Assembly (NCBI RefSeq): GCF_002119765.1
Contig: NZ_CP021112.1
Coordinates: 2,784,501-2,848,500 of the forward strand
DNA length: 64,000 bases
Direction: 5' to 3'
Origin: Pseudorhodoplanes sinuspersici
GTDB taxonomy: Bacteria; Pseudomonadota; Alphaproteobacteria; Rhizobiales; Xanthobacteraceae
The notes beneath the pieces were generated by a model, which had not been told where the DNA came from, made no database searches, and saw only the letters and a list, made by a program, of their open reading frames with translations. Numbering within the stretch: the stretch's first letter is position 1; the number at the start of each line of letters is the position of its first letter. Shown one piece after another: positions 1 to 64,000 of the stretch. The position numbers and the translations under genes were made by a program.

Positions 1-1245
1 CTCGATGCGGTGATCTGGAAGGGGGTGTTCGGCCGCATGCGGATCAAGCCCGAGGAGGGACTTGAGGTCGTTGTCACCGGCAAGATCACAACCTATCCAG
101 GCCGCTCCAATTACCAGATTGTGGTCGACACGCTGGAGCCGGCCGGCCTCGGCGCGCTGATGATGCTGCTCGAGGAGCGCAAGAAGAAGCTCGGCGCCGA
201 GGGTCTGTTCGACGAAGCGCGCAAACAGCTGCTGCCGTTCCTGCCGCGCATTGTTGGCGTGGTGACATCGCCGACCGGCGCCGTGATTCGTGACATCCTG
301 CATCGTCTGGAAGACCGCTTTCCGCAGCATGTCATCGTCTGGCCGGTGCGCGTGCAAGGCGAGGGCGCGGCGAATGAAATCGCTGCCGCAATCGAAGGAT
401 TCAACGCATTGCCCGAGGACGGGCCGACGCCGCGTCCCGATATATTGATTGTCGCGCGGGGCGGCGGCTCGTTGGAGGACCTGTGGTGCTTCAACGAAGA
501 GATCGTGGTGCGGGCCGCGGCGGGTAGCATGATCCCGCTGATTTCGGCGGTGGGGCACGAGACCGACATTACGCTGATCGATTTTGCGTCAGATCGGCGG
601 GCGCCGACGCCGACGGCTGCGGCCGAAATGGCGGTGCCGGTCCGATCCGAATTGCTATCGCGGATCGCGACACAGACGCGCCGCATGAGCGCCTGCTGGC
701 TGCGCGGGCATGAAAGCCGCCGGACCGAGTTGCGCGCGGCTGCCCGTGCGCTGCCGTCGCTCGATATGTTGCTGGCGATTCCGCGCCAGCGCCTCGATGC
801 GGCGTCGGAGCGGTTGCCACGGGCGTTACGGGCGAATGCGCATGTGCATCATCAGCAATTCGCGCGGATTGCCGGACGGTTGTCATTGCGGCTTCTGACC
901 GAGCGAACGGTCCAATGTAAAGATCGCGTCAAAGCATTGGCCGAGCGTGGGACGAGAGCGCAGAAAACAAACCTTGCCCGCAAATTGGATCGCCTGACAT
1001 CTGCCGGACAGTTGCTCAAGGCATTTTCCTATCATGGCGTACTCAGGCGCGGTTTCGCGCTCGTTCGCGATGCGGATGGGCTTCCATTGCGTGCAGCGTC
1101 TTCGGTTGGCGCCGGGGCGCGGATCGAGATCGAGTTTGCCGATGGCCGCGTTGGCGCAACGGCGGATGGACCCTCGTCATCCCCCGCTACTGCCGCGAAA
1201 GCCAAACCGCGCGGCGGACCGAGCGGGCAGGGCAGCCTGTTCTGA
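1..1245 (+). CDS. xseA: Exodeoxyribonuclease VII large subunit, 5'-truncated by window edge
   Basis: Large subunit of exonuclease VII, which with XseB degrades single-stranded DNA to oligonucleotides in the cytoplasm. The frame is open from base 1 with no start of its own, so the N-terminal part of the OB-fold lies outside the window; about 414 codons remain of a family usually near 450-530. Visible are the end of the OB domain ([14 protein letters not shown]), the catalytic-domain signatures [11 protein letters not shown] and [15 protein letters not shown], a long helical region, and the C-terminal [11 protein letters not shown] motif. An internal GTG at 10 is not the start. The next gene is convergent and ends 15 bp downstream. 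Confidence 0.95.
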
Positions 1246-1259
1246 CTTCCGATTAACGC

Positions 1260-2099
1260 TCAGCGTGCAAACCATTCCGGGATGCGCTTTAACGCATCAG
1301 CGCGCGCTTCGGCATTGGCATTGCGAGCCGCGCGTCCGGGTTCTTTCCAGGGAACAGATTTGCCGCTCTTGTGCCGGACACGCAGAAGATCGCGATCGAA
1401 GGCGTGACGAGCACCGCGATACTTGACGATCACAGCTCCGGCCGATCGCCCGCGTGCGCCGGCCACCATCTGTTCGCAGGTCTTCGCCGGGGTCAAATCG
1501 TCGAGAGCGCCAATGAGAATGAGCGTCGGAACGCGCGCGCTCCATGCCGTATCGTTCAGCCGCTGGCAGCCAGGATAAAAAACGGCGGCGGAACGAAAAT
1601 CCGGCCGGTCGTCGTCCGGTTCGACATTGGGACGGACCGCCCAGAGAACGGCAATGGCGCCGCTGTCCCAGCCCAGCAGCGCAATCCGATCCTTTCGGGC
1701 GAAAGCCTGCTGCTGCAGCCAGTCGCGCGCAGCCCGCACATCGGCAACACGTTCGCGGTCGGGGCTGACCTTTGCACCCTTGTCCCGATGGGGCAGCTTG
1801 TCGCGGCATTGAGGAGACTGACTGCGTGACGCTTCGCTGTCCGGAAAGAGAACGCCAAAGCCTGCTGCCGAAAGACGCTGACCCCATTCATCCCACGTGG
1901 CGCGAATTGTTCCAGACTCCTTCCTGAGTCCCTCGCAGCCGGCGAGTGCAACGATGACGGGAAACGGTCCTTCGCCCGGCGGTCGGTACAGGACCGCCTG
2001 GAGCGGCTTGTTGTCGGTCGGAATCTGTATCTGTTCGAATTCCGCCCGCGCCACGCCACAAAGGCACAGGAGGGTTGTAATCAAGAAAATGAATCGCAT
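1260..2099 (-). CDS. Secreted dienelactone hydrolase-like alpha/beta hydrolase
   Basis: Alpha/beta-hydrolase protein (279 aa) of the dienelactone hydrolase group; substrate unknown. The start at 2099 gives a clean signal peptide (MRFIFLITTLLCLCGVARA), so the product is probably periplasmic; an upstream ATG at 2141 would bury it. The nucleophile elbow reads G143-W-D145-S-G147, with Asp where this family normally has Cys or Ser. A candidate acid (ALDDLTP) and histidine (GARHAFDR) follow in the expected order. Four other cysteines (in AGCEG, SPQCRD, PGCQR, KTCEQ) could form disulfides. It stands alone between convergent xseA and divergent DUF2093. The fold is well supported, the reaction is not. 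Confidence 0.75.
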   Translation of the reverse strand: MRFIFLITTLLCLCGVARAEFEQIQIPTDNKPLQAVLYRPPGEGPFPVIVALAGCEGLRKESGTIRATWDEWGQRLSAAGFGVLFPDSEASRSQSPQCRDKLPHRDKGAKVSPDRERVADVRAARDWLQQQAFARKDRIALLGWDSGAIAVLWAVRPNVEPDDDRPDFRSAAVFYPGCQRLNDTAWSARVPTLILIGALDDLTPAKTCEQMVAGARGRSAGAVIVKYRGARHAFDRDLLRVRHKSGKSVPWKEPGRAARNANAEARADALKRIPEWFAR

Positions 2100-2251
2100 G
2101 GCTCGCCTGCATTGGGCAGTCTGATCGGATATGGGCATCATGGCGGGAAAGCGGCAGACCTTCCCTTTGACCTTCGTCGCCGGACCATTATCTTGAGGCC
2201 CGCAGCAGCGTTCACACTATTGTTTTCGATCACCGTCCAGGAGGAAGTCCC

Positions 2252-2473
2252 TTGCTCAATCGCTTCGATCGCCCCCCACCCATGGCCGGCGAGGCCGAAG
2301 TCAAGTTCCTGGACGGTGATTTCCGGATCGTCCGGCCTGGTGCCTTCGTGCGTTGTGCGGTGACCAACGTCCCAATTCCGCTCGAAGAGCTGAAATATTG
2401 GAGCGTTGACCTGCAGGAGGCCTATGCAACGCCGCAGGCCGTGATGCAGCGCCTGACGACCCAGAAGGGTTAA
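2252..2473 (+). CDS. DUF2093 domain protein
   Basis: Small conserved alphaproteobacterial protein (73 aa) of unknown function matching the DUF2093 pattern: a core with FLDGDFRIVRPGAFVRCAVT followed by PIPLEELKYWSVDLQEAY, which is the recognisable part. The start is a TTG at 2252, supported by AGGAGG at 2239-2244 seven bases upstream. There is no signal peptide or membrane segment. Its stop overlaps the 3' end of convergent lpxK by four bases, so both genes terminate in the same place. Confidence 0.85.
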   Translation: MLNRFDRPPPMAGEAEVKFLDGDFRIVRPGAFVRCAVTNVPIPLEELKYWSVDLQEAYATPQAVMQRLTTQKG

Positions 2474-3483
2474 TGTCGGGCGCGGGCTGCGAGTGCATTG
2501 CGCAGCAGCTTGCGAAGATCCTCGCTCTCCTCGAGAATGAGCGATACAGGTATCGCCTCCGCCGCCGCCGCCAACCGGCCTCGCTGGCCTGATGCCCCCG
2601 CCAGCCGGGCAAGATCTTTCTCTGTCGTGACCGGGATCAGCTTTTCGCGTTTGCAGCGCGCAAGGATGCGCTCGGCATCTTCCTCGGAATAAGGATGATG
2701 ATCGGGGAACCTCTCTTCCACCTGCGCTTCGACGCCCGCCGAAACCAGAGTTATAAAGAACTTTTCCGGATCGCCGATGCCGGCAAAAGCGTAGGTCTTG
2801 CGGTGGTTCAAGGATTTGAGCGCTTCAGGCGAAGGTTCGAGCCACGCCCGTAGAACCGGGATCCCGTTCGTACGCGCCGCATCTGTGATCTGGCCGACAC
2901 CTGCGCCTTGACCAATCATCAGCACAGCTTGCACGTACTTGAATTGACGCGCCAGCGGCGCACGCAAGGGGCCGGCGGGAAAGACAAAGGCGTTTCCAAA
3001 ACCGCGCCGCGCATCCGCAACGGCAATCGATACGTTTTTCATCAACGACGGGTTTTGCAATCCATCATCCATGACGATCACGCTCGCGCCCAATGATGTT
3101 GCCAGGACAGCGCCGGCGGCGCGGTCACGCGAAACGATGACGGGCGCCTGGCGCGCGAGCAGCAACGGCTCGTCGCCGACATCCTCTGCCTTGTGCTGCG
3201 AAGGATCGACGCGAATGGGGCCGTGCAAACGTCCGCCATAACCGCGTGTCAGGAAGAGCGGCTTCTCACCCTCGGCGGCCAGGAACTTTGCAATCGCGAT
3301 CGCGGTCGGCGTCTTGCCGGTGCCGCCGAGTGTAAAGTTGCCAACGCAGATAACGGGAATATCGGCCCGCAATCCTTGGCGTCGCATCCGCGATGCGGTG
3401 ATGGCGCCATAAATGGCCGAGATAGGCCATAGGAGATACGCGGCGATTCCGGGCTTGTGCCACCAGAATCCGGGGTCACGCAT
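2470..3483 (-). CDS. lpxK: Tetraacyldisaccharide 4'-kinase
   Basis: Phosphorylates the 4' position of the lipid A disaccharide at the inner face of the inner membrane (Raetz pathway). The start at 3483 (MRDPGFWWHKPG) gives 337 aa; the longer upstream reading runs into waaA. A hydrophobic N-terminal anchor (about residues 12-28, AAYLLWPISAIYGAIT) precedes the P-loop GGTGKTP at residues 53-59. LTRGYGG and the VIVMDDGLQNPSL signature are present. The first 8 bases overlap the end of waaA, so translation is probably coupled; it is the last gene of the envelope operon. Confidence 0.96.
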   Translation of the reverse strand: MRDPGFWWHKPGIAAYLLWPISAIYGAITASRMRRQGLRADIPVICVGNFTLGGTGKTPTAIAIAKFLAAEGEKPLFLTRGYGGRLHGPIRVDPSQHKAEDVGDEPLLLARQAPVIVSRDRAAGAVLATSLGASVIVMDDGLQNPSLMKNVSIAVADARRGFGNAFVFPAGPLRAPLARQFKYVQAVLMIGQGAGVGQITDAARTNGIPVLRAWLEPSPEALKSLNHRKTYAFAGIGDPEKFFITLVSAGVEAQVEERFPDHHPYSEEDAERILARCKREKLIPVTTEKDLARLAGASGQRGRLAAAAEAIPVSLILEESEDLRKLLRNALAARARH

Positions 3484-4780
3484 TGGACGCCTGATGTGAC
3501 AGCCGCAACTGCATGAGATACGGCTCAAGTTCGTTGACAGTGCGGTCGAGCGCGCCACCGAGCCGCTGCACGGTTCGATATCCCGCGTCACCGACGGCCT
3601 TGCGCGTCACGGCGTCTTTCAAGAGGTCGCTGATTCGCATCGCCATGTGACCGATATTGTCGATTTCTTCTGCGCCGCGCGCGGCATCAAGCGCGGCGTA
3701 GATATCGGCGAAGTTCCAGATGTGCGGCCCATGCAGGATCGGCCGGCCGAGCTTCGCCGCCTCGATGGGATTCTGGCCGCCATGTTCGACAATCGAGCCG
3801 CCCATGAAGACAATATGCGCGAGGCGATAGAGCAATCCCAGTTCGCCCATCGTGTCGGCAACATAAATATCGGTGCGGTCGTCAGGCAGAACGCCGTAGG
3901 AGCGCAACATCCCGCGCGAGCCGGCGGCGACGGCGTGGCTCAATATGTCCTTGCCGCGATGCGGATGGCGCGGCGCAATGATCGTCAGCAGCCGTGGTCT
4001 GGTTTTGCGAACCCGCCGATGCGCTTCGATGATCGCTTCGTCTTCGCCGGGATGTGTCGAGGCCGCGACGAAGACCTGCCGGTCGGCAATGGCGAGCTGC
4101 AATTCCGCGAGCTTGTCTTCATCGGCGGGCGGCGCCGGCACATCGAGCTTGAGATTGCCGGTGACATGGACAATGGGCAGACCGAGTTCGGAAAAACGCT
4201 CCGCATCCAGCGCCGATTGCGCAAGACACATATCAAATTTGCCGAGGATCGCCTTTGCCGTGCGGCGCAGCGAACGCCATCCTTTGAAGGATTGTTCCGA
4301 CATGCGGCCGTTGATCAGCACCAGCGGAATGCGCCCCTTGGCACTGGCAACGATCAGGTTTGGCCATAGATCGGATTCGATGAACAGGCCGAGGTCCGGC
4401 CGCCAGTGATGCAGGAAGCGGTAGACGAAGCGCGGCGCGTCGAGCGGGATGAATTGATGCAGCACATCGTCCGGCAAGCGATCCTTCACAACGGCCGCCG
4501 ATGTAACGGTGCCCGACGTGACCAGAACACGGACATCGCGCTCCCGCAGCCGCTGGATCAGCGGAAACACCGCCGTTAATTCGCCGACGCTTGCGCCATG
4601 CAACCAGACCAGTGGACCGTCCGGTCGCGTCAGCGTCGGGGTTCCATGTCGTTCGGAGAGGCGCTCTTCCACTTCCTTGCCGCGGCGCAGGCGCCGCTTC
4701 AGCCACAGGCCAGCCAGCGGCGATGCCGCCGACATCGCGCGGCGATAAGCGCGCAATGTCATCGGCAGGCGTTCAGCCAC
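3476..4780 (-). CDS. waaA: 3-deoxy-D-manno-octulosonic acid (Kdo) transferase
   Basis: Transfers Kdo from CMP-Kdo to lipid IVA, at the inner membrane. Glycosyltransferase family 30: an N-terminal helix, the acceptor-side motif WLHGASVGE with the conserved catalytic Glu, and a C-terminal nucleotide-binding half containing ASTHPGEDE, APRHPHR and GGSIVEHGGQNPIEAA. The start is uncertain. GTG at 4780 (VAERLPMTLRAYRR) overlaps the previous stop by 8 bases and was chosen; ATG at 4762 or GTG at 4789 are alternatives. It sits between a DUF374 acyltransferase and lpxK. Confidence 0.95.
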   Translation of the reverse strand: MAERLPMTLRAYRRAMSAASPLAGLWLKRRLRRGKEVEERLSERHGTPTLTRPDGPLVWLHGASVGELTAVFPLIQRLRERDVRVLVTSGTVTSAAVVKDRLPDDVLHQFIPLDAPRFVYRFLHHWRPDLGLFIESDLWPNLIVASAKGRIPLVLINGRMSEQSFKGWRSLRRTAKAILGKFDMCLAQSALDAERFSELGLPIVHVTGNLKLDVPAPPADEDKLAELQLAIADRQVFVAASTHPGEDEAIIEAHRRVRKTRPRLLTIIAPRHPHRGKDILSHAVAAGSRGMLRSYGVLPDDRTDIYVADTMGELGLLYRLAHIVFMGGSIVEHGGQNPIEAAKLGRPILHGPHIWNFADIYAALDAARGAEEIDNIGHMAMRISDLLKDAVTRKAVGDAGYRTVQRLGGALDRTVNELEPYLMQLRLSHQASNA

Positions 4781-5486
4781 GGACTTCACCTGTCGTTTTG
4801 CCGTCGACGATAGCGTAAGCTTGATCGGTCGCCGCATTCAGCTCGGTTTCGAGTCTGATGCGCGCAGCTTCAAGATCGGCGTTGGTTGCGTCAGGCCCGA
4901 CGCGCACGGGCTCGCCGACCACACCGGCAATCAGGCTGAAGGGCAGATTGACCGCGCTTCGATCCCAGTTGTTGAGCTCTTTGCGGCGGCTCGACGCCAG
5001 CGCGACAGGATAGATCGCGCGGCCGGAATCGCGGGCCAGCCGGATGATGCCGGGCCCAGCGACGCGCGATATTTTCGGGACGTCCGCAGTCAAAGCCACA
5101 TTGTAGCCCTCGGACAGCGCCGTCAGCATCTGGCGATAGGCGCTGACACCGCCCTTGCGATGGAACTCGGTGCCATGATCGCCCGAGCCACGAATGGTCT
5201 CAACACCTAACCACTCCGCGGCGACCGCATTCATTTCCCCATCGCGATGCCGTGAAATAAGGGTTTTGGCCTTATGGCCGTTCTTCTTGATGAACGGCGC
5301 CATGAAATGCTGGCCGTGCCACATGGCCAGGATAATCGGCAGGTCGGTACCGGCCCGCTCATAAATATCGCCGGGAACGGTGACGGTCCGGCTCGTCAGG
5401 TTGACGAAGCGCAGATACTCGGCCGCGACGATGCCGACGGTCTTTTGCACCCAGCGTGCGCGCGCAATACGCCGTGACGACAGCAT
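4773..5486 (-). CDS. DUF374 family lysophospholipid acyltransferase-like protein
   Basis: Protein of 237 aa of the DUF374 branch of the lysophospholipid acyltransferase superfamily. An acyltransferase-like motif WHGQHFMAP is followed by SRHRDGEMNAVAAEWLG and RGSGDHGTEFHRKGG, then LTADVPKISRVAGPGI, all typical of DUF374. The first histidine block is H-Q-H-F rather than a textbook H-x4-D, so catalysis is not certain. Its place directly upstream of waaA and lpxK suggests a role in lipid A or outer-membrane lipid assembly (inference). The stop overlaps the waaA start by 8 bases. Confidence 0.85.
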   Translation of the reverse strand: MLSSRRIARARWVQKTVGIVAAEYLRFVNLTSRTVTVPGDIYERAGTDLPIILAMWHGQHFMAPFIKKNGHKAKTLISRHRDGEMNAVAAEWLGVETIRGSGDHGTEFHRKGGVSAYRQMLTALSEGYNVALTADVPKISRVAGPGIIRLARDSGRAIYPVALASSRRKELNNWDRSAVNLPFSLIAGVVGEPVRVGPDATNADLEAARIRLETELNAATDQAYAIVDGKTTGEVRG

Positions 5487-5504
5487 CCCGGTTCCGTCGA
5501 TCAG

Positions 5505-5756
5505 TTAGCGGGCTGCCGAGGTCGGCAATTCGGGATCGAGCAGGCGGTGCAGATGGACGATGAAATAGCGCATGTGCGCATTGTCCACGGTTTGCTGCGC
5601 CTTCGCCCGCCAGGCGGTATAAGCCGTCGCGTAGTTCGGAAACACGCCGACGATGTCGACCTTGGACAAATCTTTGAATTCGGTCCCATCCAGCTGCGAA
5701 AGTTCGCCGCCGAGAACAAGATGGAGAAGCTGTTTTTGAGGGGCCTGGTCGGACAT
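5505..5756 (-). CDS. DUF4170 domain protein
   Basis: Small conserved alphaproteobacterial protein (83 aa), DUF4170 type, function unknown. The recognisable core is HLVLGGEL near the N-terminus, VDIVGVFPNYATAYTAWRAKAQ in the middle and MRYFIVHLHRLLDPE near the end. No membrane segment or signal is seen; it should be cytoplasmic. It lies 18 bp upstream of the DUF374 gene and 17 bp downstream of the cysQ-like gene in the same operon, so it is probably co-expressed with lipid A functions. Nothing in the sequence reveals a catalytic site. Confidence 0.85.
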   Translation of the reverse strand: MSDQAPQKQLLHLVLGGELSQLDGTEFKDLSKVDIVGVFPNYATAYTAWRAKAQQTVDNAHMRYFIVHLHRLLDPELPTSAAR

Positions 5757-5773
5757 GGCAGTCTTTCTAAGTC

Positions 5774-6598
5774 TCAGGCGAATTCCTTGTGGCGAGCCCG
5801 GACAAGCTCAAGCATCGCGTTATGCCGAGAACGTCCGGCCGCGAGAATCGCGCCGTGTACAGGATCATGCAAGTTGTAGACCAGCGTTTCACCGGTGAAA
5901 TTGGTCATCACGCCGCCGGCTTCGTGCACCAAAAGATCGGCCGCGGCAAGGTCCCAATCGTAGGCATTGACAGAGGCAAAAGCAGCGTCAATCCGGCCTT
6001 CGGCGACGCGCGTCATGCGCAATGCAAGGGAGTGGATTTTCGGCTCCTGGATGGTCGCCGGGTCGATGATCGTGAGGCGTTCCAAAACCTTTTTAGGCCC
6101 CGCAATGCGGGCATGGGCAAGGCCGGTGCCGCCGGACGTTGCAATCGATTCGCCATTCCGGGTCGCGCCTTGGCCCGCTGCCGCCAGATAGAGATCGTCG
6201 TCGATGGGAGCATAGACAGCGGCGGCCACGGGGCGGCCCTTTTCGACCACGGCTGCTACGATGGTCCAGTCCGGCAGGCCGGCGAGATAGGAGCGGGTGC
6301 CGTCGATCGGATCGACGATGAATAGCCGCTCCGAGGACAGGCGGGCGCGGTCGTCCTTGCTCTCTTCCGAGAGCCAGCCATAGCCTTCGCGCGATAGCCG
6401 CTCGTGCAGGAACTGATCGACCGCGATATCGGCTTCGGAGACAGGTGAATCGCGGCCCTTGGTCCAGCTCCGGATCGTGCCGCGAAAGGTCTTGAGTGCA
6501 ATCGGACCGGCCTCGCGCAGGGCCTGACCGAGTTCATCGGCAAGCCTCGCGTAGTCGTTTTGCGGCTCCAAGTTCTTCTGCGTCTCATTGTCCGGCAA
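5774..6598 (-). CDS. cysQ: Inositol monophosphatase family / 3'(2'),5'-bisphosphate nucleotidase
   Basis: Mg-dependent phosphatase of the inositol monophosphatase superfamily (274 aa), probably a CysQ-like 3'(2'),5'-bisphosphate nucleotidase that recycles PAP; the substrate cannot be fixed from sequence alone. Metal-binding motifs are visible: E78-E79 in WLSEESK, DPIDGT at residues 96-101, and WDLAAADLLVHEAGG near residue 215. Its first 14 bases overlap the end of the PmbA/TldD gene upstream, and DUF4170 follows after 17 bp, placing it firmly in the envelope operon. Confidence 0.88.
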   Translation of the reverse strand: MPDNETQKNLEPQNDYARLADELGQALREAGPIALKTFRGTIRSWTKGRDSPVSEADIAVDQFLHERLSREGYGWLSEESKDDRARLSSERLFIVDPIDGTRSYLAGLPDWTIVAAVVEKGRPVAAAVYAPIDDDLYLAAAGQGATRNGESIATSGGTGLAHARIAGPKKVLERLTIIDPATIQEPKIHSLALRMTRVAEGRIDAAFASVNAYDWDLAAADLLVHEAGGVMTNFTGETLVYNLHDPVHGAILAAGRSRHNAMLELVRARHKEFA

Positions 6599-7937
6599 CA
6601 GTCAGACCCTCCACGCGCAACGTCGGCGCGTTCGTGCCGTATTTGAATGCCAAGTCATTCGCAGGCGTCAATGTCCGGAACATGTCGAACAGATGTCCGG
6701 CAATCGTCACCTCGCTGACCGCGTAAGTCAGTTCGCCATTCTCGATCCAGAATCCGGCAGCGCCGCGGCTGTAGTCGCCGGTCACGAGATTGGTACCCAT
6801 GCCGATCAGATCGGTCACATAGAATCCGGTGCCGGTTTCGGCGATCAGTTGCTCCGGCGTCAATGCGCCGGGCTCGAGATGCAGGTTGGTCGGCGATGGC
6901 GACGGCGGCGAGGAGACGCCACGCGACGCATGGCCGGTGGTGGTCATGCCGAGTTCGCGCGCGGTTGCGCTGTCGAGGAACCACGATGTCAGCACGCCGT
7001 CCTCGACGAGATTCATCTTCTTCACGGCAACGCCTTCGCCATCGAAGGGATGCGAGCGCAATCCGCGCTTGCGCAGCGGATCGTCGACGACCCGGATGCC
7101 GGATGCAAAGATCTTTTCGCCCAGCTTGTCCTTCAGGAAACTCGACTTGCGCGCGACCGACGCGCCATTCGCAGCACCGGCAAGATGACCGATCAGCGAA
7201 CTCGCGACACGCGGCTCGAAAATCACCGGGACCTGCTGGGTCTTCACCTTGCGTGGATTGATGCGGCGGATGGCGCGCTCGCCCGCTCTGCGGCCCACTT
7301 CTTCAGGGGCTTCAAGATCGCTCTCATGCAGCGCCGACGTATAGTCATAGTCGCGCTCCATGCCAGTGCCTTCGCCGGCAATGGCCATCATCGAAAATCC
7401 GCGGCGCGATGCGAGATAGGCTCCGTGGAAGCCGTCGCTGGTCACCAGCACCATGCCGCCAATGCCAGCCGATGCCGAAGCGCCGCCGGATTTGGAAACG
7501 CCTTTAACGGCGAGGCCGGCGCGTTCAGCCGTGTGGGCCCTGTTCTCAAGTTCCGAAACGTCGGGAATGTCGGGATCGACCAGATCGAGCTCCGGATGCC
7601 GATGAGACAGCCGTTGCTTGTCGGCGAGCCCTGCATAAAGGTCGTCAGGCGCAACGCGCGCCATCGCGACAGCGCGCGAGGCCAGTGTATCGACATCGGC
7701 GCGACCGATGTCATTGGTGGACACCACCGCCTGCTTGCGTCCGACAAAGACCCGCAGGCCAACATCGTCACCTTCGGATCGTTCTGATTCTTCCAGTGCG
7801 CCGTCCCGCACTTCGACGCCGATGGAGACGGAGCGGACGGCAACCGCGTCCGCCGCGTCGGCACCGGCTTTTTGAGCGGCTTCAACCAGCCTTTCGGCAA
7901 GGTCTGTGAGGGCGGATTGATCGAGGAGGGCTTTCAT
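6585..7937 (-). CDS. pmbA: TldD/PmbA family metallopeptidase subunit (PmbA-like)
   Basis: PmbA/TldE-like protein (450 aa), known in other bacteria as the partner of the metalloprotease TldD in microcin and peptide maturation. The start at 7937 (MKALLDQSALTDLAERLV) is taken; the open frame extends further but is poor there. N-terminal A-B domain features (GVEVRDGALEESERSEGDDVGL, an FVGRKQAVVSTND stretch) and the C-terminal domain (FEPRVASSLIGHLAGA, SHPFDGEGVAVKK, GDYSRGAAGFWIENGELTYAVSEVTIAG) are all present. No HExxxH is seen, which fits PmbA rather than TldD. It is the first gene of the six-gene operon ending at lpxK. A tldD partner is not in the window. Confidence 0.9.
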   Translation of the reverse strand: MKALLDQSALTDLAERLVEAAQKAGADAADAVAVRSVSIGVEVRDGALEESERSEGDDVGLRVFVGRKQAVVSTNDIGRADVDTLASRAVAMARVAPDDLYAGLADKQRLSHRHPELDLVDPDIPDVSELENRAHTAERAGLAVKGVSKSGGASASAGIGGMVLVTSDGFHGAYLASRRGFSMMAIAGEGTGMERDYDYTSALHESDLEAPEEVGRRAGERAIRRINPRKVKTQQVPVIFEPRVASSLIGHLAGAANGASVARKSSFLKDKLGEKIFASGIRVVDDPLRKRGLRSHPFDGEGVAVKKMNLVEDGVLTSWFLDSATARELGMTTTGHASRGVSSPPSPSPTNLHLEPGALTPEQLIAETGTGFYVTDLIGMGTNLVTGDYSRGAAGFWIENGELTYAVSEVTIAGHLFDMFRTLTPANDLAFKYGTNAPTLRVEGLTVAGQ

Positions 7938-8147
7938 GTGTGTGATCGGATTTAGGCGCCGCGCCCCGGTCTGACAAGAACAAGGTGGCCGAAAAGCCTG
8001 ACTTCTCCGTGGGCCGCGAAAGAAAATGTCAATCATGACAATCGACGGAATGCCGGAAACGCCTGATTAACCAGGCTTTTTAAGCGGTTTCCGACATCGC
8101 TGTGGCAAGGTGATGCCCATAACGGACGAAAAAGTCCGGGGGAGCAA

Positions 8148-8726
8148 TTGAGGCGTCAAATGGAAACCGGCGGGGCCATGCCTGCCGGGTCGGGCCGTAC
8201 CATGCGGCTCGACCCCTTCGCTTTGCCTATCCGCTTCCCGGCGAATGATGCCGGGGCAGATGGGCAGATGCGGCAGATCGAACTTGATCGTGATCGCGTG
8301 GTGCTGCGGCGCGCGGTCCGCGGAATGCGGATGAAAATCCATCTTTCCGTCGATGCATTCACGGGGATCACCTTGGTGACCCCGGCTGCGGATGGTGACA
8401 CCGCATCCATCATTCTCGACCACTGCGATCCGTTGCTGTCGATTCCGCTGCTGGATGGCGTGGCAGTCGACGAAGCCACCGTCGTATGGAAGGCGTGGGG
8501 CCGTGTGCTCGGCCTTGCCTTGCGGCAGCGTGGGCAAGATGGTCAGGTCTGCGAAGTGCATCCCGGCCGTCGCACGCTACAGATGGAAGCGGTGGTCAGC
8601 CGCAGGCGCCGTCGTTCTTCGATCCGCAAGCGCCGTCCGTCGATCTTTCTTCGGCGCAAGCCCGGCCGCCATATTGCATTGTCGGTCGTGCACCGCGACG
8701 AGCGTGAGATCATCGCCCGCAACTAG
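8148..8726 (+). CDS. DUF6101 family protein
   Basis: Conserved protein (192 aa) found in Bradyrhizobium-type bacteria, DUF6101; function unknown. The start is a TTG at 8148, preceded by GGGGGAG at 8138-8144. The N-terminal half contains MRLDPFALPIRFPANDAG and a paired basic block RVVLRRAVRGMRM; the C-terminus is very basic (SRRRRRSSIRKRRPSIFLRRK), suggesting nucleic-acid or membrane-surface contact (inference). There is no signal peptide. Its TAG stop lies in the same CTAG as the TAG stop of convergent ubiA. Confidence 0.8.
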   Translation: MRRQMETGGAMPAGSGRTMRLDPFALPIRFPANDAGADGQMRQIELDRDRVVLRRAVRGMRMKIHLSVDAFTGITLVTPAADGDTASIILDHCDPLLSIPLLDGVAVDEATVVWKAWGRVLGLALRQRGQDGQVCEVHPGRRTLQMEAVVSRRRRRSSIRKRRPSIFLRRKPGRHIALSVVHRDEREIIARN

Positions 8727-9658
8727 CCGAGGTGCCTTGCGGCAGCATCGAGGATCATCGCGGCGAACAGGATCAAACCGGCGTCGCGATTGGACTTGAA
8801 CAGCCGCAGGCATAAAGCGGAATCCGAGATGTCGAGCCGTTGCACCTGCCATGCGAGATGCAGGGCGAAGGCGGCGATGCCGATTGCAAAAATCAATCCG
8901 GCACCGGCGAGCCAACCGGCGATGCCGATCAGCACGACAGCGAGCGAAAAGAAAACCGCAAGCATCGGCTTGGTGTTTTGCGAGAACAGGATCGCGGTCG
9001 ATTTGATGCCGATCAGCGCATCGTCTTCGCGGTCCTGATGCGCGTAGATCGTGTCATAGGCGATCACCCAGGCGATCGAACCCGCATAAAGAATGAAGGC
9101 CGCAGGATCGAGCCGACCGAATACCGCCGGCCAGCCCATCAGCGCGCCCCATGAGAACGCAAGGCCAAGCCCGATCTGCGGCCAATGGGTCACGCGTTTC
9201 AGGAACGGATAGATCGCAACGGTTGTCAGCGAAAGAATGCCCAACAGGATCGTGAAGGCATTGAATTGCAGCAGCACCACGAGTCCGATCAAGGCCTGCA
9301 GAATGAGAAACGCGAGCGCCTGTTTGACCGTCACCTGACCGGATGGAATAGGGCGTGATCGTGTCCGCTCCACCATGGCATCGAGATCGCGGTCGGTGAT
9401 GTCATTCCAGGTGCAGCCGGCGCCGCGCATCACGAAGGCGCCGATGAAGAACAAGAGACATTGCCACGGATCTGGATACGGGCGTCCTGCGGCGATCGCG
9501 GCGAGGCCGGCTGACCACCAGCAAGGCATCAGGAGGAGCCAGGAGCCGATTGGCCGATCGAGCCGCGCCAGCCGAAGATAGGGCCGCAACCACAGCGGCG
9601 CGGCCGTATCGACCCAATTGCCGGTCGAATCGGCGACGCGCCCTGCGGCTCCGGTCAT
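8723..9658 (-). CDS. ubiA: 4-hydroxybenzoate polyprenyltransferase
   Basis: Integral-membrane prenyltransferase (311 aa) that attaches the polyprenyl chain to 4-hydroxybenzoate in ubiquinone synthesis. The first prenyl-diphosphate motif is N85-D-I-T-D89-R-D-L-D93; the second is YAHQDREDD followed by IGIKSTAILF. Eight or so hydrophobic segments are visible. It starts with ATG at 9658 that shares ATGA with the stop of the secreted protein gene upstream, so the two are likely co-transcribed. Convergent with DUF6101, sharing a CTAG at the stops. Confidence 0.94.
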   Translation of the reverse strand: MTGAAGRVADSTGNWVDTAAPLWLRPYLRLARLDRPIGSWLLLMPCWWSAGLAAIAAGRPYPDPWQCLLFFIGAFVMRGAGCTWNDITDRDLDAMVERTRSRPIPSGQVTVKQALAFLILQALIGLVVLLQFNAFTILLGILSLTTVAIYPFLKRVTHWPQIGLGLAFSWGALMGWPAVFGRLDPAAFILYAGSIAWVIAYDTIYAHQDREDDALIGIKSTAILFSQNTKPMLAVFFSLAVVLIGIAGWLAGAGLIFAIGIAAFALHLAWQVQRLDISDSALCLRLFKSNRDAGLILFAAMILDAAARHLG

Positions 9659-10311
9659 CGCTGCAGCGTATTGCCGGTCAGCGTGTCGAAGGCGCCGCCC
9701 CGTTTGGGTGTCGTGCTGTCCGACGGAGCGGTCGGGATGCGCGACGTCCCGAGCGCATCGCTGAGGCTCGGGGCTCGGGGCTGCGGAGCCGCGGCGACGT
9801 CACAGACCTTGGTCCGGATTTCGATCGTCTTGGCGTGATTGGCCTTCATCATCTTGATGGCATCGGCCGGGATCCGGCATTCGTCGCCGTGGTCCTCGGC
9901 ATATTTCACGACCTTGGCTTCTGCCGCGGCGAAATTCCTGAAGGCTGCGCAGACGGCGGGCTGTTTCTTGGTCGCAGCAGCGGCCTTGATGGCGCCGGCC
10001 TTCTTCTCGGCATCCTGACGAAGCGGCATGAATTCACCGCCGCAATCGCGCTGCGGGCCGGAAGGAGCCCAGCCGCCAGGAAGCGGAGTGGAAGGAGCTG
10101 AGGCCGCCCCCGGCGCGCCCCAGCCCGCGGAGGGCGGTCGAGGGGCCGGCTGGGAGGCCCCGGGGGTGGTCCAACCGCTGGTGGGCGGTCCCGCCGGGGC
10201 CGCAGCCTGGGCGACCTGCAGGGGGCCGTTCTGTGCCAGTGCAAGGACCGGCGTTGCCGCAAGGGCGGCCAGCGTCATTGTCGTTGCGTAAAGGCTCTGA
10301 ATCAGCCTCAT
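9655..10311 (-). CDS. Secreted proline-rich hypothetical protein
   Basis: Protein of 218 aa with a Sec signal peptide (MRLIQSLYATTMTLAALAATPVLALAQ), then a low-complexity Pro/Gly/Ala/Ser linker at about residues 38-85, then a folded helical domain with four cysteines (RDCGGEFMPLRQDAEKK, PAVCAAF, GDECRIP, TKVCDVAA) that could pair as two disulfides. I do not recognise a named family with confidence; similar secreted proteins occur next to ubiA in relatives (from memory). Its final codon overlaps the ubiA start by 4 bp. Probably periplasmic. Confidence 0.7.
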   Translation of the reverse strand: MRLIQSLYATTMTLAALAATPVLALAQNGPLQVAQAAAPAGPPTSGWTTPGASQPAPRPPSAGWGAPGAASAPSTPLPGGWAPSGPQRDCGGEFMPLRQDAEKKAGAIKAAAATKKQPAVCAAFRNFAAAEAKVVKYAEDHGDECRIPADAIKMMKANHAKTIEIRTKVCDVAAAPQPRAPSLSDALGTSRIPTAPSDSTTPKRGGAFDTLTGNTLQR

Positions 10312-10476
10312 GGATATATCTCTCCCGCTCCCGGTATGCCCAGGATCGCAATAGCGCTATCAAGCCGGAAAATCCGGCGAGACAGCGGCAAATCGCGATT
10401 CTCGGCATAATAGAGTTGCCATGCGGCGTGCCAAGTCACCGGCCCGCCAGAAATATCGATAGCCTTAAAGGCACAG

Positions 10477-11223
10477 ATGCCGCCGCGATACGATTTCCGG
10501 ACCCCACGACTATTCGTCGCAGACGCTCTCAGCGCCGGCACCGCCGTTCCGCTCGACAAAGGCCAGTCGAATTACCTGGCGAATGTGCTCCGGCTGGGTG
10601 CGGGCGATGCGGTGCTGGTGTTCAACGGACGGGACGGCGAGTGGCTCGCGGCGTTGCAACCGGAGGGCCGCAAGACCGTTTCGTTGTCCATCGCCGAACA
10701 GACGCGGCCCCAGCATGAACCTTGCGACCTGCATTATCTGTTCGCGCCGCTGAAGCATGCTCGGCTCGATTACATGGTTCAAAAGGCGGTGGAACTCGGG
10801 GTGTCGCGTCTTCAGCCCGTGACCACGCGCCACACCCAGGCGGCGCGCGTGAATCTCGAGCGCATGCAGGCCAATGCGATCGAGGCGGCAGAGCAGTGCG
10901 GCATCCTCACCATCGCCGACGTCGTTGAAGCGATGCCGCTCGCAAAAGTGCTGGAGACGTGGTCGGACGGGCGCGTCCTGATCTTTTGCGATGAGGATGC
11001 CGAGGTTCGTGATCCGATCGCCGCGTTGTCTGTGGTACAGAAGGGAACTCCCCTGGCTGTTCTGATCGGACCGGAGGGTGGCTTCGCCGAGGATGAGCGT
11101 ACGATGCTGCTGCGCCAGCCGAATGTTGTGCGGCTCGCCCTTGGTCCGCGCATCTTGCGTGCGGACACAGCCGCCGTGGCCGCGCTGAGTGTGGTTCAAT
11201 CCGTGCTCGGCGACTGGAGCTGA
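10477..11223 (+). CDS. rsmE: 16S rRNA (uracil1498-N3)-methyltransferase
   Basis: SPOUT-class methyltransferase (248 aa) that modifies U1498 of 16S rRNA using SAM. An N-terminal PUA-like domain (RLFVADALSAGTAVPLDKGQ, NYLANVLRLGAGD) is followed by the knotted SPOUT core: DYMVQKAVELGVSRLQPV, EQCGI, the SAM-binding IGPEGGFAEDE and LGPRILRADTAAVAALSV. It ends VQSVLGDWS. The last 28 bp form the antisense of an MFS gene end, a relic of a convergent overlap (see the pseudogene just downstream). It is divergent from the secreted protein and ubiA genes; the 165-bp gap at 10312-10476 holds a small GCCGGA/TCCGGC hairpin near 10364. Confidence 0.95.
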   Translation: MPPRYDFRTPRLFVADALSAGTAVPLDKGQSNYLANVLRLGAGDAVLVFNGRDGEWLAALQPEGRKTVSLSIAEQTRPQHEPCDLHYLFAPLKHARLDYMVQKAVELGVSRLQPVTTRHTQAARVNLERMQANAIEAAEQCGILTIADVVEAMPLAKVLETWSDGRVLIFCDEDAEVRDPIAALSVVQKGTPLAVLIGPEGGFAEDERTMLLRQPNVVRLALGPRILRADTAAVAALSVVQSVLGDWS

Positions 11224-11406
11224 GCGAATGCCGGCCGCAACACAAAGCGAGCGTTAATGTGAGGATGACGAGCGCGGCAACCACGATGACGCCGCCGGTC
11301 CGTCCGGTCGCATCGCTGACGACACCGTAGATGATTGGCGCAATTGCACCCGCCCAATCGTGCCGGAGTAGAAAATGCCGAACGTGCTGGTTCGTCTTTC
11401 CGGTTC
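11193..11406 (-). pseudogene. Remnant 3' end of MFS transporter gene (direct repeat copy 1)
   Basis: This 214-bp stretch aligns with the last 213 or so bases of the intact MFS gene at 14957-15172 in the same orientation. Read on the minus strand, the end gives FVLRPAFAQLQSPSTD, against FALRPAFAQLQSPSAD in the intact copy. Single-base and small indels (for example CGCCCAATCG here against CGCCCCAATCG there) break the frame, and nothing upstream of the C-terminal part survives. By eye it is about 85 percent identical to the intact gene. From 11407 to 11529 the DNA is no longer MFS-like and serves as the leader of the oxidoreductase gene. Confidence 0.88.
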
Positions 11407-11529
11407 AAGATTCGTAATACGCGCTCCCCTTGAAACCTAATTTGCAGGCCTGTGCCTCTCGTGGTCTGATTTCCCGCAACAACCCGGTGAAAAATCGGCA
11501 AACGACATGGGGCAGGGAGGGTTTTCAGG

Positions 11530-12630
11530 ATGTCACAAATGGAGGTGGCCGTCATTGGAACCGGCTGGTGCGGGGGAATCCGTTCGGAGACCCTGTCGCG
11601 GTCGGCTTTGGTGAAAAAGCTGCATGTCTGCGAAATCCGGCCCGACCGCTTGAAGGAAATCGCCGCCCTGACCAATGCGGCGACGGCGACACTCGACTAC
11701 CAGGACATCGTCAAAAATCCGGACATCAAGGTCGTTTATATCTCCACCACGCCGGAGCAAACGCATTATCCGATCGCGCGCGATTGCCTAAAAGCCGGCA
11801 AGCATGTGCTTCTCGAAAAACCGATCGCGATGGAGTTGTTTGAAGCCGATGAATTGATCGCGCTGTCGAAGCGCAACAATGTGAAATTCACCATCGGCTA
11901 TTCGCAGCGCTTCAATACCAAATTCGCCTACGCGAAGAAGAAGCTGGGCGACGGCACCTTGGGCAGGCCGGTGTCGGTAATGGTGAGCCGGCATCTGAGC
12001 CGCAGCCTCGGCAAGAAGATCGCAAGCCGCGTGCGGCTGTCACCCGCTGCGATGGAATCCACGCACGACCTCGACATGGTGTTCTGGCTGCTGGAGCCTG
12101 CGAAGCCCGTCCGCGTCTATTCGCAGGGTGCGTACGGTTATATGCAGCCGGTCAACGGCTCCTACGACGTCATGTGGTCGACGGTGACCATGGATAATGG
12201 CGTGCTGGTTGCGATCGGCGGCGGCTGGAATTTGCCGCCGAGTTATCCGAATTATTGCGCGACCTGGATCGAGGTCACCGGTACGGAAGGCTCGCTCTTT
12301 CTCGACGATACCCATCGCGACAATTGGCTGAATACGGTCAAGGAGGGCACGCAATATCCGATGTCGACCATGCCGGGCGAGCAGGTGGACCATGTCTTCG
12401 CCGGCCAGATGGGCCCTGAGACGATCCATTTCCTGGAAAGCTGCATCCTCGACCGCCCGGTGATGGTGACACCCGAAAGCGCACGCATGGTGATGCAATG
12501 TTATCTCGCCGCCGATCTGTCGGCGGAACTGAACGAGCCGGTCGATATCCCGCTCTCCAATCAGGCACTGTCGGCGCTCGCCGACATCAAGTCCGAACAG
12601 AACAACGTTGCGGCCGGCGGTGCGCGATGA
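11530..12630 (+). CDS. Gfo/Idh/MocA family oxidoreductase
   Basis: NAD(P)-dependent sugar, inositol or cyclitol-type dehydrogenase (366 aa); substrate unknown. The N-terminal Rossmann fold starts VAVIGTGWCGGIRSE (G-x-G-x-x-G-like), followed by STTPEQTHYP and the family-defining EKP in LLEKPIAME. The C-terminal half has the substrate-domain pattern including STHDLDMVFWLL with the catalytic-type His, and TEGSLFLDDTHRD. The ATG at 11530 has GGGAGGG about 12 bp upstream. It overlaps the next oxidoreductase by ATGA and shares its layout, so the two are diverged paralogues in one operon. Confidence 0.92.
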   Translation: MSQMEVAVIGTGWCGGIRSETLSRSALVKKLHVCEIRPDRLKEIAALTNAATATLDYQDIVKNPDIKVVYISTTPEQTHYPIARDCLKAGKHVLLEKPIAMELFEADELIALSKRNNVKFTIGYSQRFNTKFAYAKKKLGDGTLGRPVSVMVSRHLSRSLGKKIASRVRLSPAAMESTHDLDMVFWLLEPAKPVRVYSQGAYGYMQPVNGSYDVMWSTVTMDNGVLVAIGGGWNLPPSYPNYCATWIEVTGTEGSLFLDDTHRDNWLNTVKEGTQYPMSTMPGEQVDHVFAGQMGPETIHFLESCILDRPVMVTPESARMVMQCYLAADLSAELNEPVDIPLSNQALSALADIKSEQNNVAAGGAR

Positions 12631-13754
12631 AAAAGCCGGTCAAGAAGATCGGGCTCGCTATCGTTGGTGCCGGGCGCGTGGGACTGTTCCGCGGCGAAGT
12701 GGCGGCGCGGCATCCCGCGGTTGAATGGATCGGCGTCGCCGACATCAAGCCGGACCGTGCCAAGCTGGTGGGCGAAAAATGTGGAGCGGATTTCGTCACA
12801 ACCGATTTCCGCGAATTGCTGAAACGGCCGGAAGTGAATGCCGTCATTGTCGCCACTGACGAACATCTGCATGTCGATCCGATCATGGCGGCCGTCGAAC
12901 GCGGCCTGCCGATCCTGATCGAAAAGCCGCTGGCCACCGACCTCGGCGAATCCGCACGCGTGCTCGCCGCCATCGAACGCGCCAAGATCGACGCCGTCGT
13001 CGGCTATACGCAGCGCTTCCGTCGACGCTGGCTAGCCGCCAAGGAGAAGGTGCGTAGCAATGCTCTCGGCGATGTCACGCTCGTGACGTCGCGCGCCTTC
13101 ATGAACCGCCTTGTCGCGATCGATAATTATGTCCGCACCGACGACCCCTCGACCATATCGCCGATGGTGATTTCAGGCACGCACGCGCTCGATATCGTCA
13201 TGTGGTGCATGGAGGCCAAGACGCCGGTCGAATGTTACGCGCGCTCGATCGACAAGGTGCTGGGGCCATCGCATCAAGGCATCGACGCCACCGCCGGCAT
13301 GATCATGTTCTCGGACGGCAGTGTTTATCATCTGAATATCTCCTGGGCGCTTCCCGTCACCTGGCCGGGCGCCGTTTACAGCTTAGAGGTTGGCATTGTC
13401 GGCGCCGACGGCGTGCTCACCATTGACGACACGCATCGCGACATCGTGCTCGCCGTCTCGAAACCGCAGGCGGAAGGCTACGCGCCCGACACGTCGCGCC
13501 TCGTCGATTTCATGGGCAGCTATCCGCCCGGCGACATGGCGCTCGGCGAATTGCGTGGCCCCATGCGTGAAGAAACCGATTCCTGGCTCAATCGCGTCGC
13601 ACTCGGCATCGCGACGCCAGCGGCGACAGCGGCGGAAGCGCATAACCGGCTGATGCTGACGAAGGCACTCGACCTATCGGCAAAACTCAAAAAGCCGGTG
13701 GCGCTGCCGCTGGAGCCCGAACAACTGGAGAAGGAGTACCGCAAGAGCGCGTAG
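12627..13754 (+). CDS. Gfo/Idh/MocA family oxidoreductase (second of pair)
   Basis: Second dehydrogenase of the pair (375 aa). The start at 12627 (MKKPVKKIGLAIVGAGRVG) overlaps the previous stop by ATGA; an in-frame ATG further upstream is only the shadow of the first gene. The dinucleotide-binding motif is GAGRVGLFRG, then IVATDEHLHVDP, the EKP motif in ILIEKPLATD, GYTQRFRRRW, and SGTHALDIVMWCM with the catalytic-type His. GVLTIDDTHRD mirrors the first paralogue. The pair may act in two consecutive oxidation/isomerisation steps on a polyol-like or carboxylate substrate, but that is inference. Confidence 0.92.
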   Translation: MKKPVKKIGLAIVGAGRVGLFRGEVAARHPAVEWIGVADIKPDRAKLVGEKCGADFVTTDFRELLKRPEVNAVIVATDEHLHVDPIMAAVERGLPILIEKPLATDLGESARVLAAIERAKIDAVVGYTQRFRRRWLAAKEKVRSNALGDVTLVTSRAFMNRLVAIDNYVRTDDPSTISPMVISGTHALDIVMWCMEAKTPVECYARSIDKVLGPSHQGIDATAGMIMFSDGSVYHLNISWALPVTWPGAVYSLEVGIVGADGVLTIDDTHRDIVLAVSKPQAEGYAPDTSRLVDFMGSYPPGDMALGELRGPMREETDSWLNRVALGIATPAATAAEAHNRLMLTKALDLSAKLKKPVALPLEPEQLEKEYRKSA

Positions 13755-13816
13755 CTGTTTTGATCAACGGCCGGCACAACAAAACAACAAGCCGGATCGC
13801 ATTTAGGGAGGACTGA

Positions 13817-14803
13817 ATGAAGACCAGGCGACTGACCCGGCTTTTGGGGGCGCTGAGTGTTATTCTGAGCCTGTCGGGTGCTGCGGCGCAGACAACGAAT
13901 TATCCGAACCAGCCGATCCGCATGATCGTGCCCTTCGCACCGGGCGGCGCATCAGATTTTGTCGCGCGAATCATTCAACCGAAACTCAGCGCATTGCTGG
14001 GTCAGCAGATTTACATTGAAAACAAAGCTGGCGCTGCCGGCAATATTGGCTTGGACGTTGCGGCACGAGCGCCTGCTGATGGCTATCATCTCTTTCTCGG
14101 TAACGTCGGTACGGTTGGAATCAACCCTTACATTTTCAAGGACTTGAACCTCAAACCGCTCGAGAGCTTCACGCCGATTTCGATTCTCGCGGACACACCT
14201 TCGCTGCTTGTCGCAAATCCGAATTTTCCGCCGAACAATGTCAAGGAGTTGATCGACTATGTTCGGGCGCGTCCGGGCAAGGTCAACTATGCATCACCGG
14301 GCTCCGGCAGCATGGACCGCCTCGAGATGGAACTGTTCCGACAACTGGCCAAACTTGACATGAACCACGTGCCCTACAAGGGTGGGGCTGCTCCGGCCGT
14401 CAACGACGTCATTGCCGGCCACGTCGAATTGATGTTCGCCACGATTTCCTCGACGCTGCCGCATGTCAAAGCCGGAAAGCTCAAGGCTTTTACGGTCTCG
14501 ACACCGCAGCGCGTCGAAGCGCTTGCCGATGTTCCGACAATCATCGAGTCTGGATTCCCGCAGGCTCTCGCGAGTTCATGGCAAGGCCTGCTCGTTCCCG
14601 CCGGTACGCCCCAACCTGTCGTCGACAAAATTTATGACGCTGTCGTACAGGTCATGCGGGACGCAGAGGTTAAGAAGCGGTTTGCCGACGTTGGCGTCAT
14701 CGCGACCTACAGCAAGTCGCCGGAAGACTTCCGGACCTACATCGTGAACGATGCAAAGAAGTGGGAGCCAGTCATCGCAGCGGTGAATGCACGCCCCGAT
14801 TAA
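13817..14803 (+). CDS. Tripartite tricarboxylate transporter substrate-binding protein (TctC/BugT)
   Basis: Periplasmic Bug-type binding protein (328 aa) for carboxylates or related small acids. The signal peptide ends near LSGAAAQ; the mature part starts NYPNQPIRMIVPFAPGGASD, the classic Bug fold opening, followed by NKAGAAGNIG, PYKGGAAPAVNDVIAGHV and FPQALASSWQGLLVPAGTP. An AGGGAGG Shine-Dalgarno sits at 13805-13811. No TctA/TctB membrane subunits are nearby, which is usual for orphan Bug proteins. It follows the oxidoreductase pair by 62 bp and probably supplies or senses their substrate (inference). Confidence 0.92.
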   Translation: MKTRRLTRLLGALSVILSLSGAAAQTTNYPNQPIRMIVPFAPGGASDFVARIIQPKLSALLGQQIYIENKAGAAGNIGLDVAARAPADGYHLFLGNVGTVGINPYIFKDLNLKPLESFTPISILADTPSLLVANPNFPPNNVKELIDYVRARPGKVNYASPGSGSMDRLEMELFRQLAKLDMNHVPYKGGAAPAVNDVIAGHVELMFATISSTLPHVKAGKLKAFTVSTPQRVEALADVPTIIESGFPQALASSWQGLLVPAGTPQPVVDKIYDAVVQVMRDAEVKKRFADVGVIATYSKSPEDFRTYIVNDAKKWEPVIAAVNARPD

Positions 14804-14805
14804 TG

Positions 14806-14959
14806 CGGAGCACCTGCCGTCCATATTTTGCCAGCGGCGTGCAGCGCTTCAGCGCTGCCGCCCAGAATCAATACCCGCTGATCCTGCGGAATGGCCAGCG
14901 CCCGCACGCGCTGAACGCTGTTGTAGATTCCCATGTCGTAGGGATAGTCGCTGCGGGGT
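14806..14959 (-). pseudogene. Unidentified short coding remnant next to the island end
   Basis: The gap between the TctC gene and the MFS gene reads open on the minus strand for about 45 codons (YDMGIYNSVQRVRALA, then DQRVLILGGSAEALHAAGKIW) up to a stop near 14800, with no start of its own. The composition looks protein-like, but I do not recognise the family. Its upstream half would have been cut off by the MFS 3' end. It may be the tail of a gene that travelled with the island, or chance. Confidence 0.35.
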
Positions 14960-16171
14960 TCAATCCGCGCTCGGCGACTGGAGTTGAGCGAAAGCCGGCC
15001 GCAACGCAAAAGCAAGTGGCAACGTCAGAATGACGAGCGCGGCAACCACGATGACGCCGCCGGTCAGTCCGGTCGCATCGCTGACAACACCGTAGAGGAT
15101 CGGCGCGATCGCGCCCGCCCCAATCGTGCCGGTGTAGAAAATGCCGAACGCGCGGGTTCGTTTTTCCGGTTCGACCAGGTCCGGCACCGAGCCATAGAGC
15201 ACGGACGATGTACCGTTCAGCGCGATGCCGAGGATCGGCAGAATGATAAGCGCTGTCTCCAGAGAGGTTGGCAGGATCAGGAGGATCAATACCAGCGTCA
15301 TGATCTCGGTGAGAAACACCGTCCCGATCACGCCGATGCGCGCGCCGATAAAGGCGCAAACCAGTTTTCCGACCGCGCCACCGGCAAAGACCAGTGTGAG
15401 TGCAATGCCGATGGTCGGTAGATTCGCGCCTTTCGCGGTGAGGATGAACGGCAGGAATGTGAGAAAACCCATGCGGGTGGCGCTGTCGATGATACCGATC
15501 GACAGAAGGGTCGGAAAGGCATAGTGGCGAATGCGCGGAACCTTGGTTGCGACTTCAGTCTTCGGTGCGGATGTCGTGATCGCTTGCGTGAAACGCGGGG
15601 TCAGCAGCAGGATCAGCAAGGCAGCGAGAAAACCGGCTGCGCCAAGGATGATGAGTGCAGGACGCCACGGCATCGCGACCAGCATCAGCGATGCGAAGGC
15701 GGGCACGGTCATCTTGCCGATATCGCCGGCAAAATTGTACCCGCCCAAGGCCTTCAACGATCGCGGGCCGGAAAAGGCGTGTGCCACCAGCGCCGAAGCA
15801 ATGGGATGCTGCGCACTGGCGCCAAGGCCGCCAACAAAAAGTGCGATCAGCAGCATGCTGAAGCCGCCGCTCAAGCCGGCGAGGCAATAGCCAAAACCAG
15901 CCAGAGCCGTGCCACCTGCAAGGATGGCTGCGGCGCCATAGCGTTCGGACAAATGACCGGCCGGGATTTGTAGGCTTGCCATCGTGCCGGTGAACAGGCC
16001 ACGCAGCAGGCCGACGGCCGCGTAGGAGAGGGCAAATTCGGCCTGCCAAATCGGCAGCATCACATAGATCAGGTCGGTGTAACCGTCGTGCAATGCGTGC
16101 GCGCCCGATGCGACCGACATCGCGCGGCGTTCGTCGCGCTTGGTCGCATTGGTATCGGCAAGGACGGTCAT
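14960..16171 (-). CDS. MFS transporter
   Basis: Major facilitator (403 aa, about 12 hydrophobic segments) resembling fosmidomycin-resistance and other sugar/drug MFS proteins. Segments include GAHALHDGYTDLIYVMLPIW, GLLRGLFTGTMASLQIPAGHLSERYG (a motif-A-like loop) and LIALFVGGLGASAQHPIASALV. Substrate unknown. The last 27 bases (CAATCCGCGCTCGGCGACTG and on) are nearly identical to the antisense of the rsmE 3' end 3.8 kb away, so its C-terminal QLQSPSAD was created by an ancestral overlap with rsmE. The start overlaps the upstream MaoC gene by 4 bp; the three genes form an operon. Confidence 0.9.
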   Translation of the reverse strand: MTVLADTNATKRDERRAMSVASGAHALHDGYTDLIYVMLPIWQAEFALSYAAVGLLRGLFTGTMASLQIPAGHLSERYGAAAILAGGTALAGFGYCLAGLSGGFSMLLIALFVGGLGASAQHPIASALVAHAFSGPRSLKALGGYNFAGDIGKMTVPAFASLMLVAMPWRPALIILGAAGFLAALLILLLTPRFTQAITTSAPKTEVATKVPRIRHYAFPTLLSIGIIDSATRMGFLTFLPFILTAKGANLPTIGIALTLVFAGGAVGKLVCAFIGARIGVIGTVFLTEIMTLVLILLILPTSLETALIILPILGIALNGTSSVLYGSVPDLVEPEKRTRAFGIFYTGTIGAGAIAPILYGVVSDATGLTGGVIVVAALVILTLPLAFALRPAFAQLQSPSAD

Positions 16172-16656
16172 TCTGGTGGCGTGCTGCGTCTTTCGATGAA
16201 GGTCGTGCTGATGAAGGAAATCACCCGCGCACCATTCTGGTTGTCGCCGGTCGCCAGCGTTTCGATGATGCCGAAGCGGGGGCGGGATTGAGACACGCGT
16301 TTGGCGACCACCTCGATGGCATAAGTCACCGTGTCGCCGGCAAAGACCGGTTTATGCCATTTCAATTCGCGAAAACCGGGAGAGGGACCAAGGGCGGGAA
16401 CTTGCTCGCCGCGTTCGCGAAACGCTTCTATTTCACCTTTGTGATAGTCGACCAGTTTACGCATCCAGATCGAGCCAGTGTGCCAGCCGGACGCGATCAG
16501 CGCGCCGTAAGGCGATAGTCTGCCCTGCTCTTCGTCAACGTGGAAGCGCTGCGGATCGTATTGGGCAGCGAATGTCTTGATGTCGTCCGCCGTGAAAAGA
16601 TGAGAGCCGAGCAGCACCCGCTCGCCGACATGCAAATCCTCGAAAAACTTTATCAT
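16168..16656 (-). CDS. MaoC family (R)-hydratase-like protein
   Basis: Hot-dog-fold hydratase of the MaoC type (162 aa), probably an enoyl-CoA hydratase-like enzyme. The hydratase signature AAQYDPQRFHVDEEQG carries the expected Asp and His. Also visible are SGWHTGSIWMRKLVD and FAGDTVTYAIEV. Both its ends overlap neighbours by 4 bp (an MFS gene after it and a second MaoC gene before it), indicating tight translational coupling. The CoA substrate cannot be told from sequence. Confidence 0.9.
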   Translation of the reverse strand: MIKFFEDLHVGERVLLGSHLFTADDIKTFAAQYDPQRFHVDEEQGRLSPYGALIASGWHTGSIWMRKLVDYHKGEIEAFRERGEQVPALGPSPGFRELKWHKPVFAGDTVTYAIEVVAKRVSQSRPRFGIIETLATGDNQNGARVISFISTTFIERRSTPPE

Positions 16657-17114
16657 GACGGCACTTTCGAATCGCGCGTCCCGAACATTGTCGGAACCAC
16701 CATAAGCATCACGCGGTCGCCATGCTGGTTGAACAATTCATATTGCATGCGCACGATGCCCATGTCCGCGCGGCTCCGCGAGCGGCGCGCGTCGAGAACC
16801 GTTGTGCGCAATGTCAGTTTGTCGTCAGGCCGGACCGGCTTCAGCCATTTCACCTCCTCGACGCCGCCGGCGCCCAGCGAGGTCGAGTCCAGCAAGAAAC
16901 TGTCGCAGATCATGCGCATCATCATGCTGCTGGTATGCCAGCCTGAGGCACCGAGGCCTCCCAACATGGAGTTCCGTCCGGCCTCTTCGTCGAGATGCAT
17001 CGGCTGCGGATCGTATTGCGCGGCGAAAGCGAGGATTTCTTCGCGCGTTACGAGCCTTGGACCATGCTCGATTTTCTGTCCGGGGATGAAATCTTCGAAA
17101 TGGAGCTTGGACAA
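16653..17114 (-). CDS. MaoC family (R)-hydratase-like protein, paralogue
   Basis: Second MaoC-type hot-dog protein (153 aa) and first gene of the operon. The signature AAQYDPQPMHLDEEAG retains Asp and His; FEDFIPGQKIEHGPRLVT and SGWHTSSMMMRMICDS parallel the downstream copy. The two proteins are alike along their length, so they may form a heterodimer, as some two-part hydratases do (inference). No polyhydroxyalkanoate or fatty-acid genes are next to it to define the pathway. Confidence 0.9.
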   Translation of the reverse strand: MSKLHFEDFIPGQKIEHGPRLVTREEILAFAAQYDPQPMHLDEEAGRNSMLGGLGASGWHTSSMMMRMICDSFLLDSTSLGAGGVEEVKWLKPVRPDDKLTLRTTVLDARRSRSRADMGIVRMQYELFNQHGDRVMLMVVPTMFGTRDSKVPS

Positions 17115-17259
17115 GGGCGGACCACCTGCGGAAGGACATCATGGGGTACCGCTCGCTGTGCGGGCCGTCAATGTTGTGGCGTCTGGTCGATTGACCGGGC
17201 AGCATGGCAGGGTAGCTTTATCTGCAAGGCCGGATTCGCGACCTGACTGAGAGCCTGTC

Positions 17260-17553
17260 ATGATGAATTTAAACGACCTGATACAATGGGACCGGTTCAT
17301 CACGCCGACGGTCATCCGGATTTTCTACTGGATGGCGCTGGGAGCGATCGTGCTGTCCGGCCTGTCTTTTCTCTTTTCGGCCTTCGGGTTGATGGCCGTC
17401 AATTTCTTCGCCGGCGTCTTCCTGTTGATCGCTTCGATCCTGTATGTCTGCGCCGGCATTGTGTTCGTGCGTATCGTCTGCGAACTTGTGATGGTGGTAT
17501 TTCGTATCAACGACCATCTCGGTGCGATCCGCGACCAGGGCGAAAAGATATAG
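17260..17553 (+). CDS. DUF4282 small membrane protein
   Basis: Small protein of 97 aa with two strong hydrophobic segments (residues about 22-45 and 48-80) and a charged C-terminal tail (RINDHLGAIRDQGEKI). The pattern FITPTVIRIFYWMALG followed by a double membrane span matches DUF4282. It is an inner-membrane protein of unknown role, single in this place, and convergent with ychF whose stop lies 17 bp away. Confidence 0.85.
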   Translation: MMNLNDLIQWDRFITPTVIRIFYWMALGAIVLSGLSFLFSAFGLMAVNFFAGVFLLIASILYVCAGIVFVRIVCELVMVVFRINDHLGAIRDQGEKI

Positions 17554-17570
17554 TGCGCCTTGATTGTGCG

Positions 17571-18668
17571 TCAGGTCGCGAATCGGAAATGCATCACGTC
17601 GCCATCGTTGACGATATATTCCTTGCCTTCGAGCCGCAGTTTGCCGGCATCGCGTGCCCCCGCTTCGCCTGACAGCGCGACATAGTCGTCATAGGCGATG
17701 GTTTCGGCGCGAATGAAGCCGCGTTCGAAATCGGTGTGAATGACGCCGGCTGCCTGCGGCGCCTTGGTGCCGCGCGTGATGGTCCAGGCGCGCGCTTCTT
17801 TCGGGCCGACGGTAAAATAGGTGACGAGATCAAGAAGGCCGTAGCCTGCCCGGATCAGCCGGTCGAGGCCGGGCTCCTTCAGGCCGACGGCGTCGAGGTA
17901 TTCGACCCGCTCCTCCTTGGAGAGGACCGCGATTTCCGATTCGATCTTGGCCGAGATGACAACGGATACCGCGCCTTCCTCCTTGGCGCGTGCTTCCACC
18001 TTTGCCGAATAGGCATTGCCGGTTGCAGCCGCGCTTTCCTCGACATTGCAGACATAGAGCACCGGCTTTGCGGTCATCAGCCCGAGCATCGAGAATAACC
18101 GCTCTTCTTCCGGCTTGCGTTCAACGACGCGTGCCGGTTTGCCTTCGCGCAGCGGCTTTAATGCGCGCTGGACGAGATCGAGCGTTTCCTTGGCTTCGCG
18201 ATCGTTGCCGCGTGCTTTTTTCTCGAGCGCATCGACACGCCGCTCAAGGCTATCGAGATCGGCCAGCATCAACTCGGTTTCGATCGTCTCGATATCGGCG
18301 ATCGGATCGATCTTGCCTTCGACATGGGTGATATCGGTGTCCTCGAAACAGCGCACGACATGGGCGATGGCATCGACTTCGCGGATATTGGCCAGAAATT
18401 GATTGCCGAGCCCTTCGCCCTTGGATGCGCCGCGCACGAGACCGGCAATGTCCACGAAGGTCAGCCGTGTCGGGACGGTCTTTTCCGATTTGGCAAGGAC
18501 GGCAAGCTTGTCAAGCCGTGGATCGGGCACCGAGACTTCGCCGACATTCGGCTCGATGGTGCAGAATGGATAATTCGCTGCCTGCGCTGCGGCCGTTTCC
18601 GTCAGTGCGTTGAAAAGCGTCGATTTGCCGACATTCGGCAATCCGACGATGCCGCATTTGAAACCCAT
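17571..18668 (-). CDS. ychF: Redox-regulated P-loop ATPase YchF
   Basis: Obg-related P-loop NTPase (365 aa) that in other bacteria binds ribosomes and hydrolyses ATP. It starts MGFKCGIVGLPNVGKSTLFN with the P-loop at residues 8-17; the G2 region TIEPNVGEV, G3 VDIAGLVRGASKGEGLGN and the altered G4 YVCNVEE are all present. The C-terminal TGS domain ends EGKEYIVNDGDVMHFRF. It follows pth by 18 bp; pth-ychF is a common pair. Confidence 0.97.
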   Translation of the reverse strand: MGFKCGIVGLPNVGKSTLFNALTETAAAQAANYPFCTIEPNVGEVSVPDPRLDKLAVLAKSEKTVPTRLTFVDIAGLVRGASKGEGLGNQFLANIREVDAIAHVVRCFEDTDITHVEGKIDPIADIETIETELMLADLDSLERRVDALEKKARGNDREAKETLDLVQRALKPLREGKPARVVERKPEEERLFSMLGLMTAKPVLYVCNVEESAAATGNAYSAKVEARAKEEGAVSVVISAKIESEIAVLSKEERVEYLDAVGLKEPGLDRLIRAGYGLLDLVTYFTVGPKEARAWTITRGTKAPQAAGVIHTDFERGFIRAETIAYDDYVALSGEAGARDAGKLRLEGKEYIVNDGDVMHFRFAT

Positions 18669-18686
18669 GATGACGTCCCGTTGCCG

Positions 18687-19295
18687 TTAGCTTGGCTGAG
18701 CATTGTTGCCGTTGGTATCGAAGCCCTTCGCTACCATCGTCAGATGAATTTTGTTCTGGAAAGAGGAGTCCTGATCGCGTGCGAGAATGCCGGCATTGTC
18801 GGCAATGGCGTCGCAGAGCGTTTCGACCCAGGGCCGCTCCGCTTTGGCGAAATCCGACAACACATAGGAATGCACGAGGTCCTTGTTTCCCGGATGTCCA
18901 ATGCCGATGCGCATGCGCTTATAGTCATTGCCCATATGCTCGGACACCGAGCGCAATCCATTGTGGCCGGCATTGCCGCCACCGGTCTTGATCCGCACCT
19001 TGCCGGGCGGCAATTCAAGCTCGTCGTGCAGGACGACGATCTCGTTCAAGCCGATCTTGTAGAAGTTGGCGGCTTCCGCCACCGCGCGGCCTGACTCGTT
19101 CATGAACGTGCCCGGCAGGAGCAGCAGGGCCTTCTGGCCGGCGAGCGAGCCTTCTGTGGCGACACCCTGGAATCGACGACGCCACGGCGCAAAGCCGTGG
19201 CGTTTTGCAATCGCCTCGACCGCCATGAAGCCGATATTGTGCCGATTGCCCGCATAGCGAGCGCCCGGATTGCCGAGCCCGACAAAAAGCAGCAT
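18687..19295 (-). CDS. pth: Peptidyl-tRNA hydrolase
   Basis: Releases peptides from prematurely dissociated peptidyl-tRNA. The opening [20 protein letters not shown] contains the conserved Asn of GNPG and catalytic His19, the FMNESG motif follows, and [14 protein letters not shown] plus [12 protein letters not shown] complete the active site. The length of 202 aa is usual. The start lies 6 nt after a strong GC hairpin that separates it from rplY, leaving almost no room for a Shine-Dalgarno (see the terminator entry). ychF follows in the same operon. Confidence 0.97.
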
Positions 19296-19300
19296 GGGGC

Positions 19301-19325
19301 AAAAGGCGGGGCGCAGGGCCCCGCC
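19301..19325 (-). terminator. Terminator-like hairpin between rplY and pth
   Basis: Read on the minus strand, GGCGGGG and CCCCGCC pair around a 7-nt loop and are followed by TTTT (the AAAA at 19301-19304). This looks like a weak intrinsic terminator or attenuator and ends only 6 nt before the pth start codon. It could lower pth expression relative to rplY or affect ribosome loading. Seen directly; function inferred. Confidence 0.6.
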
Positions 19326-19331
19326 ATCTCG

Positions 19332-20012
19332 TTATTTCTTTTCGGCCGGCTTCTTGTCGCCACCGGCAGCAGCCGGAGCGGCCGCAGCAGGAGCACCAGC
19401 GGCCGGAGCGGCAGCAGCAGCCTCGGCAGACTTGGTTTCTTCGCCATAGCCTGACGGCGGCACGATGGTAACGAGGGTCATGTCCTCGCGGGCCACCGGC
19501 TTCACGCCTTCCGGAAGCTGAATATCGCTCAGATGCTTCGATGAGTTGATTTCGAGGCCGGTGACGTCGACTTCGATCGACTGCGGGATGCGATCCGGCG
19601 GGCAACGCAGTGGAAGCGAGTGGGTCACGATGTTGACCGCGCCGCCGCGCTTCACGCCGGGCGACTGGTCGGAATTGATGACGTGCACCGGCACGTTCAC
19701 GCGGATCAGCGATCCTGGTGCGAGGCGCATGAAATCGATATGGATCGGGAAGTCCTTCACCGGGTCGAGCTGATAGTCGCGCGGGATCACGCGGTGTTTC
19801 TTGCCGTCGATGTCGATGTCGTACAGCGTGGTGAGGAAGTGACCCGCATAGATCTTGGTGCGGATGTCGATGTGATCGACGGCGATTGCGAGGGGGGCTT
19901 CGTTGGCACCATAGATCACGGCCGGGGTCCGGCCTTCGCGACGAACGCTCCGAGCGGCCCCCTTGCCGGCCTTCGGACGCAACGTCGCCTTGATTTCCTT
20001 GACGGTCGTCAT
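19332..20012 (-). CDS. rplY: 50S ribosomal protein L25 (CTC form)
   Basis: Ribosomal protein that binds 5S rRNA. Of 226 aa, the first part is the L25 domain (ATLRPKAGKGAARSVRREG, IYGANEAPLAI) and the second is the TL5/CTC beta domain (VPVHVINSDQSPGVKRGG, ISLP-type VDVTGLEINSSKHLSDIQL). The final 40 residues are an alanine-rich tail ending KKPAEKK, typical of alphaproteobacterial CTC-type proteins. The rplY-pth-ychF order is common. A dispersed palindrome lies upstream at 20155-20201. Confidence 0.97.
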   Translation of the reverse strand: MTTVKEIKATLRPKAGKGAARSVRREGRTPAVIYGANEAPLAIAVDHIDIRTKIYAGHFLTTLYDIDIDGKKHRVIPRDYQLDPVKDFPIHIDFMRLAPGSLIRVNVPVHVINSDQSPGVKRGGAVNIVTHSLPLRCPPDRIPQSIEVDVTGLEINSSKHLSDIQLPEGVKPVAREDMTLVTIVPPSGYGEETKSAEAAAAAPAAGAPAAAAPAAAGGDKKPAEKK

Positions 20013-20154
20013 AGCGATAAGTCCTTGTCAGATTGTGATGAAACAGACTGCGGCAAGCCTCCAGGGGTGCAGGGGCCGCAGGTCGGCGGGCTTATACCGG
20101 CAGGGCGCCGGAATAGCAAGAAAAGCCCGCAAAAAGGCTCGTTTGGCTAAAATA

Positions 20155-20201
20155 GCGTTTTCGAGCGAAGTGGGGACCGGTTCGCGTGAAGAAAACGCGT
20201 C
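20155..20201. repeat. Dispersed palindromic repeat (GCGTTTTC...GAAAACGC)
   Basis: Arms GCGTTTTC at 20155-20162 and GAAAACGC at 20191-20198 enclose GAGCGAAGTGGGGACCGGTT, the form of an interspersed palindrome that I recall as common between genes in Bradyrhizobium and relatives. Located between rplY and ubiK, both on the minus strand. Only the inverted repeat is seen directly; the family match is from memory. Confidence 0.7.
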
Positions 20202-20212
20202 ACCCAAAAACC

Positions 20213-20521
20213 CTAACCGTCCAGCCGCATGTCGCTAATGTCTGGCTGGTCGCCGGAGGTGGCCGGCGTGGCGATGCCAAGTTTGGCTTCGAGGGCCGCG
20301 ACGCGGGTCTTTAGCGCCTCATTTTCCTCCCGGGCCATCCTTGCCATATCCTTAACAGCCTCGAATTCCTCGCGCTTGACGAGGTCGAGATCGCGCAGCC
20401 AGCGCTCGGCCTGGGTCTTGAATACGGTGTCGAATTCGCGGCGGACGCCTTGGGCAACGCCGGCAGCGTCATTCATCAGCCGGGCGATTTCGTCGAAGAA
20501 GCGGCCGGAGGTCTGGGTCAT
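20213..20521 (-). CDS. ubiK: Ubiquinone biosynthesis accessory factor UbiK (BMFP)
   Basis: Small protein (102 aa) with an N-terminal amphipathic region (RFFDEIARLMNDAAGVAQGV) and a C-terminal coiled coil (REENEALKTRVAALEAKLG), the layout of membrane-fusogenic BMFP/YqiC proteins now called UbiK, an accessory factor of ubiquinone synthesis. Assignment rests on this layout and length. It is divergent from lgt, sharing a 200-bp intergenic region with a 17-bp tandem repeat. Confidence 0.85.
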   Translation of the reverse strand: MTQTSGRFFDEIARLMNDAAGVAQGVRREFDTVFKTQAERWLRDLDLVKREEFEAVKDMARMAREENEALKTRVAALEAKLGIATPATSGDQPDISDMRLDG

Positions 20522-20663
20522 GGCGAGGTCCTTAGGCGGTGCCCTTGGGCGGTGTTTAGCGTTACCTGAAAGATGCTTTGAGGGTCATATGGCGCAGTCG
20601 TTACGGGCCCGCAAGCGTTCGGCAGTTGCCGCGGTCGGATCGGTGCCGCATAAGGCAGCCCTT

Positions 20664-20713
20664 GCGTCGCTCCTTGGAATGCGTCGCTCCTTGGAATGCG
20701 TCGCCCTTGGAAT
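20664..20713. repeat. 17-bp tandem repeat, three copies, before lgt
   Basis: GCGTCGCTCCTTGGAAT occurs at 20664-20680 and 20681-20697, and a 16-bp version lacking one base (GCGTCGCCCTTGGAAT) at 20698-20713, ending 8 bp before the lgt ATG. The last copy places TTGGAAT where the lgt Shine-Dalgarno should be, so the copy number could influence lgt translation. It could be slippage-prone. Confidence 0.85.
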
Positions 20714-20721
20714 ATGCCACG

Positions 20722-21552
20722 ATGCCGATAGCGGCCCTGCCATTCCCGAATTTCGATCCAGTCCTGATCAGCATCGGACCCTTTGCGATCCGCTGGTACG
20801 CCCTCGCCTATATCTTTGGCATCCTGCTCGGCTGGGTCTATGCCCGCTATCTGATCAAGCGGGAGCGGCTCTGGGGTGGCCCGGCACCGCTGACGGTCAC
20901 CGACTTCGACGACTACATCGTCTGGGTGACCCTCGGCATCGTCCTTGGCGGGCGGATCGGCTATGTCCTGTTCTACAATCCGGCTCACTTCGCCGCACAT
21001 CCGCTGGAGATTTTCCAGGTCTGGACCGGCGGCATGTCGTTCCATGGCGGCTTTGTCGGCTGTGTGCTGGCGGTGGTGCTGTTTGCCCGCCAGCGCGGCA
21101 TTTCGATCCTCTCGCTCGGCGATCTGACCTGCGCGGCCGGCCCGATCGGGCTTTTCCTTGGCCGGATCGCCAATTTCATCAATGGCGAATTGTGGGGCCG
21201 CCCGACTGATGTCCCATGGGCCTTCATTTTTCCTGGCGGCGGCCCGCTGCCGCGTCATCCAAGCCAGCTTTATGAAGCGGCGCTCGAAGGCCTGCTGCTG
21301 TTCTGCATTCTGGCCTTTGCCATTCGTCTGGGCGCGCTGAAACGGCCTGGTCTGGTGGTCGGCCTGTTCGCCATCGTCTATGCGCTGGCCCGCTCGTTCA
21401 GCGAATTGTTCCGCGAACCCGATGCGCAACTCGGCTTTCTGTGGGGTGGCATGACCATGGGCATGCTGCTGTCGATCCCGTTGTTCATCGCGGGCATCGG
21501 CTTCGTCGTCTATGCGCTGCGCCGGCCGCCGCTTGGGAGCAAGCCGGCATGA
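20722..21552 (+). CDS. lgt: Prolipoprotein diacylglyceryl transferase
   Basis: Integral membrane enzyme (276 aa) that adds diacylglycerol to the lipobox Cys of prolipoproteins. The start at 20722 ([21 protein letters not shown]) is the family start; the open frame runs further up through the tandem repeat but is not coding. Visible signatures: [23 protein letters not shown] with the conserved His, [15 protein letters not shown] (the Lgt signature) and RHPSQLYEA. Seven hydrophobic segments. Followed by midA-like with an ATGA overlap. Confidence 0.97.
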
Positions 21553-22646
21553 GCGATACGCCGCTCGAGAAAGAGATCCGGCGGCTGATCGAGGTGGCCG
21601 GGCCGATGCCGGTGGCGCGCTATATGACTTTGTGTCTGACACATCCACAGCACGGTTATTACGTCACGCGCGATCCGTTCGGCGCCGGCGGCGACTTCAC
21701 GACCGCGCCGGAGATCAGCCAGATTTTCGGTGAACTGTTGGGGCTATGGGCGTTGTCGGTATGGCGCATTCTTGGGGAGCCAGACGTGATCCGGCTGGTC
21801 GAAATGGGACCTGGACGCGGCACGATGATGCGCGATGCGTTGCGCGCCGCGAAAGTGCTGCCGAATTTCCGTTCGGCTTTGTCGGTGCATATGGTGGAAG
21901 TCAGTCCGACACTGGAGAGAACGCAGCGCCACACGTTGAGAGAGATCGAATTGCCGATTTCATGGCATCGCCATCTGCTCGAAGTTCCCGAAGGTCCGAC
22001 AATCATCCTCGCTAACGAATATATCGATGCGCTCCCTGTACATCAGGTGGTGAGGCAGGACACAGGCTGGCACGAACGGGTCATTGGTCTGGATGCCAAT
22101 GGCGATTTCGCTCTCGGTCTTGCACCCGATGCGCTGCCGCAATTCGATCGTTTCCTGCCACAGAAGATTAAGGACGCGCCGGTGGGGTCGATCTTCGAAT
22201 GGCGCAATGATCTGGATGTCCTCGACATCAGCCGCCGTGTCGTCAGGAATGGCGCGGCATTGATTATCGATTATGGGCATACGCAAAGCGATGTCGGCGA
22301 GACGCTGCAGGCCGTCAATGAGCATGAATTCGCCCATCCGCTATCGGCGCCCGGCGAGATCGACATCACTGCGCATGTCGATTTTTATGCTCTGGGTCAG
22401 GCGGCGGAGAGCATGGGCGCGTCGGTTCAAGGGCCGGTGACACAGGCGCATTTCCTGACCGAGCTTGGCATCGAGCCGCGGGCCCATGCGTTGCGAAAGA
22501 ACGCCACGCCGGAACAGGCCGAAGCGATTACGACGGCCGTCGCGCGTCTCACCGAGAGCGGCAAGACAGGGATGGGCGATCTGTTCAAGGTGATGGCGAT
22601 CTGCGATCCGAAACTGGGGCCGTTGCCCGGGATGGTGCCCGCATGA
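21549..22646 (+). CDS. SAM-dependent methyltransferase, MidA/NDUFAF7 (DUF185) family
   Basis: Class-I methyltransferase (366 aa) related to mitochondrial NDUFAF7, which methylates an arginine in a complex I subunit; the bacterial target is unproven. The start at 21549 ([20 protein letters not shown]) overlaps lgt by ATGA. Conserved blocks include [22 protein letters not shown] and [16 protein letters not shown] (SAM loop), [21 protein letters not shown] and [10 protein letters not shown]. It also overlaps pgeF by 4 bp, so lgt-midA-pgeF form one unit. Confidence 0.93.
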
Positions 22647-23413
22647 TGGTGCAGTCGCAATTGCTGTCGGAGTGCAGCGGCATTCGCCATGCCTTCTTCA
22701 CGCGCGATGGCGGCGTGTCGAACGGCCTCTATGCGAGCCTCAATGGCGGTGTCGGTTCCGACGACGATGCGTTGCATGTTGCGGAGAACCGCGCGCGCAT
22801 GGCGCGGTATCTCGACGTGGCGCCGGACCATTTTCTCTCCGCCTATCAGATCCATTCGCCGCAGGTCGTCGTCGCTGACACGCCATGGACGAGCGATACG
22901 CGGCCCAGGGCCGACGCCATCGTGGCGAACACACCCGGTCTTGCGATCGGTGTCAGCACGGCCGATTGCGGTCCATTGCTGTTTGCCGATGAGCAAGCGC
23001 GCGTGATCGGCGCGGCACACGCTGGCTGGCGCGGCGCATTGTCCGGCGTGATCGAGAACACGATCGAAGCGATGGAAAAACTCGGTGCCCGCCGCAACAC
23101 CATCAAAGTGTCGCTTGGCCCGCTGATCCGGCAGGCGAATTACGAGGTCAGTCGGGATTTCATCGATCAATTCGTTCGCGAGAATGAAGCTTACCATCGT
23201 TTCTTTGCGCCGGCGGCGCGTGCGGGACATGCCATGTTCGACTTGCCAGGCTTCATTGCCGCGACGATTGCGAAAAGTGGCATCACCCAATTTCAGGATC
23301 TTGGGCTGTGCACCTATGCCGATCCGGATCGTTTCTACAGCTACCGGCGGTCCACGCATCGGGCTGAGCCGGATTACGGCCGGCATATTAACGCTATCGT
23401 CCTGACCCCCTAG
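22643..23413 (+). CDS. pgeF: Purine nucleoside phosphorylase / polyphenol oxidase family (YfiH, DUF152)
   Basis: Protein of 256 aa of the DUF152 family, reported in other bacteria as a purine nucleoside phosphorylase/adenosine deaminase and, for E. coli YfiH, as a peptidoglycan editing factor. Metal-binding residues are visible in TRDGGVSNGLYASLN, VSTADCGPLLF and GAAHAGWRGALSGV. The ending RFYSYRRSTHR is typical. It is the last gene of the lgt operon and starts in the ATGA of the methyltransferase stop. Confidence 0.92.
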   Translation: MMVQSQLLSECSGIRHAFFTRDGGVSNGLYASLNGGVGSDDDALHVAENRARMARYLDVAPDHFLSAYQIHSPQVVVADTPWTSDTRPRADAIVANTPGLAIGVSTADCGPLLFADEQARVIGAAHAGWRGALSGVIENTIEAMEKLGARRNTIKVSLGPLIRQANYEVSRDFIDQFVRENEAYHRFFAPAARAGHAMFDLPGFIAATIAKSGITQFQDLGLCTYADPDRFYSYRRSTHRAEPDYGRHINAIVLTP

Positions 23414-23516
23414 GCTATCCGCCCGACCCGGCTGGACCGCACCCGCAAGAACGGTTACCAATTCGTTAACAGCCTGAAGGGTCCGCAAGAACCTTAAGGC
23501 CGATAACGGGGGTTTC

Positions 23517-24200
23517 ATGCGGAGTGCAGCGGCGCGCATCGCCGGAACATTGGCGTTTGCCCTGTCGGTCGCGGCTTGCACCACGACCGGACAGCCGCAA
23601 ACGGCAGGATTGCAAAGCAGCTCCCGCACGACCGTGGCGTTTGAATCGATCGATGGGCCGCCTCCGGCTGTCTTCCAGAAACTGGTCAGCAAGCTGAACG
23701 ACGAGGCTGAGGCGCGGCAGGTCCCGGTCGTGACACGGGAAGGCTTCGCTCCTTATCGTGTCCGCGGCTACACGGCGGTCGGTGTTCTGAAAGGGCAGGC
23801 GGTCGTCTCCTGGGTCTGGGATGTCTACGATTCCCAATCCGCGCGGGTGCTGCGTCTCAGCGGCGAGGAAAAGGCCGGCCGCGCCGGCAAAGATGCTTGG
23901 CAGGCAGTCAATGACGAGGTGGTGGCCCGTATCGCCCGAAACGGCATGCAGCAGCTGGCCGGCTATTTCCAGGGCGTGCCCCAAGGCAACGACAGCGCGC
24001 CAGCCCCGGCTCCGGCCCCGGATATGCCGTCCACTGCCGTTGCCGCAAACGACGATTTCCGCCCGGAAACCTACGGAATCACGCGCCGTTCAGACCCCGC
24101 GCCGGATCTGGAAACAGCGGCTGCGGAAGCGCCCGTGCCGACACCACGGCGCCGGCCATCGGCCCATGCCGGACGGGTGGCGCTGGCAGCGCCTCAATAA
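23517..24200 (+). CDS. Putative lipoprotein of unknown function
   Basis: Protein of 227 aa with a signal peptide and lipobox (LSVAACTTT, Cys at residue 21), so probably an outer- or inner-membrane lipoprotein. The middle domain (AFESIDGPPPAVFQKLVSKL, FAPYRVRGYTAVG, VVSWVWDVYD, RVLRLSGEEK) looks folded, and the C-terminal third is rich in Pro and Ala. I do not recognise a named family. It lies next to lgt, the enzyme that would modify it, though on a separate transcript. Confidence 0.78.
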   Translation: MRSAAARIAGTLAFALSVAACTTTGQPQTAGLQSSSRTTVAFESIDGPPPAVFQKLVSKLNDEAEARQVPVVTREGFAPYRVRGYTAVGVLKGQAVVSWVWDVYDSQSARVLRLSGEEKAGRAGKDAWQAVNDEVVARIARNGMQQLAGYFQGVPQGNDSAPAPAPAPDMPSTAVAANDDFRPETYGITRRSDPAPDLETAAAEAPVPTPRRRPSAHAGRVALAAPQ

Positions 24201-24346
24201 CCACGGCGGAAAAACTTTCGAACAATAAAACCAGCCGTATTGCACCGCTTCGGCCGCCCCTGTATCAGTCCGGCGCCGCACAGATCGCGACGGTCCTTGG
24301 CAACTGACCTGGGATCGCATCGCGGTCGTTTCTGATGATTTTGAGT

Positions 24347-24387
24347 ATGATGCCAGCCGAACCCGCTTCGCCTCTTTCCGGCATCAT
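24347..24387. repeat. Dispersed palindromic repeat upstream of prs
   Basis: ATGATGCC at 24347-24354 and GGCATCAT at 24380-24387 enclose a 25-nt middle whose reverse complement (GGAAAGAGGCGAAGCGGGTT and on) resembles the middle of the element at 43303-43353. The two thus look like members of one family. It ends 24 bp before the prs start and could form part of its leader. The rest of the 24201-24411 gap shows nothing I recognise. Confidence 0.65.
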
Positions 24388-24411
24388 CCTCCCATACGAG
24401 CGAGGTTAGGA

Positions 24412-25362
24412 ATGGCGAAAAACGGAGCGATCAAGCTCGTCGCCGGCAATTCCAATCCTGCGCTCGCGGCGGAGATTTGCGAATACCTGAAAGTCCCCAT
24501 GACCAAAGCGGTGGTGCGCCGTTTTGCCGACATGGAAATCTTCGTAGAAATCCAGGAGAACGTGCGCGGAGCAGACGTATTCGTGGTGCAATCGACGTCT
24601 TTCCCGGCCAATGATCATCTGATGGAGCTGCTGATCATCATCGACGCGCTCCGCCGGTCGTCGGCCCGCCGCATCACCGCCGTGGTGCCGTATTTCGGTT
24701 ATGCCCGGCAGGACCGCAAACCCGGCCCCCGCACGCCGATCTCCGCCAAGCTGGTCGCCAACCTGATCACCCATGCCGGCGCCGACCGGGTGCTGACGCT
24801 CGACCTGCATGCCGGCCAGATCCAGGGCTTCTTCGATATTCCGACCGACAACCTGTTCGCAGCGCCGGTCATGGTGCGGGACATCAAGGAGCGCTTCGAC
24901 CTGTCCAAGCTGATGGTGGTGTCGCCCGACGTTGGCGGCGTCGTGCGCGCGCGCGGCCTCGCTAAGCGCATCAATGCGCCGCTCGCCATCATCGACAAGC
25001 GCCGCGAACGCGCCGGCGAGTCCGAAGTCATGAACGTCATCGGCGAAGTGGCCGGTCACACCTGCATCCTGGTCGACGATATCGTCGATTCCGGCGGCAC
25101 GCTGGTGAACGCCGCAGACGCCCTGCTCGATCAGGGCGCGACCGACGTTTACGCCTACATCACCCATGGTGTGTTGTCGGGCGGTGCGGTGGCACGCGTG
25201 AACAAGTCACGGCTGAAGGAGCTCGTCATCACCGACTCGATTCAGCCGACCAAGGAAGTGCAGGCGGCGAAAAATATCCGTGTGCTGCCGATTGCGCATC
25301 TGATCGGCGAAGCGATCGGCCGTACCGCGCACGAAGAGTCTGTTTCGAGTCTGTTCGACTGA
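24412..25362 (+). CDS. prs: Ribose-phosphate pyrophosphokinase
   Basis: Makes PRPP from ribose 5-phosphate and ATP in the cytoplasm. The 316 aa match the family length. Visible: [13 protein letters not shown], the flexible-loop region [40 protein letters not shown], and the PRPP-binding loop [14 protein letters not shown]. It is monocistronic here with a short repeat in its leader and a GANTC-rich region after it. Confidence 0.98.
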
Positions 25363-25425
25363 AATCGCCCGGCGTTGATCGCGGCCGAATAAGAATTTTC
25401 ACTTTTCGGTTCATAACGACGCCTT

Positions 25426-25586
25426 GAGTCAAACTGCCGCACCGTCCTTTGTGGACAGGCGCCATGGCGCCGTTGCGCCGATTCCAAGAATCCACGACCA
25501 GAGTCTCAGCGCTTAAATCTTGGCTTGGTTGCCCCGAATCGGTGCGGTTATAGTCGAAGCGCCAAGTGATTCGGCGATCGCGAGTC
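25426..25586. promoter_or_regulatory. Cluster of seven GANTC (CcrM) sites upstream of ybjN-like gene
   Basis: GANTC occurs at 25426, 25480, 25488, 25501, 25536, 25568 and 25582 (GAGTC, GATTC, GAATC, GAGTC, GAATC, GATTC, GAGTC), seven in 161 bp; for a 60 percent GC sequence I would expect about 0.6. GANTC is the CcrM methylation target in alphaproteobacteria. The 347-bp gap 25363-25709 holds no gene that I can support and lies between prs and the YbjN-like gene. Regulatory meaning is inferred. Confidence 0.6.
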
Positions 25587-25709
25587 AATCTGCCGGTTCC
25601 GGCTTGGCCTGCGTCAGAAAGTCCCCTGTTGGGACGTTCAGTTGCGTGTGGTGCGCGTGCGTTGACTGAGCGCTGAGCGACCTCGCAAGCGGCAGGTAAA
25701 GGCGGAAAA

Positions 25710-26210
25710 ATGCCACTGATGGAAATCGAATCTGGTGTGCGGATGAATCCGCTCGATGTCGTCGAACGGATGGCTTCGGTCAATGACTGGGCCTTCGAGC
25801 GCGCCTGCGATGACGAGATCAATATTCTCATCAAGGGCAAGTGGAACGACTATCAGGTGTCGTTCACCTGGATGGATAATCTCGAGGCGCTGCATCTGGC
25901 CTGCGCCTTCGATGTGAAGATGGCCGAGCGCCGGCGCGGCGAAGTGCAGCAACTCATCGCGCACATGAACGAACAGATGTGGATCGGCCATTTCGACCTC
26001 TGGCCGGACGACGGCATGGTGATGTTCCGCCATGCGCTCGTCCTGTCAGGAGGGGTCGAGCCGTCCGACGAACAATGCAAGGCTGTGCTGGGGACCGCGC
26101 TCGACACATGCGAGCGTTACTTTCCGGCGTTCCAGTTCGTGCTCTGGGCCGGCAAGTCGGCGCGCGAGGCGCTCGACGCCGCCATGTTCGAGACCTCGGG
26201 CGAAGCGTAA
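25710..26210 (+). CDS. YbjN domain-containing protein
   Basis: Cytoplasmic protein (166 aa) of the YbjN type, a type III secretion chaperone-like fold reported to affect motility, stress and metabolism in E. coli. Visible features are MNPLDVVERMASVNDWAFERACDDEINI near the N-terminus, QVSFTWMDNLEALHLACAFD in the middle and YFPAFQFVLWAGKSAREAL toward the end. No membrane segment is seen. It stands alone after a GANTC-rich region and before a dispersed repeat and proC. Confidence 0.85.
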   Translation: MPLMEIESGVRMNPLDVVERMASVNDWAFERACDDEINILIKGKWNDYQVSFTWMDNLEALHLACAFDVKMAERRRGEVQQLIAHMNEQMWIGHFDLWPDDGMVMFRHALVLSGGVEPSDEQCKAVLGTALDTCERYFPAFQFVLWAGKSAREALDAAMFETSGEA

Positions 26211-26221
26211 ACCAGTTTCCC

Positions 26222-26293
26222 CGGTCATTCCCGCGCTTGCGTGAATCCAGCATATGATGTCGCTCTGGGTCCCCGCCTTCGCGGGGACGAGCG
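26222..26293. repeat. Dispersed palindromic repeat (GTCCCCGC...GCGGGGAC)
   Basis: The gap before proC contains CATTCCCGCGCTTGCGTGAA followed by CTGGGTCCCCGCCTTCGCGG; GTCCCCGC at 26269-26276 pairs with GCGGGGAC at 26281-26288 around CTTC. This matches, from memory, an interspersed element common in Rhizobiales (CATTCCCGCGAAAGC..., GGGTCCCCGC...). It sits 11 bp before the proC start and might act as a leader structure or terminator for ybjN. Confidence 0.7.
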
Positions 26294-26303
26294 GACACAT
26301 ACT

Positions 26304-27143
26304 ATGACGACAAAATCCGAAACGACCCGTCTCGACAATATCGGCATTCTGGCGCTGATCGGCGCTGGCAAGATGGGCAGCGCGATGCTGGAAGGCTGGC
26401 TCGCGCTTGGCCTCGATCCGCGGAACGTCGTGGTGATCGAACCGCAGCCGTCGCCGGAGATGATCGCGCTGTCGCAAAAGGGCATTGCCCTGAATCCGCC
26501 AGCCGGTGCGGTGTCGAACATCGCCACCATTGTGCTGGCGGTGAAGCCACAGGTCGCTGCCGAGGTCATGTCCAGTATTGCCGCATCGGTCGAACCGGGC
26601 ACGCTGGTGCTTTCGATCATGGCCGGCAAGACTTTGGGCTTTCTGCAATCGGCGATGCCGAATGCTGCCATCATCCGCGCCATGCCAAACACACCAGCAG
26701 CGATCGGCCGAGGCATCACCGTTGCCGTTCCGAACGCCGCTGTGACGGCGGAGCAGAAGCAGCGCGCGCATGCGCTTCTCGCAGCCTCCGGCGCGGTGGA
26801 ATGGATTTCAGACGAAAGCCTGATGGATGCGGTGACGGCGGTGTCGGGATCCGGCCCCGCCTATGTTTTCCTGCTCGCCGAGGCGTTGGCCCGGGCTGGC
26901 GTGGCGGCCGGTTTACCGGAAGGTCTCGCCGCGACGCTGGCGCGTGAAACGGTGGCAGGGGCCGGCGAATTGCTGCATCGCTCCTCGCTGGATGCCGCCA
27001 CCTTGCGAAAGAATGTCACCTCGCCCGGAGGCACAACGGCGGCCGCGCTCGAAGTGCTGATGCAGGGCGATGGCGGCCTCGATCCCTTGATGCGGGACGC
27101 CGTGGCGGCCGCGACAAAACGGTCGCGGGACCTGGCCGGCTAA
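26304..27143 (+). CDS. proC: Pyrroline-5-carboxylate reductase
   Basis: Last step of proline synthesis, reducing pyrroline-5-carboxylate with NAD(P)H. The start at 26304 (MTTKSETTRLDNIGIL) is chosen over a longer frame that runs through the repeat. The Rossmann motif is LIGAGKMGSAMLEG; LAVKPQVAAEVMSSI, AIIRAMPNTPAAIG, VTAVSGSGPAYVFLL and NVTSPGGTTAAALEVL complete the family. The length of 279 aa is normal. Confidence 0.97.
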   Translation: MTTKSETTRLDNIGILALIGAGKMGSAMLEGWLALGLDPRNVVVIEPQPSPEMIALSQKGIALNPPAGAVSNIATIVLAVKPQVAAEVMSSIAASVEPGTLVLSIMAGKTLGFLQSAMPNAAIIRAMPNTPAAIGRGITVAVPNAAVTAEQKQRAHALLAASGAVEWISDESLMDAVTAVSGSGPAYVFLLAEALARAGVAAGLPEGLAATLARETVAGAGELLHRSSLDAATLRKNVTSPGGTTAAALEVLMQGDGGLDPLMRDAVAAATKRSRDLAG

Positions 27144-27235
27144 TGCGTATTTCTCTGTCAGCTATCGGTTAGTGCAGTTCCACAGTCATGGAAGTGCAGT
27201 CATGGAAGTGCCGCCTTCGGCGCATTACATTGACA

Positions 27236-27401
27236 CTAGCGCCGCGATTTCGAAGTTTCTGCGCCGTTTGCAGCAAGCTCTATCGGGAACTTCAAAATCA
27301 AAGCGGCACTAGAAACATCGACTTGCTAGTGCACCTTTGTTTCCGAAGTCGTGTATGAGATTGCTGCGGATACGGCACGAACTTCGAAAACGGTGCACTA
27401 G
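27236..27401. repeat. Head-to-head pair of CTAG-bounded hairpins (locus 1)
   Basis: Two hairpins: 27236-27312 (77 bp) and 27326-27401 (76 bp), separated by 13 nt. Each starts CTAG(T/C)G and ends CACTAG. In the first, the right arm is AAGCGGCACTAG with an extra AAA; in the second the left arm is CTAGTGCACCTTTG with an extra TTT, so the bulged arms face the spacer. The stem sequences differ between the two. The loops share a core (GCAGCAA in one strand orientation). The second hairpin ends 17 bp before the TetR start, just ahead of its AGGAGAG. Same layout as 43415-43579. Confidence 0.8.
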
Positions 27402-27418
27402 ACGATCAGGAGAGCGCC

Positions 27419-28090
27419 ATGACTGAAGGCATTGTCACGCCTACATCCCGCCGCAGCCAAATCATCGAGGCGTTACTGGCATTGCTGGCCGTACATCCGA
27501 TCGAGCGCATCGGGCTGGGCGATGTCGCGAAACAAGCCGGGGTATCGCTCGCCGATCTGCGGGAAGAGTTTTCGTCGGTCATCGCGATCGTCGCAGCTTA
27601 TACGAAGGAGATCGACCGGCAGGTCCTGGCGGCGGACATGTCGGACATGGACGAGGAGCCCGTGCGCGAAAAGCTGTTCGACATTCTGATGCGTCGGCTG
27701 GAAGCGCTTGCGCCGCACAAGGCGGCGATCCGCTCGCTATTGCGGTCGAGCTTTCGCGATCCGCCACTTGCACTGGCCCTGAACAGTTTTACGGCGCGCT
27801 CGATGAGCTGGATGCTGACGGCGGCCGGCATTTCCACCGCGGGACCGCGAGGTATCGTCCGGGCACAAGGGTTGGCCTTGTCGTATGCGCGCGTTGTTTC
27901 CACTTGGGTAGAGGATGACGATCCGGGTCTTGCCCGGACCATGTCGGCGCTCGACCGCGAGCTTGCGCGCGGGCAGCAATTGTCCGGCTTCCTCGATGCG
28001 CTGCTTGGCATTCCCGAGCGTCTGCAGACGGCCCGTTGGCGCGCGCGCCGCCACCGCGATACGAATCCAGACGACGGCGTTGCGGCCTAA
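27419..28090 (+). CDS. TetR/AcrR family transcriptional regulator
   Basis: Regulator of 223 aa with an N-terminal TetR-type helix-turn-helix (SQIIEALLALLAVHPIERIGLGDVAKQAGVSLADLREEFSS) and a helical C-terminal ligand domain containing SWMLTAAGISTAGPRGIVRAQGLAL. The HTH is more divergent than usual but the spacing fits. AGGAGAG at 27408-27414 precedes the ATG. The paired hairpin element lies in its leader and may be part of its control. The ligand and target genes are unknown; the convergent neighbour is an Nramp-like transporter. Confidence 0.85.
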   Translation: MTEGIVTPTSRRSQIIEALLALLAVHPIERIGLGDVAKQAGVSLADLREEFSSVIAIVAAYTKEIDRQVLAADMSDMDEEPVREKLFDILMRRLEALAPHKAAIRSLLRSSFRDPPLALALNSFTARSMSWMLTAAGISTAGPRGIVRAQGLALSYARVVSTWVEDDDPGLARTMSALDRELARGQQLSGFLDALLGIPERLQTARWRARRHRDTNPDDGVAA

Positions 28091-28125
28091 CAGGCCTCTT
28101 CCCGCATCGCCTGCCTTGCGGCGGT

Positions 28126-29412
28126 TCAGACCAGCATCGACACGATCATAGCGACAACGGTGGCGCCCATCAACGCAGTCGCACCCCAGCCGGTGATTGT
28201 GAGCCTGCGATTTGCGCGAAAGCGCCCCATCGCGCCTTCGTGCGAGATGATCAGCATCATCATGATCATGATCGGCACCGCAATGACCCCGTTGATAACG
28301 GCGCTCCAGATCAACATGCGGATCGGATTGATGGGCGTGAAGGTCAGGCCGAAGCCGATCGCCGTTGCGGCGGCGATGATGCTGTAAAAGCCCAATGCCC
28401 GTGGCAGTCTCGCTTCCAGCGATGAGGGCCATTCATACAGTTCGGCCACCGCATAGGCTGCAGATCCTGCCAGAACCGGGATCGCCAGCAACCCGGTGCC
28501 GATAATGCCAAGAGCGAACAGAAAAAACGCCAGATCGCCGGCGATTGGCCGCAGCGCTTGCGCGGCATCGGCGGCGGTATCAATGTTGGTGATGCCATGC
28601 GCGTGCAGCGTTGCTGCCGTGGTCAGCATGATGAAATAGGCGACCGCGTTCGAGAAGATCATGCCGGCGGTCGTATCGATCTTCATGCGCCGCATTTCGT
28701 TGCCGCCACCACGCGTCAATGTGTTAAGCGGACGCTTGTGGTGCCGGCGCTTCATGTCTTCCACTTCCTGCGAGGCTTGCCAGAAGAAGAGATAGGGGCT
28801 GATCGTGGTGCCAAGCACGGCGACCAGCAACGTGAAATAGTCCGAGGTCAGTTCGATACGCGGCAGAAAAGTGCCGAGGATCACTTGGTCCCACGGAATC
28901 GTCACGGTGAAGACGACGCCGACATAGAGAAACAGAACGAGCGTCAGCCATTTCAGGAATGGTGCATAATGCCGATAGCGCACGAACACCTGCAGCAGCA
29001 CCGACATCGCGGCGAAGATCAGCGCATGTTCGTGCTGCAGCCCACCGACGACAAGGTAAGCCGCTTCCGCCATCGCCGCGATGTCGGCCGCAATGTTGAT
29101 GACATTGGCGATCAATAGCAGCGCGACAAGGCCAAACAGGATGTTGCGGCCATAGAGGGCTTTGGCATTGGCGGCGATGCCTTTGCCCGTGGTGCGGCCG
29201 ATATTGGCGCTGACCAGCTGGATGGCGATCATGAAGGGCGTGGTGAGAAAGACGGTCCAGAGCAGCCCGAAACCGAATTGAGCGCCCGCCTGGGAATAGG
29301 TCGCAATGCCGGACGGATCGTCATCGGCTGCGCCGGTGATCAATCCAGGGCCGAGCAACGATAGCTTCGAGGGCTTCTGCTTCGAGGAGCCAGGCGCTTT
29401 CAGCGGATCCAT
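28126..29412 (-). CDS. Nramp-like divalent metal transporter with atypical motifs
   Basis: Protein of 428 aa with about 11 membrane segments, Nramp-like fold. The start at 29412 (MDPLKAPGSSKQ) is chosen; the longer frame is the antisense of the DMT gene. In TM1 the family motif DPGN is D32-P-S-G35 (ADDDPSGIAT), and in TM6 the MPH-type sequence is ISPYLFFWQASQEVED, so metal selectivity may differ from classic Mn/Fe Nramp (inference). It lies 43 bp downstream of the DMT transporter on the same strand. Confidence 0.85.
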   Translation of the reverse strand: MDPLKAPGSSKQKPSKLSLLGPGLITGAADDDPSGIATYSQAGAQFGFGLLWTVFLTTPFMIAIQLVSANIGRTTGKGIAANAKALYGRNILFGLVALLLIANVINIAADIAAMAEAAYLVVGGLQHEHALIFAAMSVLLQVFVRYRHYAPFLKWLTLVLFLYVGVVFTVTIPWDQVILGTFLPRIELTSDYFTLLVAVLGTTISPYLFFWQASQEVEDMKRRHHKRPLNTLTRGGGNEMRRMKIDTTAGMIFSNAVAYFIMLTTAATLHAHGITNIDTAADAAQALRPIAGDLAFFLFALGIIGTGLLAIPVLAGSAAYAVAELYEWPSSLEARLPRALGFYSIIAAATAIGFGLTFTPINPIRMLIWSAVINGVIAVPIMIMMMLIISHEGAMGRFRANRRLTITGWGATALMGATVVAMIVSMLV

Positions 29413-29455
29413 TCTTGGATCATACAGCAGGTGAGCCGCTGGCCGGGGAGCTATA

Positions 29456-30370
29456 TCAAGGTTTATGCAGGCCTGAGCGGCGGCGTCGGGTGGGAGCAGC
29501 GACCCGCATCCGCGTGCCGATGGCGACGGTGACCACGACCGCAGCGGCAAAGAATAACGTCTGCCAGTCGAGTTCTTCACCGGCAAAAGTCGCGGCGATA
29601 AGAACGACAAAGAACGGCTGCAGTAGCGAGATCTGTCCGACCCGCGCAATGCCGCCCATAGCCATGGCGGCGTTCCACAGGAAGAAGGCGGAGTACTGGG
29701 CGACCAGCCCGACATAGAGAATGGCCGTCCAGCCGCGGGTGGTGATAGCGCCGATATTGTCCGGCCAGGTCAGTGCGGTTGCCACCAGCGCGACCGGCAG
29801 CGAGAAGGTGACGACCCAGGAAATCACCTCCCAGCCGGGCATGATGCCGCTGAGCCGGCCGGACAGCGTGTAACCGATCCCACCGCAGACGACGGCGACC
29901 AGCAGAAATGCGTCACCGGGGGAGAGTGTATGTCCACCGCTGCGATAGAGCGCAAACGTCATCACGAGGGCAGAGCCGATCACCGCAGCGATCCAGAAAC
30001 CAGGGCTGGGGCGTTCGTGCTGGATGACCGCTGCCGCCGCAGCGGTGGCCAGCGGCAGAATTCCCATGATGACGCCGCCATGGGAGGACGGCACCGTCAC
30101 CATCGCGATTGCGACGGCGAGCGGAAAGCCAAGCACGACCATCGATGCGCAAACGATCAATAGCGGAATCGCGTCGCGTGGCGGCAAGCGCCGACGCGTC
30201 ACGATCAGCATCGTTACGCCGGCGAGACCCGCAATCACGGCGCGGATTGATGTCAGAAACCAGGGATTGGTATCGAACAATGCAATCCTGGTGGCCGGCA
30301 AAGTTGCTGCAAAGAGGCAGACGCCGAGCAGGCCCAGAAGCAATCCGAAATTTTGTTTATTGGACAGCAT
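29456..30370 (-). CDS. DMT family (EamA) transporter
   Basis: Ten-segment drug/metabolite transporter (304 aa), two EamA repeats. The start at 30370 (MLSNKQNFGLLLGLLG) is taken. FDTNPWFLTSIRAVIAGLAG, VTVPSSHGGVIMGILPLATA and the second repeat GWTAILYVGLVAQYSAFFLWNAAM with VGQISLLQPFFVVLIA are typical. Probably an exporter of amino acids or metabolites; substrate unknown. Divergent toward RNase P RNA region (both minus strand, rnpB upstream). Confidence 0.9.
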   Translation of the reverse strand: MLSNKQNFGLLLGLLGVCLFAATLPATRIALFDTNPWFLTSIRAVIAGLAGVTMLIVTRRRLPPRDAIPLLIVCASMVVLGFPLAVAIAMVTVPSSHGGVIMGILPLATAAAAAVIQHERPSPGFWIAAVIGSALVMTFALYRSGGHTLSPGDAFLLVAVVCGGIGYTLSGRLSGIMPGWEVISWVVTFSLPVALVATALTWPDNIGAITTRGWTAILYVGLVAQYSAFFLWNAAMAMGGIARVGQISLLQPFFVVLIAATFAGEELDWQTLFFAAAVVVTVAIGTRMRVAAPTRRRRSGLHKP

Positions 30371-30507
30371 GACGATGCGGCGTGTAGCGGCGATTGCCAC
30401 ATCCGGCCAGTGCGGCGCGCGCACAGCGCTTATGCGTGGTTACACTTCACATCACGAAATTGGCGAGGGCCCGGTGCGTTTCGGCACCGAGCCCTCTTCA
30501 ACGTCAT

Positions 30508-30958
30508 CAGCCGACCTGTAAGCCGGGTTCTGTATGGCTCGCCGCTTGCGCGGCGAACGTGACGGCCATTCGTCTGGGACGCCGGTTGCCCGGCGCCTCA
30601 AGCAACCTACCCGAGCGGCTGGTCCGGACGGACCCAAGGACAAAGGCAAGCCTTTGCCCTCGCACCGCTCCTATTCGGTTTTGCTCCCGGTGGGGTTTAC
30701 CGTGCCGTTTCCGTTGCCGGAAACGCGGTGCGCTCTTGCCGCACCGTTTCACCCTTGCCGCAGGCTGGTACGCAACGCGCCCGAGGCGGTCTGCTTTTCT
30801 GTGGCACTTTCCCTAAGCCCGTCTGCCGCTTTGGGCGGAAGACACACCCGCCGGACGTTATCCGGCACCGTTCGTCCGTGGAGCCCGGACTTTCCTCCCC
30901 GCCGCCCTTTCGGGATCATCCTTTCGGAATTTTGGCGGAGCGGCCGTCCGGTCGACTG
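30508..30958 (-). ncRNA. rnpB: RNase P RNA (type A)
   Basis: Catalytic RNA of RNase P, read on the minus strand. The universal 5' core GAGGAAAGTCCGGGCTCCAC (complement near 30879-30898), the segment GGGAAAGTGCCACAGAAAA (complement 30793-30811) and the 3' core ACAGAACCCGGCTTACAGG (complement 30515-30533) are all present. Helix P1 forms between CAGTCGACC (complement 30950-30958) and GGTCGGCTG (complement 30508-30516), which sets the ends. Length about 451 nt. ORFs over this interval are spurious. Confidence 0.95.
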
Positions 30959-31037
30959 ACGGTGAGAGGAATGGGGATGAAAGGCACCGTCGTCAACCCT
31001 GAACGCGGGACGCCGTCGGCGAAAGCTGATCGTTGGC

Positions 31038-31835
31038 TTACGGCGCCAGCGGGATGTTGGGTTCGACGAACGGCAGCCGATGGCCTTTCATGGTTTCCAG
31101 CAGCATCCGCAATGTGACGAGCGTCGATGAATCGAGCCGCCCGTCGCAAAGGGCGGGACGGAAATGACGCTGGAAGGCGACCACGACATCGTGCGTTTGC
31201 TGATCGAAAACGCCGGTGACGGGGACGGCGTAACCATAGTCATGCAGGGCCGCCTGAAAGCTGCGGATCGCATCGTTGCTGTCGCCCAGTTCGAAACTCG
31301 GCCCCGGCTTGATCGGTCCCGGCTTCACCCAATGGCCGACGCCGGAATGATGCAGCGTCATCCACGGGAATTTTTCGCCGGGGTCCTGCTTTCGTGACGG
31401 CGCGGTATCGGAGTGAGCGAGAACACGTTCCGGCTTGATGGCACGCCGGCGCAGGATGGCACGGCTCAAGGCCGCCACCGCTGCGATCTGCCGGCGGGGA
31501 AAATCCGGATAACCATAGTCATGTCCCGGATTGACGATCTCGATACCGATCGAGGATGAATTGATATCCGTCTCGCCGGCCCACGATCCTTCGCCGGCGT
31601 GCCAAGCGCGGCGCTGCTCCGGCACGCATTGAATGATGCGCCCTTCCTCGGTGATGAAGTAGTGACAGGAGACGTCCGAATCCGGCGAGCACAATCGCTT
31701 GAGCGCGGCGTCCGCACTGGTCATGCCGGTATAATGAAGCAGCAGCATGTCGGGATGCCGACCGCCGGCACGCTCGCCGTGATTGGGCGACGGCACGACC
31801 TCATGGACCAGCATGGTGTCGGGTTCGAAACTCAT
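31038..31835 (-). CDS. N-acetylmuramoyl-L-alanine amidase (AmpD-like) with peptidoglycan-binding domain
   Basis: Amidase_2 enzyme (265 aa) that cleaves N-acetylmuramoyl-L-alanine bonds, fused to a C-terminal PG_binding_1 domain. Zinc ligands H34 (LLLHYTGM), H141 and D151 (LAHSDTAPSRKQDPG) are in place; the catalytic-type Glu lies in SIGIEIVNPGHD near residue 99. The PG-binding helices run from about residue 185 (DAIRSFQAALHDYGY, FDQQTHDVVVAFQRHF). No signal peptide, so it is likely cytoplasmic like AmpD, acting in cell-wall recycling. Confidence 0.94.
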   Translation of the reverse strand: MSFEPDTMLVHEVVPSPNHGERAGGRHPDMLLLHYTGMTSADAALKRLCSPDSDVSCHYFITEEGRIIQCVPEQRRAWHAGEGSWAGETDINSSSIGIEIVNPGHDYGYPDFPRRQIAAVAALSRAILRRRAIKPERVLAHSDTAPSRKQDPGEKFPWMTLHHSGVGHWVKPGPIKPGPSFELGDSNDAIRSFQAALHDYGYAVPVTGVFDQQTHDVVVAFQRHFRPALCDGRLDSSTLVTLRMLLETMKGHRLPFVEPNIPLAP

Positions 31836-31919
31836 CGGTCGGTTTTGCGCTGCCTATTGAGGCGAAATTGTAACGCCTGGTTTCTTAAGGGCCATATTCC
31901 TGGATTGTGCACGCAAAGA

Positions 31920-31944
31920 GGTGGCCGGTCGGAGACCGGCCACC
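31920..31944 (-). terminator. Hairpin terminator after the PRC-barrel gene
   Basis: GGTGGCCGGTC at 31920-31930 pairs with GACCGGCCACC at 31934-31944, an 11-bp perfect stem with a 3-nt loop, located 33 bp past the PRC-barrel stop. Read on the minus strand it is followed by TCTTTGC, a weak T-run, so termination may be imperfect. Confidence 0.65.
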
Positions 31945-31976
31945 GAAGCGTTACTGACGCTCACTTTGATGTTGCT

Positions 31977-32525
31977 TTATTTCGGCGCGGGGCGGCTCGT
32001 GCCGCCACCACCTGGAGCCGGCTGCGACGCGGCCCGGGCTTTCGCATCCTGCTCGCGCTTGGATTCAAATGACGCGGCCTGCTGCAACTGATCCTTGGTC
32101 ATATTCAGCTTCAGCTTCACGTCATCCGAACTTGCGGTAGTGCCTGTCGTCGAGCCGGTCGTGCCGGCAGCGGCTGGCATCACCTGGAACGAGGACGGAG
32201 CAAGCGCGACATTCTTCGCGCCGATCCCGAGGAAGCCGCCGACGCCGACAATATAACCGACGACATTACCGTTCTTGTCGAACAGGATGTCGGCCACATC
32301 GCCGATCTTCGCGTCATCCGGACCGATTACGTCCACGCCGATGAAGCTCGATGACAGCCATTGGTCGGGGCTCTGCGAATTGATAAACTTTGCATCGCCG
32401 CTGGCCGGCGCCGTTGTGCTGGCTGTCGGAGCAGTCGTTGTATCCGATGATGATGGTGTTTGCGCTGCGGCAGCGCCGATCACCATCGTACCCAACGCCG
32501 TTGTGATCATGAGTTTCTTCAACAT
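31977..32525 (-). CDS. Secreted PRC-barrel domain protein
   Basis: Protein of 182 aa with a signal peptide ending in GAAAAQTP, a low-complexity Ser/Thr/Ala linker (residues about 24-44), and a PRC-barrel (WLSSSFIGVDVIGPDDAKIGDVADILFDKNGNVVGYIVGVGGFLGIG, within roughly residues 55-105). The C-terminal part is Ala/Lys/Gln-rich (KRGS-like SFESKREQDAKARAAS). PRC-barrel proteins of this kind are common periplasmic proteins in rhizobia; role unknown. Monocistronic, with a terminator after it. Confidence 0.88.
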   Translation of the reverse strand: MLKKLMITTALGTMVIGAAAAQTPSSSDTTTAPTASTTAPASGDAKFINSQSPDQWLSSSFIGVDVIGPDDAKIGDVADILFDKNGNVVGYIVGVGGFLGIGAKNVALAPSSFQVMPAAAGTTGSTTGTTASSDDVKLKLNMTKDQLQQAASFESKREQDAKARAASQPAPGGGGTSRPAPK

Positions 32526-32892
32526 GCATCGCCTCCTTCATTGCGAATTCAAACAACCCGGACCGCGCAAACGTCGCGGTGGGACGATGCGCGATACGCG
32601 AATGCCGAGGAGCAACGCATGTCGGAAGCGGGCGTTCCGAGACATGGTGGAATTGTGACTCACGAGCACGCTATTTCGTCTGAAAAAGCCGAACGCCAGC
32701 GCGCTTGAATTTCGCGGAACAAAATGCCCTTGGGCGAGTCAAGGACGGGCGGTGAGGTGCTTTTCCCGTGCGGGAGAAAATGTCCTCATCGATGTCGAAG
32801 TCGGACCCGGCTTTAACCTTCTTTAAGCATAACAGGGCTCAATGAGACGGATGCTGCGTCACCGTGCGCGGCCCAGCCCGTTTCCATTGACG
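32526..32892. other. Long upstream region of mraZ, no gene seen
   Basis: No coding sequence is supported here. A TTAA pair at 32813-32816 and 32823-32826 (TTAACCTTCTTTAA) resembles a CtrA-type site but with a 6-nt gap instead of the usual 7, so the call is weak. A short GC-rich inverted repeat (CCCGTGCGGG) at about 32765-32774 is also visible. The region probably holds the promoters of the PRC-barrel gene and of the mraZ operon. Confidence 0.45.
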
Positions 32893-32927
32893 CCCATTTG
32901 CTCCCATGATAGCCCATATAGTCCCAT
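32893..32927. promoter_or_regulatory. Four MraZ boxes upstream of mraZ
   Basis: CCCAT recurs at 32893, 32903, 32913 and 32923, exactly 10 bp apart with 5-nt spacers (complement: ATGGG repeats). MraZ is known to bind direct repeats of a TGGGN box with 5-nt spacers ahead of its own operon, so this is the likely autoregulatory operator. The boxes end 19 bp before the mraZ ATG, and here they read TGGG on the strand opposite the operon. Confidence 0.75.
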
Positions 32928-32945
32928 CCCGGCGCGGCGGGCTTC

Positions 32946-33434
32946 ATGGAACGCTCATTGGACCGGTTTTTCTCCCACTTCATTCTTCGGCTCGATTCGA
33001 AGGGCCGGATCTCGGTACCGGCGTCCTTCCGTGCGGTTCTGGCGCAGGAGGGCGGCGAGGCGCTGTTCTGCTATCCGGCGTTGGACCGGCCGGCGGTCGA
33101 AGCGGGCGGTCGTGCGCTGATGGCCGAGATCGAGGATTTGATCGGCCGGTTTCCGCCATTCTCGGACGAGCGGGAGCAATTCGCGACGGCGCTCTACGGG
33201 ACCAGCGAGACTTTGAAGATCGATACGGAGGGCCGTGTGACCCTCAGCGAACAGTTGAAAGATCATGCCGGGATCATGGACGCGGCGGCGTTCGTGGGTC
33301 TTGGCCACAAGTTCCAGATCTGGGCGCCGGATCGCTTCAGCGCCCGCCTTTCCGAGGCCACCGGAAAGATGCGGGCGTTGCGCAAGCGGTTGGGCGCCGA
33401 GCGTGCGGTAGACCCGCAAGGGGCACGGGAATGA
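32946..33434 (+). CDS. mraZ: Transcriptional regulator MraZ
   Basis: Protein of 162 aa with two AbrB/SpoVT-like repeats that represses the division and cell-wall (dcw) operon in other bacteria. The first repeat opens [26 protein letters not shown]; the second contains [21 protein letters not shown]. The start MERSLDRFF at 32946 follows the four-box operator. The stop overlaps rsmH (ATGATGA), so the two are coupled. Confidence 0.95.
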
Positions 33435-34468
33435 TGACGGGCCGCGACAGCGGAAACGCTGTCGATGGCGGACTGGCCCGGCACATTCCCGTGCTCGCTC
33501 AACCGGCGCTGCATTATCTCTCGCCGCGTGACGGCGGCATCTATATCGACGGCACCTTCGGCGCAGGCGGCTATAGCCGGGCGATACTCGCGGCCGCCGG
33601 TTGCAGGGTCATCGGCATTGATCGCGACCATAGCGCGATCGTGCGTGGCGCCGATCTGGTGGCGCAATCGGATGGCCGGCTGACCCTGATCGAGGACCGC
33701 TTCTCCAATCTCGACGAGGTCGTGCGTTCTGCGGGTTATGATGCCGTCGATGGCGTGGTGCTCGATATCGGCGTCTCGTCCATGCAATTCGACGAGGCCG
33801 AACGTGGCTTCTCGTTCCGCTTCGATGCGCCGCTCGACATGCGCATGGGCGGCGCCGGGCCGAGTGCGGCCGATCTTGTCGCCGCAGCATCCGAGCGCGA
33901 TCTCTCGTTCATCATCTCCATCCTCGGCGAGGAGCGTTTCGCCCGCGGCATTGCCCGTGCCATCGTCCGTGCGCGCGCCGAGGCGCCGATCCGCACCACG
34001 AAAGAGCTTGTCGCGATCATCGAGCGCGTGGTGCGCGCGAAACCCGGTGCGATTCACCCGGCAACGCGGACATTCCAGGCGCTGCGTATCTTCATCAATG
34101 AGGAATTGTCGGAACTCGCCGTGGCGCTGTCGGCGGCGGAGCGGATTCTCAGGCCCGGCGGACGGCTGGTCGTCGTTTCGTTTCACTCGCTGGAAGATCG
34201 TATCGTCAAGATGTTCCTGGCCGAACACAGCCGCGTCGTTGCCGGCTCGCGTCACGCACCGGAAGTCCACGGTCCGGAGCCGACCTTCACCGCGCTCACG
34301 AAAAAGCCAGTGGTCGCCGATGATGCCGAGATCGCAGCCAATCCGCGCGCCCGCTCGGCAAAATTGCGCGCCGCCGAGCGGACCGATGTGCCGGCCCGTG
34401 AAAGCGATATCGGCGATCTCCTGCCACGCTTGCCGTCACTCGACGATGCGATGAGAGGCGGCCGATGA
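33431..34468 (+). CDS. rsmH: 16S rRNA (cytosine1402-N4)-methyltransferase
   Basis: Methylates N4 of C1402 in 16S rRNA. The start at 33431 ([14 protein letters not shown]) overlaps mra[36 protein letters not shown] (SAM loop), [22 protein letters not shown] and [17 protein letters not shown] are family signatures. Length 345 aa. The downstream ftsL starts within its last codons (4-bp overlap). Confidence 0.97.
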
Positions 34469-34851
34469 TCATCCGCATCATTCATTTCTGCGTCATTGTC
34501 GCGATGATTGCGGCTGCGACTTACGTCTATGACATCAAATTCGAATCCACCATGCAGGCCGAGCGTCTCGCCAGGATCCGCGGCGAAATCCGCCGCGAGC
34601 GCGATGCCATTGCCGCATTGCGTGCCGAATGGGCGAAGCTCGATTCGCCTGATCGCATTGAGGGGCTTGCACAGCGGCATTTGCCGTTGAAAGCCACGGA
34701 TGCACGGCAGTTCGATCAATTCGCGAATCTGCCCGAGCGTCCAAAGCCGCCGCTTTTTGCCGATGAGCCCGATCCGATCGGGGCGCTTCTCAGCATCGAA
34801 CAGGAGAAGGATATCCCGACTGGGTCGACCGGAGGGCGAAACCAACGATGA
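34465..34851 (+). CDS. ftsL: Cell division protein FtsL
   Basis: Small bitopic division protein (128 aa). One membrane span near the start ([22 protein letters not shown]) and a periplasmic coiled coil ([27 protein letters not shown]), followed by [17 protein letters not shown], which is typical of FtsL. It belongs to the FtsQLB subcomplex of the divisome. The sequence family is weakly conserved; position between rsmH and ftsI with 4-bp overlaps at both ends supports the call. Confidence 0.9.
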
Positions 34852-36581
34852 CTGACAGCGCAAAGCCCAACCCGGCAAAGCCGAAACTCAGCCTCGTCAA
34901 TCGGCTGCTTTACGGCAATGTTGATCGCGATGCCAAAGGCCGCGCGCGGGTTGGGCTGGCGATTCTCGCCTTTGCCTGCATCTACACAATCATTTGCGGG
35001 CGCCTCGTTTATCTTGCGTCGACGTCCGATGCCCAGGGGGGGCGCCGCGGCGGTGGCGACATCATCGCAACCGCGCGGCCGGATATTCAGGATCGTAACG
35101 GCGAAGTGTTGGCCACCGATGTGCGCATGCCGTCACTGTTCGGCGAGCCGCGCCGCATCATCGACGTCGATGAGGCTGTGGAGCTGCTGACCGCCACGGT
35201 CCCCGATCTCAACGCCAATGAATTGCGCGAGCGGCTCTCGTCCAAGCGCGGGTTTGTGTGGCTCAAGCGCGAGATCACCAAGGAGCAGCAGCGGCAGATC
35301 CATCGGCTTGGCATTCCCGGCATTGGCTTTCGCTCCGAGAACAAGCGTGTCTATCCAAACGGTCCCGCCGTGTCGCATGTCATCGGCCATGTGAATATCG
35401 ACAATCAGGGCATCGCCGGCATCGAGAAATGGCTCGATGCGCGCGGCCTTGCCGACCTGCATTCGCTTGGCTTTGCCAGCGACCGGCAGCAGGAGCCTGT
35501 CCAGCTTGCCGTCGATCTTCGCGTCCAACACGCCTTGCGTTCGGAACTGATTGCGGCGCGGACGAAATACAAGGCTAAGGCTGCAGCCGGACTGATCACC
35601 GACGTCAATACCGGCGAGATCGTCTCAATGGTGTCCGTGCCGGATTACGATCCGAACGATCCGCGGGAAGCGCTGGACAAAGATCGCATCAATCGTCTGA
35701 CGACCGGCGTGTTCGAAATGGGATCGACCTTCAAGGCGCTGACCGTGGCGATGGCGCTGGATTCAGGCAAGATCACGCTCGGTTCGTCATTCGATGCCCG
35801 TCATTCGCTGCGCTACGGCAAATTCAGCATCAACGACTTCCACGCGCAGCGCCGCATCCTGACGGTGCCGGAAATCTTCACTTATTCATCGAATATCGGC
35901 ACCGCCCGCATGGCGCTCTCGCTCGGCGTCGAGCATCACAAGGCCTTTCTGAAAAGGATGGGGCAGCTTGACCGCTTGCGCACGGAAATTCCGGAAAGCG
36001 CCGAGCCACTGGTGCCCAAACGCTGGGGCGAACTGAACACCGTCACGATTGCATTCGGGCATGGTCTGTCGGTTGCGCCGTTGCAGGCGGTGATGGGCAT
36101 TTCCGCGCTGATGAATGGCGGCAAGCTGATCCCGCCGACCTTCCTCAAGCGCACCGAAGCCGAAGCCAACGAACTCGCCAAGCAGGTGGTCCGGCCGGAA
36201 ACCAGCGACCGCATGCGCTATCTGATGCGGCTCAATGCGGAAAAGGGCTCGGCCAGGAAGGCCGATGTCGAAGGCTATTATGTCGGCGGCAAGACCGGTA
36301 CGGCGGAAAAAGTGGTCGGCGGCCGCTATTCCAAGACTAAACTGTTGACCAGCTTCACCGCGGTGCTGCCGGCCGACAAGCCGCGCTACCTCATCCTCAT
36401 CATGCTGGATGAGCCCCAGCCGCTGCCGGAGACCCATGGCTATGCGACATCGGGCTGGAATGCGGTGCCGGTCGCCGGACTTGTGATCGGCCGGGTCGCG
36501 CCGCTGCTCGGCATCGCGCCGCGCTTCGATCTGCCTCCGGCCGATCGGCTCATCCTCGCCGCCACAGCCTCGACACGCTGA
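34848..36581 (+). CDS. ftsI: Penicillin-binding protein 3, septal transpeptidase
   Basis: Class B PBP (577 aa) that crosslinks septal peptidoglycan. An N-terminal membrane span (about residues 36-55) is followed by [15 protein letters not shown] and the transpeptidase domain. The active-site Ser293 lies in GSTFKAL, the SxN motif is S347-S-N349 (TYSSNIG), and K482-T-G is in GGKTGTAEK. It starts in the FtsL stop. In most relatives murE follows; here queH lies 76 bp downstream, so the operon seems to end here. Confidence 0.96.
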
Positions 36582-36657
36582 TTTCGGCCGCTTTGGCCTC
36601 CTTCCGCCCATTCTGGAACGGTGGCGCGGCTGGGCGGTTTCCGCTAAAAGGCGCCCC

Positions 36658-37326
36658 ATGCTTCCGATCGAACGCAAAGAGCTGATCCCACCTGGCGGCC
36701 ACAAGAAGGTGCTGCTGCATTCCTGCTGCGCGCCGTGTTCCGGCGAGGTGATGGAGGCGATGCTGGCCTCCGGCATCGACTACACCATCTTTTTCTACAA
36801 TCCGAATATCCATCCGGAGCGCGAATATCTCCTGCGCAAGGAGGAGAATGTCCGCTTCGCCGAGAAGCATGGCGTCGCCTTCGTCGATGCGGATTACGAC
36901 AAGGACAACTGGTTCGCGCGCGCCAAGGGCATGGAATGGGAACCGGAGCGTGGCATCCGCTGCACCATGTGCTTCGACATGCGATTCGAACGCACGGCGC
37001 TTTACGCGCACGAACACGGCTTCCCGGTCATGACCTCCTCCCTCGGCATCTCGCGCTGGAAGAACATGTCGCAGATCAACGATTGCGGGAAGCGCGCGGC
37101 CGGCCGCTATGAAGGTCTCAGCTATTGGGACTTCAACTGGCGCAAGGGCGGCGGCGCCGCCCGCATGATCGAGATCTCAAAGCGCGAGGAATTCTATCAG
37201 CAGGAATATTGCGGCTGCGTCTATTCATTGCGCGACACCAACCAGCATCGCCGCAATCAGGGCCGCGAGCCGATCGAACTCGGCGTGAAGTTTTACGGTC
37301 AGGGCGACGATCAGGATGCCGGCTGA
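36658..37326 (+). CDS. queH: Epoxyqueuosine reductase QueH
   Basis: DUF208 protein (222 aa), the non-homologous alternative to QueG that reduces epoxyqueuosine to queuosine in tRNA. It carries the iron-sulfur-type cysteines C23-C24-A-P-C27 (HSCCAPC), then [10 protein letters not shown], and [15 protein letters not shown]. Also [22 protein letters not shown] and [15 protein letters not shown], typical of the family. The 3' end overlaps the convergent permease gene by 16 bp. Its position after ftsI is unusual. Confidence 0.93.
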
Positions 37327-38174
37327 TCGGGCTGCGATTGACTCCGCCTGAGAATTCCGCGTTTCGGTGCAAACAGAAAAGCCGCGACGAAGAACAGCGC
37401 CTGCGTCAGCACGATGCAGGCGCCGGTCGCGCCATCGATATGGAAGCTGATGAGGGTACCAAGCGCGGCTGATAGCATGGCGACCGCCGTTGCGATCACC
37501 AGCATTCGCTCGAAACTGTCGGTCAAGAGATAGGCGGTGGCGCCCGGTCCGATCAGCATCGCGATCACGAGGATGATGCCGACCGCCTTCAGCGACGCGA
37601 CGATGGTCAGCGACAGCAGCACCAGTAGTCCGTAATGCAGCACGCGTACCGGCAGGCCGATCGACCGGGCGTGATTGGGATCAAAACAATAGAGCAGGAG
37701 ATCGCGTCGCTTGAGCAGCACGACCAGCAGGGTGCCGCCGGCGACGATGGCGGTCTCGACCAGGTCCTGCATCGTCACGCCGAGGACATTGCCGAACAGG
37801 ATGTGATTGAGATGCTGTTCAGTCTCGACCTTGGTGAAGATCACGAGGCCAAACCCGAACATGCCGGAAAACACGATGCCCATCACCGTGTCCTCCTTCA
37901 CCCGGCTGTTTTCTTTCAAATAGCCCGTGAACAATGCGCAGGCGAGACCGGCGACAAAGGCGCCGACAGCGAGCGGGATGCTCAGCACATACGCAATCAC
38001 GATGCCGGGCAGCACCGCATGCGAGATGGCATCGCCCATCAGCGACCAGCCCTTCAAGACGAGGTAGCAGGACAACACGGCGCAAACGGCGGCCACGAGT
38101 AGCGACACCACCAGCGCCCGTTGCATGAAAGGGTAGGCGAGGGGCATTGCGAAGAAATCGATCAGCGTGGTCAT
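37311..38174 (-). CDS. Metal ABC transporter permease (SitD/YfeD-type)
   Basis: Inner-membrane permease (287 aa, eight or so spans) of the ABC-3 family for Mn, Fe or Zn. The start at 38174 ([23 protein letters not shown]) overlaps the first permease gene by 4 bp. Typical motifs are [21 protein letters not shown] and the EAA-like [18 protein letters not shown] second permease in one operon is the mark of SitABCD/YfeABCD systems. Confidence 0.92.
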
Positions 38175-39055
38175 GCCGTGCCCTCTGCCGCTGCGCCCGA
38201 CGTGACGGCCATGCGGCGGCGCCGTGCCGCCAGCACGCCATGCTTCGGCGCGAAATAGAAGGCGAGGAGGAAGATCAGCGTCTGCAAGGTGACGATCACG
38301 CCACCGGTCGCGCCGTCGAGGAAATAGCTGATATAGGCGCCGACGAAACTGGTGATCACGCCGAGCGCAACGCTGATGACGATGAGTCGACCGAACCGGT
38401 CGGTGAGGAGATACGCCGTGGCGCCGGGCGTCACCACCATCGCAATCACGAGACATGCGCCGACGGTCTGCAGCGCGGCGACTGTACAAGCCGAGAGCAA
38501 GGTAAAAAACAACACCTTGAGCAAACCGGTTCTGATGCCGATCGAGCGCGCATGGCTCTCGTCGAAGAAAGTCACCATCAGGTCCTTCCAGACCAGCAGC
38601 AGGATGGCGAGGGATACCGCGGCGATGATGGCGACCTGCACAACGTCCTCGTCGGAAATCGCAAGGATATTGCCGAGCACGATGGTCTGGATGCTGACCG
38701 ATGTCGGCCAGATCGATGCCATCAGCAATCCGAGCGCGAACAACGCCGTGAAGACGAGGCCAATGACGGCGTCCTCACGCAGGCGCGACTTCTGCTTGAC
38801 GAATTGCATGGCGAAGGAGGCGAGAATGCCAGCAAAGAAAGCCCCGACGGCAAAGGGCGCACCGAGGATATACGCGCCAGCCACACCGGGCACGATCGAA
38901 TGGCCGAGGGCGTCGCCCATCAGCGACCAGCCCTTCAGCATCAGATAGGCAGAAAGGAAGGCACAGACGCCACCGACCAGCGCGCTCACCCACATCGCCT
39001 TCCACATGTAATTGTAGCTGAACGGCACCAGCAATTCGGTGAGAAGCTCGGTCAT
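38171..39055 (-). CDS. Metal ABC transporter permease (SitC/YfeC-type)
   Basis: Companion permease (294 aa) of the ABC-3 family, with [30 protein letters not shown] as the conserved block and several spans. It shares the family fold and block order with the downstream permease, so the pair likely forms a heterodimeric channel. It begins directly at the end of the ATPase gene (4-bp overlap). Confidence 0.92.
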
Positions 39056-39948
39056 TTGGAGTCCGGCTCTTTGCGTTTCTCCGGACGGTCGCCGTAGAAG
39101 ACCAGCGGCCGCTCGTCGTCGGTCAGCACCGTGACGCTGCGGGCATCGTCATCGTCATGCAGGTCGCGTCCGCCGAGCTGGAAGTTGCGCAGAACGCCGC
39201 CGAAAGCCTTTTCGAGATTCTTCTGCGTGAACACTTCGGCGGTCGGGCCCGCGGCAAGCACGGTGCGATTGATCAGGACAACCTGATCGCAAAAGTCCGG
39301 GACGCTGCCGAGATTGTGGGTCGATACCAGCATGAGATGACCGGACGCGCGCAACTCGCGCAAAAGGCCGATGATTGCGGTCTCGGTCTTCACATCGACG
39401 CCGGTGAACGGTTCGTCGAGCAGGATGATCTTGCCCTCCTGCGCCAGCGATCGCGCCAGGAACACGCGTTTCTTTTGCCCGCCGCTCAGTTCGCCGATCT
39501 GCCGGTGGCGGTAGGCGCTCATGCCGACCCGCTCCAAAGCCTCATCCACCTTGTAGCGGTCGGCGCGCGAGGGCATGCGCAGGAAATTCATGTGGCCGTA
39601 GCGGCCCATCATCACCACAGTTTCAACGAGAACCGGAAAATTCCAGTCCACGTCCTCGCTCTGCGGCACATAGGCGACGATGTTCTTCTTGACGGCGTCG
39701 TCGACGGGCATGCCGCACAGACGGACTTCGCCGGCCGAGGGCCGAACGAATCCCATAATAGCTTTGAAGATCGTCGATTTGCCGCTGCCGTTGATGCCGA
39801 CCAGGGCGCAGATGCTGCCAGGATCGAGCTGGAAATTGGCATCGTGAACGGCGGTGAAGCCGTTCGGATAAGTGACGCTGAGGTTACGCACGGAAATGCT
39901 GGCGCCAAGGTTGGCAGCAAGTTGCAAGCTCTGCGCCGGTGCATTCAT
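39052..39948 (-). CDS. Metal ABC transporter ATP-binding protein (SitB/YfeB-type)
   Basis: ATPase of 298 aa. Walker A is [13 protein letters not shown], the Q-loop [11 protein letters not shown], the signature [15 protein letters not shown], Walker [13 protein letters not shown] and the H-loop STHNLGSV. It powers the metal importer with the two permeases downstream. It starts 30 bp after the substrate-binding protein gene. Confidence 0.94.
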
Positions 39949-39978
39949 CTCTCGGACCCTGTCATTGCTTGAAACTCG

Positions 39979-40902
39979 TCATTTCCCAAAGCCTTTGGCG
40001 ATGGTGTCCACCGTGACATTCAGGAGGTCGAGAAAGGTCGGCACGGGTCCGTTGGCGGCACTGAGCGAGTCCACATACAGGACACCACCGTAGCGGGCGC
40101 CAGTTTCTCGCGCCACCTGTTTTGCGGCACGATCGGAAATCGTGCTTTCGCTGAACACCACAGGGATCTTGTTCTTGCGAACAAGATCGATCACCTTGCG
40201 CACCTGTTGCGGCGTACCCTGTTCGTCCGCATTGATCGGCCAGAGATAGGCTTCGCGCATCTTGTAGTCGCGTGCCAGATAGCTGAAAGCGCCTTCGCTC
40301 GTCACCAGCCAGCGCTGGTTCTCCGGAATGGCCGACAGCCTCTTGCGCAACGGTTCGTCGAGCGCCTTGATCTTTTCCGAATAGGCGGCAGCGTTTTTGT
40401 TGTAGCTCTCGGCGTTCTTCGGATCGAATTTCACCAGCGCCTTTCGAATGTTCTCGACATAGATCAGCGCATTCGAGGGCGACATCCAGGCATGCGGATT
40501 GGGTTTGCCGGTATAAGGACCTTCGGTAATTCCCATTGGCTCGATGCCTTCGGTGACGATGACACTCGGCACCTCTTTGACATTGTCGAAAAACTTCTCG
40601 AACCAGCGTTCGAGATTGAAGCCGTTCCACAGCACGAGGTCGGCCGATTGCGCGCGTACGATGTCGAGCGGCGTCGGCTGATAGTCATGGATTTCGGCAC
40701 CGGGCTTGGTGATCGATTCCACAATCGCTTTGTCGCCGGCGACATTTTGCGCGATGTCCTGGATGACCGTGAATGTCGTCACCACCCGGAATGGTTTGCT
40801 GGACGCGTTTTGCGCGCTGGCCGGTATCGCCGGCAACGTGCAGGCGGCCAACGCCGCCAGAACAAGACCTGTGGCCGCGCGTCGACCCAACCGGAAACTC
40901 AT
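39979..40902 (-). CDS. Mn/Fe ABC transporter substrate-binding protein (SitA/YfeA-type)
   Basis: Cluster A-I binding protein (307 aa). The start at 40902 (MSFRLGRRAATGLV) follows GGAGGAGAG. The N-terminus carries a signal with a possible lipobox (LAAC, Cys21). The four metal ligands typical for Mn/Fe are H72 (EIHDYQ), H137 (NPHAWMSP), E203 (SEGAFSYL) and D278 (LYVDSLS); the Zn-type His-rich loop is absent. A palindrome resembling a Fur/Mur site lies 56-70 bp upstream, and an outer-membrane barrel gene is divergent. Confidence 0.92.
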   Translation of the reverse strand: MSFRLGRRAATGLVLAALAACTLPAIPASAQNASSKPFRVVTTFTVIQDIAQNVAGDKAIVESITKPGAEIHDYQPTPLDIVRAQSADLVLWNGFNLERWFEKFFDNVKEVPSVIVTEGIEPMGITEGPYTGKPNPHAWMSPSNALIYVENIRKALVKFDPKNAESYNKNAAAYSEKIKALDEPLRKRLSAIPENQRWLVTSEGAFSYLARDYKMREAYLWPINADEQGTPQQVRKVIDLVRKNKIPVVFSESTISDRAAKQVARETGARYGGVLYVDSLSAANGPVPTFLDLLNVTVDTIAKGFGK

Positions 40903-40957
40903 CGGCTCTCTCCTCCTTGCGTCTTCGAGCCCCGCGAGGAGGCGCCTGAGATGCAAC

Positions 40958-40972
40958 TGCAAATTATTCGCA
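40958..40972. promoter_or_regulatory. Palindromic Fur/Mur-like operator candidate
   Basis: TGCAAATTATTCGCA is an imperfect 15-bp dyad (12 of 15 positions self-complementary), the kind of site bound by Fur-family Mur or related metal regulators in alphaproteobacteria. It lies between the divergent Mn/Fe ABC operon and the barrel gene, 56 bp upstream of the binding-protein start. A second weaker TGCGAAC/GTTGCA half-palindrome is near 41011. Confidence 0.5.
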
Positions 40973-41104
40973 AGAAGATTGACAGATCGCAACCCGCACG
41001 TCAAGCTAGTTGCGAACGAGTTGCAATTAGGTGGCTCAAACCAGAGGCCCGAATCAATTGTCACGGGTTCTGGTTACATGGTGTGGAATTTGGGGGACGA
41101 GTTG

Positions 41105-42025
41105 ATGGTCAGTTGGAGTAATTGGGGTGGGAACCGCGTGTGCGGTCGAAGCCTGTTGGCGGGCGTGATGATTCTGGCGTTCGGGGCGGTTCCGGCACTG
41201 GCAGCCGAGCCGGAGGACAACGCGTCCGACAAGAGCCGCTACTGGCTGTTCAATCCGACGCCCGAAAACCTCATGCGCGATCTCACGACGGATCGCCCCG
41301 ACATGACCGAAAGCCCGTTCACTGTGGATGCGGGCCATGTGCAGTTCGAGACCAATATTTTCGGCTATACGCGTTCGCGGGCGGACCAGGACGGCACGAT
41401 CTCGAAATCCTACGACTACGCCACCACGAATATCCGCATCGGCCTGACGAACTCCACGGAATTGAATGTCGTGGTCGCGCCATATGGCGTCGTCCGCACC
41501 AAGCCGCTCGATCCGGTGCTGGCGACCCGCAGCTCCGGTCTTGGCGGCGTCGATCTGCGCATGAAGATCAACCTCTGGGGTAACGACACATTCGAGAAGC
41601 CGGGCGCAACCGCGTTGGGCCTTCTGCCCTTCATTACGCTGCCGACCGACCGCAATAACGGCATCGGCCCGACAGGCGTCGAAGGTGGCTTCATATTGCC
41701 CTTCGCAATGAAGCTGTCGGAGAAATGGTCGCTCGGCCTGAATGGCGGCTTTCATATTGTCCGCAACGACGATGCGTCCGGCACGCATACCGAATGGTTG
41801 TCCTCGGCCGCGGTGTCCTATGATTGGACCGAGAATTTGAGCACTTATTACGAGGTGGCCGGACGCTTCGGCACACGCGATCCCCGTGGCGATATCGGCA
41901 TTCTGGCCACCGGGGTAACTTACAAACTGAGCAGGAACGTGCAGCTCGATGGCGGTGTGAATTTCGGCGTCACGCGTGCGGCGGACAAGATCAATCCGTT
42001 CGTCGGGATTTCAGCGCGGTTTTAG
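41105..42025 (+). CDS. Outer-membrane beta-barrel transporter-like protein (Phenol_MetA_deg type)
   Basis: Protein of 306 aa with a signal peptide ending AVPALAAEP and a beta-barrel-like sequence to a terminal aromatic (ISARF). It resembles the Phenol_MetA_deg transporter group (TTDRPDMTESPFTVDAGHVQFE, LMEF-type patterns). The ATG at 41105 with GGGGGA at 41092-41097 is taken; an upstream ATG at 41078 is possible. It is divergent from the Mn/Fe ABC operon and may be its outer-membrane entry pore (inference). Confidence 0.8.
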   Translation: MVSWSNWGGNRVCGRSLLAGVMILAFGAVPALAAEPEDNASDKSRYWLFNPTPENLMRDLTTDRPDMTESPFTVDAGHVQFETNIFGYTRSRADQDGTISKSYDYATTNIRIGLTNSTELNVVVAPYGVVRTKPLDPVLATRSSGLGGVDLRMKINLWGNDTFEKPGATALGLLPFITLPTDRNNGIGPTGVEGGFILPFAMKLSEKWSLGLNGGFHIVRNDDASGTHTEWLSSAAVSYDWTENLSTYYEVAGRFGTRDPRGDIGILATGVTYKLSRNVQLDGGVNFGVTRAADKINPFVGISARF

Positions 42026-42036
42026 TTCTTTGGCCT

Positions 42037-42075
42037 CATCCCGAGGAGCGGGCGAAACCCGCGTCTCGAAGGATG
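42037..42075. repeat. Dispersed palindromic repeat (CATCCCGAG...CTCGAAGGATG)
   Basis: CATCC at 42037-42041 and GGATG at 42071-42075 enclose an imperfect hairpin with core GCGGGC/CCCGCG and loop GAAA. It resembles, from memory, a widely repeated element of Rhodopseudomonas and Bradyrhizobium (CATCCCGAGGAGC... / CTCGAAGGATG). It lies after the barrel gene and before the small membrane gene. Confidence 0.7.
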
Positions 42076-42115
42076 CTGCCGTCCTCGCCTTCGAAACGCA
42101 TCGTGGAAATTTCGC

Positions 42116-42619
42116 TCAGCGAAACACCTGATAGCTGATCGACGGCGGGGGGCGCCGCGGCTCGGCGGATGTCACCGAAGCACTGACGGGCTCGATTTTG
42201 GCCGCAACAGCGGGGCGGGGAGGTGGTGCCTCCTCGCCGGCGAGCGTTGAACGCGTGCCGGCGAGCGAGAATAGAAACGCAAGCGTCCACATCGTCACCG
42301 AGATCAATGACGTCCACATCGCAAAGGTGAGATAGACGTCGCGCAAGACCGTCGAACTGGCCCATTGCGCATAGGCTTCCGGCGGACGGAAATCCTTATC
42401 GATATAAAGCCACATCTCGGTGCGGCGATAATCCTTGGTCAGCGCTTCGCGCGCCTTCAGGATCAGAATGAAAGCCATCATCATGGTGAGAAATCCGCCA
42501 GCCTGAAAGGCCAGCCTGGGATCGAAAGACATGCCGACCATGACGCAGAAGATGCCAAGCGAGGCGAAGCCGCAGGCGCGCAGGACAGTCTCATACGCAA
42601 TGCGGCGCATATGCTCCAT
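42116..42619 (-). CDS. Small membrane protein (paralogue A)
   Basis: Protein of 167 aa from the ATG at 42619 (MEHMRRIAYETVLRACGF). Two hydrophobic segments at about 11-50 and a third at about 100-125, then a Pro-rich tail ending SISYQVFR. It aligns with the next upstream product (start MDTFRRFAFFTVARDAS): R-R-x-A-x-x-T-V-x-R, M-V-x-x-S-F-D-x-x-L-A-F and T-E-x-W-L recur, so they are tandem paralogues with unknown function. Confidence 0.75.
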   Translation of the reverse strand: MEHMRRIAYETVLRACGFASLGIFCVMVGMSFDPRLAFQAGGFLTMMMAFILILKAREALTKDYRRTEMWLYIDKDFRPPEAYAQWASSTVLRDVYLTFAMWTSLISVTMWTLAFLFSLAGTRSTLAGEEAPPPRPAVAAKIEPVSASVTSAEPRRPPPSISYQVFR

Positions 42620-42707
42620 GATCGCCCCGGTTTTGGCCCTCAACGATTCAACTGTAGCAAACGCCGCTGGTCCGGTTCGGTCACGAACCGGTGTAGTTGT
42701 TCAGTCG

Positions 42708-43070
42708 CTAGGCCCAGGATGTCAGCAGGCCCAATCCGAACAGGATGGATGCGACGCCCGCCGCGCTCTTGGCGCCGGTCAAAAGCATTGTTTCCAGTTG
42801 CTGGCGGGCATGAGCCCGCCCCTCATCCCCGACCGGACGTTCTTCCGGCTGCATCACCAGCCAGGGTTCGGTTGCGACAATGCGATCCTCGGTCAGGAAA
42901 AGCGCGCGGATCAGCATGACGGCGGTGAAGAACATGGCCACTGAAGCGCCGATGACAAACGCCAGTGACAGGTCGAAGCTGTACGCGACCATCAAGATGC
43001 CGGCCGCCAAAGCCGAAAAGCTGGCATCCCGCGCCACGGTGAAGAATGCGAACCGGCGGAATGTATCCAT
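42708..43070 (-). CDS. Small membrane protein (paralogue B)
   Basis: Protein of 120 aa from ATG at 43070 (MDTFRRFAFFTVARDAS) with GGAGG at 43076-43080. Hydrophobic segments at about 14-55 and 98-118. Similar to paralogue A over the first 70 residues. Between the two, at 42672-42691, CCGGTTCG and CGAACCGG form a hairpin. Function not recognised. Confidence 0.75.
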   Translation of the reverse strand: MDTFRRFAFFTVARDASFSALAAGILMVAYSFDLSLAFVIGASVAMFFTAVMLIRALFLTEDRIVATEPWLVMQPEERPVGDEGRAHARQQLETMLLTGAKSAAGVASILFGLGLLTSWA

Positions 43071-43302
43071 GCGGGCCTCCTTATCGAGTGGACACCTGCT
43101 CCTTTGAAAATTTCCTCTCCGGAATTGCTCGACTTTAATTTTTGCGCTGGATGCACCCGAAACGGATGCAAATGCCATGCCGGACGCAAAGATCCGGAAA
43201 GCGCTGTCCTAACGCAGCCGTTGGAGGCTGGTTCCGAAAAGCGGCAGGAAAACGTCGGGCAAGGCCTGTGACGGAGTGGCCTGCGACGGCGTTGGCCGCG
43301 TC

Positions 43303-43353
43303 AGAGCATGACGCCGAAAAGTGCGAAGCGGCTTTCGGACGACATCATGCTCT
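43303..43353. repeat. Dispersed palindromic repeat (AGAGCATGA...TCATGCTCT)
   Basis: AGAGCATGA at 43303-43311 and TCATGCTCT at 43345-43353 enclose CCGAAAAGTGCGAAGCGGCT and neighbours. The middle resembles the element at 24347-24387. The form matches, from memory, a widely dispersed Bradyrhizobium-type palindrome. First of four repeats packed between 43303 and 43579. Confidence 0.75.
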
Positions 43354-43367
43354 AACGTATTAGAATC

Positions 43368-43415
43368 GATCACGTTTATGATTTGGGATCGATTCGATCC
43401 AAAATCATCGTGATC
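43368..43415. repeat. Palindromic repeat (GATCACG...CGTGATC)
   Basis: GATCACG at 43368-43374 and CGTGATC at 43409-43415 form the ends, with inner arms TTTATGATTT/AAAATCAT and a GATCGATTCGATC centre. The last base is the first base of the adjoining CTAG hairpin, so the two were joined without spacer. The element resembles, from memory, a common rhizobial intergenic repeat. Confidence 0.75.
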
Positions 43416-43579
43416 TAGTGTGGTGGTTCGCAAGTCTGCATCATTTCTGCAGCGCGTTCTTTTGCGGACTTGCGAACCAAAACCACACTAGAATTATAGG
43501 TTCCTAGTGTCCTTTTGAATCCGAAGTTCGCCAGGGAGCGCGCTGCAAAATGAGGCGAACTTCGGATTCAGGACACTAG
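43415..43579. repeat. Head-to-head pair of CTAG-bounded hairpins (locus 2)
   Basis: Two hairpins: 43415-43491 (77 bp) and 43504-43579 (76 bp), separated by 12 nt. The left one has arms CTAGTGTGGTGGTTCGCAAG... and ...CTTGCGAACCAAAACCACAC, with one G-T and an extra AAA in its right arm. The right one has a 26-bp perfect stem (CTAGTGTCC + TGAATCCGAAGTTCGCC) broken only by an extra TTT in its left arm. The left loop TCATTTCTGCAGCGCG matches the reverse complement of the right loop (TCATTTTGCAGCGCG). The right end, CTAG at 43576-43579, contains the TAG stop of the gene at 43576-43902. Confidence 0.85.
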
Positions 43580-43902
43580 AGGCCGATCGCGAGGAAATTG
43601 CCGATCGCCGGCAGGGTCAGGATCGCCGTGCCGGCCAGCCAGATCCACAGCGAGGTGACCGTCGAATCATTCTTCGCGCCAATGAAGCGCTCGTAGAGTG
43701 CGGCTGGTATCCCGCCCAGAATCACAGTGCCGGTCGACAGCATCAACGAGGAAAAATAGGCGATGGCCGCGGTGCTGCCAAACAGCGGTTCAGCCATCAG
43801 GTAAACCGATATCTGGAAGACAAAGAAGAATAGCGGATTGAAGATCCCGTTGATCATTCCGAAAAATGCGATGCCGATGTAGTAAAAACTGCGCTCGTTC
43901 AT
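43576..43902 (-). CDS. Small membrane protein, stop codon inside repeat end
   Basis: Protein of 108 aa from ATG at 43902 (MNERSFYYIGIAFFGM), with three or so hydrophobic segments (IGIAFFGMINGIFNPLFFFVF, TAAIAYFSSLMLSTGTVILGGI, SLWIWLAGTAILTLPAIGNFLAIG). Function not recognised. Its TAG stop lies in the CTAG terminus of the right-hand hairpin, so the element lies exactly at its end. It overlaps the gene upstream by 4 bp. Confidence 0.75.
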   Translation of the reverse strand: MNERSFYYIGIAFFGMINGIFNPLFFFVFQISVYLMAEPLFGSTAAIAYFSSLMLSTGTVILGGIPAALYERFIGAKNDSTVTSLWIWLAGTAILTLPAIGNFLAIGL

Positions 43903-44207
43903 GCTGCACCCACACGCAGAATACCGAGCGAAAAGAAAACGACCAGCAAGAGAACGCGCAGCCAGAACAACCACACGAAACCAAACAGCCATTGCACAAC
44001 CGGCGCCGTCGCTTTTGGCGTCACCAGTGCGAAGACCTTGAGGAACGGATCGGTGATCGCGCAGAATCCTCGCCAGATATAATTCGTGGAATCGTGTTCG
44101 ACGAACAGGCCGAGCAGAGCGCGACCCAGCATGGTGTACATCACCACGGCCAGAATGAAATTCGGCACATGGAAATACCAAAGACTCCAGAACGAGGCCG
44201 TTTGCAC
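43899..44207 (-). CDS. YggT-like small membrane protein
   Basis: Protein of 102 aa with two hydrophobic regions. The pattern NFILAVVMYTMLGRALLGLF followed by FCAITDPFLKVFALVTPK resembles YggT-family membrane proteins, but the assignment is tentative. It starts at 44207 and shares four bases with the small membrane gene after it, so the two are probably co-expressed. Confidence 0.65.
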   Translation of the reverse strand: MQTASFWSLWYFHVPNFILAVVMYTMLGRALLGLFVEHDSTNYIWRGFCAITDPFLKVFALVTPKATAPVVQWLFGFVWLFWLRVLLLVVFFSLGILRVGAA

Positions 44208-44275
44208 GCTGACAATCTCCGGCGAGGCAGAGAGGTGATGTAACGCAAACCTGTTGCGTAGTGTTGGAAAAAATT

Positions 44276-44304
44276 GCGGGGTCCCAAGTGACTTGGGACC
44301 CCGC
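44276..44304 (-). terminator. Intrinsic terminator of the SSS symporter operon
   Basis: GCGGGGTCCCAAGT at 44276-44289 and ACTTGGGACCCCGC at 44291-44304 form a perfect 14-bp inverted repeat. Read on the minus strand it is followed by AATTTTTT, so it is a strong Rho-independent terminator for the symporter gene ending at 44329. Confidence 0.88.
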
Positions 44305-44328
44305 TTTGTTTGACGCCGTTTCTTGGAC

Positions 44329-46296
44329 TTATTCTTTTTCCTGCAGGATCGTGCCGCCGCGCGGTTTGCGGATGGAGTCCACGAATGCCTGCATTTCCCT
44401 CGACGGTTCCTTACCCATCAAGCTGACAACATAGATCAGCAGGAAGCCGACAGGCATGCCGATCAGACCCGCAGCAATGTTGTTGATGCCAAACCAGCCA
44501 ACCTTGCTGGCCATGGGATGGCTTGCCGCAACCCAGGTCTCCATCGCATTCGGAGCCGCCATCGCCTTGGCCAGATCGACCAGCGGAGTGCCGGCCGGGC
44601 TGGGCAGGGAGGACATCCCGAAATATGACACGCCATAGCCTGGGAAGTAGCGGGTGCACACCAGATAGAATATGGCGATACCGAAGCCGCCGATGATACC
44701 GGCAATGGCGCCGGCTGTCGTCGCGCGTTTCCACCAGATACCCATCACCAGTGCCGGGAAGTTACCGGCCATGGCGAGCGAGAACGCCCAGCCGACCATC
44801 GCAAGGATGTCCGCTGGTCGTGTCGACGCAGTCCAGGCCGCGGCGACAGCCACCATCAGCAGCAGGATACGGGCGACCATCAGACGCCGCACCGTCGGCG
44901 CGTTCGGATCGATCATCTTGTAGTAGATGTCGTGCGACAGCGCGTTGGCGATGGCGAGCAGCAAGCCATCGGCGGTCGAGAGCGCAGCGGCGAGGCCGCC
45001 GGCCGCGACCAGACCGGAAATCACATAGGGGAGACCCGCGATTTCCGGTGTGGAGAGCACGATCACGTCTGTGTTGATCGAGAAGTCCTGCAGACGGACG
45101 ACGTTCGTGCCTACAGCCTTACAGGCATCGATCACAGTCTGAAGACTTGCGGCATCCTTTCCGCAAACCTTGATCAGCCCGAGTTCGCCCCAGGTGAACA
45201 TCCACGGCCGGATATCTTCAATGCTGCGGCCGATGATGTTGGTATAGACCTCCAGCTTCGAGAACGCCGCATAGGCTGGCGCCGAGAAGTACAGGAGGAA
45301 AATGAAAAACAGCGACCAGGCCACAGACTTGCGCGCCTCACGCACCGACGGTGTCGTGAAGTAGCGCATCAGAATGTGCGGCAGCGAGGCCGTGCCCACC
45401 ATCATGCAGAAGATGATCGCAAAGAAGTTCAGCGGTGTGTAGTTGATCCACGGCTGGATATGCGGCTTGAGATTGGCCGCGGTTGCCAGACCTTCCTTGA
45501 TCATTTGGCCTTCGCGGGCGGTGATGTCCGCAATCGCCTGCCCGTAGGTGAGTTCCGGGATCGGAAGGCCGTAATTCTTTGTTGAAAGGATAACGATCGG
45601 CGTCAGGTAGGCGACGATCAGCACGATATATTGCGCGATCTGCGTCCAGGTCACCGCGCGCATGCCACCCAGCATCGAGCAGAGCAGGATGCCGGCAAGG
45701 CCGACGAACACCGCCACTTCGAACGGCATGCCAAGGAAGCGTGAGGCAATGATGCCGGTGCCGTAAATCTGCGCCGTCACATAGGTGAAAGAGCAGGCGA
45801 CCAGCACGATCACCGCCAGGAAGCGCGCGAAGTTGCCGCCGAACCGGAACGACATGAAATCGGGAACGGTGTAGGCACCAAATTTGCGCAAGTACGGCCC
45901 GACCAGCACGGATACAAGCACGTAGCCGCCGGTCCAACCGAGCACCCAGGCCAGGCCGTCATAACCGAGCAGGAACAGCGTGCCGGCCATGCCGACGAAC
46001 GATGCCGCCGACATCCAGTCTGCGCCCGTCGCCATGCCGTTATAGAAGGCCGGAACGCGCCGGCCGGCGACGTAATATTCGGACACCTGTGCCGTGCGGG
46101 AGAGAACGCCGATCACGCCGTAAACAACGATCGTGAAGAACACAAACAGATAGCCCAGAATTCTGTTCGGTACGCCCACCTGCTCCAGGATTGCGAGAAG
46201 GATCACGAATGCAAGGAAGCCGCCGGTATAAAAACCGTAGATTTTTGCGAGGTTCTTGATGAACTCGTCGCCGCCGCGTGACGTTTGCGTTGCCAT
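44329..46296 (-). CDS. Sodium:solute symporter, VC_2705 family
   Basis: SSS-family transporter (655 aa, about 13 membrane spans) paired with a DUF4212 small subunit. The start at 46296 (MATQTSRGGDEFIKNLAK) follows GGGAGGAAAC. Core motifs are GTGIIASRFLGMPFEVAVF and GLAWVLGWTGGYVLVSVLVGPYLRKFGAYTVPDF. Such pairs transport small carboxylates such as acetate, pyruvate or propionate; substrate not fixed here. A strong terminator follows. The DUF294 fusion gene is divergent upstream. Confidence 0.93.
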   Translation of the reverse strand: MATQTSRGGDEFIKNLAKIYGFYTGGFLAFVILLAILEQVGVPNRILGYLFVFFTIVVYGVIGVLSRTAQVSEYYVAGRRVPAFYNGMATGADWMSAASFVGMAGTLFLLGYDGLAWVLGWTGGYVLVSVLVGPYLRKFGAYTVPDFMSFRFGGNFARFLAVIVLVACSFTYVTAQIYGTGIIASRFLGMPFEVAVFVGLAGILLCSMLGGMRAVTWTQIAQYIVLIVAYLTPIVILSTKNYGLPIPELTYGQAIADITAREGQMIKEGLATAANLKPHIQPWINYTPLNFFAIIFCMMVGTASLPHILMRYFTTPSVREARKSVAWSLFFIFLLYFSAPAYAAFSKLEVYTNIIGRSIEDIRPWMFTWGELGLIKVCGKDAASLQTVIDACKAVGTNVVRLQDFSINTDVIVLSTPEIAGLPYVISGLVAAGGLAAALSTADGLLLAIANALSHDIYYKMIDPNAPTVRRLMVARILLLMVAVAAAWTASTRPADILAMVGWAFSLAMAGNFPALVMGIWWKRATTAGAIAGIIGGFGIAIFYLVCTRYFPGYGVSYFGMSSLPSPAGTPLVDLAKAMAAPNAMETWVAASHPMASKVGWFGINNIAAGLIGMPVGFLLIYVVSLMGKEPSREMQAFVDSIRKPRGGTILQEKE

Positions 46297-46310
46297 GATT
46301 GTTTCCTCCC

Positions 46311-46592
46311 TCAATCGTCTTCGGCAACGCCGAATTCACGGTCGATCTTGTCCTGCTGCTTTGCGAACAGGAAAAGCTGGACCACGAATGCGATCAGCGA
46401 TCCTTGCGCGGCCATGTAGAAGCCGAGCGGAAAGCCGAGGATGATGATCTTGTTCAGGGCGGGTGCGAACATGTGCACCACATAGCCAAAGAAGAACCAG
46501 ATCCCGAGATGCGTCCACATCAGATTGGTCGTCTTGCGCCAATGCGCTTCGTCATTGGCAGACGTCTGATGCGCTGTTGTTTGCTGTGACAT
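46311..46592 (-). CDS. DUF4212 small subunit of the sodium symporter
   Basis: Protein of 93 aa with two membrane spans (LMWTHLGIWFFFGYVVHMFAP, GFPLGFYMAAQGSLIAFVVQLFLF) and the DUF4212 ending KQQDKIDREFGV. It is always found with VC_2705-type SSS transporters, 14 bp upstream of its partner here. Probably required for the partner's function. Confidence 0.93.
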   Translation of the reverse strand: MSQQTTAHQTSANDEAHWRKTTNLMWTHLGIWFFFGYVVHMFAPALNKIIILGFPLGFYMAAQGSLIAFVVQLFLFAKQQDKIDREFGVAEDD

Positions 46593-46898
46593 GGGCCGCT
46601 CGCCCTCCCTCTTGAATGACCGGATGCGCGCATCCGGATACGAATATGCAAGGGGTGCCGGTTGCCCGGCTGGTTTGCGGCACCCCCTAAGCTGCCGCCA
46701 TTCGTGCTCGGTCTTTATGCCAAGCTGCGAAGAAGATATGGAAAAGTAACACTGTCCGGCGGTGGGCCCTTATAAGACTTTCGGCCAAAAGGCGGCTTTT
46801 ACTGTCGGAAGTTGTTAGACTTTCGACTTCGAATAACGTTCGCAGTTGCGAGAAGTGCGCTGCACTGCAAATAAATTGCATCGCGCGACAGGTGATGA
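46593..46898. other. Divergent intergenic region of the symporter and DUF294 operons, with palindromes
   Basis: No gene is seen. CCGGATGCGCGCATCCGG at 46620-46637 is a perfect 18-bp palindrome 28 bp upstream of the DUF4212 start. GGGGTGCCG at 46652-46660 and CGGCACCCC at 46678-46686 form a second hairpin. AGACTTTCG occurs twice in direct orientation (46775 and 46817, about 42 bp apart) on the side of the plus-strand genes. All could be regulatory, unproven. Confidence 0.55.
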
Positions 46899-47522
46899 AT
46901 GGGTCTTCTTGATTTTCTCCGCCGTAGCAAGCCGCCGATCAAGGATGTCGGCCAACTCGGCGATTTCATCGATGAGCAATCGGCCTTTCTCGTTCAGAAA
47001 GGCATCTACGATTACACACGGGCGCGCTCCGGCCACTTCGCCAAAGTGATGCTAACGGACAAAGGCTTTCAGAATGCGCTCGATCGCTCGCGCTGGCGTG
47101 CTTATCCGCTGGGCCTTGCCATGGTCGGCGAGACGGTCGAAGGAATGCTCGCGGTCCATTCCATGGAAGATCGCCGCGCCACACTCGATCCGCTGATTAA
47201 ACTGGTGCTGTCGGTATTCGACCGCTATCCGAAGCCGGCCGCTGTGTCGGATGACGAATGGGAACAAGCGCGCGCCGATCTGGCGCTGCATCTGCAACGT
47301 CTCAGCACGCATCCGCCAAAACGTGTGATCGATATTCCGGAGCCGTTCGCCGAACGCTATTTTGCAATGATGCCGTTCGACAAACCTTTCCTGACCCCGG
47401 ACGCGCCGACCGCACGCAGCTTCATGCAGTTGCAGCTTGTCACCGTGCAGGAAGAATTGCTGAAGCGCATGGATGCGGCACAGATCCTGCAGAACCTCCG
47501 GCAAACGTTCGGCGACGTCTGA
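46899..47522 (+). CDS. Conserved hypothetical protein of the symporter cluster
   Basis: Cytoplasmic protein of 207 aa (MGLLDFLRRSKPPIKDVGQLGDFIDEQSAFLVQKGIYDY) with no membrane segment. I do not recognise a defined family. It precedes the DEDDh-CBS-DUF294 gene by 21 bp and diverges from the DUF4212/SSS symporter, a setting seen in alphaproteobacteria, so it may belong to the same carboxylate-response module (inference). Confidence 0.75.
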   Translation: MGLLDFLRRSKPPIKDVGQLGDFIDEQSAFLVQKGIYDYTRARSGHFAKVMLTDKGFQNALDRSRWRAYPLGLAMVGETVEGMLAVHSMEDRRATLDPLIKLVLSVFDRYPKPAAVSDDEWEQARADLALHLQRLSTHPPKRVIDIPEPFAERYFAMMPFDKPFLTPDAPTARSFMQLQLVTVQEELLKRMDAAQILQNLRQTFGDV

Positions 47523-47543
47523 TCCTCGGCAAGGGAGCGAACG

Positions 47544-49679
47544 ATGGCAGCGGTTACCAACGCTACGCCGCTGATTTCGCTCGATGCGGTGGTCATCGAT
47601 ACCGAAACCACCAGTCTGGAGCCGCGCAAGGCGCGCATTCTGGAGGTGGCTGCCGTCCGCATCGAAAGCGGCCGTATTGAAGGATCGAACAGGTTCGACC
47701 GCCTGATCAATCCGGGCGAACCGATATCCGCTTTCTCCACGGCGATTCACGGTATCGACAACCAGAAGGTGGCGGATGCGCCGGACTTTGCAGCCGTGTG
47801 GCCGAAACTGCAGGCCTTCATCGGCGATGCCATCGTCATCGGCCATACCCTGGGATTCGATCTGGCGGTGCTGCAGCAGGAATGCAAACGCGCTGGTCTG
47901 CCCTGGCGGATGCCGCGCACACTCGATACCCAACATCTTGTCCAACTCGTCGATCCTCGCCTTCGCCGCTACTCGCTCGAAGATCTCGCCGAGTTGTTTG
48001 ATATAGAGATCACCGATCGTCATTCGGCGCTTGGCGACGCCTTCATCACCGCGCGCCTGTTTCAGGCGCTGGTGCCGAAGCTGCGTGAAAGCAGCATCCG
48101 CACCTTTGCCGAGGCATCACAGGCGTGTCGCGGGCTGGCAAAGTCGCTCGACAGGCAACACCGGGCCGGTTGGGTGACACCCGATGTCGCGGGGGATCGC
48201 GCCGCCACCGAGCGGATGCTGAGCCGGGTCGATAGTTATCCTTATCGCCACCGCGTTCGCGATGTGATGTCGTCACCCCCCAAAATCATTGCTGCCGACC
48301 GCTCGCTGGGGGATGCTCTTGGACAACTTATTGGCGGCCGCATCTCATCGCTGTTCGTCGCGCCGGCCGGCACTGCGCAAGAGAAACTTCCATCATTCGC
48401 CGCCGGCATTATCACCGAACGCGATATCTTGCGTGCGATGGCGATCGATGGCGAAGGGGCGCTCAAGCTCGGTGTAGAACAATTCATGAGCCGTCCGCTC
48501 GCCACCATTCCGACTGAGGCGTTTGTCTATCGAGCCATCGGCCGCATGAGCCGGCTCAAAATTCGCCATCTTGGTGTTATCGATGAAGCCGGATGTCTTG
48601 TCGGTGCGTTGTCGGCGCGCGACCTTCTCCGGTTACGCGCCGGCGAGGCGGTCTCGCTTGGTGATGAGATCGACGAGGCTGACGATGTGCACGCGCTTGG
48701 CGCCGCCTGGGCAAAGCTTCCGCATGTCTGTGCTTCGCTATTGGCAGAAGGCATTGCCGCGCGCGACGTCGCGGCCATCATCTCGCGCGAGCTCGGTGCG
48801 CTGACGCGGCAGGCGACGGTGATTGCCGAACGCCGCATGGTGGAGGCCGGGGAGGGCGAGCCACCATGCCCCTATGCGATGACCGTACTCGGCTCCGCCG
48901 GCCGTGGCGAAAGCCTACTGGCGATGGACCAGGATAATGCGTTGATCTTCGAATCCGGTCGGCCTGACGGCGCCGAAGACAAATGGTTCGCGATGCTGGG
49001 GGCGCGTGTTGCCGACATTCTGAATGAAGTCGGCGTGTCCTATTGCAAGGGCGGCGTGATGGCGAGCAACGCGGATTGGCGCGGCTCGGTCGCCACCTGG
49101 CAGGCGCGGGTGGGTGAATGGATCGGCCGCTCGCGGCCGCAGGATTTGCTGGCCGTTGATATCTTTTTCGACATGCGGGGTGTGCACGGACACCTTCCGC
49201 TCGCCGACTCATTGTGGCGTTACGCCTATGATGCCGCGGACGGAAACGTGGTCTTTGCTAAGCTGCTCGTGGAAGCGTCCGGGCCTGTCGAGCGCGGCCT
49301 TAATTTCTTTGGCGGTATTCGCACAGACAAAGGCCGCATCGATCTCAAACACACCGGCCTGTTCGGTATTGTCGCCATGGCGCGAGCGCTGGCGATTCGC
49401 CATCATATTCTGGAGCGCGCGACGCCGGCGCGATTGCTCGGCATCCAGGCGCTTGGTATCGGCGGCGATCAAGACATCGAAGCTTTGATCGATGCTCAGG
49501 CGACATTTCAGGCTTTCGTCCTGTCGCAGCAACTCGCCGATATCAACGCCGGCAAGCCGGCGAGCAACGCAGTCGCGGTGAAGCGCCTTACTGCGCAGGA
49601 GCGGCAGCGGTTGCAAACGGCATTGCAGGCAGTCCGCCATCTTGACGAGCTGACTCGCGATTTGCTGTTCAGGGACTGA
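47544..49679 (+). CDS. DEDDh exonuclease - CBS pair - DUF294 nucleotidyltransferase fusion
   Basis: Multidomain protein of 711 aa. Residues 10-185: DEDDh exonuclease fold with D19-T-E21, D106 in GFDLAVL and H160-x4-D165 intact. Residues about 232-370: two CBS domains (VRDVMSSPPKII, VEQFMSRPLATI). Residues about 445-590: DUF294 nucleotidyltransferase domain with GSAGRGE and D462-x-D464. Residues about 590-705: DUF294_C helical domain (LADSLWRYAYDAADG onward). This fusion is associated with VC_2705-type symporters; it may be a sensor or regulator tied to carboxylate uptake. Enzyme activity is inferred from intact residues only. Confidence 0.85.
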   Translation: MAAVTNATPLISLDAVVIDTETTSLEPRKARILEVAAVRIESGRIEGSNRFDRLINPGEPISAFSTAIHGIDNQKVADAPDFAAVWPKLQAFIGDAIVIGHTLGFDLAVLQQECKRAGLPWRMPRTLDTQHLVQLVDPRLRRYSLEDLAELFDIEITDRHSALGDAFITARLFQALVPKLRESSIRTFAEASQACRGLAKSLDRQHRAGWVTPDVAGDRAATERMLSRVDSYPYRHRVRDVMSSPPKIIAADRSLGDALGQLIGGRISSLFVAPAGTAQEKLPSFAAGIITERDILRAMAIDGEGALKLGVEQFMSRPLATIPTEAFVYRAIGRMSRLKIRHLGVIDEAGCLVGALSARDLLRLRAGEAVSLGDEIDEADDVHALGAAWAKLPHVCASLLAEGIAARDVAAIISRELGALTRQATVIAERRMVEAGEGEPPCPYAMTVLGSAGRGESLLAMDQDNALIFESGRPDGAEDKWFAMLGARVADILNEVGVSYCKGGVMASNADWRGSVATWQARVGEWIGRSRPQDLLAVDIFFDMRGVHGHLPLADSLWRYAYDAADGNVVFAKLLVEASGPVERGLNFFGGIRTDKGRIDLKHTGLFGIVAMARALAIRHHILERATPARLLGIQALGIGGDQDIEALIDAQATFQAFVLSQQLADINAGKPASNAVAVKRLTAQERQRLQTALQAVRHLDELTRDLLFRD

Positions 49680-49706
49680 TCGGCCTAGATGCAAGGGAAT
49701 GCTGCG

Positions 49707-50168
49707 ATGACACGTGTCGCCATGTTGATTTTCGGAATTGCTCTCGGCTTCGCTGCAACCAATATTCCGGTTCATCGGATGTTCGAGGCGGTGGCGCAAA
49801 CCCCATCCGCCAAACCTGCGCTGTTCGTCAACATGACCACGGGCGACACATGGCGCGGTTGGATGGGGCTGCATTTCGCGCACAACACCATGAAGCAGGG
49901 CCACCAGGTCACGATTTTTCTTAACCTCGATGGAGTGAAGCTTGCGACGAAGGCCGGCGAGCAGGAAAAGAGACCGTCGATGCAGCGAGTGCCCCGCGAC
50001 ATCGTGGCCGATTTTATCAAGGACGGCGGCAAGGTGCTGATCTGCGGTCCCTGCCTGTCGGAATTCGGATTGAGGATGGAGGACCTTGTGGCCGGCGTTG
50101 AGCTTGGCAAGCCCGGCTATACGCAGAGCTTCATCTTCGCCGAGAACGCGAAAACACTGACGTGGTAA
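49707..50168 (+). CDS. Periplasmic DsrE-like protein
   Basis: Protein of 153 aa with a signal-like N-terminus (MTRVAMLIFGIALGFAATNIPVHRMFEAVAQ) and a DsrE/DsrF-like fold (ALFVNMTTGDTWRGWMGLHFA, QGHQVTIFLNLDGVKLATK, GGKVLICGPCLSEFGL). Cys pair CGPC could be redox active. The start at 49707 has AGGGA upstream; a start at 49689 lacks a site. It follows the fusion gene by 27 bp and may be co-transcribed. Confidence 0.75.
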   Translation: MTRVAMLIFGIALGFAATNIPVHRMFEAVAQTPSAKPALFVNMTTGDTWRGWMGLHFAHNTMKQGHQVTIFLNLDGVKLATKAGEQEKRPSMQRVPRDIVADFIKDGGKVLICGPCLSEFGLRMEDLVAGVELGKPGYTQSFIFAENAKTLTW

Positions 50169-50176
50169 ATCTCGTC

Positions 50177-50210
50177 ATTCCGGGTCTGGCCCTTTGGGCC
50201 GTCCCCGAAT
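50177..50210. repeat. Short palindromic repeat after the DsrE-like gene
   Basis: ATTCCGGG at 50177-50184 and CCCCGAAT at 50203-50210 enclose GGCC/GGCC with a CTTT loop. It looks like a degenerate copy of a dispersed intergenic element or a bidirectional terminator between the convergent DsrE-like and permease genes. Confidence 0.5.
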
Positions 50211-50218
50211 AACGGCGA

Positions 50219-51136
50219 CTAAGATTTGAACCGCGGATCGAGGAAGTCCCGTAGACTGTCACCGAACAGATTGAACGCGAACACCGCCAGCGAGATGGCG
50301 GCGCCCGGGAACAGGATCATCCATGGCGCCTCGCGATAGAAATCGGCGGCATTGCCGGACAGCATCAAGCCCCAGGCTGCGGTTGGCTCGGCGACGCCGA
50401 GCCCGAGGAACGATAGCGAGGCTTCCGCCAGAATCGCCTGTGCGATGAACGCCGTCAGCATGATCAGATACGGCGCGACCACGTTTGGCGACATATGACG
50501 GAAGATGATGCGGCTGTTGGAATAGCCAGCCGCGCGTGCTGCATCGACATAGGGCATCACCCGCACCGATAAGGCGGCAGCGCGAACGACGCGGGCGACA
50601 CGCGGGATAATCGGGATGGCGATGGCGAAAATCAGGTTGACGTCGACGCCGCCGAGCACGAAGCGCTTCAATGCCGCGACCACCACCAGCGCCAGCACGA
50701 TCAGCGGAAACGCCAGCAGGATATCCATGAAGCGTTGGATGACGTTGTCGATCCGCCCGCCGAAATAGGCCGACGCGACGCCCAGCATCGCGCCCAGGGT
50801 CGAGCCTATGAAGGACGAGAAGAAACCGATCACCAGCGCCGTGCGGGCGCCGTAGATCAACCGCGAGCAGATATCGCGGCCGAACGCGTCGGTGCCGCAC
50901 CAGTGCTCCAGTGATGGCGGCGCAAGGATCGAGGCAAAGTCGATCGCCAGCGGATCATAGGGCGCGACCCATTCGCAGAAAATGCCGGCGAACATCATCG
51001 CGACGATAATGACAAAACTGACTGCGCCAAGCGGCTGCTGATAGATGAATTCAGCAATCGCCCCGCGCGGCTTGCGGACAACAGGCGTTGCAACGGCGGC
51101 AATGTCGTCGGGCGTGATAACGGACATCGCGATCAC
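50219..51136 (-). CDS. Peptide/nickel-type ABC transporter permease (DppC-like)
   Basis: Inner-membrane permease of 305 aa. A GTG at 51136 overlaps the stop of the DppB-like gene as GTGA; ATG at 51127 (MSVITPDD) is an alternative. N-terminal hydrophobic segment followed by FASILAPPSLEHWCGTDAFGRDICSRLIYGAR and the EAA loop SRIIFRHMSPNVVAPYLIML. Last gene of the transporter operon. Confidence 0.93.
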   Translation of the reverse strand: MIAMSVITPDDIAAVATPVVRKPRGAIAEFIYQQPLGAVSFVIIVAMMFAGIFCEWVAPYDPLAIDFASILAPPSLEHWCGTDAFGRDICSRLIYGARTALVIGFFSSFIGSTLGAMLGVASAYFGGRIDNVIQRFMDILLAFPLIVLALVVVAALKRFVLGGVDVNLIFAIAIPIIPRVARVVRAAALSVRVMPYVDAARAAGYSNSRIIFRHMSPNVVAPYLIMLTAFIAQAILAEASLSFLGLGVAEPTAAWGLMLSGNAADFYREAPWMILFPGAAISLAVFAFNLFGDSLRDFLDPRFKS

Positions 51137-52086
51137 CCGTAGCGAATGCGCGGATCGAACACGGCGTAAAGCAGGTCGATCGCGAGATTGACGAAGACGT
51201 AAAATGCGGCGATCAGCATCACCATGCCCTGGATCAGCGTGAAGTCGTTGCGCGAGATGCTCTGCACGAAGAGCTGGCCGATGCCATTCAGATTGAACAC
51301 CTGCTCGGTCACTACGAGGCCGCCGATCAGGAAGGTGAATTCAAGTCCGATCACGGTAATGGCCGGCAGCAGCGCATTGCGCAGCGCGTGGCGCGAGATC
51401 ACCAGCTTTTCGTAGACGCCCTTGGCGCGCGCTGTGCGGATGTAATCCTCGTTCAGAACTTCAAGGAGCGAGGAGCGGATCATGCGTGCCACCACCGCGC
51501 AGTAGCGATAGCCAACCGCCAGCGCCGGCCAGATCAGTTGCGTCAGATTGGCGACCGGATCAACATAGATCGGTGTGAAGGTGATCGGCGGCAGCCAGTT
51601 AAAGAAAGAGAGCAGCGCCAGCATGATCAGCATGCCGAACCAGAAGGACGGGATCGACAGCCCGCCGATGGTAACGATGCGGACGACGTAATCGATCCAG
51701 GTATCGCGATAGAGCGCCGCCAGCGTGCCAAGCGGGATTGCGATCAGCACCGCGATGATCGTCGCCATGATCGCGACCTGGAATGACAGCTCAAATCGTG
51801 TGCGGATTTCCTCGGTGACCGGGCGCTCGGTCCACATCGAGTTGCCGAAATTCAGCGTCGCGACGCCGACCATCCAGTCCGCGAATTGCGTGGCGAGCGG
51901 CTTGTCGAGTCCCATCCGCTTGCGTTCCGCATCGATGGTTTCTTGCGAGACGCTGCCGCCGTCACCGCGCAGCTTGATCTCGACCACGTCGCCCGGAACG
52001 ACGCGCAGCATGAAGAAGACCAGCACCGCCACGCCGAGTAGTGTCGGGATCGTCAGAAGCACGCGGTTGATGGTGTAGCGGAGCAT
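51133..52086 (-). CDS. Peptide/nickel-type ABC transporter permease (DppB-like)
   Basis: Permease of 317 aa with six membrane spans. Typical DppB opening MLRYTINRVLLTIPTLLGVAVLVFFMLRVVPGD and the EAA-type segment YIRTARAKGVYEKLVISRHALRNALLPAITVIGL. It overlaps the DppC-like gene by 4 bp and follows the substrate-binding gene after a repeat. Confidence 0.94.
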   Translation of the reverse strand: MLRYTINRVLLTIPTLLGVAVLVFFMLRVVPGDVVEIKLRGDGGSVSQETIDAERKRMGLDKPLATQFADWMVGVATLNFGNSMWTERPVTEEIRTRFELSFQVAIMATIIAVLIAIPLGTLAALYRDTWIDYVVRIVTIGGLSIPSFWFGMLIMLALLSFFNWLPPITFTPIYVDPVANLTQLIWPALAVGYRYCAVVARMIRSSLLEVLNEDYIRTARAKGVYEKLVISRHALRNALLPAITVIGLEFTFLIGGLVVTEQVFNLNGIGQLFVQSISRNDFTLIQGMVMLIAAFYVFVNLAIDLLYAVFDPRIRYG

Positions 52087-52100
52087 TGGTTCACTCTTGT

Positions 52101-52209
52101 GTCCCGGGCGCAGTGCAGCGTGAAACGATTCGCTGCAGATCCGGGACCTATTGATGTTTGGGGCCCGGATCAGCGGTGCAGCACTTCGCGCCGCACCGCG
52201 TCCGGGACA
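52101..52209. repeat. Two dispersed palindromic repeats inside the transporter operon
   Basis: GTCCCGG at 52101-52107 and CCGGGAC at 52140-52146 bracket the first hairpin (inner TGCAGCG/CGCTGCA). The second runs from CCCGGA near 52164 to TCCGGG near 52206, with inner GCGGTGC/GCACCGC. Both resemble, from memory, repeats of Bradyrhizobium (GTCCCGG... TGCACCGC... CCGGGAC). They separate the binding-protein gene from the permease genes and might stabilise the upstream mRNA. Confidence 0.75.
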
Positions 52210-52219
52210 CGAGACCTGT

Positions 52220-53809
52220 TTATTGTTGCAACCACACCGTGGCGAGATCGGCGCCGAGATTGTGGCTGGGCGACATCTTCCAGCCCATCAGCGTCTTGTG
52301 GGTCGGCACGATGCGGTGCCACCACAGAAGCGGTTGCTGATACCCTTGTTCGAACAGTCGCTTTTCGAACGCCTGGATCAGCGCCTTGCGCTTTGCCGGG
52401 TCGCGCTCGCGCATGTGATCGTCATAGATCTTGTCGAGTTCGGCGTCCTTCGAACGCGAGCGATTTTCCGGCGCGCGCGTGACCGACAGATATTTGGCAA
52501 GGCCAAGGCTCGAGTCATCCATGAACAGGTTGGAGAAGTCGATCGCGACATCGAACTGGCCTGACGACATGGTGGCGAGATACTTGCCAGTGTCGGACTG
52601 CACGTGTTCGACATCGACCCCGATCTGCCGCCACTGGTCGACGAGGAAAATGCCGGCCGGTGTATAGGGCATGGCGAGATTGCGGTTCCACAATTGCAGT
52701 TTGAGGTTTGGCACGCCGGCTTCCGCCAGCAGCTTTTTGGCTTCCTCGCGCGATTTCTTGATGTCTTTGGAGAAGCCCGGCAGCTTCACGAGTTCTGCTT
52801 CCGGTGTTGCCATCGGCGAGCCCGGACGGATCACGCCACCGACCGACCGCAAAGTCGAAATGCGCGAGAGGCCCTGGCTGCCGCCCCAGCGATCGATCGC
52901 CATCAGCAATGCCTTACGGACCCGCACGTCGTCGAACGGCTTCTTCTCGGTGTTGAAGACGACAAGCAGGTTCAGGGTCCAGCTCGACTCCTCGATCCGG
53001 ATCTTGTCACCCATCGCCGAGACGAGCCGATCACGTTCCGCCGGCGAGATGCCGCGGAATTCGCCCATCACCTGTCCGCCCTGCACGGCATTCAGCATCG
53101 CCGCTGCTTGCAGCGTGAAGATGCCGCGGAAGCCGTCGAGATAGGGCAGGCCCTTCTTGAAATAATCCGGGTTTTTCTTGCCGGCGACGTGGCTGCCTTT
53201 CACGTGTTCGACGAAGATGAAGGGGCCGGTGCCGTTGATCTTGGTGCGCGGCGCGGCCGGATCGGCAGCCAGATCCTTCGCCGAATAGATCACGTTCCAC
53301 GGCGAGGCGAAGTGTTCGAGCATCGCCGCATTCACATTCTTCATCTTGAAGACGACGGTGAGCGGATCGGGCGTCTCGATCGAACCGATATCACCGAAAG
53401 TGGCTTTGCGGGTGGACACCACGCCCTGCGGCGGGCTGCGCATCCGGTCGTAGGTGGCTTTCACGTCGGCGGAGGTCAGCGGCGTGCCGTCATGGAATTT
53501 CACGTTCGGCTGCAGCTTGAACGTGAAGGTCATCAGGTCGGGCGCGACTTCCCAGGATTGCGCGAGATCGCCTTCGACTTCCGGAAACTTGTCGAGGTTG
53601 AAGCGAAGCAATGTCGAGTAGAACGGTGCCGAGAAATGCAGCGTCGCATAGGTGTCGCTGCCATGCGGATCGTAATGCGGCGTCTCCGCGCTGATGGCGA
53701 AATTCAGCGTGCCGCCCTGTTTCGGCGTTTGCGCATTCGCGGCGTGGCCCGCGAATGCGAAAGCCGCAAGTGCGGCAACCCATAACCCCAGCTTCCTTAT
53801 CATCTTCAT
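52220..53809 (-). CDS. ABC transporter substrate-binding protein, family 5 (DppA/OppA-like)
   Basis: Periplasmic solute-binding protein of 529 aa. A signal peptide (MKMIRKLGLWVAALAAFAFAGHAANAQ) leads into QGGTLNFAISAETPHYDPH and the family-5 block LAQSWEVAPDLMTFTFKLQPNVKFHDGTPLTSADVKATYDRM. It binds peptides or glutathione-like solutes; ligand unknown. It is separated from the permeases by a repeat of about 110 bp. Confidence 0.94.
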   Translation of the reverse strand: MKMIRKLGLWVAALAAFAFAGHAANAQTPKQGGTLNFAISAETPHYDPHGSDTYATLHFSAPFYSTLLRFNLDKFPEVEGDLAQSWEVAPDLMTFTFKLQPNVKFHDGTPLTSADVKATYDRMRSPPQGVVSTRKATFGDIGSIETPDPLTVVFKMKNVNAAMLEHFASPWNVIYSAKDLAADPAAPRTKINGTGPFIFVEHVKGSHVAGKKNPDYFKKGLPYLDGFRGIFTLQAAAMLNAVQGGQVMGEFRGISPAERDRLVSAMGDKIRIEESSWTLNLLVVFNTEKKPFDDVRVRKALLMAIDRWGGSQGLSRISTLRSVGGVIRPGSPMATPEAELVKLPGFSKDIKKSREEAKKLLAEAGVPNLKLQLWNRNLAMPYTPAGIFLVDQWRQIGVDVEHVQSDTGKYLATMSSGQFDVAIDFSNLFMDDSSLGLAKYLSVTRAPENRSRSKDAELDKIYDDHMRERDPAKRKALIQAFEKRLFEQGYQQPLLWWHRIVPTHKTLMGWKMSPSHNLGADLATVWLQQ

Positions 53810-53866
53810 TTCTCCCTAGAGTATATTTTTTGTCGTTATCGTTGTCGTCGACGCCCCGCTTAACTC

Positions 53867-55921
53867 TTAAACCTTGATGCATGCCGCGAAATGGCCTGGC
53901 CGCTTTTCCTCCAGCGGCGGAATGACCTGCCGGCATTCGTCGCTCGCGATCGGGCAGCGCGTGTTGAAGACGCAGCCTGACGGCGGTGACATATGTGACG
54001 GCAACTCGCCCTTGATCAGCCGCGGTTCACGCCCCTTTTCGACAGTCGGATCGGGGATCGGCGCCGCGTCGAGCAGCACCTTCGTGTAAGGATGCAGCGG
54101 GTTACGATAGATTTCATCGCGGTCGGCCACCTCCATCACGCGGCCGAAATACATGACGACGACGCGCATCGAAATATGCCGCACGACCGCGAGGTCATGC
54201 GCGATGAAAAGATAGGCAAGGCCGAGCCGCCGCTGCAGGTCTTCCAGAAGATTGATGATCTGCCCCTGGATCGACACGTCGAGTGCCGACACCGCTTCGT
54301 CGCAGACAATGAAGGATGGCTCCATCGCCAAAGCACGGGCGATGCCGACACGCTGCCGCTGGCCGCCTGACAACTGGTGCGGATAGCGTGCCGCCATTTC
54401 GGGACGCAGGCCGACCTGCTCCAGCAATTGCGCCACGCGCTCGTTCTCACCCTTGCGGTTCGGCACGAGCTTGTAGACATGCAACGGCTCGCCGATGATC
54501 TGGCCGACCGTCATGCGCGGATTGAGCGAGGAGTACGGGTCCTGGAAGATCACCTGGATCTTGCGGCGGACCGCCTTCATGTCCGCGGCGCTCGCGGTCG
54601 TGAGATCGCGTCCCTCGAAGCGCAGTTCGCCTTCGGTCGGATCTTCCAGCCGCAGGATCAGACGGCCGACTGTGGTTTTGCCGCAACCGGATTCGCCGAC
54701 CAGACCCAGCGTTTCGCCGGGAAGAATATCGAAACTGACATCCTGCACGGCACGCACGGTACCGCTCGCCGCGCGCAGGCCGCCGCGCACTTCGAAATGC
54801 TTGGTGAGATGGCGCACCGACAGGAGAGGAGTGCCGGTTTTGGTAATGCTGGTCTGCAGGGCCTGATCGGCCGCCGTCCAGACGATTTTGCCTTCAGCGA
54901 TCTCCTCATGCCGATGACAGCGCGACAACCCTCCGGTATCGGTGCGCAGAAGCCTAGGTTCGGTTTCGCAGATCGCGATTTTGTAAGGACAGCGCGGCGC
55001 GAAGCGGCAGCCGGGCGGCGGCGCTGCGGCATTCGGCGGTAAGCCCTCGATGGTTTCGAGCTTGGCACCGCGCGGCCGATCAAGCCGCGGCACCGAGCGC
55101 AGAAGGCCCATCGAATAGGGATGGCGCGGCCGATGAAATACGTCGTCAGCGTCGTTCTCTTCCACAAGCTGCGAGGAATACATAACGATGACGCGGTCGG
55201 CGTAACGCGCAACCACGCCGAGGTTATGCGTGATGACGATCAGCGCAATGTTCAGCTTACGCGACAGATTCTTCATCAGCTCGAGAATCTGCGCCTGGAT
55301 CGTCACATCCAGCGCAGTCGTCGGCTCGTCGGCGATGATCAGCTTCGGATTGCAGGCGAGACCGATGGCGATCATCACCCGCTGGCGCATGCCGCCGGAA
55401 AACTGGTGCGGATATTGTTCGAGTCGCCGCGCCGGGTCGGGGATACCGACGAGACCGAGCAGTTCGATCGCCCGCGCACGGGCCTGCTCGGTCGTCATGC
55501 CCATGTGGATGAGCAGGGGCTCGGTGAGCTGCATCCCGATCGTCAGGATCGGATTGAGCGAGGTCATCGGTTCCTGGAAGATCATCGAGATATCGCGGCC
55601 GCGGATCTCGCGCATTTGCTCGTCTGACAATTTGAGCAGGTCGCGGCCGTTGAAGGTCACGCGGCCTTTCGGAATGCGGCCGGTATGGCGCGGCAACAGG
55701 CGCATGATCGACAGGGCCGAGACCGACTTGCCGGATCCCGACTCACCGACGATGGCGACGATCTCTCCCGGATCGACGTGAAAGCTCAATCCCTCGACCG
55801 CCCGGACGATGCCGCGCGACGTAAGGAATTGGACGTGAAGGTCCTCGACCTCAAGCAGAGGTGAGGCGGACTCCAGGCCCACCCGATCCTTCGTTTCCAC
55901 CCGCTGTTCGATGGTAACCAC
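53867..55921 (-). CDS. Fused dual-ATPase of peptide ABC transporter (DppD-DppF)
   Basis: Protein of 684 aa carrying two ABC ATPase modules. The first (residues about 21-330) has Walker [14 protein letters not shown], signature [14 protein letters not shown] and the C-terminal peptide-transporter cysteines [16 protein letters not shown]. The second (about 365-680) has [27 protein letters not shown] and [16 protein letters not shown]. Fusion of the two ATPases is known from GsiA-type transporters. It is the first gene of the operon. Confidence 0.94.
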
Positions 55922-56083
55922 CGATTATTTTTTTTATCCCAATTACAGCCTATAGCTGATTGGGCCGAAAACGACCACCTCGAAAATCCGCCAGCTTTGT
56001 CGTCATTTCTGCTAAGAGCTTGTCTGCTATAGCTGCGACGGGCTGCGGGAAATCGCCGCACAAACCTTGGAGCCGACCTGTCC

Positions 56084-57460
56084 ATGAATGGCGCCTTTTT
56101 TGGCGATATGCTGCAATCGATATCGGACCGCGGACGCAAGCTGCTGGACCGGACCCTGTCGCGCCGGCCGGATTCGGTCACGCGGTCGGCCGATTTCGTT
56201 GTGCTCTGCGATGACCTGCTGTCCGGCCGGGGCGAGGCCTCCGGTGTCGCGCTCGCCCGCGAAATCCTGAACCGCTATGCGACCCTGACGACCGGTCCGC
56301 GGGTCGCCTTCTTCGAGGCGCTGGCGCAGCGCTTCGGGCCGGACCGCGAGCGCATGGATAAAGCCATTGCCGCCTGGCAGGCCGACCCGAACGACGCGAC
56401 CGCTGCCGAAGTTCACCACGCGGCAGAGCCGCGCCGGCAGGAGCTGTTCCGCCGGCTCAATCTCGCGCCCGGCGGGACCGCGGCGCTGGTTCGCATGCGC
56501 GAACAATTGTTGGATGCCATGGCGCATCGCGACGATTTCAAGGTCGTGGATGCCGACTTTGTCCATCTGTTCTCATCATGGTTCAACCGCGGCTTCCTTG
56601 TGCTGCGCAGCATCGACTGGTCGACGCCGGCCAACATTCTGGAAAAGCTGATCAAGCATGAAGCGGTGCACAAGATCCGCAGCTGGGACGATCTGCGCCG
56701 CCGCATCGATCCGTCGGACCGCTGCTGCTTCGCCTTTTTTCATCCGGCGCTGAACGACGAGCCGCTGATCTTCGTCGAGGTCGCGCTGACCGACGACATA
56801 CCGGGGGCGATCGAGCCGATCCTGGCCGCCAAGCGCGACACGCTGGAGGCCGACAAGGTCGATACCGCGGTGTTCTATTCGATCTCGAATTGTCAGCGCG
56901 GTCTTGCCGGCGTGTCCTTCGGTAACTTCCTCATCAAGCAGGTGGTGGAGGAAATCTCGAAGGATAATGCCAAACTCCAGACGTTCGTCACGCTGTCGCC
57001 GGTGCCAGGTTTTGCATCCTGGCTGAATCGTGAGCGCACGTCGGGCTCCTCCCGCGCCCTGACGCAGAACGATATCGACGCTTTGGCCAATCTCGACATC
57101 GAGGGGTGGTGGCAGGTACCGGAAACCCGGGAACCGGTCGAGGAGCCGCTGATGCGGGCTGCGGCCTGGTATTTCCTTTATGCCAAGAGCCCGCGTGGCT
57201 TGCCGATCGATCCGGTGGCGCGTTTCCATCTCGGCAATGGTGCGCGGCTGGAGAAGATGCACTTCCTCGCCGACAGTTCCGAAAACGGCATGAAGCAAGC
57301 CTATGGCGTCATGGTGAATTACCTCTACGACCTCGACGATATCGAGAAGAACCACGAAGCCTTTGCCGAAAACCGCGTCGTGGTCACAGCGAACGCCATT
57401 CGAAAAATGGCACGCCCCGGCCCGACCGGCGACGTCGTTCCCCTAGCCAACAAAGCCTGA
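56084..57460 (+). CDS. matA: Malonyl-CoA decarboxylase
   Basis: Decarboxylates malonyl-CoA to acetyl-CoA. Length 458 aa. An N-terminal helical domain precedes the catalytic GNAT-like half with FHPALNDEPLIFVEVALT, KDNAKLQTFVTLSPVPGFASWL and, near the end, DPVARFHLGNGARLEKMHFLAD. With matB next to it, this is the malonate-utilisation pair of rhizobia; the transporter matC and regulator matR of Rhizobium are absent here. The gene is divergent from the dipeptide transporter operon; 55922-56083 is a short promoter region. Confidence 0.95.
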   Translation: MNGAFFGDMLQSISDRGRKLLDRTLSRRPDSVTRSADFVVLCDDLLSGRGEASGVALAREILNRYATLTTGPRVAFFEALAQRFGPDRERMDKAIAAWQADPNDATAAEVHHAAEPRRQELFRRLNLAPGGTAALVRMREQLLDAMAHRDDFKVVDADFVHLFSSWFNRGFLVLRSIDWSTPANILEKLIKHEAVHKIRSWDDLRRRIDPSDRCCFAFFHPALNDEPLIFVEVALTDDIPGAIEPILAAKRDTLEADKVDTAVFYSISNCQRGLAGVSFGNFLIKQVVEEISKDNAKLQTFVTLSPVPGFASWLNRERTSGSSRALTQNDIDALANLDIEGWWQVPETREPVEEPLMRAAAWYFLYAKSPRGLPIDPVARFHLGNGARLEKMHFLADSSENGMKQAYGVMVNYLYDLDDIEKNHEAFAENRVVVTANAIRKMARPGPTGDVVPLANKA

Positions 57461-57482
57461 ACCAAAAAGTCTGTATCGCATC

Positions 57483-58991
57483 ATGAATCTGTTTGAGCTG
57501 ATCCGCAGCCGTATCACCGATCCTGCGCGTACCTTCATCATCAAGGCCGATGGCTCGACCATGTCCTATGCCGACATGCTCGATCGCTCCGGTCAGATCG
57601 CCAATGTGCTGGTGCTGGATGGCGTCGAGCCCGGCGACCGTGTCGCCGCGCAGGTCGAAAAAACGGTCGAGAATTTCATCACCTATCTCGCGGTGCTGCG
57701 CGCCGGTGCGGTCTATCTGCCGCTCAACACCGCCTATACGCTGGCCGAACTCGATTACTTCATCGGCGATGCCGAGCCGAAACTGGTCATCTGCGATCCA
57801 GCCAAACGCGAAGGACTGGCCGAGATTGCCAAAAACCGCGGCGTGGCATCGGTCGAGACAATCGACGCAAAAGGGCAGGGCAGCCTGATCGAGGCCGCCG
57901 ACAAGGCGCCGAAGGATTTCGCCGATGTGCCGCGCGAGGATGACGATCTCGCCGCCATTCTCTACACATCCGGGACGACCGGCCGCTCGAAGGGCGCGAT
58001 GCTGACGCATCGCAATCTGTCGTCGAATGCAGAGACGCTGCGCGAGTATTGGCGCTTCACCGACAAGGACGTGCTGCTGCACGCCTTGCCGATCTATCAT
58101 ACGCATGGCCTGTTCGTGGCCAGCAACACGGTGATGATGGCCGGCGGCGCGATGATCTTCCTGCCAAAATTCGATGCCGATGAGGTGATGCGTTATCTGC
58201 CGCAGGCGACGTCGATGATGGGTGTGCCGACCTTCTACACGCGGCTGCTCAAGCATCCCGGGCTGACCAAGGCAGCCTGCGCGCATATGCGGCTGTTCAC
58301 ATCAGGTTCGGCGCCGCTGCTGGCCGAAACGCACGACGAATTCCGCGCCAAGACCGGTCATGCCATTCTCGAGCGCTACGGCATGACCGAGACCAACATG
58401 AACACGTCCAATCCGTATGACGGTGACCGTATTGCCGGCACCGTCGGTTTCCCGCTGCCGGGGGTGGGCGTGCGCATCGCCGATCCGGAGAGCGGCGCGG
58501 TGCTGAAACAGGGTGACATCGGCGTCATCGAGGTGAAGGGCCCGAACGTCTTTCTGGGCTATTGGCGCATGCCGGAAAAGACCAAGGCGGAATTTCGGCC
58601 CGATGGCTTCTTCATCACTGGCGACGTCGGCAAGATCGACGAGCGTGGCTATGTCCACATTGTCGGCCGCGCCAAGGATCTCATCATTACCGGCGGCTTC
58701 AACGTCTATCCGAAGGAAGTCGAGACCGAGATCGACGCCTTGCCGGGCGTGGTCGAATCGGCTGTCGTCGGCTGCCCGCATCCGGATTTCGGCGAAGGCG
58801 TAACAGCCGTTGTCGTGTTGCAGAAAGGTGCGAGCGCGGACGAGAAAGCCATCATCTCTGCGCTTGAAGGCAAGCTCGCCAAATTCAAGCTGCCCAAGCG
58901 CGTGTTGTTTGTCGATGATCTGCCGCGCAACACCATGGGCAAGGTGCAGAAGAACGTGTTGCGGGAGCAGAATGCGAAGCTCTACGGATAG
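57483..58991 (+). CDS. matB: Malonyl-CoA synthetase
   Basis: AMP-forming ligase of 502 aa that activates malonate with CoA. The ATP-binding motif is YTSGTTGRSKGAMLTHRNL, the A5-type motif ERYGMTETNMNTSNPYDGDRIAGTVG, and the C-terminal GRAKDLIITGGFNVYPKEVE and GKVQKNVLRE with the catalytic Lys. It lies 22 bp after the decarboxylase gene, in one operon. Substrate is inferred from the neighbour and the EPYDGDR-like region. Confidence 0.93.
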   Translation: MNLFELIRSRITDPARTFIIKADGSTMSYADMLDRSGQIANVLVLDGVEPGDRVAAQVEKTVENFITYLAVLRAGAVYLPLNTAYTLAELDYFIGDAEPKLVICDPAKREGLAEIAKNRGVASVETIDAKGQGSLIEAADKAPKDFADVPREDDDLAAILYTSGTTGRSKGAMLTHRNLSSNAETLREYWRFTDKDVLLHALPIYHTHGLFVASNTVMMAGGAMIFLPKFDADEVMRYLPQATSMMGVPTFYTRLLKHPGLTKAACAHMRLFTSGSAPLLAETHDEFRAKTGHAILERYGMTETNMNTSNPYDGDRIAGTVGFPLPGVGVRIADPESGAVLKQGDIGVIEVKGPNVFLGYWRMPEKTKAEFRPDGFFITGDVGKIDERGYVHIVGRAKDLIITGGFNVYPKEVETEIDALPGVVESAVVGCPHPDFGEGVTAVVVLQKGASADEKAIISALEGKLAKFKLPKRVLFVDDLPRNTMGKVQKNVLREQNAKLYG

Positions 58992-59006
58992 CGGGATCAT
59001 CGTTGC

Positions 59007-60176
59007 ATGCGGCATCTGTTTCTCGGCTTTTCCATCGCTGCAACGATCTTTGTCTTCGGCAGCGCAGTTGCGCAGGATGACAACGCCGCACGGCCCAAGG
59101 TGCGGGCGCCATCGCTCGATCAGGCGATGGCGGAATACCGGCGCAAGCTGAAGGACTATGAGGCCACCCGCGCGAAGTTCGAAGCGGTGGCCGGGCCCTA
59201 CTGGGAGCAAGTCGGGGAAAAGCGAAAGGGCCGCATCGCCAAGCGCCGCGCTGGCCACGCGATTGCGCTGTCGGATTACGTGCTCGAACAGCCGCCGCTC
59301 TATTCAGGACCGTCGCGCCCGGCCGATCCTTCCAAGCCCGGCGAACGGCCCGAGCGTGCCGAAATCCCCGTGGTGGCGGACTTTCTGCGAAACGCCAAAG
59401 AGCATTTCGGTTTCGTGCCGGAAAAGCCTGAAAGCGAAATGGATTTCAAGCGCGCTTATGCGCGCGTTGCATCGGCGGCCGGCATCACCCGCGATCAGGC
59501 GGTCCGCGTTTACAGTTTCGAATCCGGCGGCAACGGCAAATACGACGTGCAGGCCGGACTGGAATCGGTGAGGCCAGGCGCACGCGCGATCTCGACCGCA
59601 CTTGGCTACAACCAGCTTCTCACCGCCAACACCATCAGCATCCTGGCCGAGAAGGGCGATCGCCTGATCAAGACGATGCATGCCAAGGCGGTGTCCGCTT
59701 CCGGCGACCGCAAAAGGACACTGGACGCCAAGACCGAGGTGCTGAAACGCATGGTGGCTTACAGCCACACGGTGCCGTCGCGCTGGAGCGAGCATGTGAA
59801 GCTTGGCCGCACGCCGAAGGGGCTCGGCCTGCATGCGCTCAATCTCGATATCGATATCGGGCCGCTGCTGCAGACCCAGAAGCTGCTCGATTCCGTCCTG
59901 TTCGCACGCATCAAGGGCCTTGCCCGGACCTTGACGGCGGCAGAACTCGAAATGATGAATCTGACCGGTGATGGCAACGGCTTCGATATGATCTCGATGC
60001 CGCAGGCGATGCGCCCGCAGGTGCCGACGTCGAACTTCTTCCAGCAGCGCGGCTATGAGCGCAATCCGGTGGCGATCCGCAACAACGTGGTCGAAAAACT
60101 GCTGGCTGCGACCGACGCTGTGATGGACCGTGAATCCAAATTGCAGGGCGCCCGGGACATGGCAGCGTTGTTTTAG
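59007..60176 (+). CDS. Secreted protein with lysozyme-like features
   Basis: Protein of 389 aa with a signal peptide (MRHLFLGFSIAATIFVFGSAVAQ), a helical N-terminal region of about 70 residues, and a folded domain with YSFESGGNGKYDVQAG (Glu172) and ALGYNQLL (Gln203). That Glu/Gln pattern recalls lytic transglycosylase-like folds, but I do not claim the activity. It follows matB by 15 bp and may share its transcript, an odd neighbour for malonate use. Confidence 0.7.
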   Translation: MRHLFLGFSIAATIFVFGSAVAQDDNAARPKVRAPSLDQAMAEYRRKLKDYEATRAKFEAVAGPYWEQVGEKRKGRIAKRRAGHAIALSDYVLEQPPLYSGPSRPADPSKPGERPERAEIPVVADFLRNAKEHFGFVPEKPESEMDFKRAYARVASAAGITRDQAVRVYSFESGGNGKYDVQAGLESVRPGARAISTALGYNQLLTANTISILAEKGDRLIKTMHAKAVSASGDRKRTLDAKTEVLKRMVAYSHTVPSRWSEHVKLGRTPKGLGLHALNLDIDIGPLLQTQKLLDSVLFARIKGLARTLTAAELEMMNLTGDGNGFDMISMPQAMRPQVPTSNFFQQRGYERNPVAIRNNVVEKLLAATDAVMDRESKLQGARDMAALF

Positions 60177-60310
60177 CGTCACACCAGGCGCGGGTTTCGG
60201 CCGTTTCGGGGTAAATTTATCCATTCTCCTATGGCATCATGGCATGGGATGACTAGATGCCGACCCCTAGTCTTTGCTAATGCAGGCGCCCCGCCTCCGA
60301 TCGCATCATC

Positions 60311-61234
60311 ATGTCCTCCGTCATTTCCATCCAAAATCTCTCAAAGACCTACGCCACCGGCTTCCAGGCGTTGAAGACCATCAACCTGGATATCCGCCGC
60401 GGCGAGATCTTCGCGCTGCTGGGGCCGAACGGGGCCGGCAAGACGACGCTGATTGGCATCATCTGCGGCATCGTCAATCCATCGACCGGCAAGGTGACGG
60501 TCGATGGGCATGACATCGTCGACGATTATCGCGCCGCGCGCTCCGAAATTGGGCTCGTGCCGCAGGAATTGACGACCGATTCTTTCGAGACGGTGTGGGC
60601 CACGGTCAATTTCAGCCGCGGGCTATTCGGCAAGCCGCGAAATCCAGCTCACATCGAAAAGATCCTGAAACAGCTTTCACTCTGGGAGAAGAAAGACTCC
60701 AAGATCATGACGCTGTCCGGCGGCATGAAGCGGCGTGTGATGATCGCCAAGGCGCTTTCGCATGAACCGCGCATCCTGTTCCTGGATGAACCGACCGCGG
60801 GCGTCGATGTCGAATTGCGCAAGGACATGTGGCAGGTGGTGCGCGAGCTGCGCGCGTCCGGCGTCACCATCATCCTGACGACGCATTATATCGAGGAAGC
60901 CGAAGACATGGCGGACCGTATCGGCGTGATCTCCAACGGCGAGATCATGCTGGTCGAGGAAAAAGCTGAACTGATGCGCAAGCTCGGCAAGAAGCAGCTC
61001 ACCATCCTGCTGCAGAAGCCATTGGCCGCGATCCCGCCCGAGCTGGCGCCGCACAATCTGTCTTTGGCCGATGGCGGCAATGAACTCGTTTATGGTTATG
61101 ACACGAAGGGCGAGCGCACCGGCATCACCGCGCTCTTGTCCGATCTGAATGCCGCGAATATTCGCTTCAGCGATCTGCAGACCACGCAGTCGTCGCTGGA
61201 GGATATCTTCGTCGGTCTCGTGGGGCGGAAATGA
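60311..61234 (+). CDS. ABC-2 type transporter ATP-binding protein (YadG-like)
   Basis: ATPase of 307 aa. The start at 60311 ([18 protein letters not shown]) is used. Walker A is [13 protein letters not shown]-loop VPQELTTD, signature [15 protein letters not shown], Walker [14 protein letters not shown]-loop [11 protein letters not shown]. It pairs with the permease downstream via a 4-bp overlap. A GACTAG/CTAGTC inverted repeat at 60251-60272 lies in its upstream gap (60177-60310). Confidence 0.95.
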
Positions 61235-61992
61235 ACTGGCGAGCGATCTGGGCCATCTACCGGTTTGAAATGGCACGCACGGGCCGCACGCTGCTGCAAA
61301 GCATCGTCTCGCCGGTGATCTCGACCTCGCTTTATTTCGTGGTATTCGGCGCCGCCATTGGCTCACGCATCCAGGAGATCGATGGCGTCCCCTATGGCGC
61401 CTTCATCGTGCCGGGCCTCGTCATGATGCTGATCCTGACGCAAAGCGTCATGAACGCATCCTTCGGCATCTATTTCCCGCGCTTCGTCGGCACGATCTAC
61501 GAGATCCTGTCGGCGCCGGTCTCGTTCCTGGAGATCGTCATTGGCTATGTCGGCGCGGCTGCGACCAAATCGATCATCCTTGGTGTCATCGTCCTGATCA
61601 CCGCCGGCTTCTTTGTGCCGCTGCATATCGCCCATCCATTCTGGATGATCGCCTTCCTGATCCTCACGGCCGTCACATTCAGTCTGCTCGGCTTCATCAT
61701 CGGCATCTGGGCCGACGGGTTCGAAAAGCTGCAGGTGGTGCCGCTGCTCGTCATCACGCCGCTGACGTTCCTTGGCGGCAGCTTCTATTCGATCGATGTG
61801 CTGCCGAAATTCTGGCAGGTCGTCAGCCTGTTCAACCCCGTCGTCTATCTCATCAGCGGCTTTCGCTGGAGCTTCTTCCAGGCTTCGGATGTCGGCATCG
61901 GCGTCAGCATCGGCATGACGCTGTTTTTCCTCGCCGCGTGTCTCGTCACGGTGTGGTGGATTTTCCGGACCGGATACCGGCTGAAGAACTAG
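61231..61992 (+). CDS. ABC-2 type transporter permease (YadH-like)
   Basis: Permease of 253 aa with six membrane spans; segments include [45 protein letters not shown] and [22 protein letters not shown] (ABC-2 signature). It is an exporter of unknown substrate, working with the ATPase upstream. Confidence 0.94.
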
Positions 61993-62007
61993 CACCGGAC
62001 TGCTGCG

Positions 62008-63114
62008 TCACTGCAGCGTGGTATCGGCGAGCCATTCGGTCACGGCCTGCAAGGCCTTCTCGGGTTCTTCGGCACAGCTATCGTAGATCGCGATCTGCCG
62101 GTCGGCCGACGTGCCATGCTCGATGATGCGACGGCAATGCAGCACTTCCTCGAGGCAGCCCAGCGTCTGCGCATCGCGCCGCACCTCTTCGATGGTGTGC
62201 TCGAGCATCTCGGCGACGCTGATAGAACCATCCCCATCGATCCGGGCGAAGGTGCCGTTGACGCCATAGCGTTGCGCCCGCCACTTGTTCTCGACGATGA
62301 TGGCGCGCGAAATCGGGCTCATGCCCCAGTTCTGCCAAGGATTGTAATAGAGCCGCCGTGCCAGCGCGCGATAAAGTGCGGCGATAGCGATCGTATCTGC
62401 GAGACGCGTACAGGCATCCGGTGCCCGCAATTCCAGCGTCGGATGGTTGAACGACGGCCGTATCGCCCACCAGATATAGCTCGAATCCGGGATGATGCCG
62501 GCTTTCACCAGCGCTTCGATATATGAGTCGAAATCGGCCTTGGTCTTGAACAGCTCCGGGATGCCCGTGCGCGGCAGCTCATCATAGGCAGCAAGGCGAT
62601 AACCCTTCAGTCCGGTCGGCTGCGAACGCCAAAAGGGCGATGAGGCCGACAAGGCGATGAACAGGGGTAAATGCGGCAGCATCCGCGTCATAATATCGAT
62701 GCGCTGGTCGGGGTCCGGCAGTTCAACATGGACATGCATGCCGCACAGCATATTGCGGCGGCCGATCATCTGCAGGTCGTCCATGACGTTGTCGTAACGC
62801 TCGCCTGCCGATTGTCGCGATCGCTCCCACACTGCGGTCGGATGGGTGCCCGAGGCGAGAATGCTAAGGCCATGCTGGGCGGCGATCTCGCCGAGCGTCG
62901 AACGCAAAAAACGCAGTTCGTCTCGCGCTGCAGTAATGTCGGTATGCGGCGCGGTGACGACTTCGATCTGAGACTGCAGGAATTCGCCGACGACCTTGTC
63001 TTCCAGGGCCAGCTTGGCGGCCTGGAAAAAGCCTTCAGGCATCCTGCGCATCACCGCGAAGGTTTCACTGTCGACCAGAAAATATTCTTCTTCAATGCCA
63101 AACGAAAAGGACAT
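62008..63114 (-). CDS. ybdK: Carboxylate-amine ligase, YbdK family (GCS2)
   Basis: Protein of 368 aa of the glutamate-cysteine ligase family 2. It opens MSFSFGIEEEYFLVDSET (Glu-rich ATP/Mg site) and continues with QSQIEVVTAPHTD, MLCGMHVHVELPDP (the GMHVHV signature) and RAPDACTRLADTIAIAALYRAL. In vitro YbdK has weak glutamate-cysteine ligase activity; the physiological substrate is unknown. Confidence 0.92.
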   Translation of the reverse strand: MSFSFGIEEEYFLVDSETFAVMRRMPEGFFQAAKLALEDKVVGEFLQSQIEVVTAPHTDITAARDELRFLRSTLGEIAAQHGLSILASGTHPTAVWERSRQSAGERYDNVMDDLQMIGRRNMLCGMHVHVELPDPDQRIDIMTRMLPHLPLFIALSASSPFWRSQPTGLKGYRLAAYDELPRTGIPELFKTKADFDSYIEALVKAGIIPDSSYIWWAIRPSFNHPTLELRAPDACTRLADTIAIAALYRALARRLYYNPWQNWGMSPISRAIIVENKWRAQRYGVNGTFARIDGDGSISVAEMLEHTIEEVRRDAQTLGCLEEVLHCRRIIEHGTSADRQIAIYDSCAEEPEKALQAVTEWLADTTLQ

Positions 63115-63221
63115 TCACCCTCATTGCATATTCGCCTCGCCGTGCAAATGATGCCAGCGGCATAGCCACGCGCAAGGTGCAAGGCAACGCAATGAGAGTG
63201 AACGGGTTCCTTTTTTTGCGA

Positions 63222-64000
63222 TCAGTGTGACATCAGGGTCGGGATGGTCATCGACTGCAGCAAGCCGCGCGTGGCGCCGCCCAGCACGAATTCCCGCAGC
63301 CTGGAATGTCCGAAGCCGCCCATGACGATCATGCTGGCATCGGTATCGGCGGCATGTGAGAGAATCGCATTGGCGACATCGATATCGGCGGCTGGGATAC
63401 GGACGACCTCCGTGTTGATGCCATGGCGCGCCAGATGAGTGGCGACGTCGGCGCCACTGACGTCCTTCTCATCGAATTTGCCGGTCACCACAGTCAGAAC
63501 CTTCACGCTCTTCGCCTTTTTAAGAAGCGGTAAACTGTCACCAATGGCGCGCGCGGCCGCACGGCTGCCGTCCCAGCAGCACAGGACATCGTCGACCGAG
63601 AAGCCGCTTTTCTGAATATAGGGGACGATCAGTGTCGGACGCCCCGACGCGAACAGAGCGGCTTCGACCATGTCCTGCGCGGCGGCGCTGCCATCGGGCT
63701 CGGCCTGGCCGACCACAACGAGATCGCTTGTCCGGCCGAGAGCCGCGAAGGCGTCCGTTGCCGCCAGCAGCGACGCCTCGATCACGAGCGGCTGCGCCGA
63801 GAGCTGCGACTGTTTCGTTGATCGCTCGAAACGGGCAACCGCCTCTTTCGCCTTCTTCTGCTGGTCGTCTTTTGCGGTTCGATAGACGTCGATAACCGCG
63901 CCCTCCATGATGGACGGGGGCCATGGCGGCTCGTAGGCGAAGGCGACACCTGTGATGTGGGCGTTGTAGGCTTCGGCCAGCGAGATCGCGTAACGGCAGG
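63222..64000 (-). CDS. Universal stress protein (UspA family), 5'-truncated by window edge
   Basis: The frame is open to the window end: upstream of an internal ATG at 63908 it continues RYAISLAEAYNAHITGVAFAYEPP, a Usp N-terminal sequence, so the real start lies beyond base 64000. The visible protein has at least 259 codons and appears to hold two Usp modules. The C-terminal module has the nucleotide-binding pattern GGFGHSRLREFVLGGATRGLL. Role probably stress adaptation. Confidence 0.9.
   Translation of the reverse strand, partial: CRYAISLAEAYNAHITGVAFAYEPPWPPSIMEGAVIDVYRTAKDDQQKKAKEAVARFERSTKQSQLSAQPLVIEASLLAATDAFAALGRTSDLVVVGQAEPDGSAAAQDMVEAALFASGRPTLIVPYIQKSGFSVDDVLCCWDGSRAAARAIGDSLPLLKKAKSVKVLTVVTGKFDEKDVSGADVATHLARHGINTEVVRIPAADIDVANAILSHAADTDASMIVMGGFGHSRLREFVLGGATRGLLQSMTIPTLMSH

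Follow-up and report, generated by a model that had tools for sequence, protein, structure and literature searches.

Head-to-head pairs of bulged, covarying hairpins as a probable mobile DNA element in Pseudorhodoplanes sinuspersici and other Alphaproteobacteria

The hairpin pair and its setting

The window, the whole 64,000-nt stretch of Pseudorhodoplanes sinuspersici contig NZ_CP021112.1 analysed here, contains two long imperfect hairpins that stand head to head between a different two-hairpin repeat, termed PQ, and a gene that ends within the last tetranucleotide of the pair (Table 1). Two adjoining minus-strand genes lie to the left (42116-42643 and 42708-43178) and look like distant paralogues, with cross-matches of about 25-33% identity in tblastn comparisons against relatives. 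Rfam at gathering thresholds returns a single match in the window, a class A RNase P RNA on the minus strand at 30503-30959, and none for the hairpins.

Both 26-bp stems are split 10+16 by a 3-nt bulge. The left hairpin, of X type, pairs CTAGTGTGGT with ACCACACTAG in its outer stem and includes one G.T pair in its 16-bp inner stem; the right hairpin, of Y type, has CTAGTGTCCT/AGGACACTAG as outer stem and an inner stem in which all 16 positions pair. Under DNA folding the 165-nt pair reaches -55.7 kcal/mol, where shuffled sequences average -20.2 (sd 2.8; z -12.7) and none of 200 does as well. The original prediction of hairpins of 77 and 76 nt, a 12-nt spacer, the two bulges and one left-hand G.T pair is confirmed to the base, and direct reading also bears out loops that are nearly identical once one is reverse complemented. 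The four hairpins predicted for the window are present as well, the other two forming a second pair.

Table 1. Features of the hairpin pair (XY) and of the PQ repeat. Coordinates are window positions unless a locus is named; the left hairpin is assigned the strand on which the TTT bulge falls in the 5' arm.
Feature	Position	Strand	Basis or remark
Left hairpin, X type, 26-bp stem	43415..43491 (77 nt)	-	sequence; model R1, 82.3 bits
AAA bulge, left hairpin, spacer-facing arm	43479..43481	.	direct sequence reading
12-nt spacer AATTATAGGTTC	43492..43503	+	direct sequence reading
Right hairpin, Y type, perfect 26-bp stem	43504..43579 (76 nt)	+	sequence; model R1, 88.2 bits
TTT bulge, right hairpin, spacer-facing arm	43514..43516	.	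direct sequence reading
Outer CTAG of the pair	43576..43579	-	its TAG (43576-43578) is the stop codon of gene 43576-43902
Second copy, X-type hairpin (CCGC subtype)	27236..27312	-	sequence and model R1
Second copy, Y-type hairpin (CACC subtype)	27326..27401	+	sequence and model R1
PQ repeat, adjoining the pair and having its left CTAG in common	43303..43414	+	sequence
Further PQ copy	L057 2452-2563
Further PQ copy	L047 2238-2348
Further PQ copy	L056 1207-1304
Further PQ copy	L163 1386-1497
Further PQ copy	L167 ~1390-1505

A covarying repeat family and its range

The genome itself, a single contig of 5.97 Mb, holds many more copies. The bare pattern CTAGTG-N56..76-CACTAG is not evidence of this, because its 41 matches compare with 38 for a reversed-pattern control; what counts is the folding of the matched segments. 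Loci of this genome yield 59 distinct hairpins, each with arms that complement one another and with its bulge at a constant place. They form at least 24 intact pairs and leave 11 hairpins partnerless, their partner being absent, degenerate or overlooked by the extraction script. The X-to-Y layout is constant in 27 pairs collected under looser limits: CTAG-like feet, bulges in the inner arms and a short spacer that, in the X-to-Y direction between the inner CTAGs, mostly reads AATC...TTG.

Across all scanned loci there are 106 distinct pair sequences. The spacer measures 10-14 nt in 82/106 pairs with well-set ends and 13 nt in 54, the hairpins range from 71 to 83 nt (75-80 nt in 198/208; the script allowed 68-85), and the bulge is 2-4 nt long in 207/208 hairpins (1-5 allowed). 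Outer ends are exactly CTAG on the left in 75 and on the right in 68 of 105 pairs, some ends being mis-set by the script; 51 pairs have CTAG at both outer ends, and in two the ends agree on a variant tetranucleotide. A universal X+Y rule based on the ninth base was set aside: it is true for 84/106 pairs, and the exceptions are mostly ends mis-set by the script, with L152, L156, L321 and L270 among a few that look real. Because such exceptions exist, the claim is limited to heterodimers. The inner stems of partners show a weak link, with an identity of 0.621 against 0.578 and 45 of 2000 shuffles as high, in 27 non-redundant dimers drawn from 82 of the 106 pairs. In its usual form the unit is a heterodimer of about 165 bp, in which two bulged hairpins, each about 75-80 nt long, stand head to head across a short conserved spacer.

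The stems covary strongly. In an alignment of 60 hairpins, 97.0% of cells are paired against 76.1% in shuffles, and pairing falls to about 37% when one arm slides by a single base. Both-sided changes number 345 against 105 in shuffles; the counts of pairs and of types with both-sided change are not above shuffles in the same alignment (99 and 84 of 500 as high). The close subfamilies were examined in 16 clusters with at most 4 differences each (150 hairpins, 3000 cells), and they contain 55 both-sided Watson-Crick changes (33 distinct) and 53 one-sided changes (45 distinct), where simple arithmetic gives about 0.1 both-sided changes under independent mutation. The covarying stems, conserved loop and stereotyped bulge described from the window are confirmed on the 60-hairpin set, and the check for uncompensated stem changes does not refute them.

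An apparent excess of G.T over A.C cells in the inner stems (162 against 49) was considered as RNA-type wobble, and the idea was dropped because the excess sits mostly at positions of ambiguous register. Typed hairpins contain 165 G.T cells, of which 96 fall at position 10, whose bulge register is ambiguous, and 18 at the last position. With these two positions removed, a hand count gives about 51 G.T against about 41 A.C, leaving unplaced 8 untyped hairpins, which have 10 G.T cells and lack A.C cells.

The covariance-model search proposed with the original prediction was run with R1, a model of one hairpin whose E-values are rough, and it returned many paired copies in relatives. Counting the source genome in each case, matches occur in 109/198 genomes and 33/47 genera of the family (E<=1e-3), in 50/297 genomes and 27/123 genera of the order (6 more family members included), and in 15/289 genomes and 12/224 genera of the class (E<=1e-6). 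The other 14 carriers in the class set are labelled as the same class and not the same order. Strict filters were applied and at most 16-24 candidates were scored per genome, which makes the copy numbers floors. Dimers are common at family, order and class distance, and many of the Alphaproteobacteria genomes sampled, though not all of them, carry numerous copies each. Additionally, one of 80 named loci searched belongs to a named carrier, Stappia sp. WLB 29 (L120), and 8 of 72,556 plasmid records are Roseibium/Labrenzia plasmids that carry the element. Nine plasmid records span the whole region with the element. Two further element variants gave no match and a single short match, respectively, against the plasmid records, and phage records gave no element match at E<=0.01.

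Empty sites, insertion points and a neighbouring repeat

Comparison of orthologous loci, another check suggested at the outset, revealed empty sites. The flank of the window site was matched in 7 of 8 genomes of the genus, the source genome included, and all six other genomes with the locus lack the pair and keep the flanking genes. At site S0, in a genus represented by 29 genomes (g26), the element is present in G071 and G486, and the junction lacks it in 23 other genomes; 4 more gave no readable junction. The closest empty genome, G501, has a left flank 97% identical, and one S0 locus (L235) has a hairpin-like stretch further on, not at the junction. Along 740 kb of synteny, G071 and G486 have 3 pairs in common, and 7 pairs occur in one genome only, opposite an alignable empty counterpart in the other. 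For 3 further G071 pairs no flank could be aligned to the compared G486 stretch, and the empty-site count omits the partial matches at A1 127284, B1 22728, B1 317521, A2 57084 and A2 186888. In 800 kb of these two genomes, all 22 model hairpins (best strand, E<=0.001) lie in 11 inverted pairs. These occupied sites, empty in relatives, show at the level of sequence comparison that the pair is to be regarded as a copy of a mobile DNA element, and the lineage-specific presence of whole pairs suggests that the doublet is what moves.

S0 and the seven lineage-specific G071/G486 pairs together provide eight empty sites for reading the junctions. A clean target duplication appears in two, where CTAG and CTGG respectively are single when empty, and a third is off by one base, with CAGG in the empty site and CTAG/CAAG in the occupied one. 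The other five empty sites read CTTAAG, TGACCG, CTCCCGA, CAATAT and ATTCAAGAACG (6-11 bp), the edges of these strings shifting somewhat with the aligner. Insertion is compact, and simple target duplication is not established.

Copies also abut one another with one common tetranucleotide, CTAG in L185, L159, L145 and L024 and CTCG in L006. The pair abuts PQ at CTAG in four loci (the window, L163, L006 and L047), and in L167 a PQ copy is nested in an XY copy with CTAG at both PQ ends. Although unlike in sequence, XY and PQ seem from these junctions, in a PQ sample biased to the surroundings of XY copies and fetched regions, to have an insertion preference in common, and perhaps machinery too. 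In locus L195, a stretch of about 265 bp (~1592-1855) with inverted ends GGTCTGGACCTATAAAATTGA separates the spacer from the Y hairpin and is flanked by CTAG at either end; it is another small insertion, at the inner CTAG.

PQ itself reads AGAGCATGATGCCGAAAAGTG...CGTGATC and folds into two bulged hairpins of its own. The RIME elements of Rhizobium, attributed to Osteras et al. in 1995, are said to measure about 108 bp and to contain two palindromes, and PQ is possibly the RIME of rhizobia. RIME resembles XY in having two palindromes per unit and in its occurrence in Hyphomicrobiales, and differs in being shorter than the XY unit. The RIME name appears in PMC2573895 and PMC2245857.

Mobilisation, rival explanations and related repeats

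The window pair is best explained as a copy of a mobile element that spans about 165 bp and is non-autonomous, a reading given a probability of about 0.78. Both hairpins would fold in DNA, as a cruciform or as a single strand, and one enzyme acting in trans may bind both, probably recognising the loop motif and the bulge close to the foot. The dimer would be the moving unit, as for REPINs, and integration would favour CTAG or CTAG-like sites. Pairing could be maintained because an unfolded copy is immobile or through repair in which one arm is copied from the other, and the inserted copy probably has no obligate function, although it can give a neighbouring gene a stop codon or a 3' hairpin. 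More tentatively, XY, perhaps together with PQ, might represent a class-wide superfamily of RAYT-independent heterodimeric bulged-hairpin elements, joined at CTAG-like sites by a non-RAYT hairpin-reading enzyme without simple target duplication; this broader proposal is possible, with the odds somewhat against it.

Candidate movers were sought in the genomes themselves. The Y1 transposase (PF01797) has no match in the source genome at E<=0.001; among 20 other carriers with many model matches it is present in 8 and absent from 12, the latter including the single-contig genomes G071, G126, G333 and G339. A RAYT/Y1 transposase was therefore set aside as the mover. No neighbouring recombinase was found among the ORF clusters recurring in 120 partly overlapping loci and 20 longer regions (13.7-18 kb, the pair re-detected in 17/20, few copies sampled per carrier). 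A recurrent neighbour gene was likewise rejected, the clusters in question being element-overlapping ORFs, an ABC transporter, TctC and an M23 peptidase. DDE_3 (IS630-type) matches, checked in the source genome only, occur at two places. At one of them, near C1:5,943,900, an AGAGCATTTTTC end lies beside CTAG (L180 2016-2025); this end, the only one located, resembles the start of PQ more than XY.

RUP and Correia elements are grouped with the IS630/Tc1-mariner MITEs, small elements with which XY has several traits in common. A MITE of an IS630/Tc1-mariner-type DDE transposon would have the arms as terminal repeats and the TA within CTAG duplicated. The CTAG ends, the single CTAG between nested or abutting copies, the CTAG on either side of the L195 insert, site S4, which is a single CTAG when empty, and the DDE_3 locus with its CTAG-adjacent end all agree with such an origin. 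Like XY, such MITEs are too short to encode a transposase and have inverted ends, and a CTAG/TA target may be common to both. According to PMC2170065, ISY100 duplicates its target TA, and a title in the reference list of that paper reports an IS630-associated transposon that prefers the TA in 5'-CTAG-3'. However, the DDE_3 locus has no CTAG-bounded end like the XY arms, no partner transposon with XY ends was found in the source genome, and 5 of the 8 empty sites misfit a simple TA or CTAG duplication. Moreover, nothing in the MITE design would call for two unlike hairpins in one unit, each a palindrome in itself. An IS630-type enzyme is the leading named rival as mover, to be taken as a lead, and the MITE account is on balance unlikely.

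The resemblance to REPINs, moved by a RAYT (a Y1 HUH transposase), is close in form. As described in PMC3116915 and PMC2817692, REPINs are miniature, non-autonomous elements that occur in many copies, each an inverted doublet whose hairpins are imperfect and whose foot tetranucleotide is conserved; the doublet seems to be the mobile unit, and one copy may insert into or beside another. XY is likewise an inverted doublet (11 of 11 model units in the 800 kb), and a Y1 match is present in 8 of the 20 carriers tested. Unlike REPINs, which have a GT(A/G)G head (PMC3116915, PMC2817692), XY has CTAG and not GTAG at both feet of both hairpins. Its two hairpins also differ from each other and, at about 75-80 nt each, with a 26-bp stem and a loop of about 20 nt, exceed the 20-40 bp given in PMC3733652 and PMC2817692. 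XY works like a REPIN, but it lacks the GTAG head and occurs in genomes from which the Y1 transposase is missing, its own among them, and mobilisation by a RAYT is very improbable. Bradyrhizobium and Rhodopseudomonas are reported to carry the GTAG- and CGTC-tagged REP superfamilies (PMC3733652), which are also palindromes in dimers, often heterodimers, with copy numbers that vary widely between strains. Unlike XY, they measure 20-40 bp, bear the tag at one end, and have stems 5-13 or 8-9 bp long. Bradyrhizobium also has Br-REP1 and Br-REP2 (PMC5082802), intergenic palindromes from the same bacterial order. A 20-base core of each printed consensus is absent from the window even when 3 mismatches are allowed and, judged by these cores, XY is not Br-REP1/2. 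The literature search found no description of the element within its reach, which left out most subscription papers, and an older description may exist; within that reach, and by the Rfam result, the layout matches no described family.

Two further explanations concern how the pairing is kept. A structured RNA or transcription signal, such as a terminator or 3' end stabiliser kept by selection at the site, would suit the very stable stems and the position of flanking genes: 40/87 of their 3' ends fall within 20 nt of such a pair, against 20/93 of their 5' ends (crude ORF calls). However, the same calls place the 106 pairs in tandem (49), divergent (22) and convergent (19) settings, inside a long ORF (6) or in unclear ones (10), presence at orthologous sites is patchy and lineage-specific, G.T is not clearly commoner than A.C where the register is unambiguous, and no T-run directly follows either window stem. 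An RNA signal is improbable on these grounds. The covariation is read as acting on DNA because gene orientations are mixed and the G.T excess is mostly artefact, and the data fit fold recognition and arm-templated correction alike. Of the original proposal of selection on a folded RNA or cruciform, the conserved, covarying structure is borne out; its structured-RNA part is unsupported, given the empty sites, the occurrence in all orientations and the G.T count. Covariation might also arise unselected, if template switching between the arms of a quasi-palindrome restores complementarity, and the both-sided Watson-Crick changes that are as frequent as one-sided ones within close subfamilies favour this. 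Yet correction alone would be expected to erode the bulge and loop motif, which persist over long distances, and it leaves the spread, the dimers and the CTAG ends unexplained. As a full explanation template switching is rather unlikely; it is compatible with a mobile element, and both may act together.

A widespread non-coding element with copies that differ by lineage between close relatives, and for which the search found no transposase, points to a hidden mobilising activity in many alphaproteobacterial genomes. Its many covarying subfamilies also offer a data set for learning what an enzyme recognises in a DNA hairpin. Additionally, copies shape gene ends, since the outer CTAG supplies a stop codon in the window and on one Roseibium plasmid. 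On that plasmid, the TAG within the outer CTAG (L182 3937-3939) is the stop codon of the neighbouring gene.
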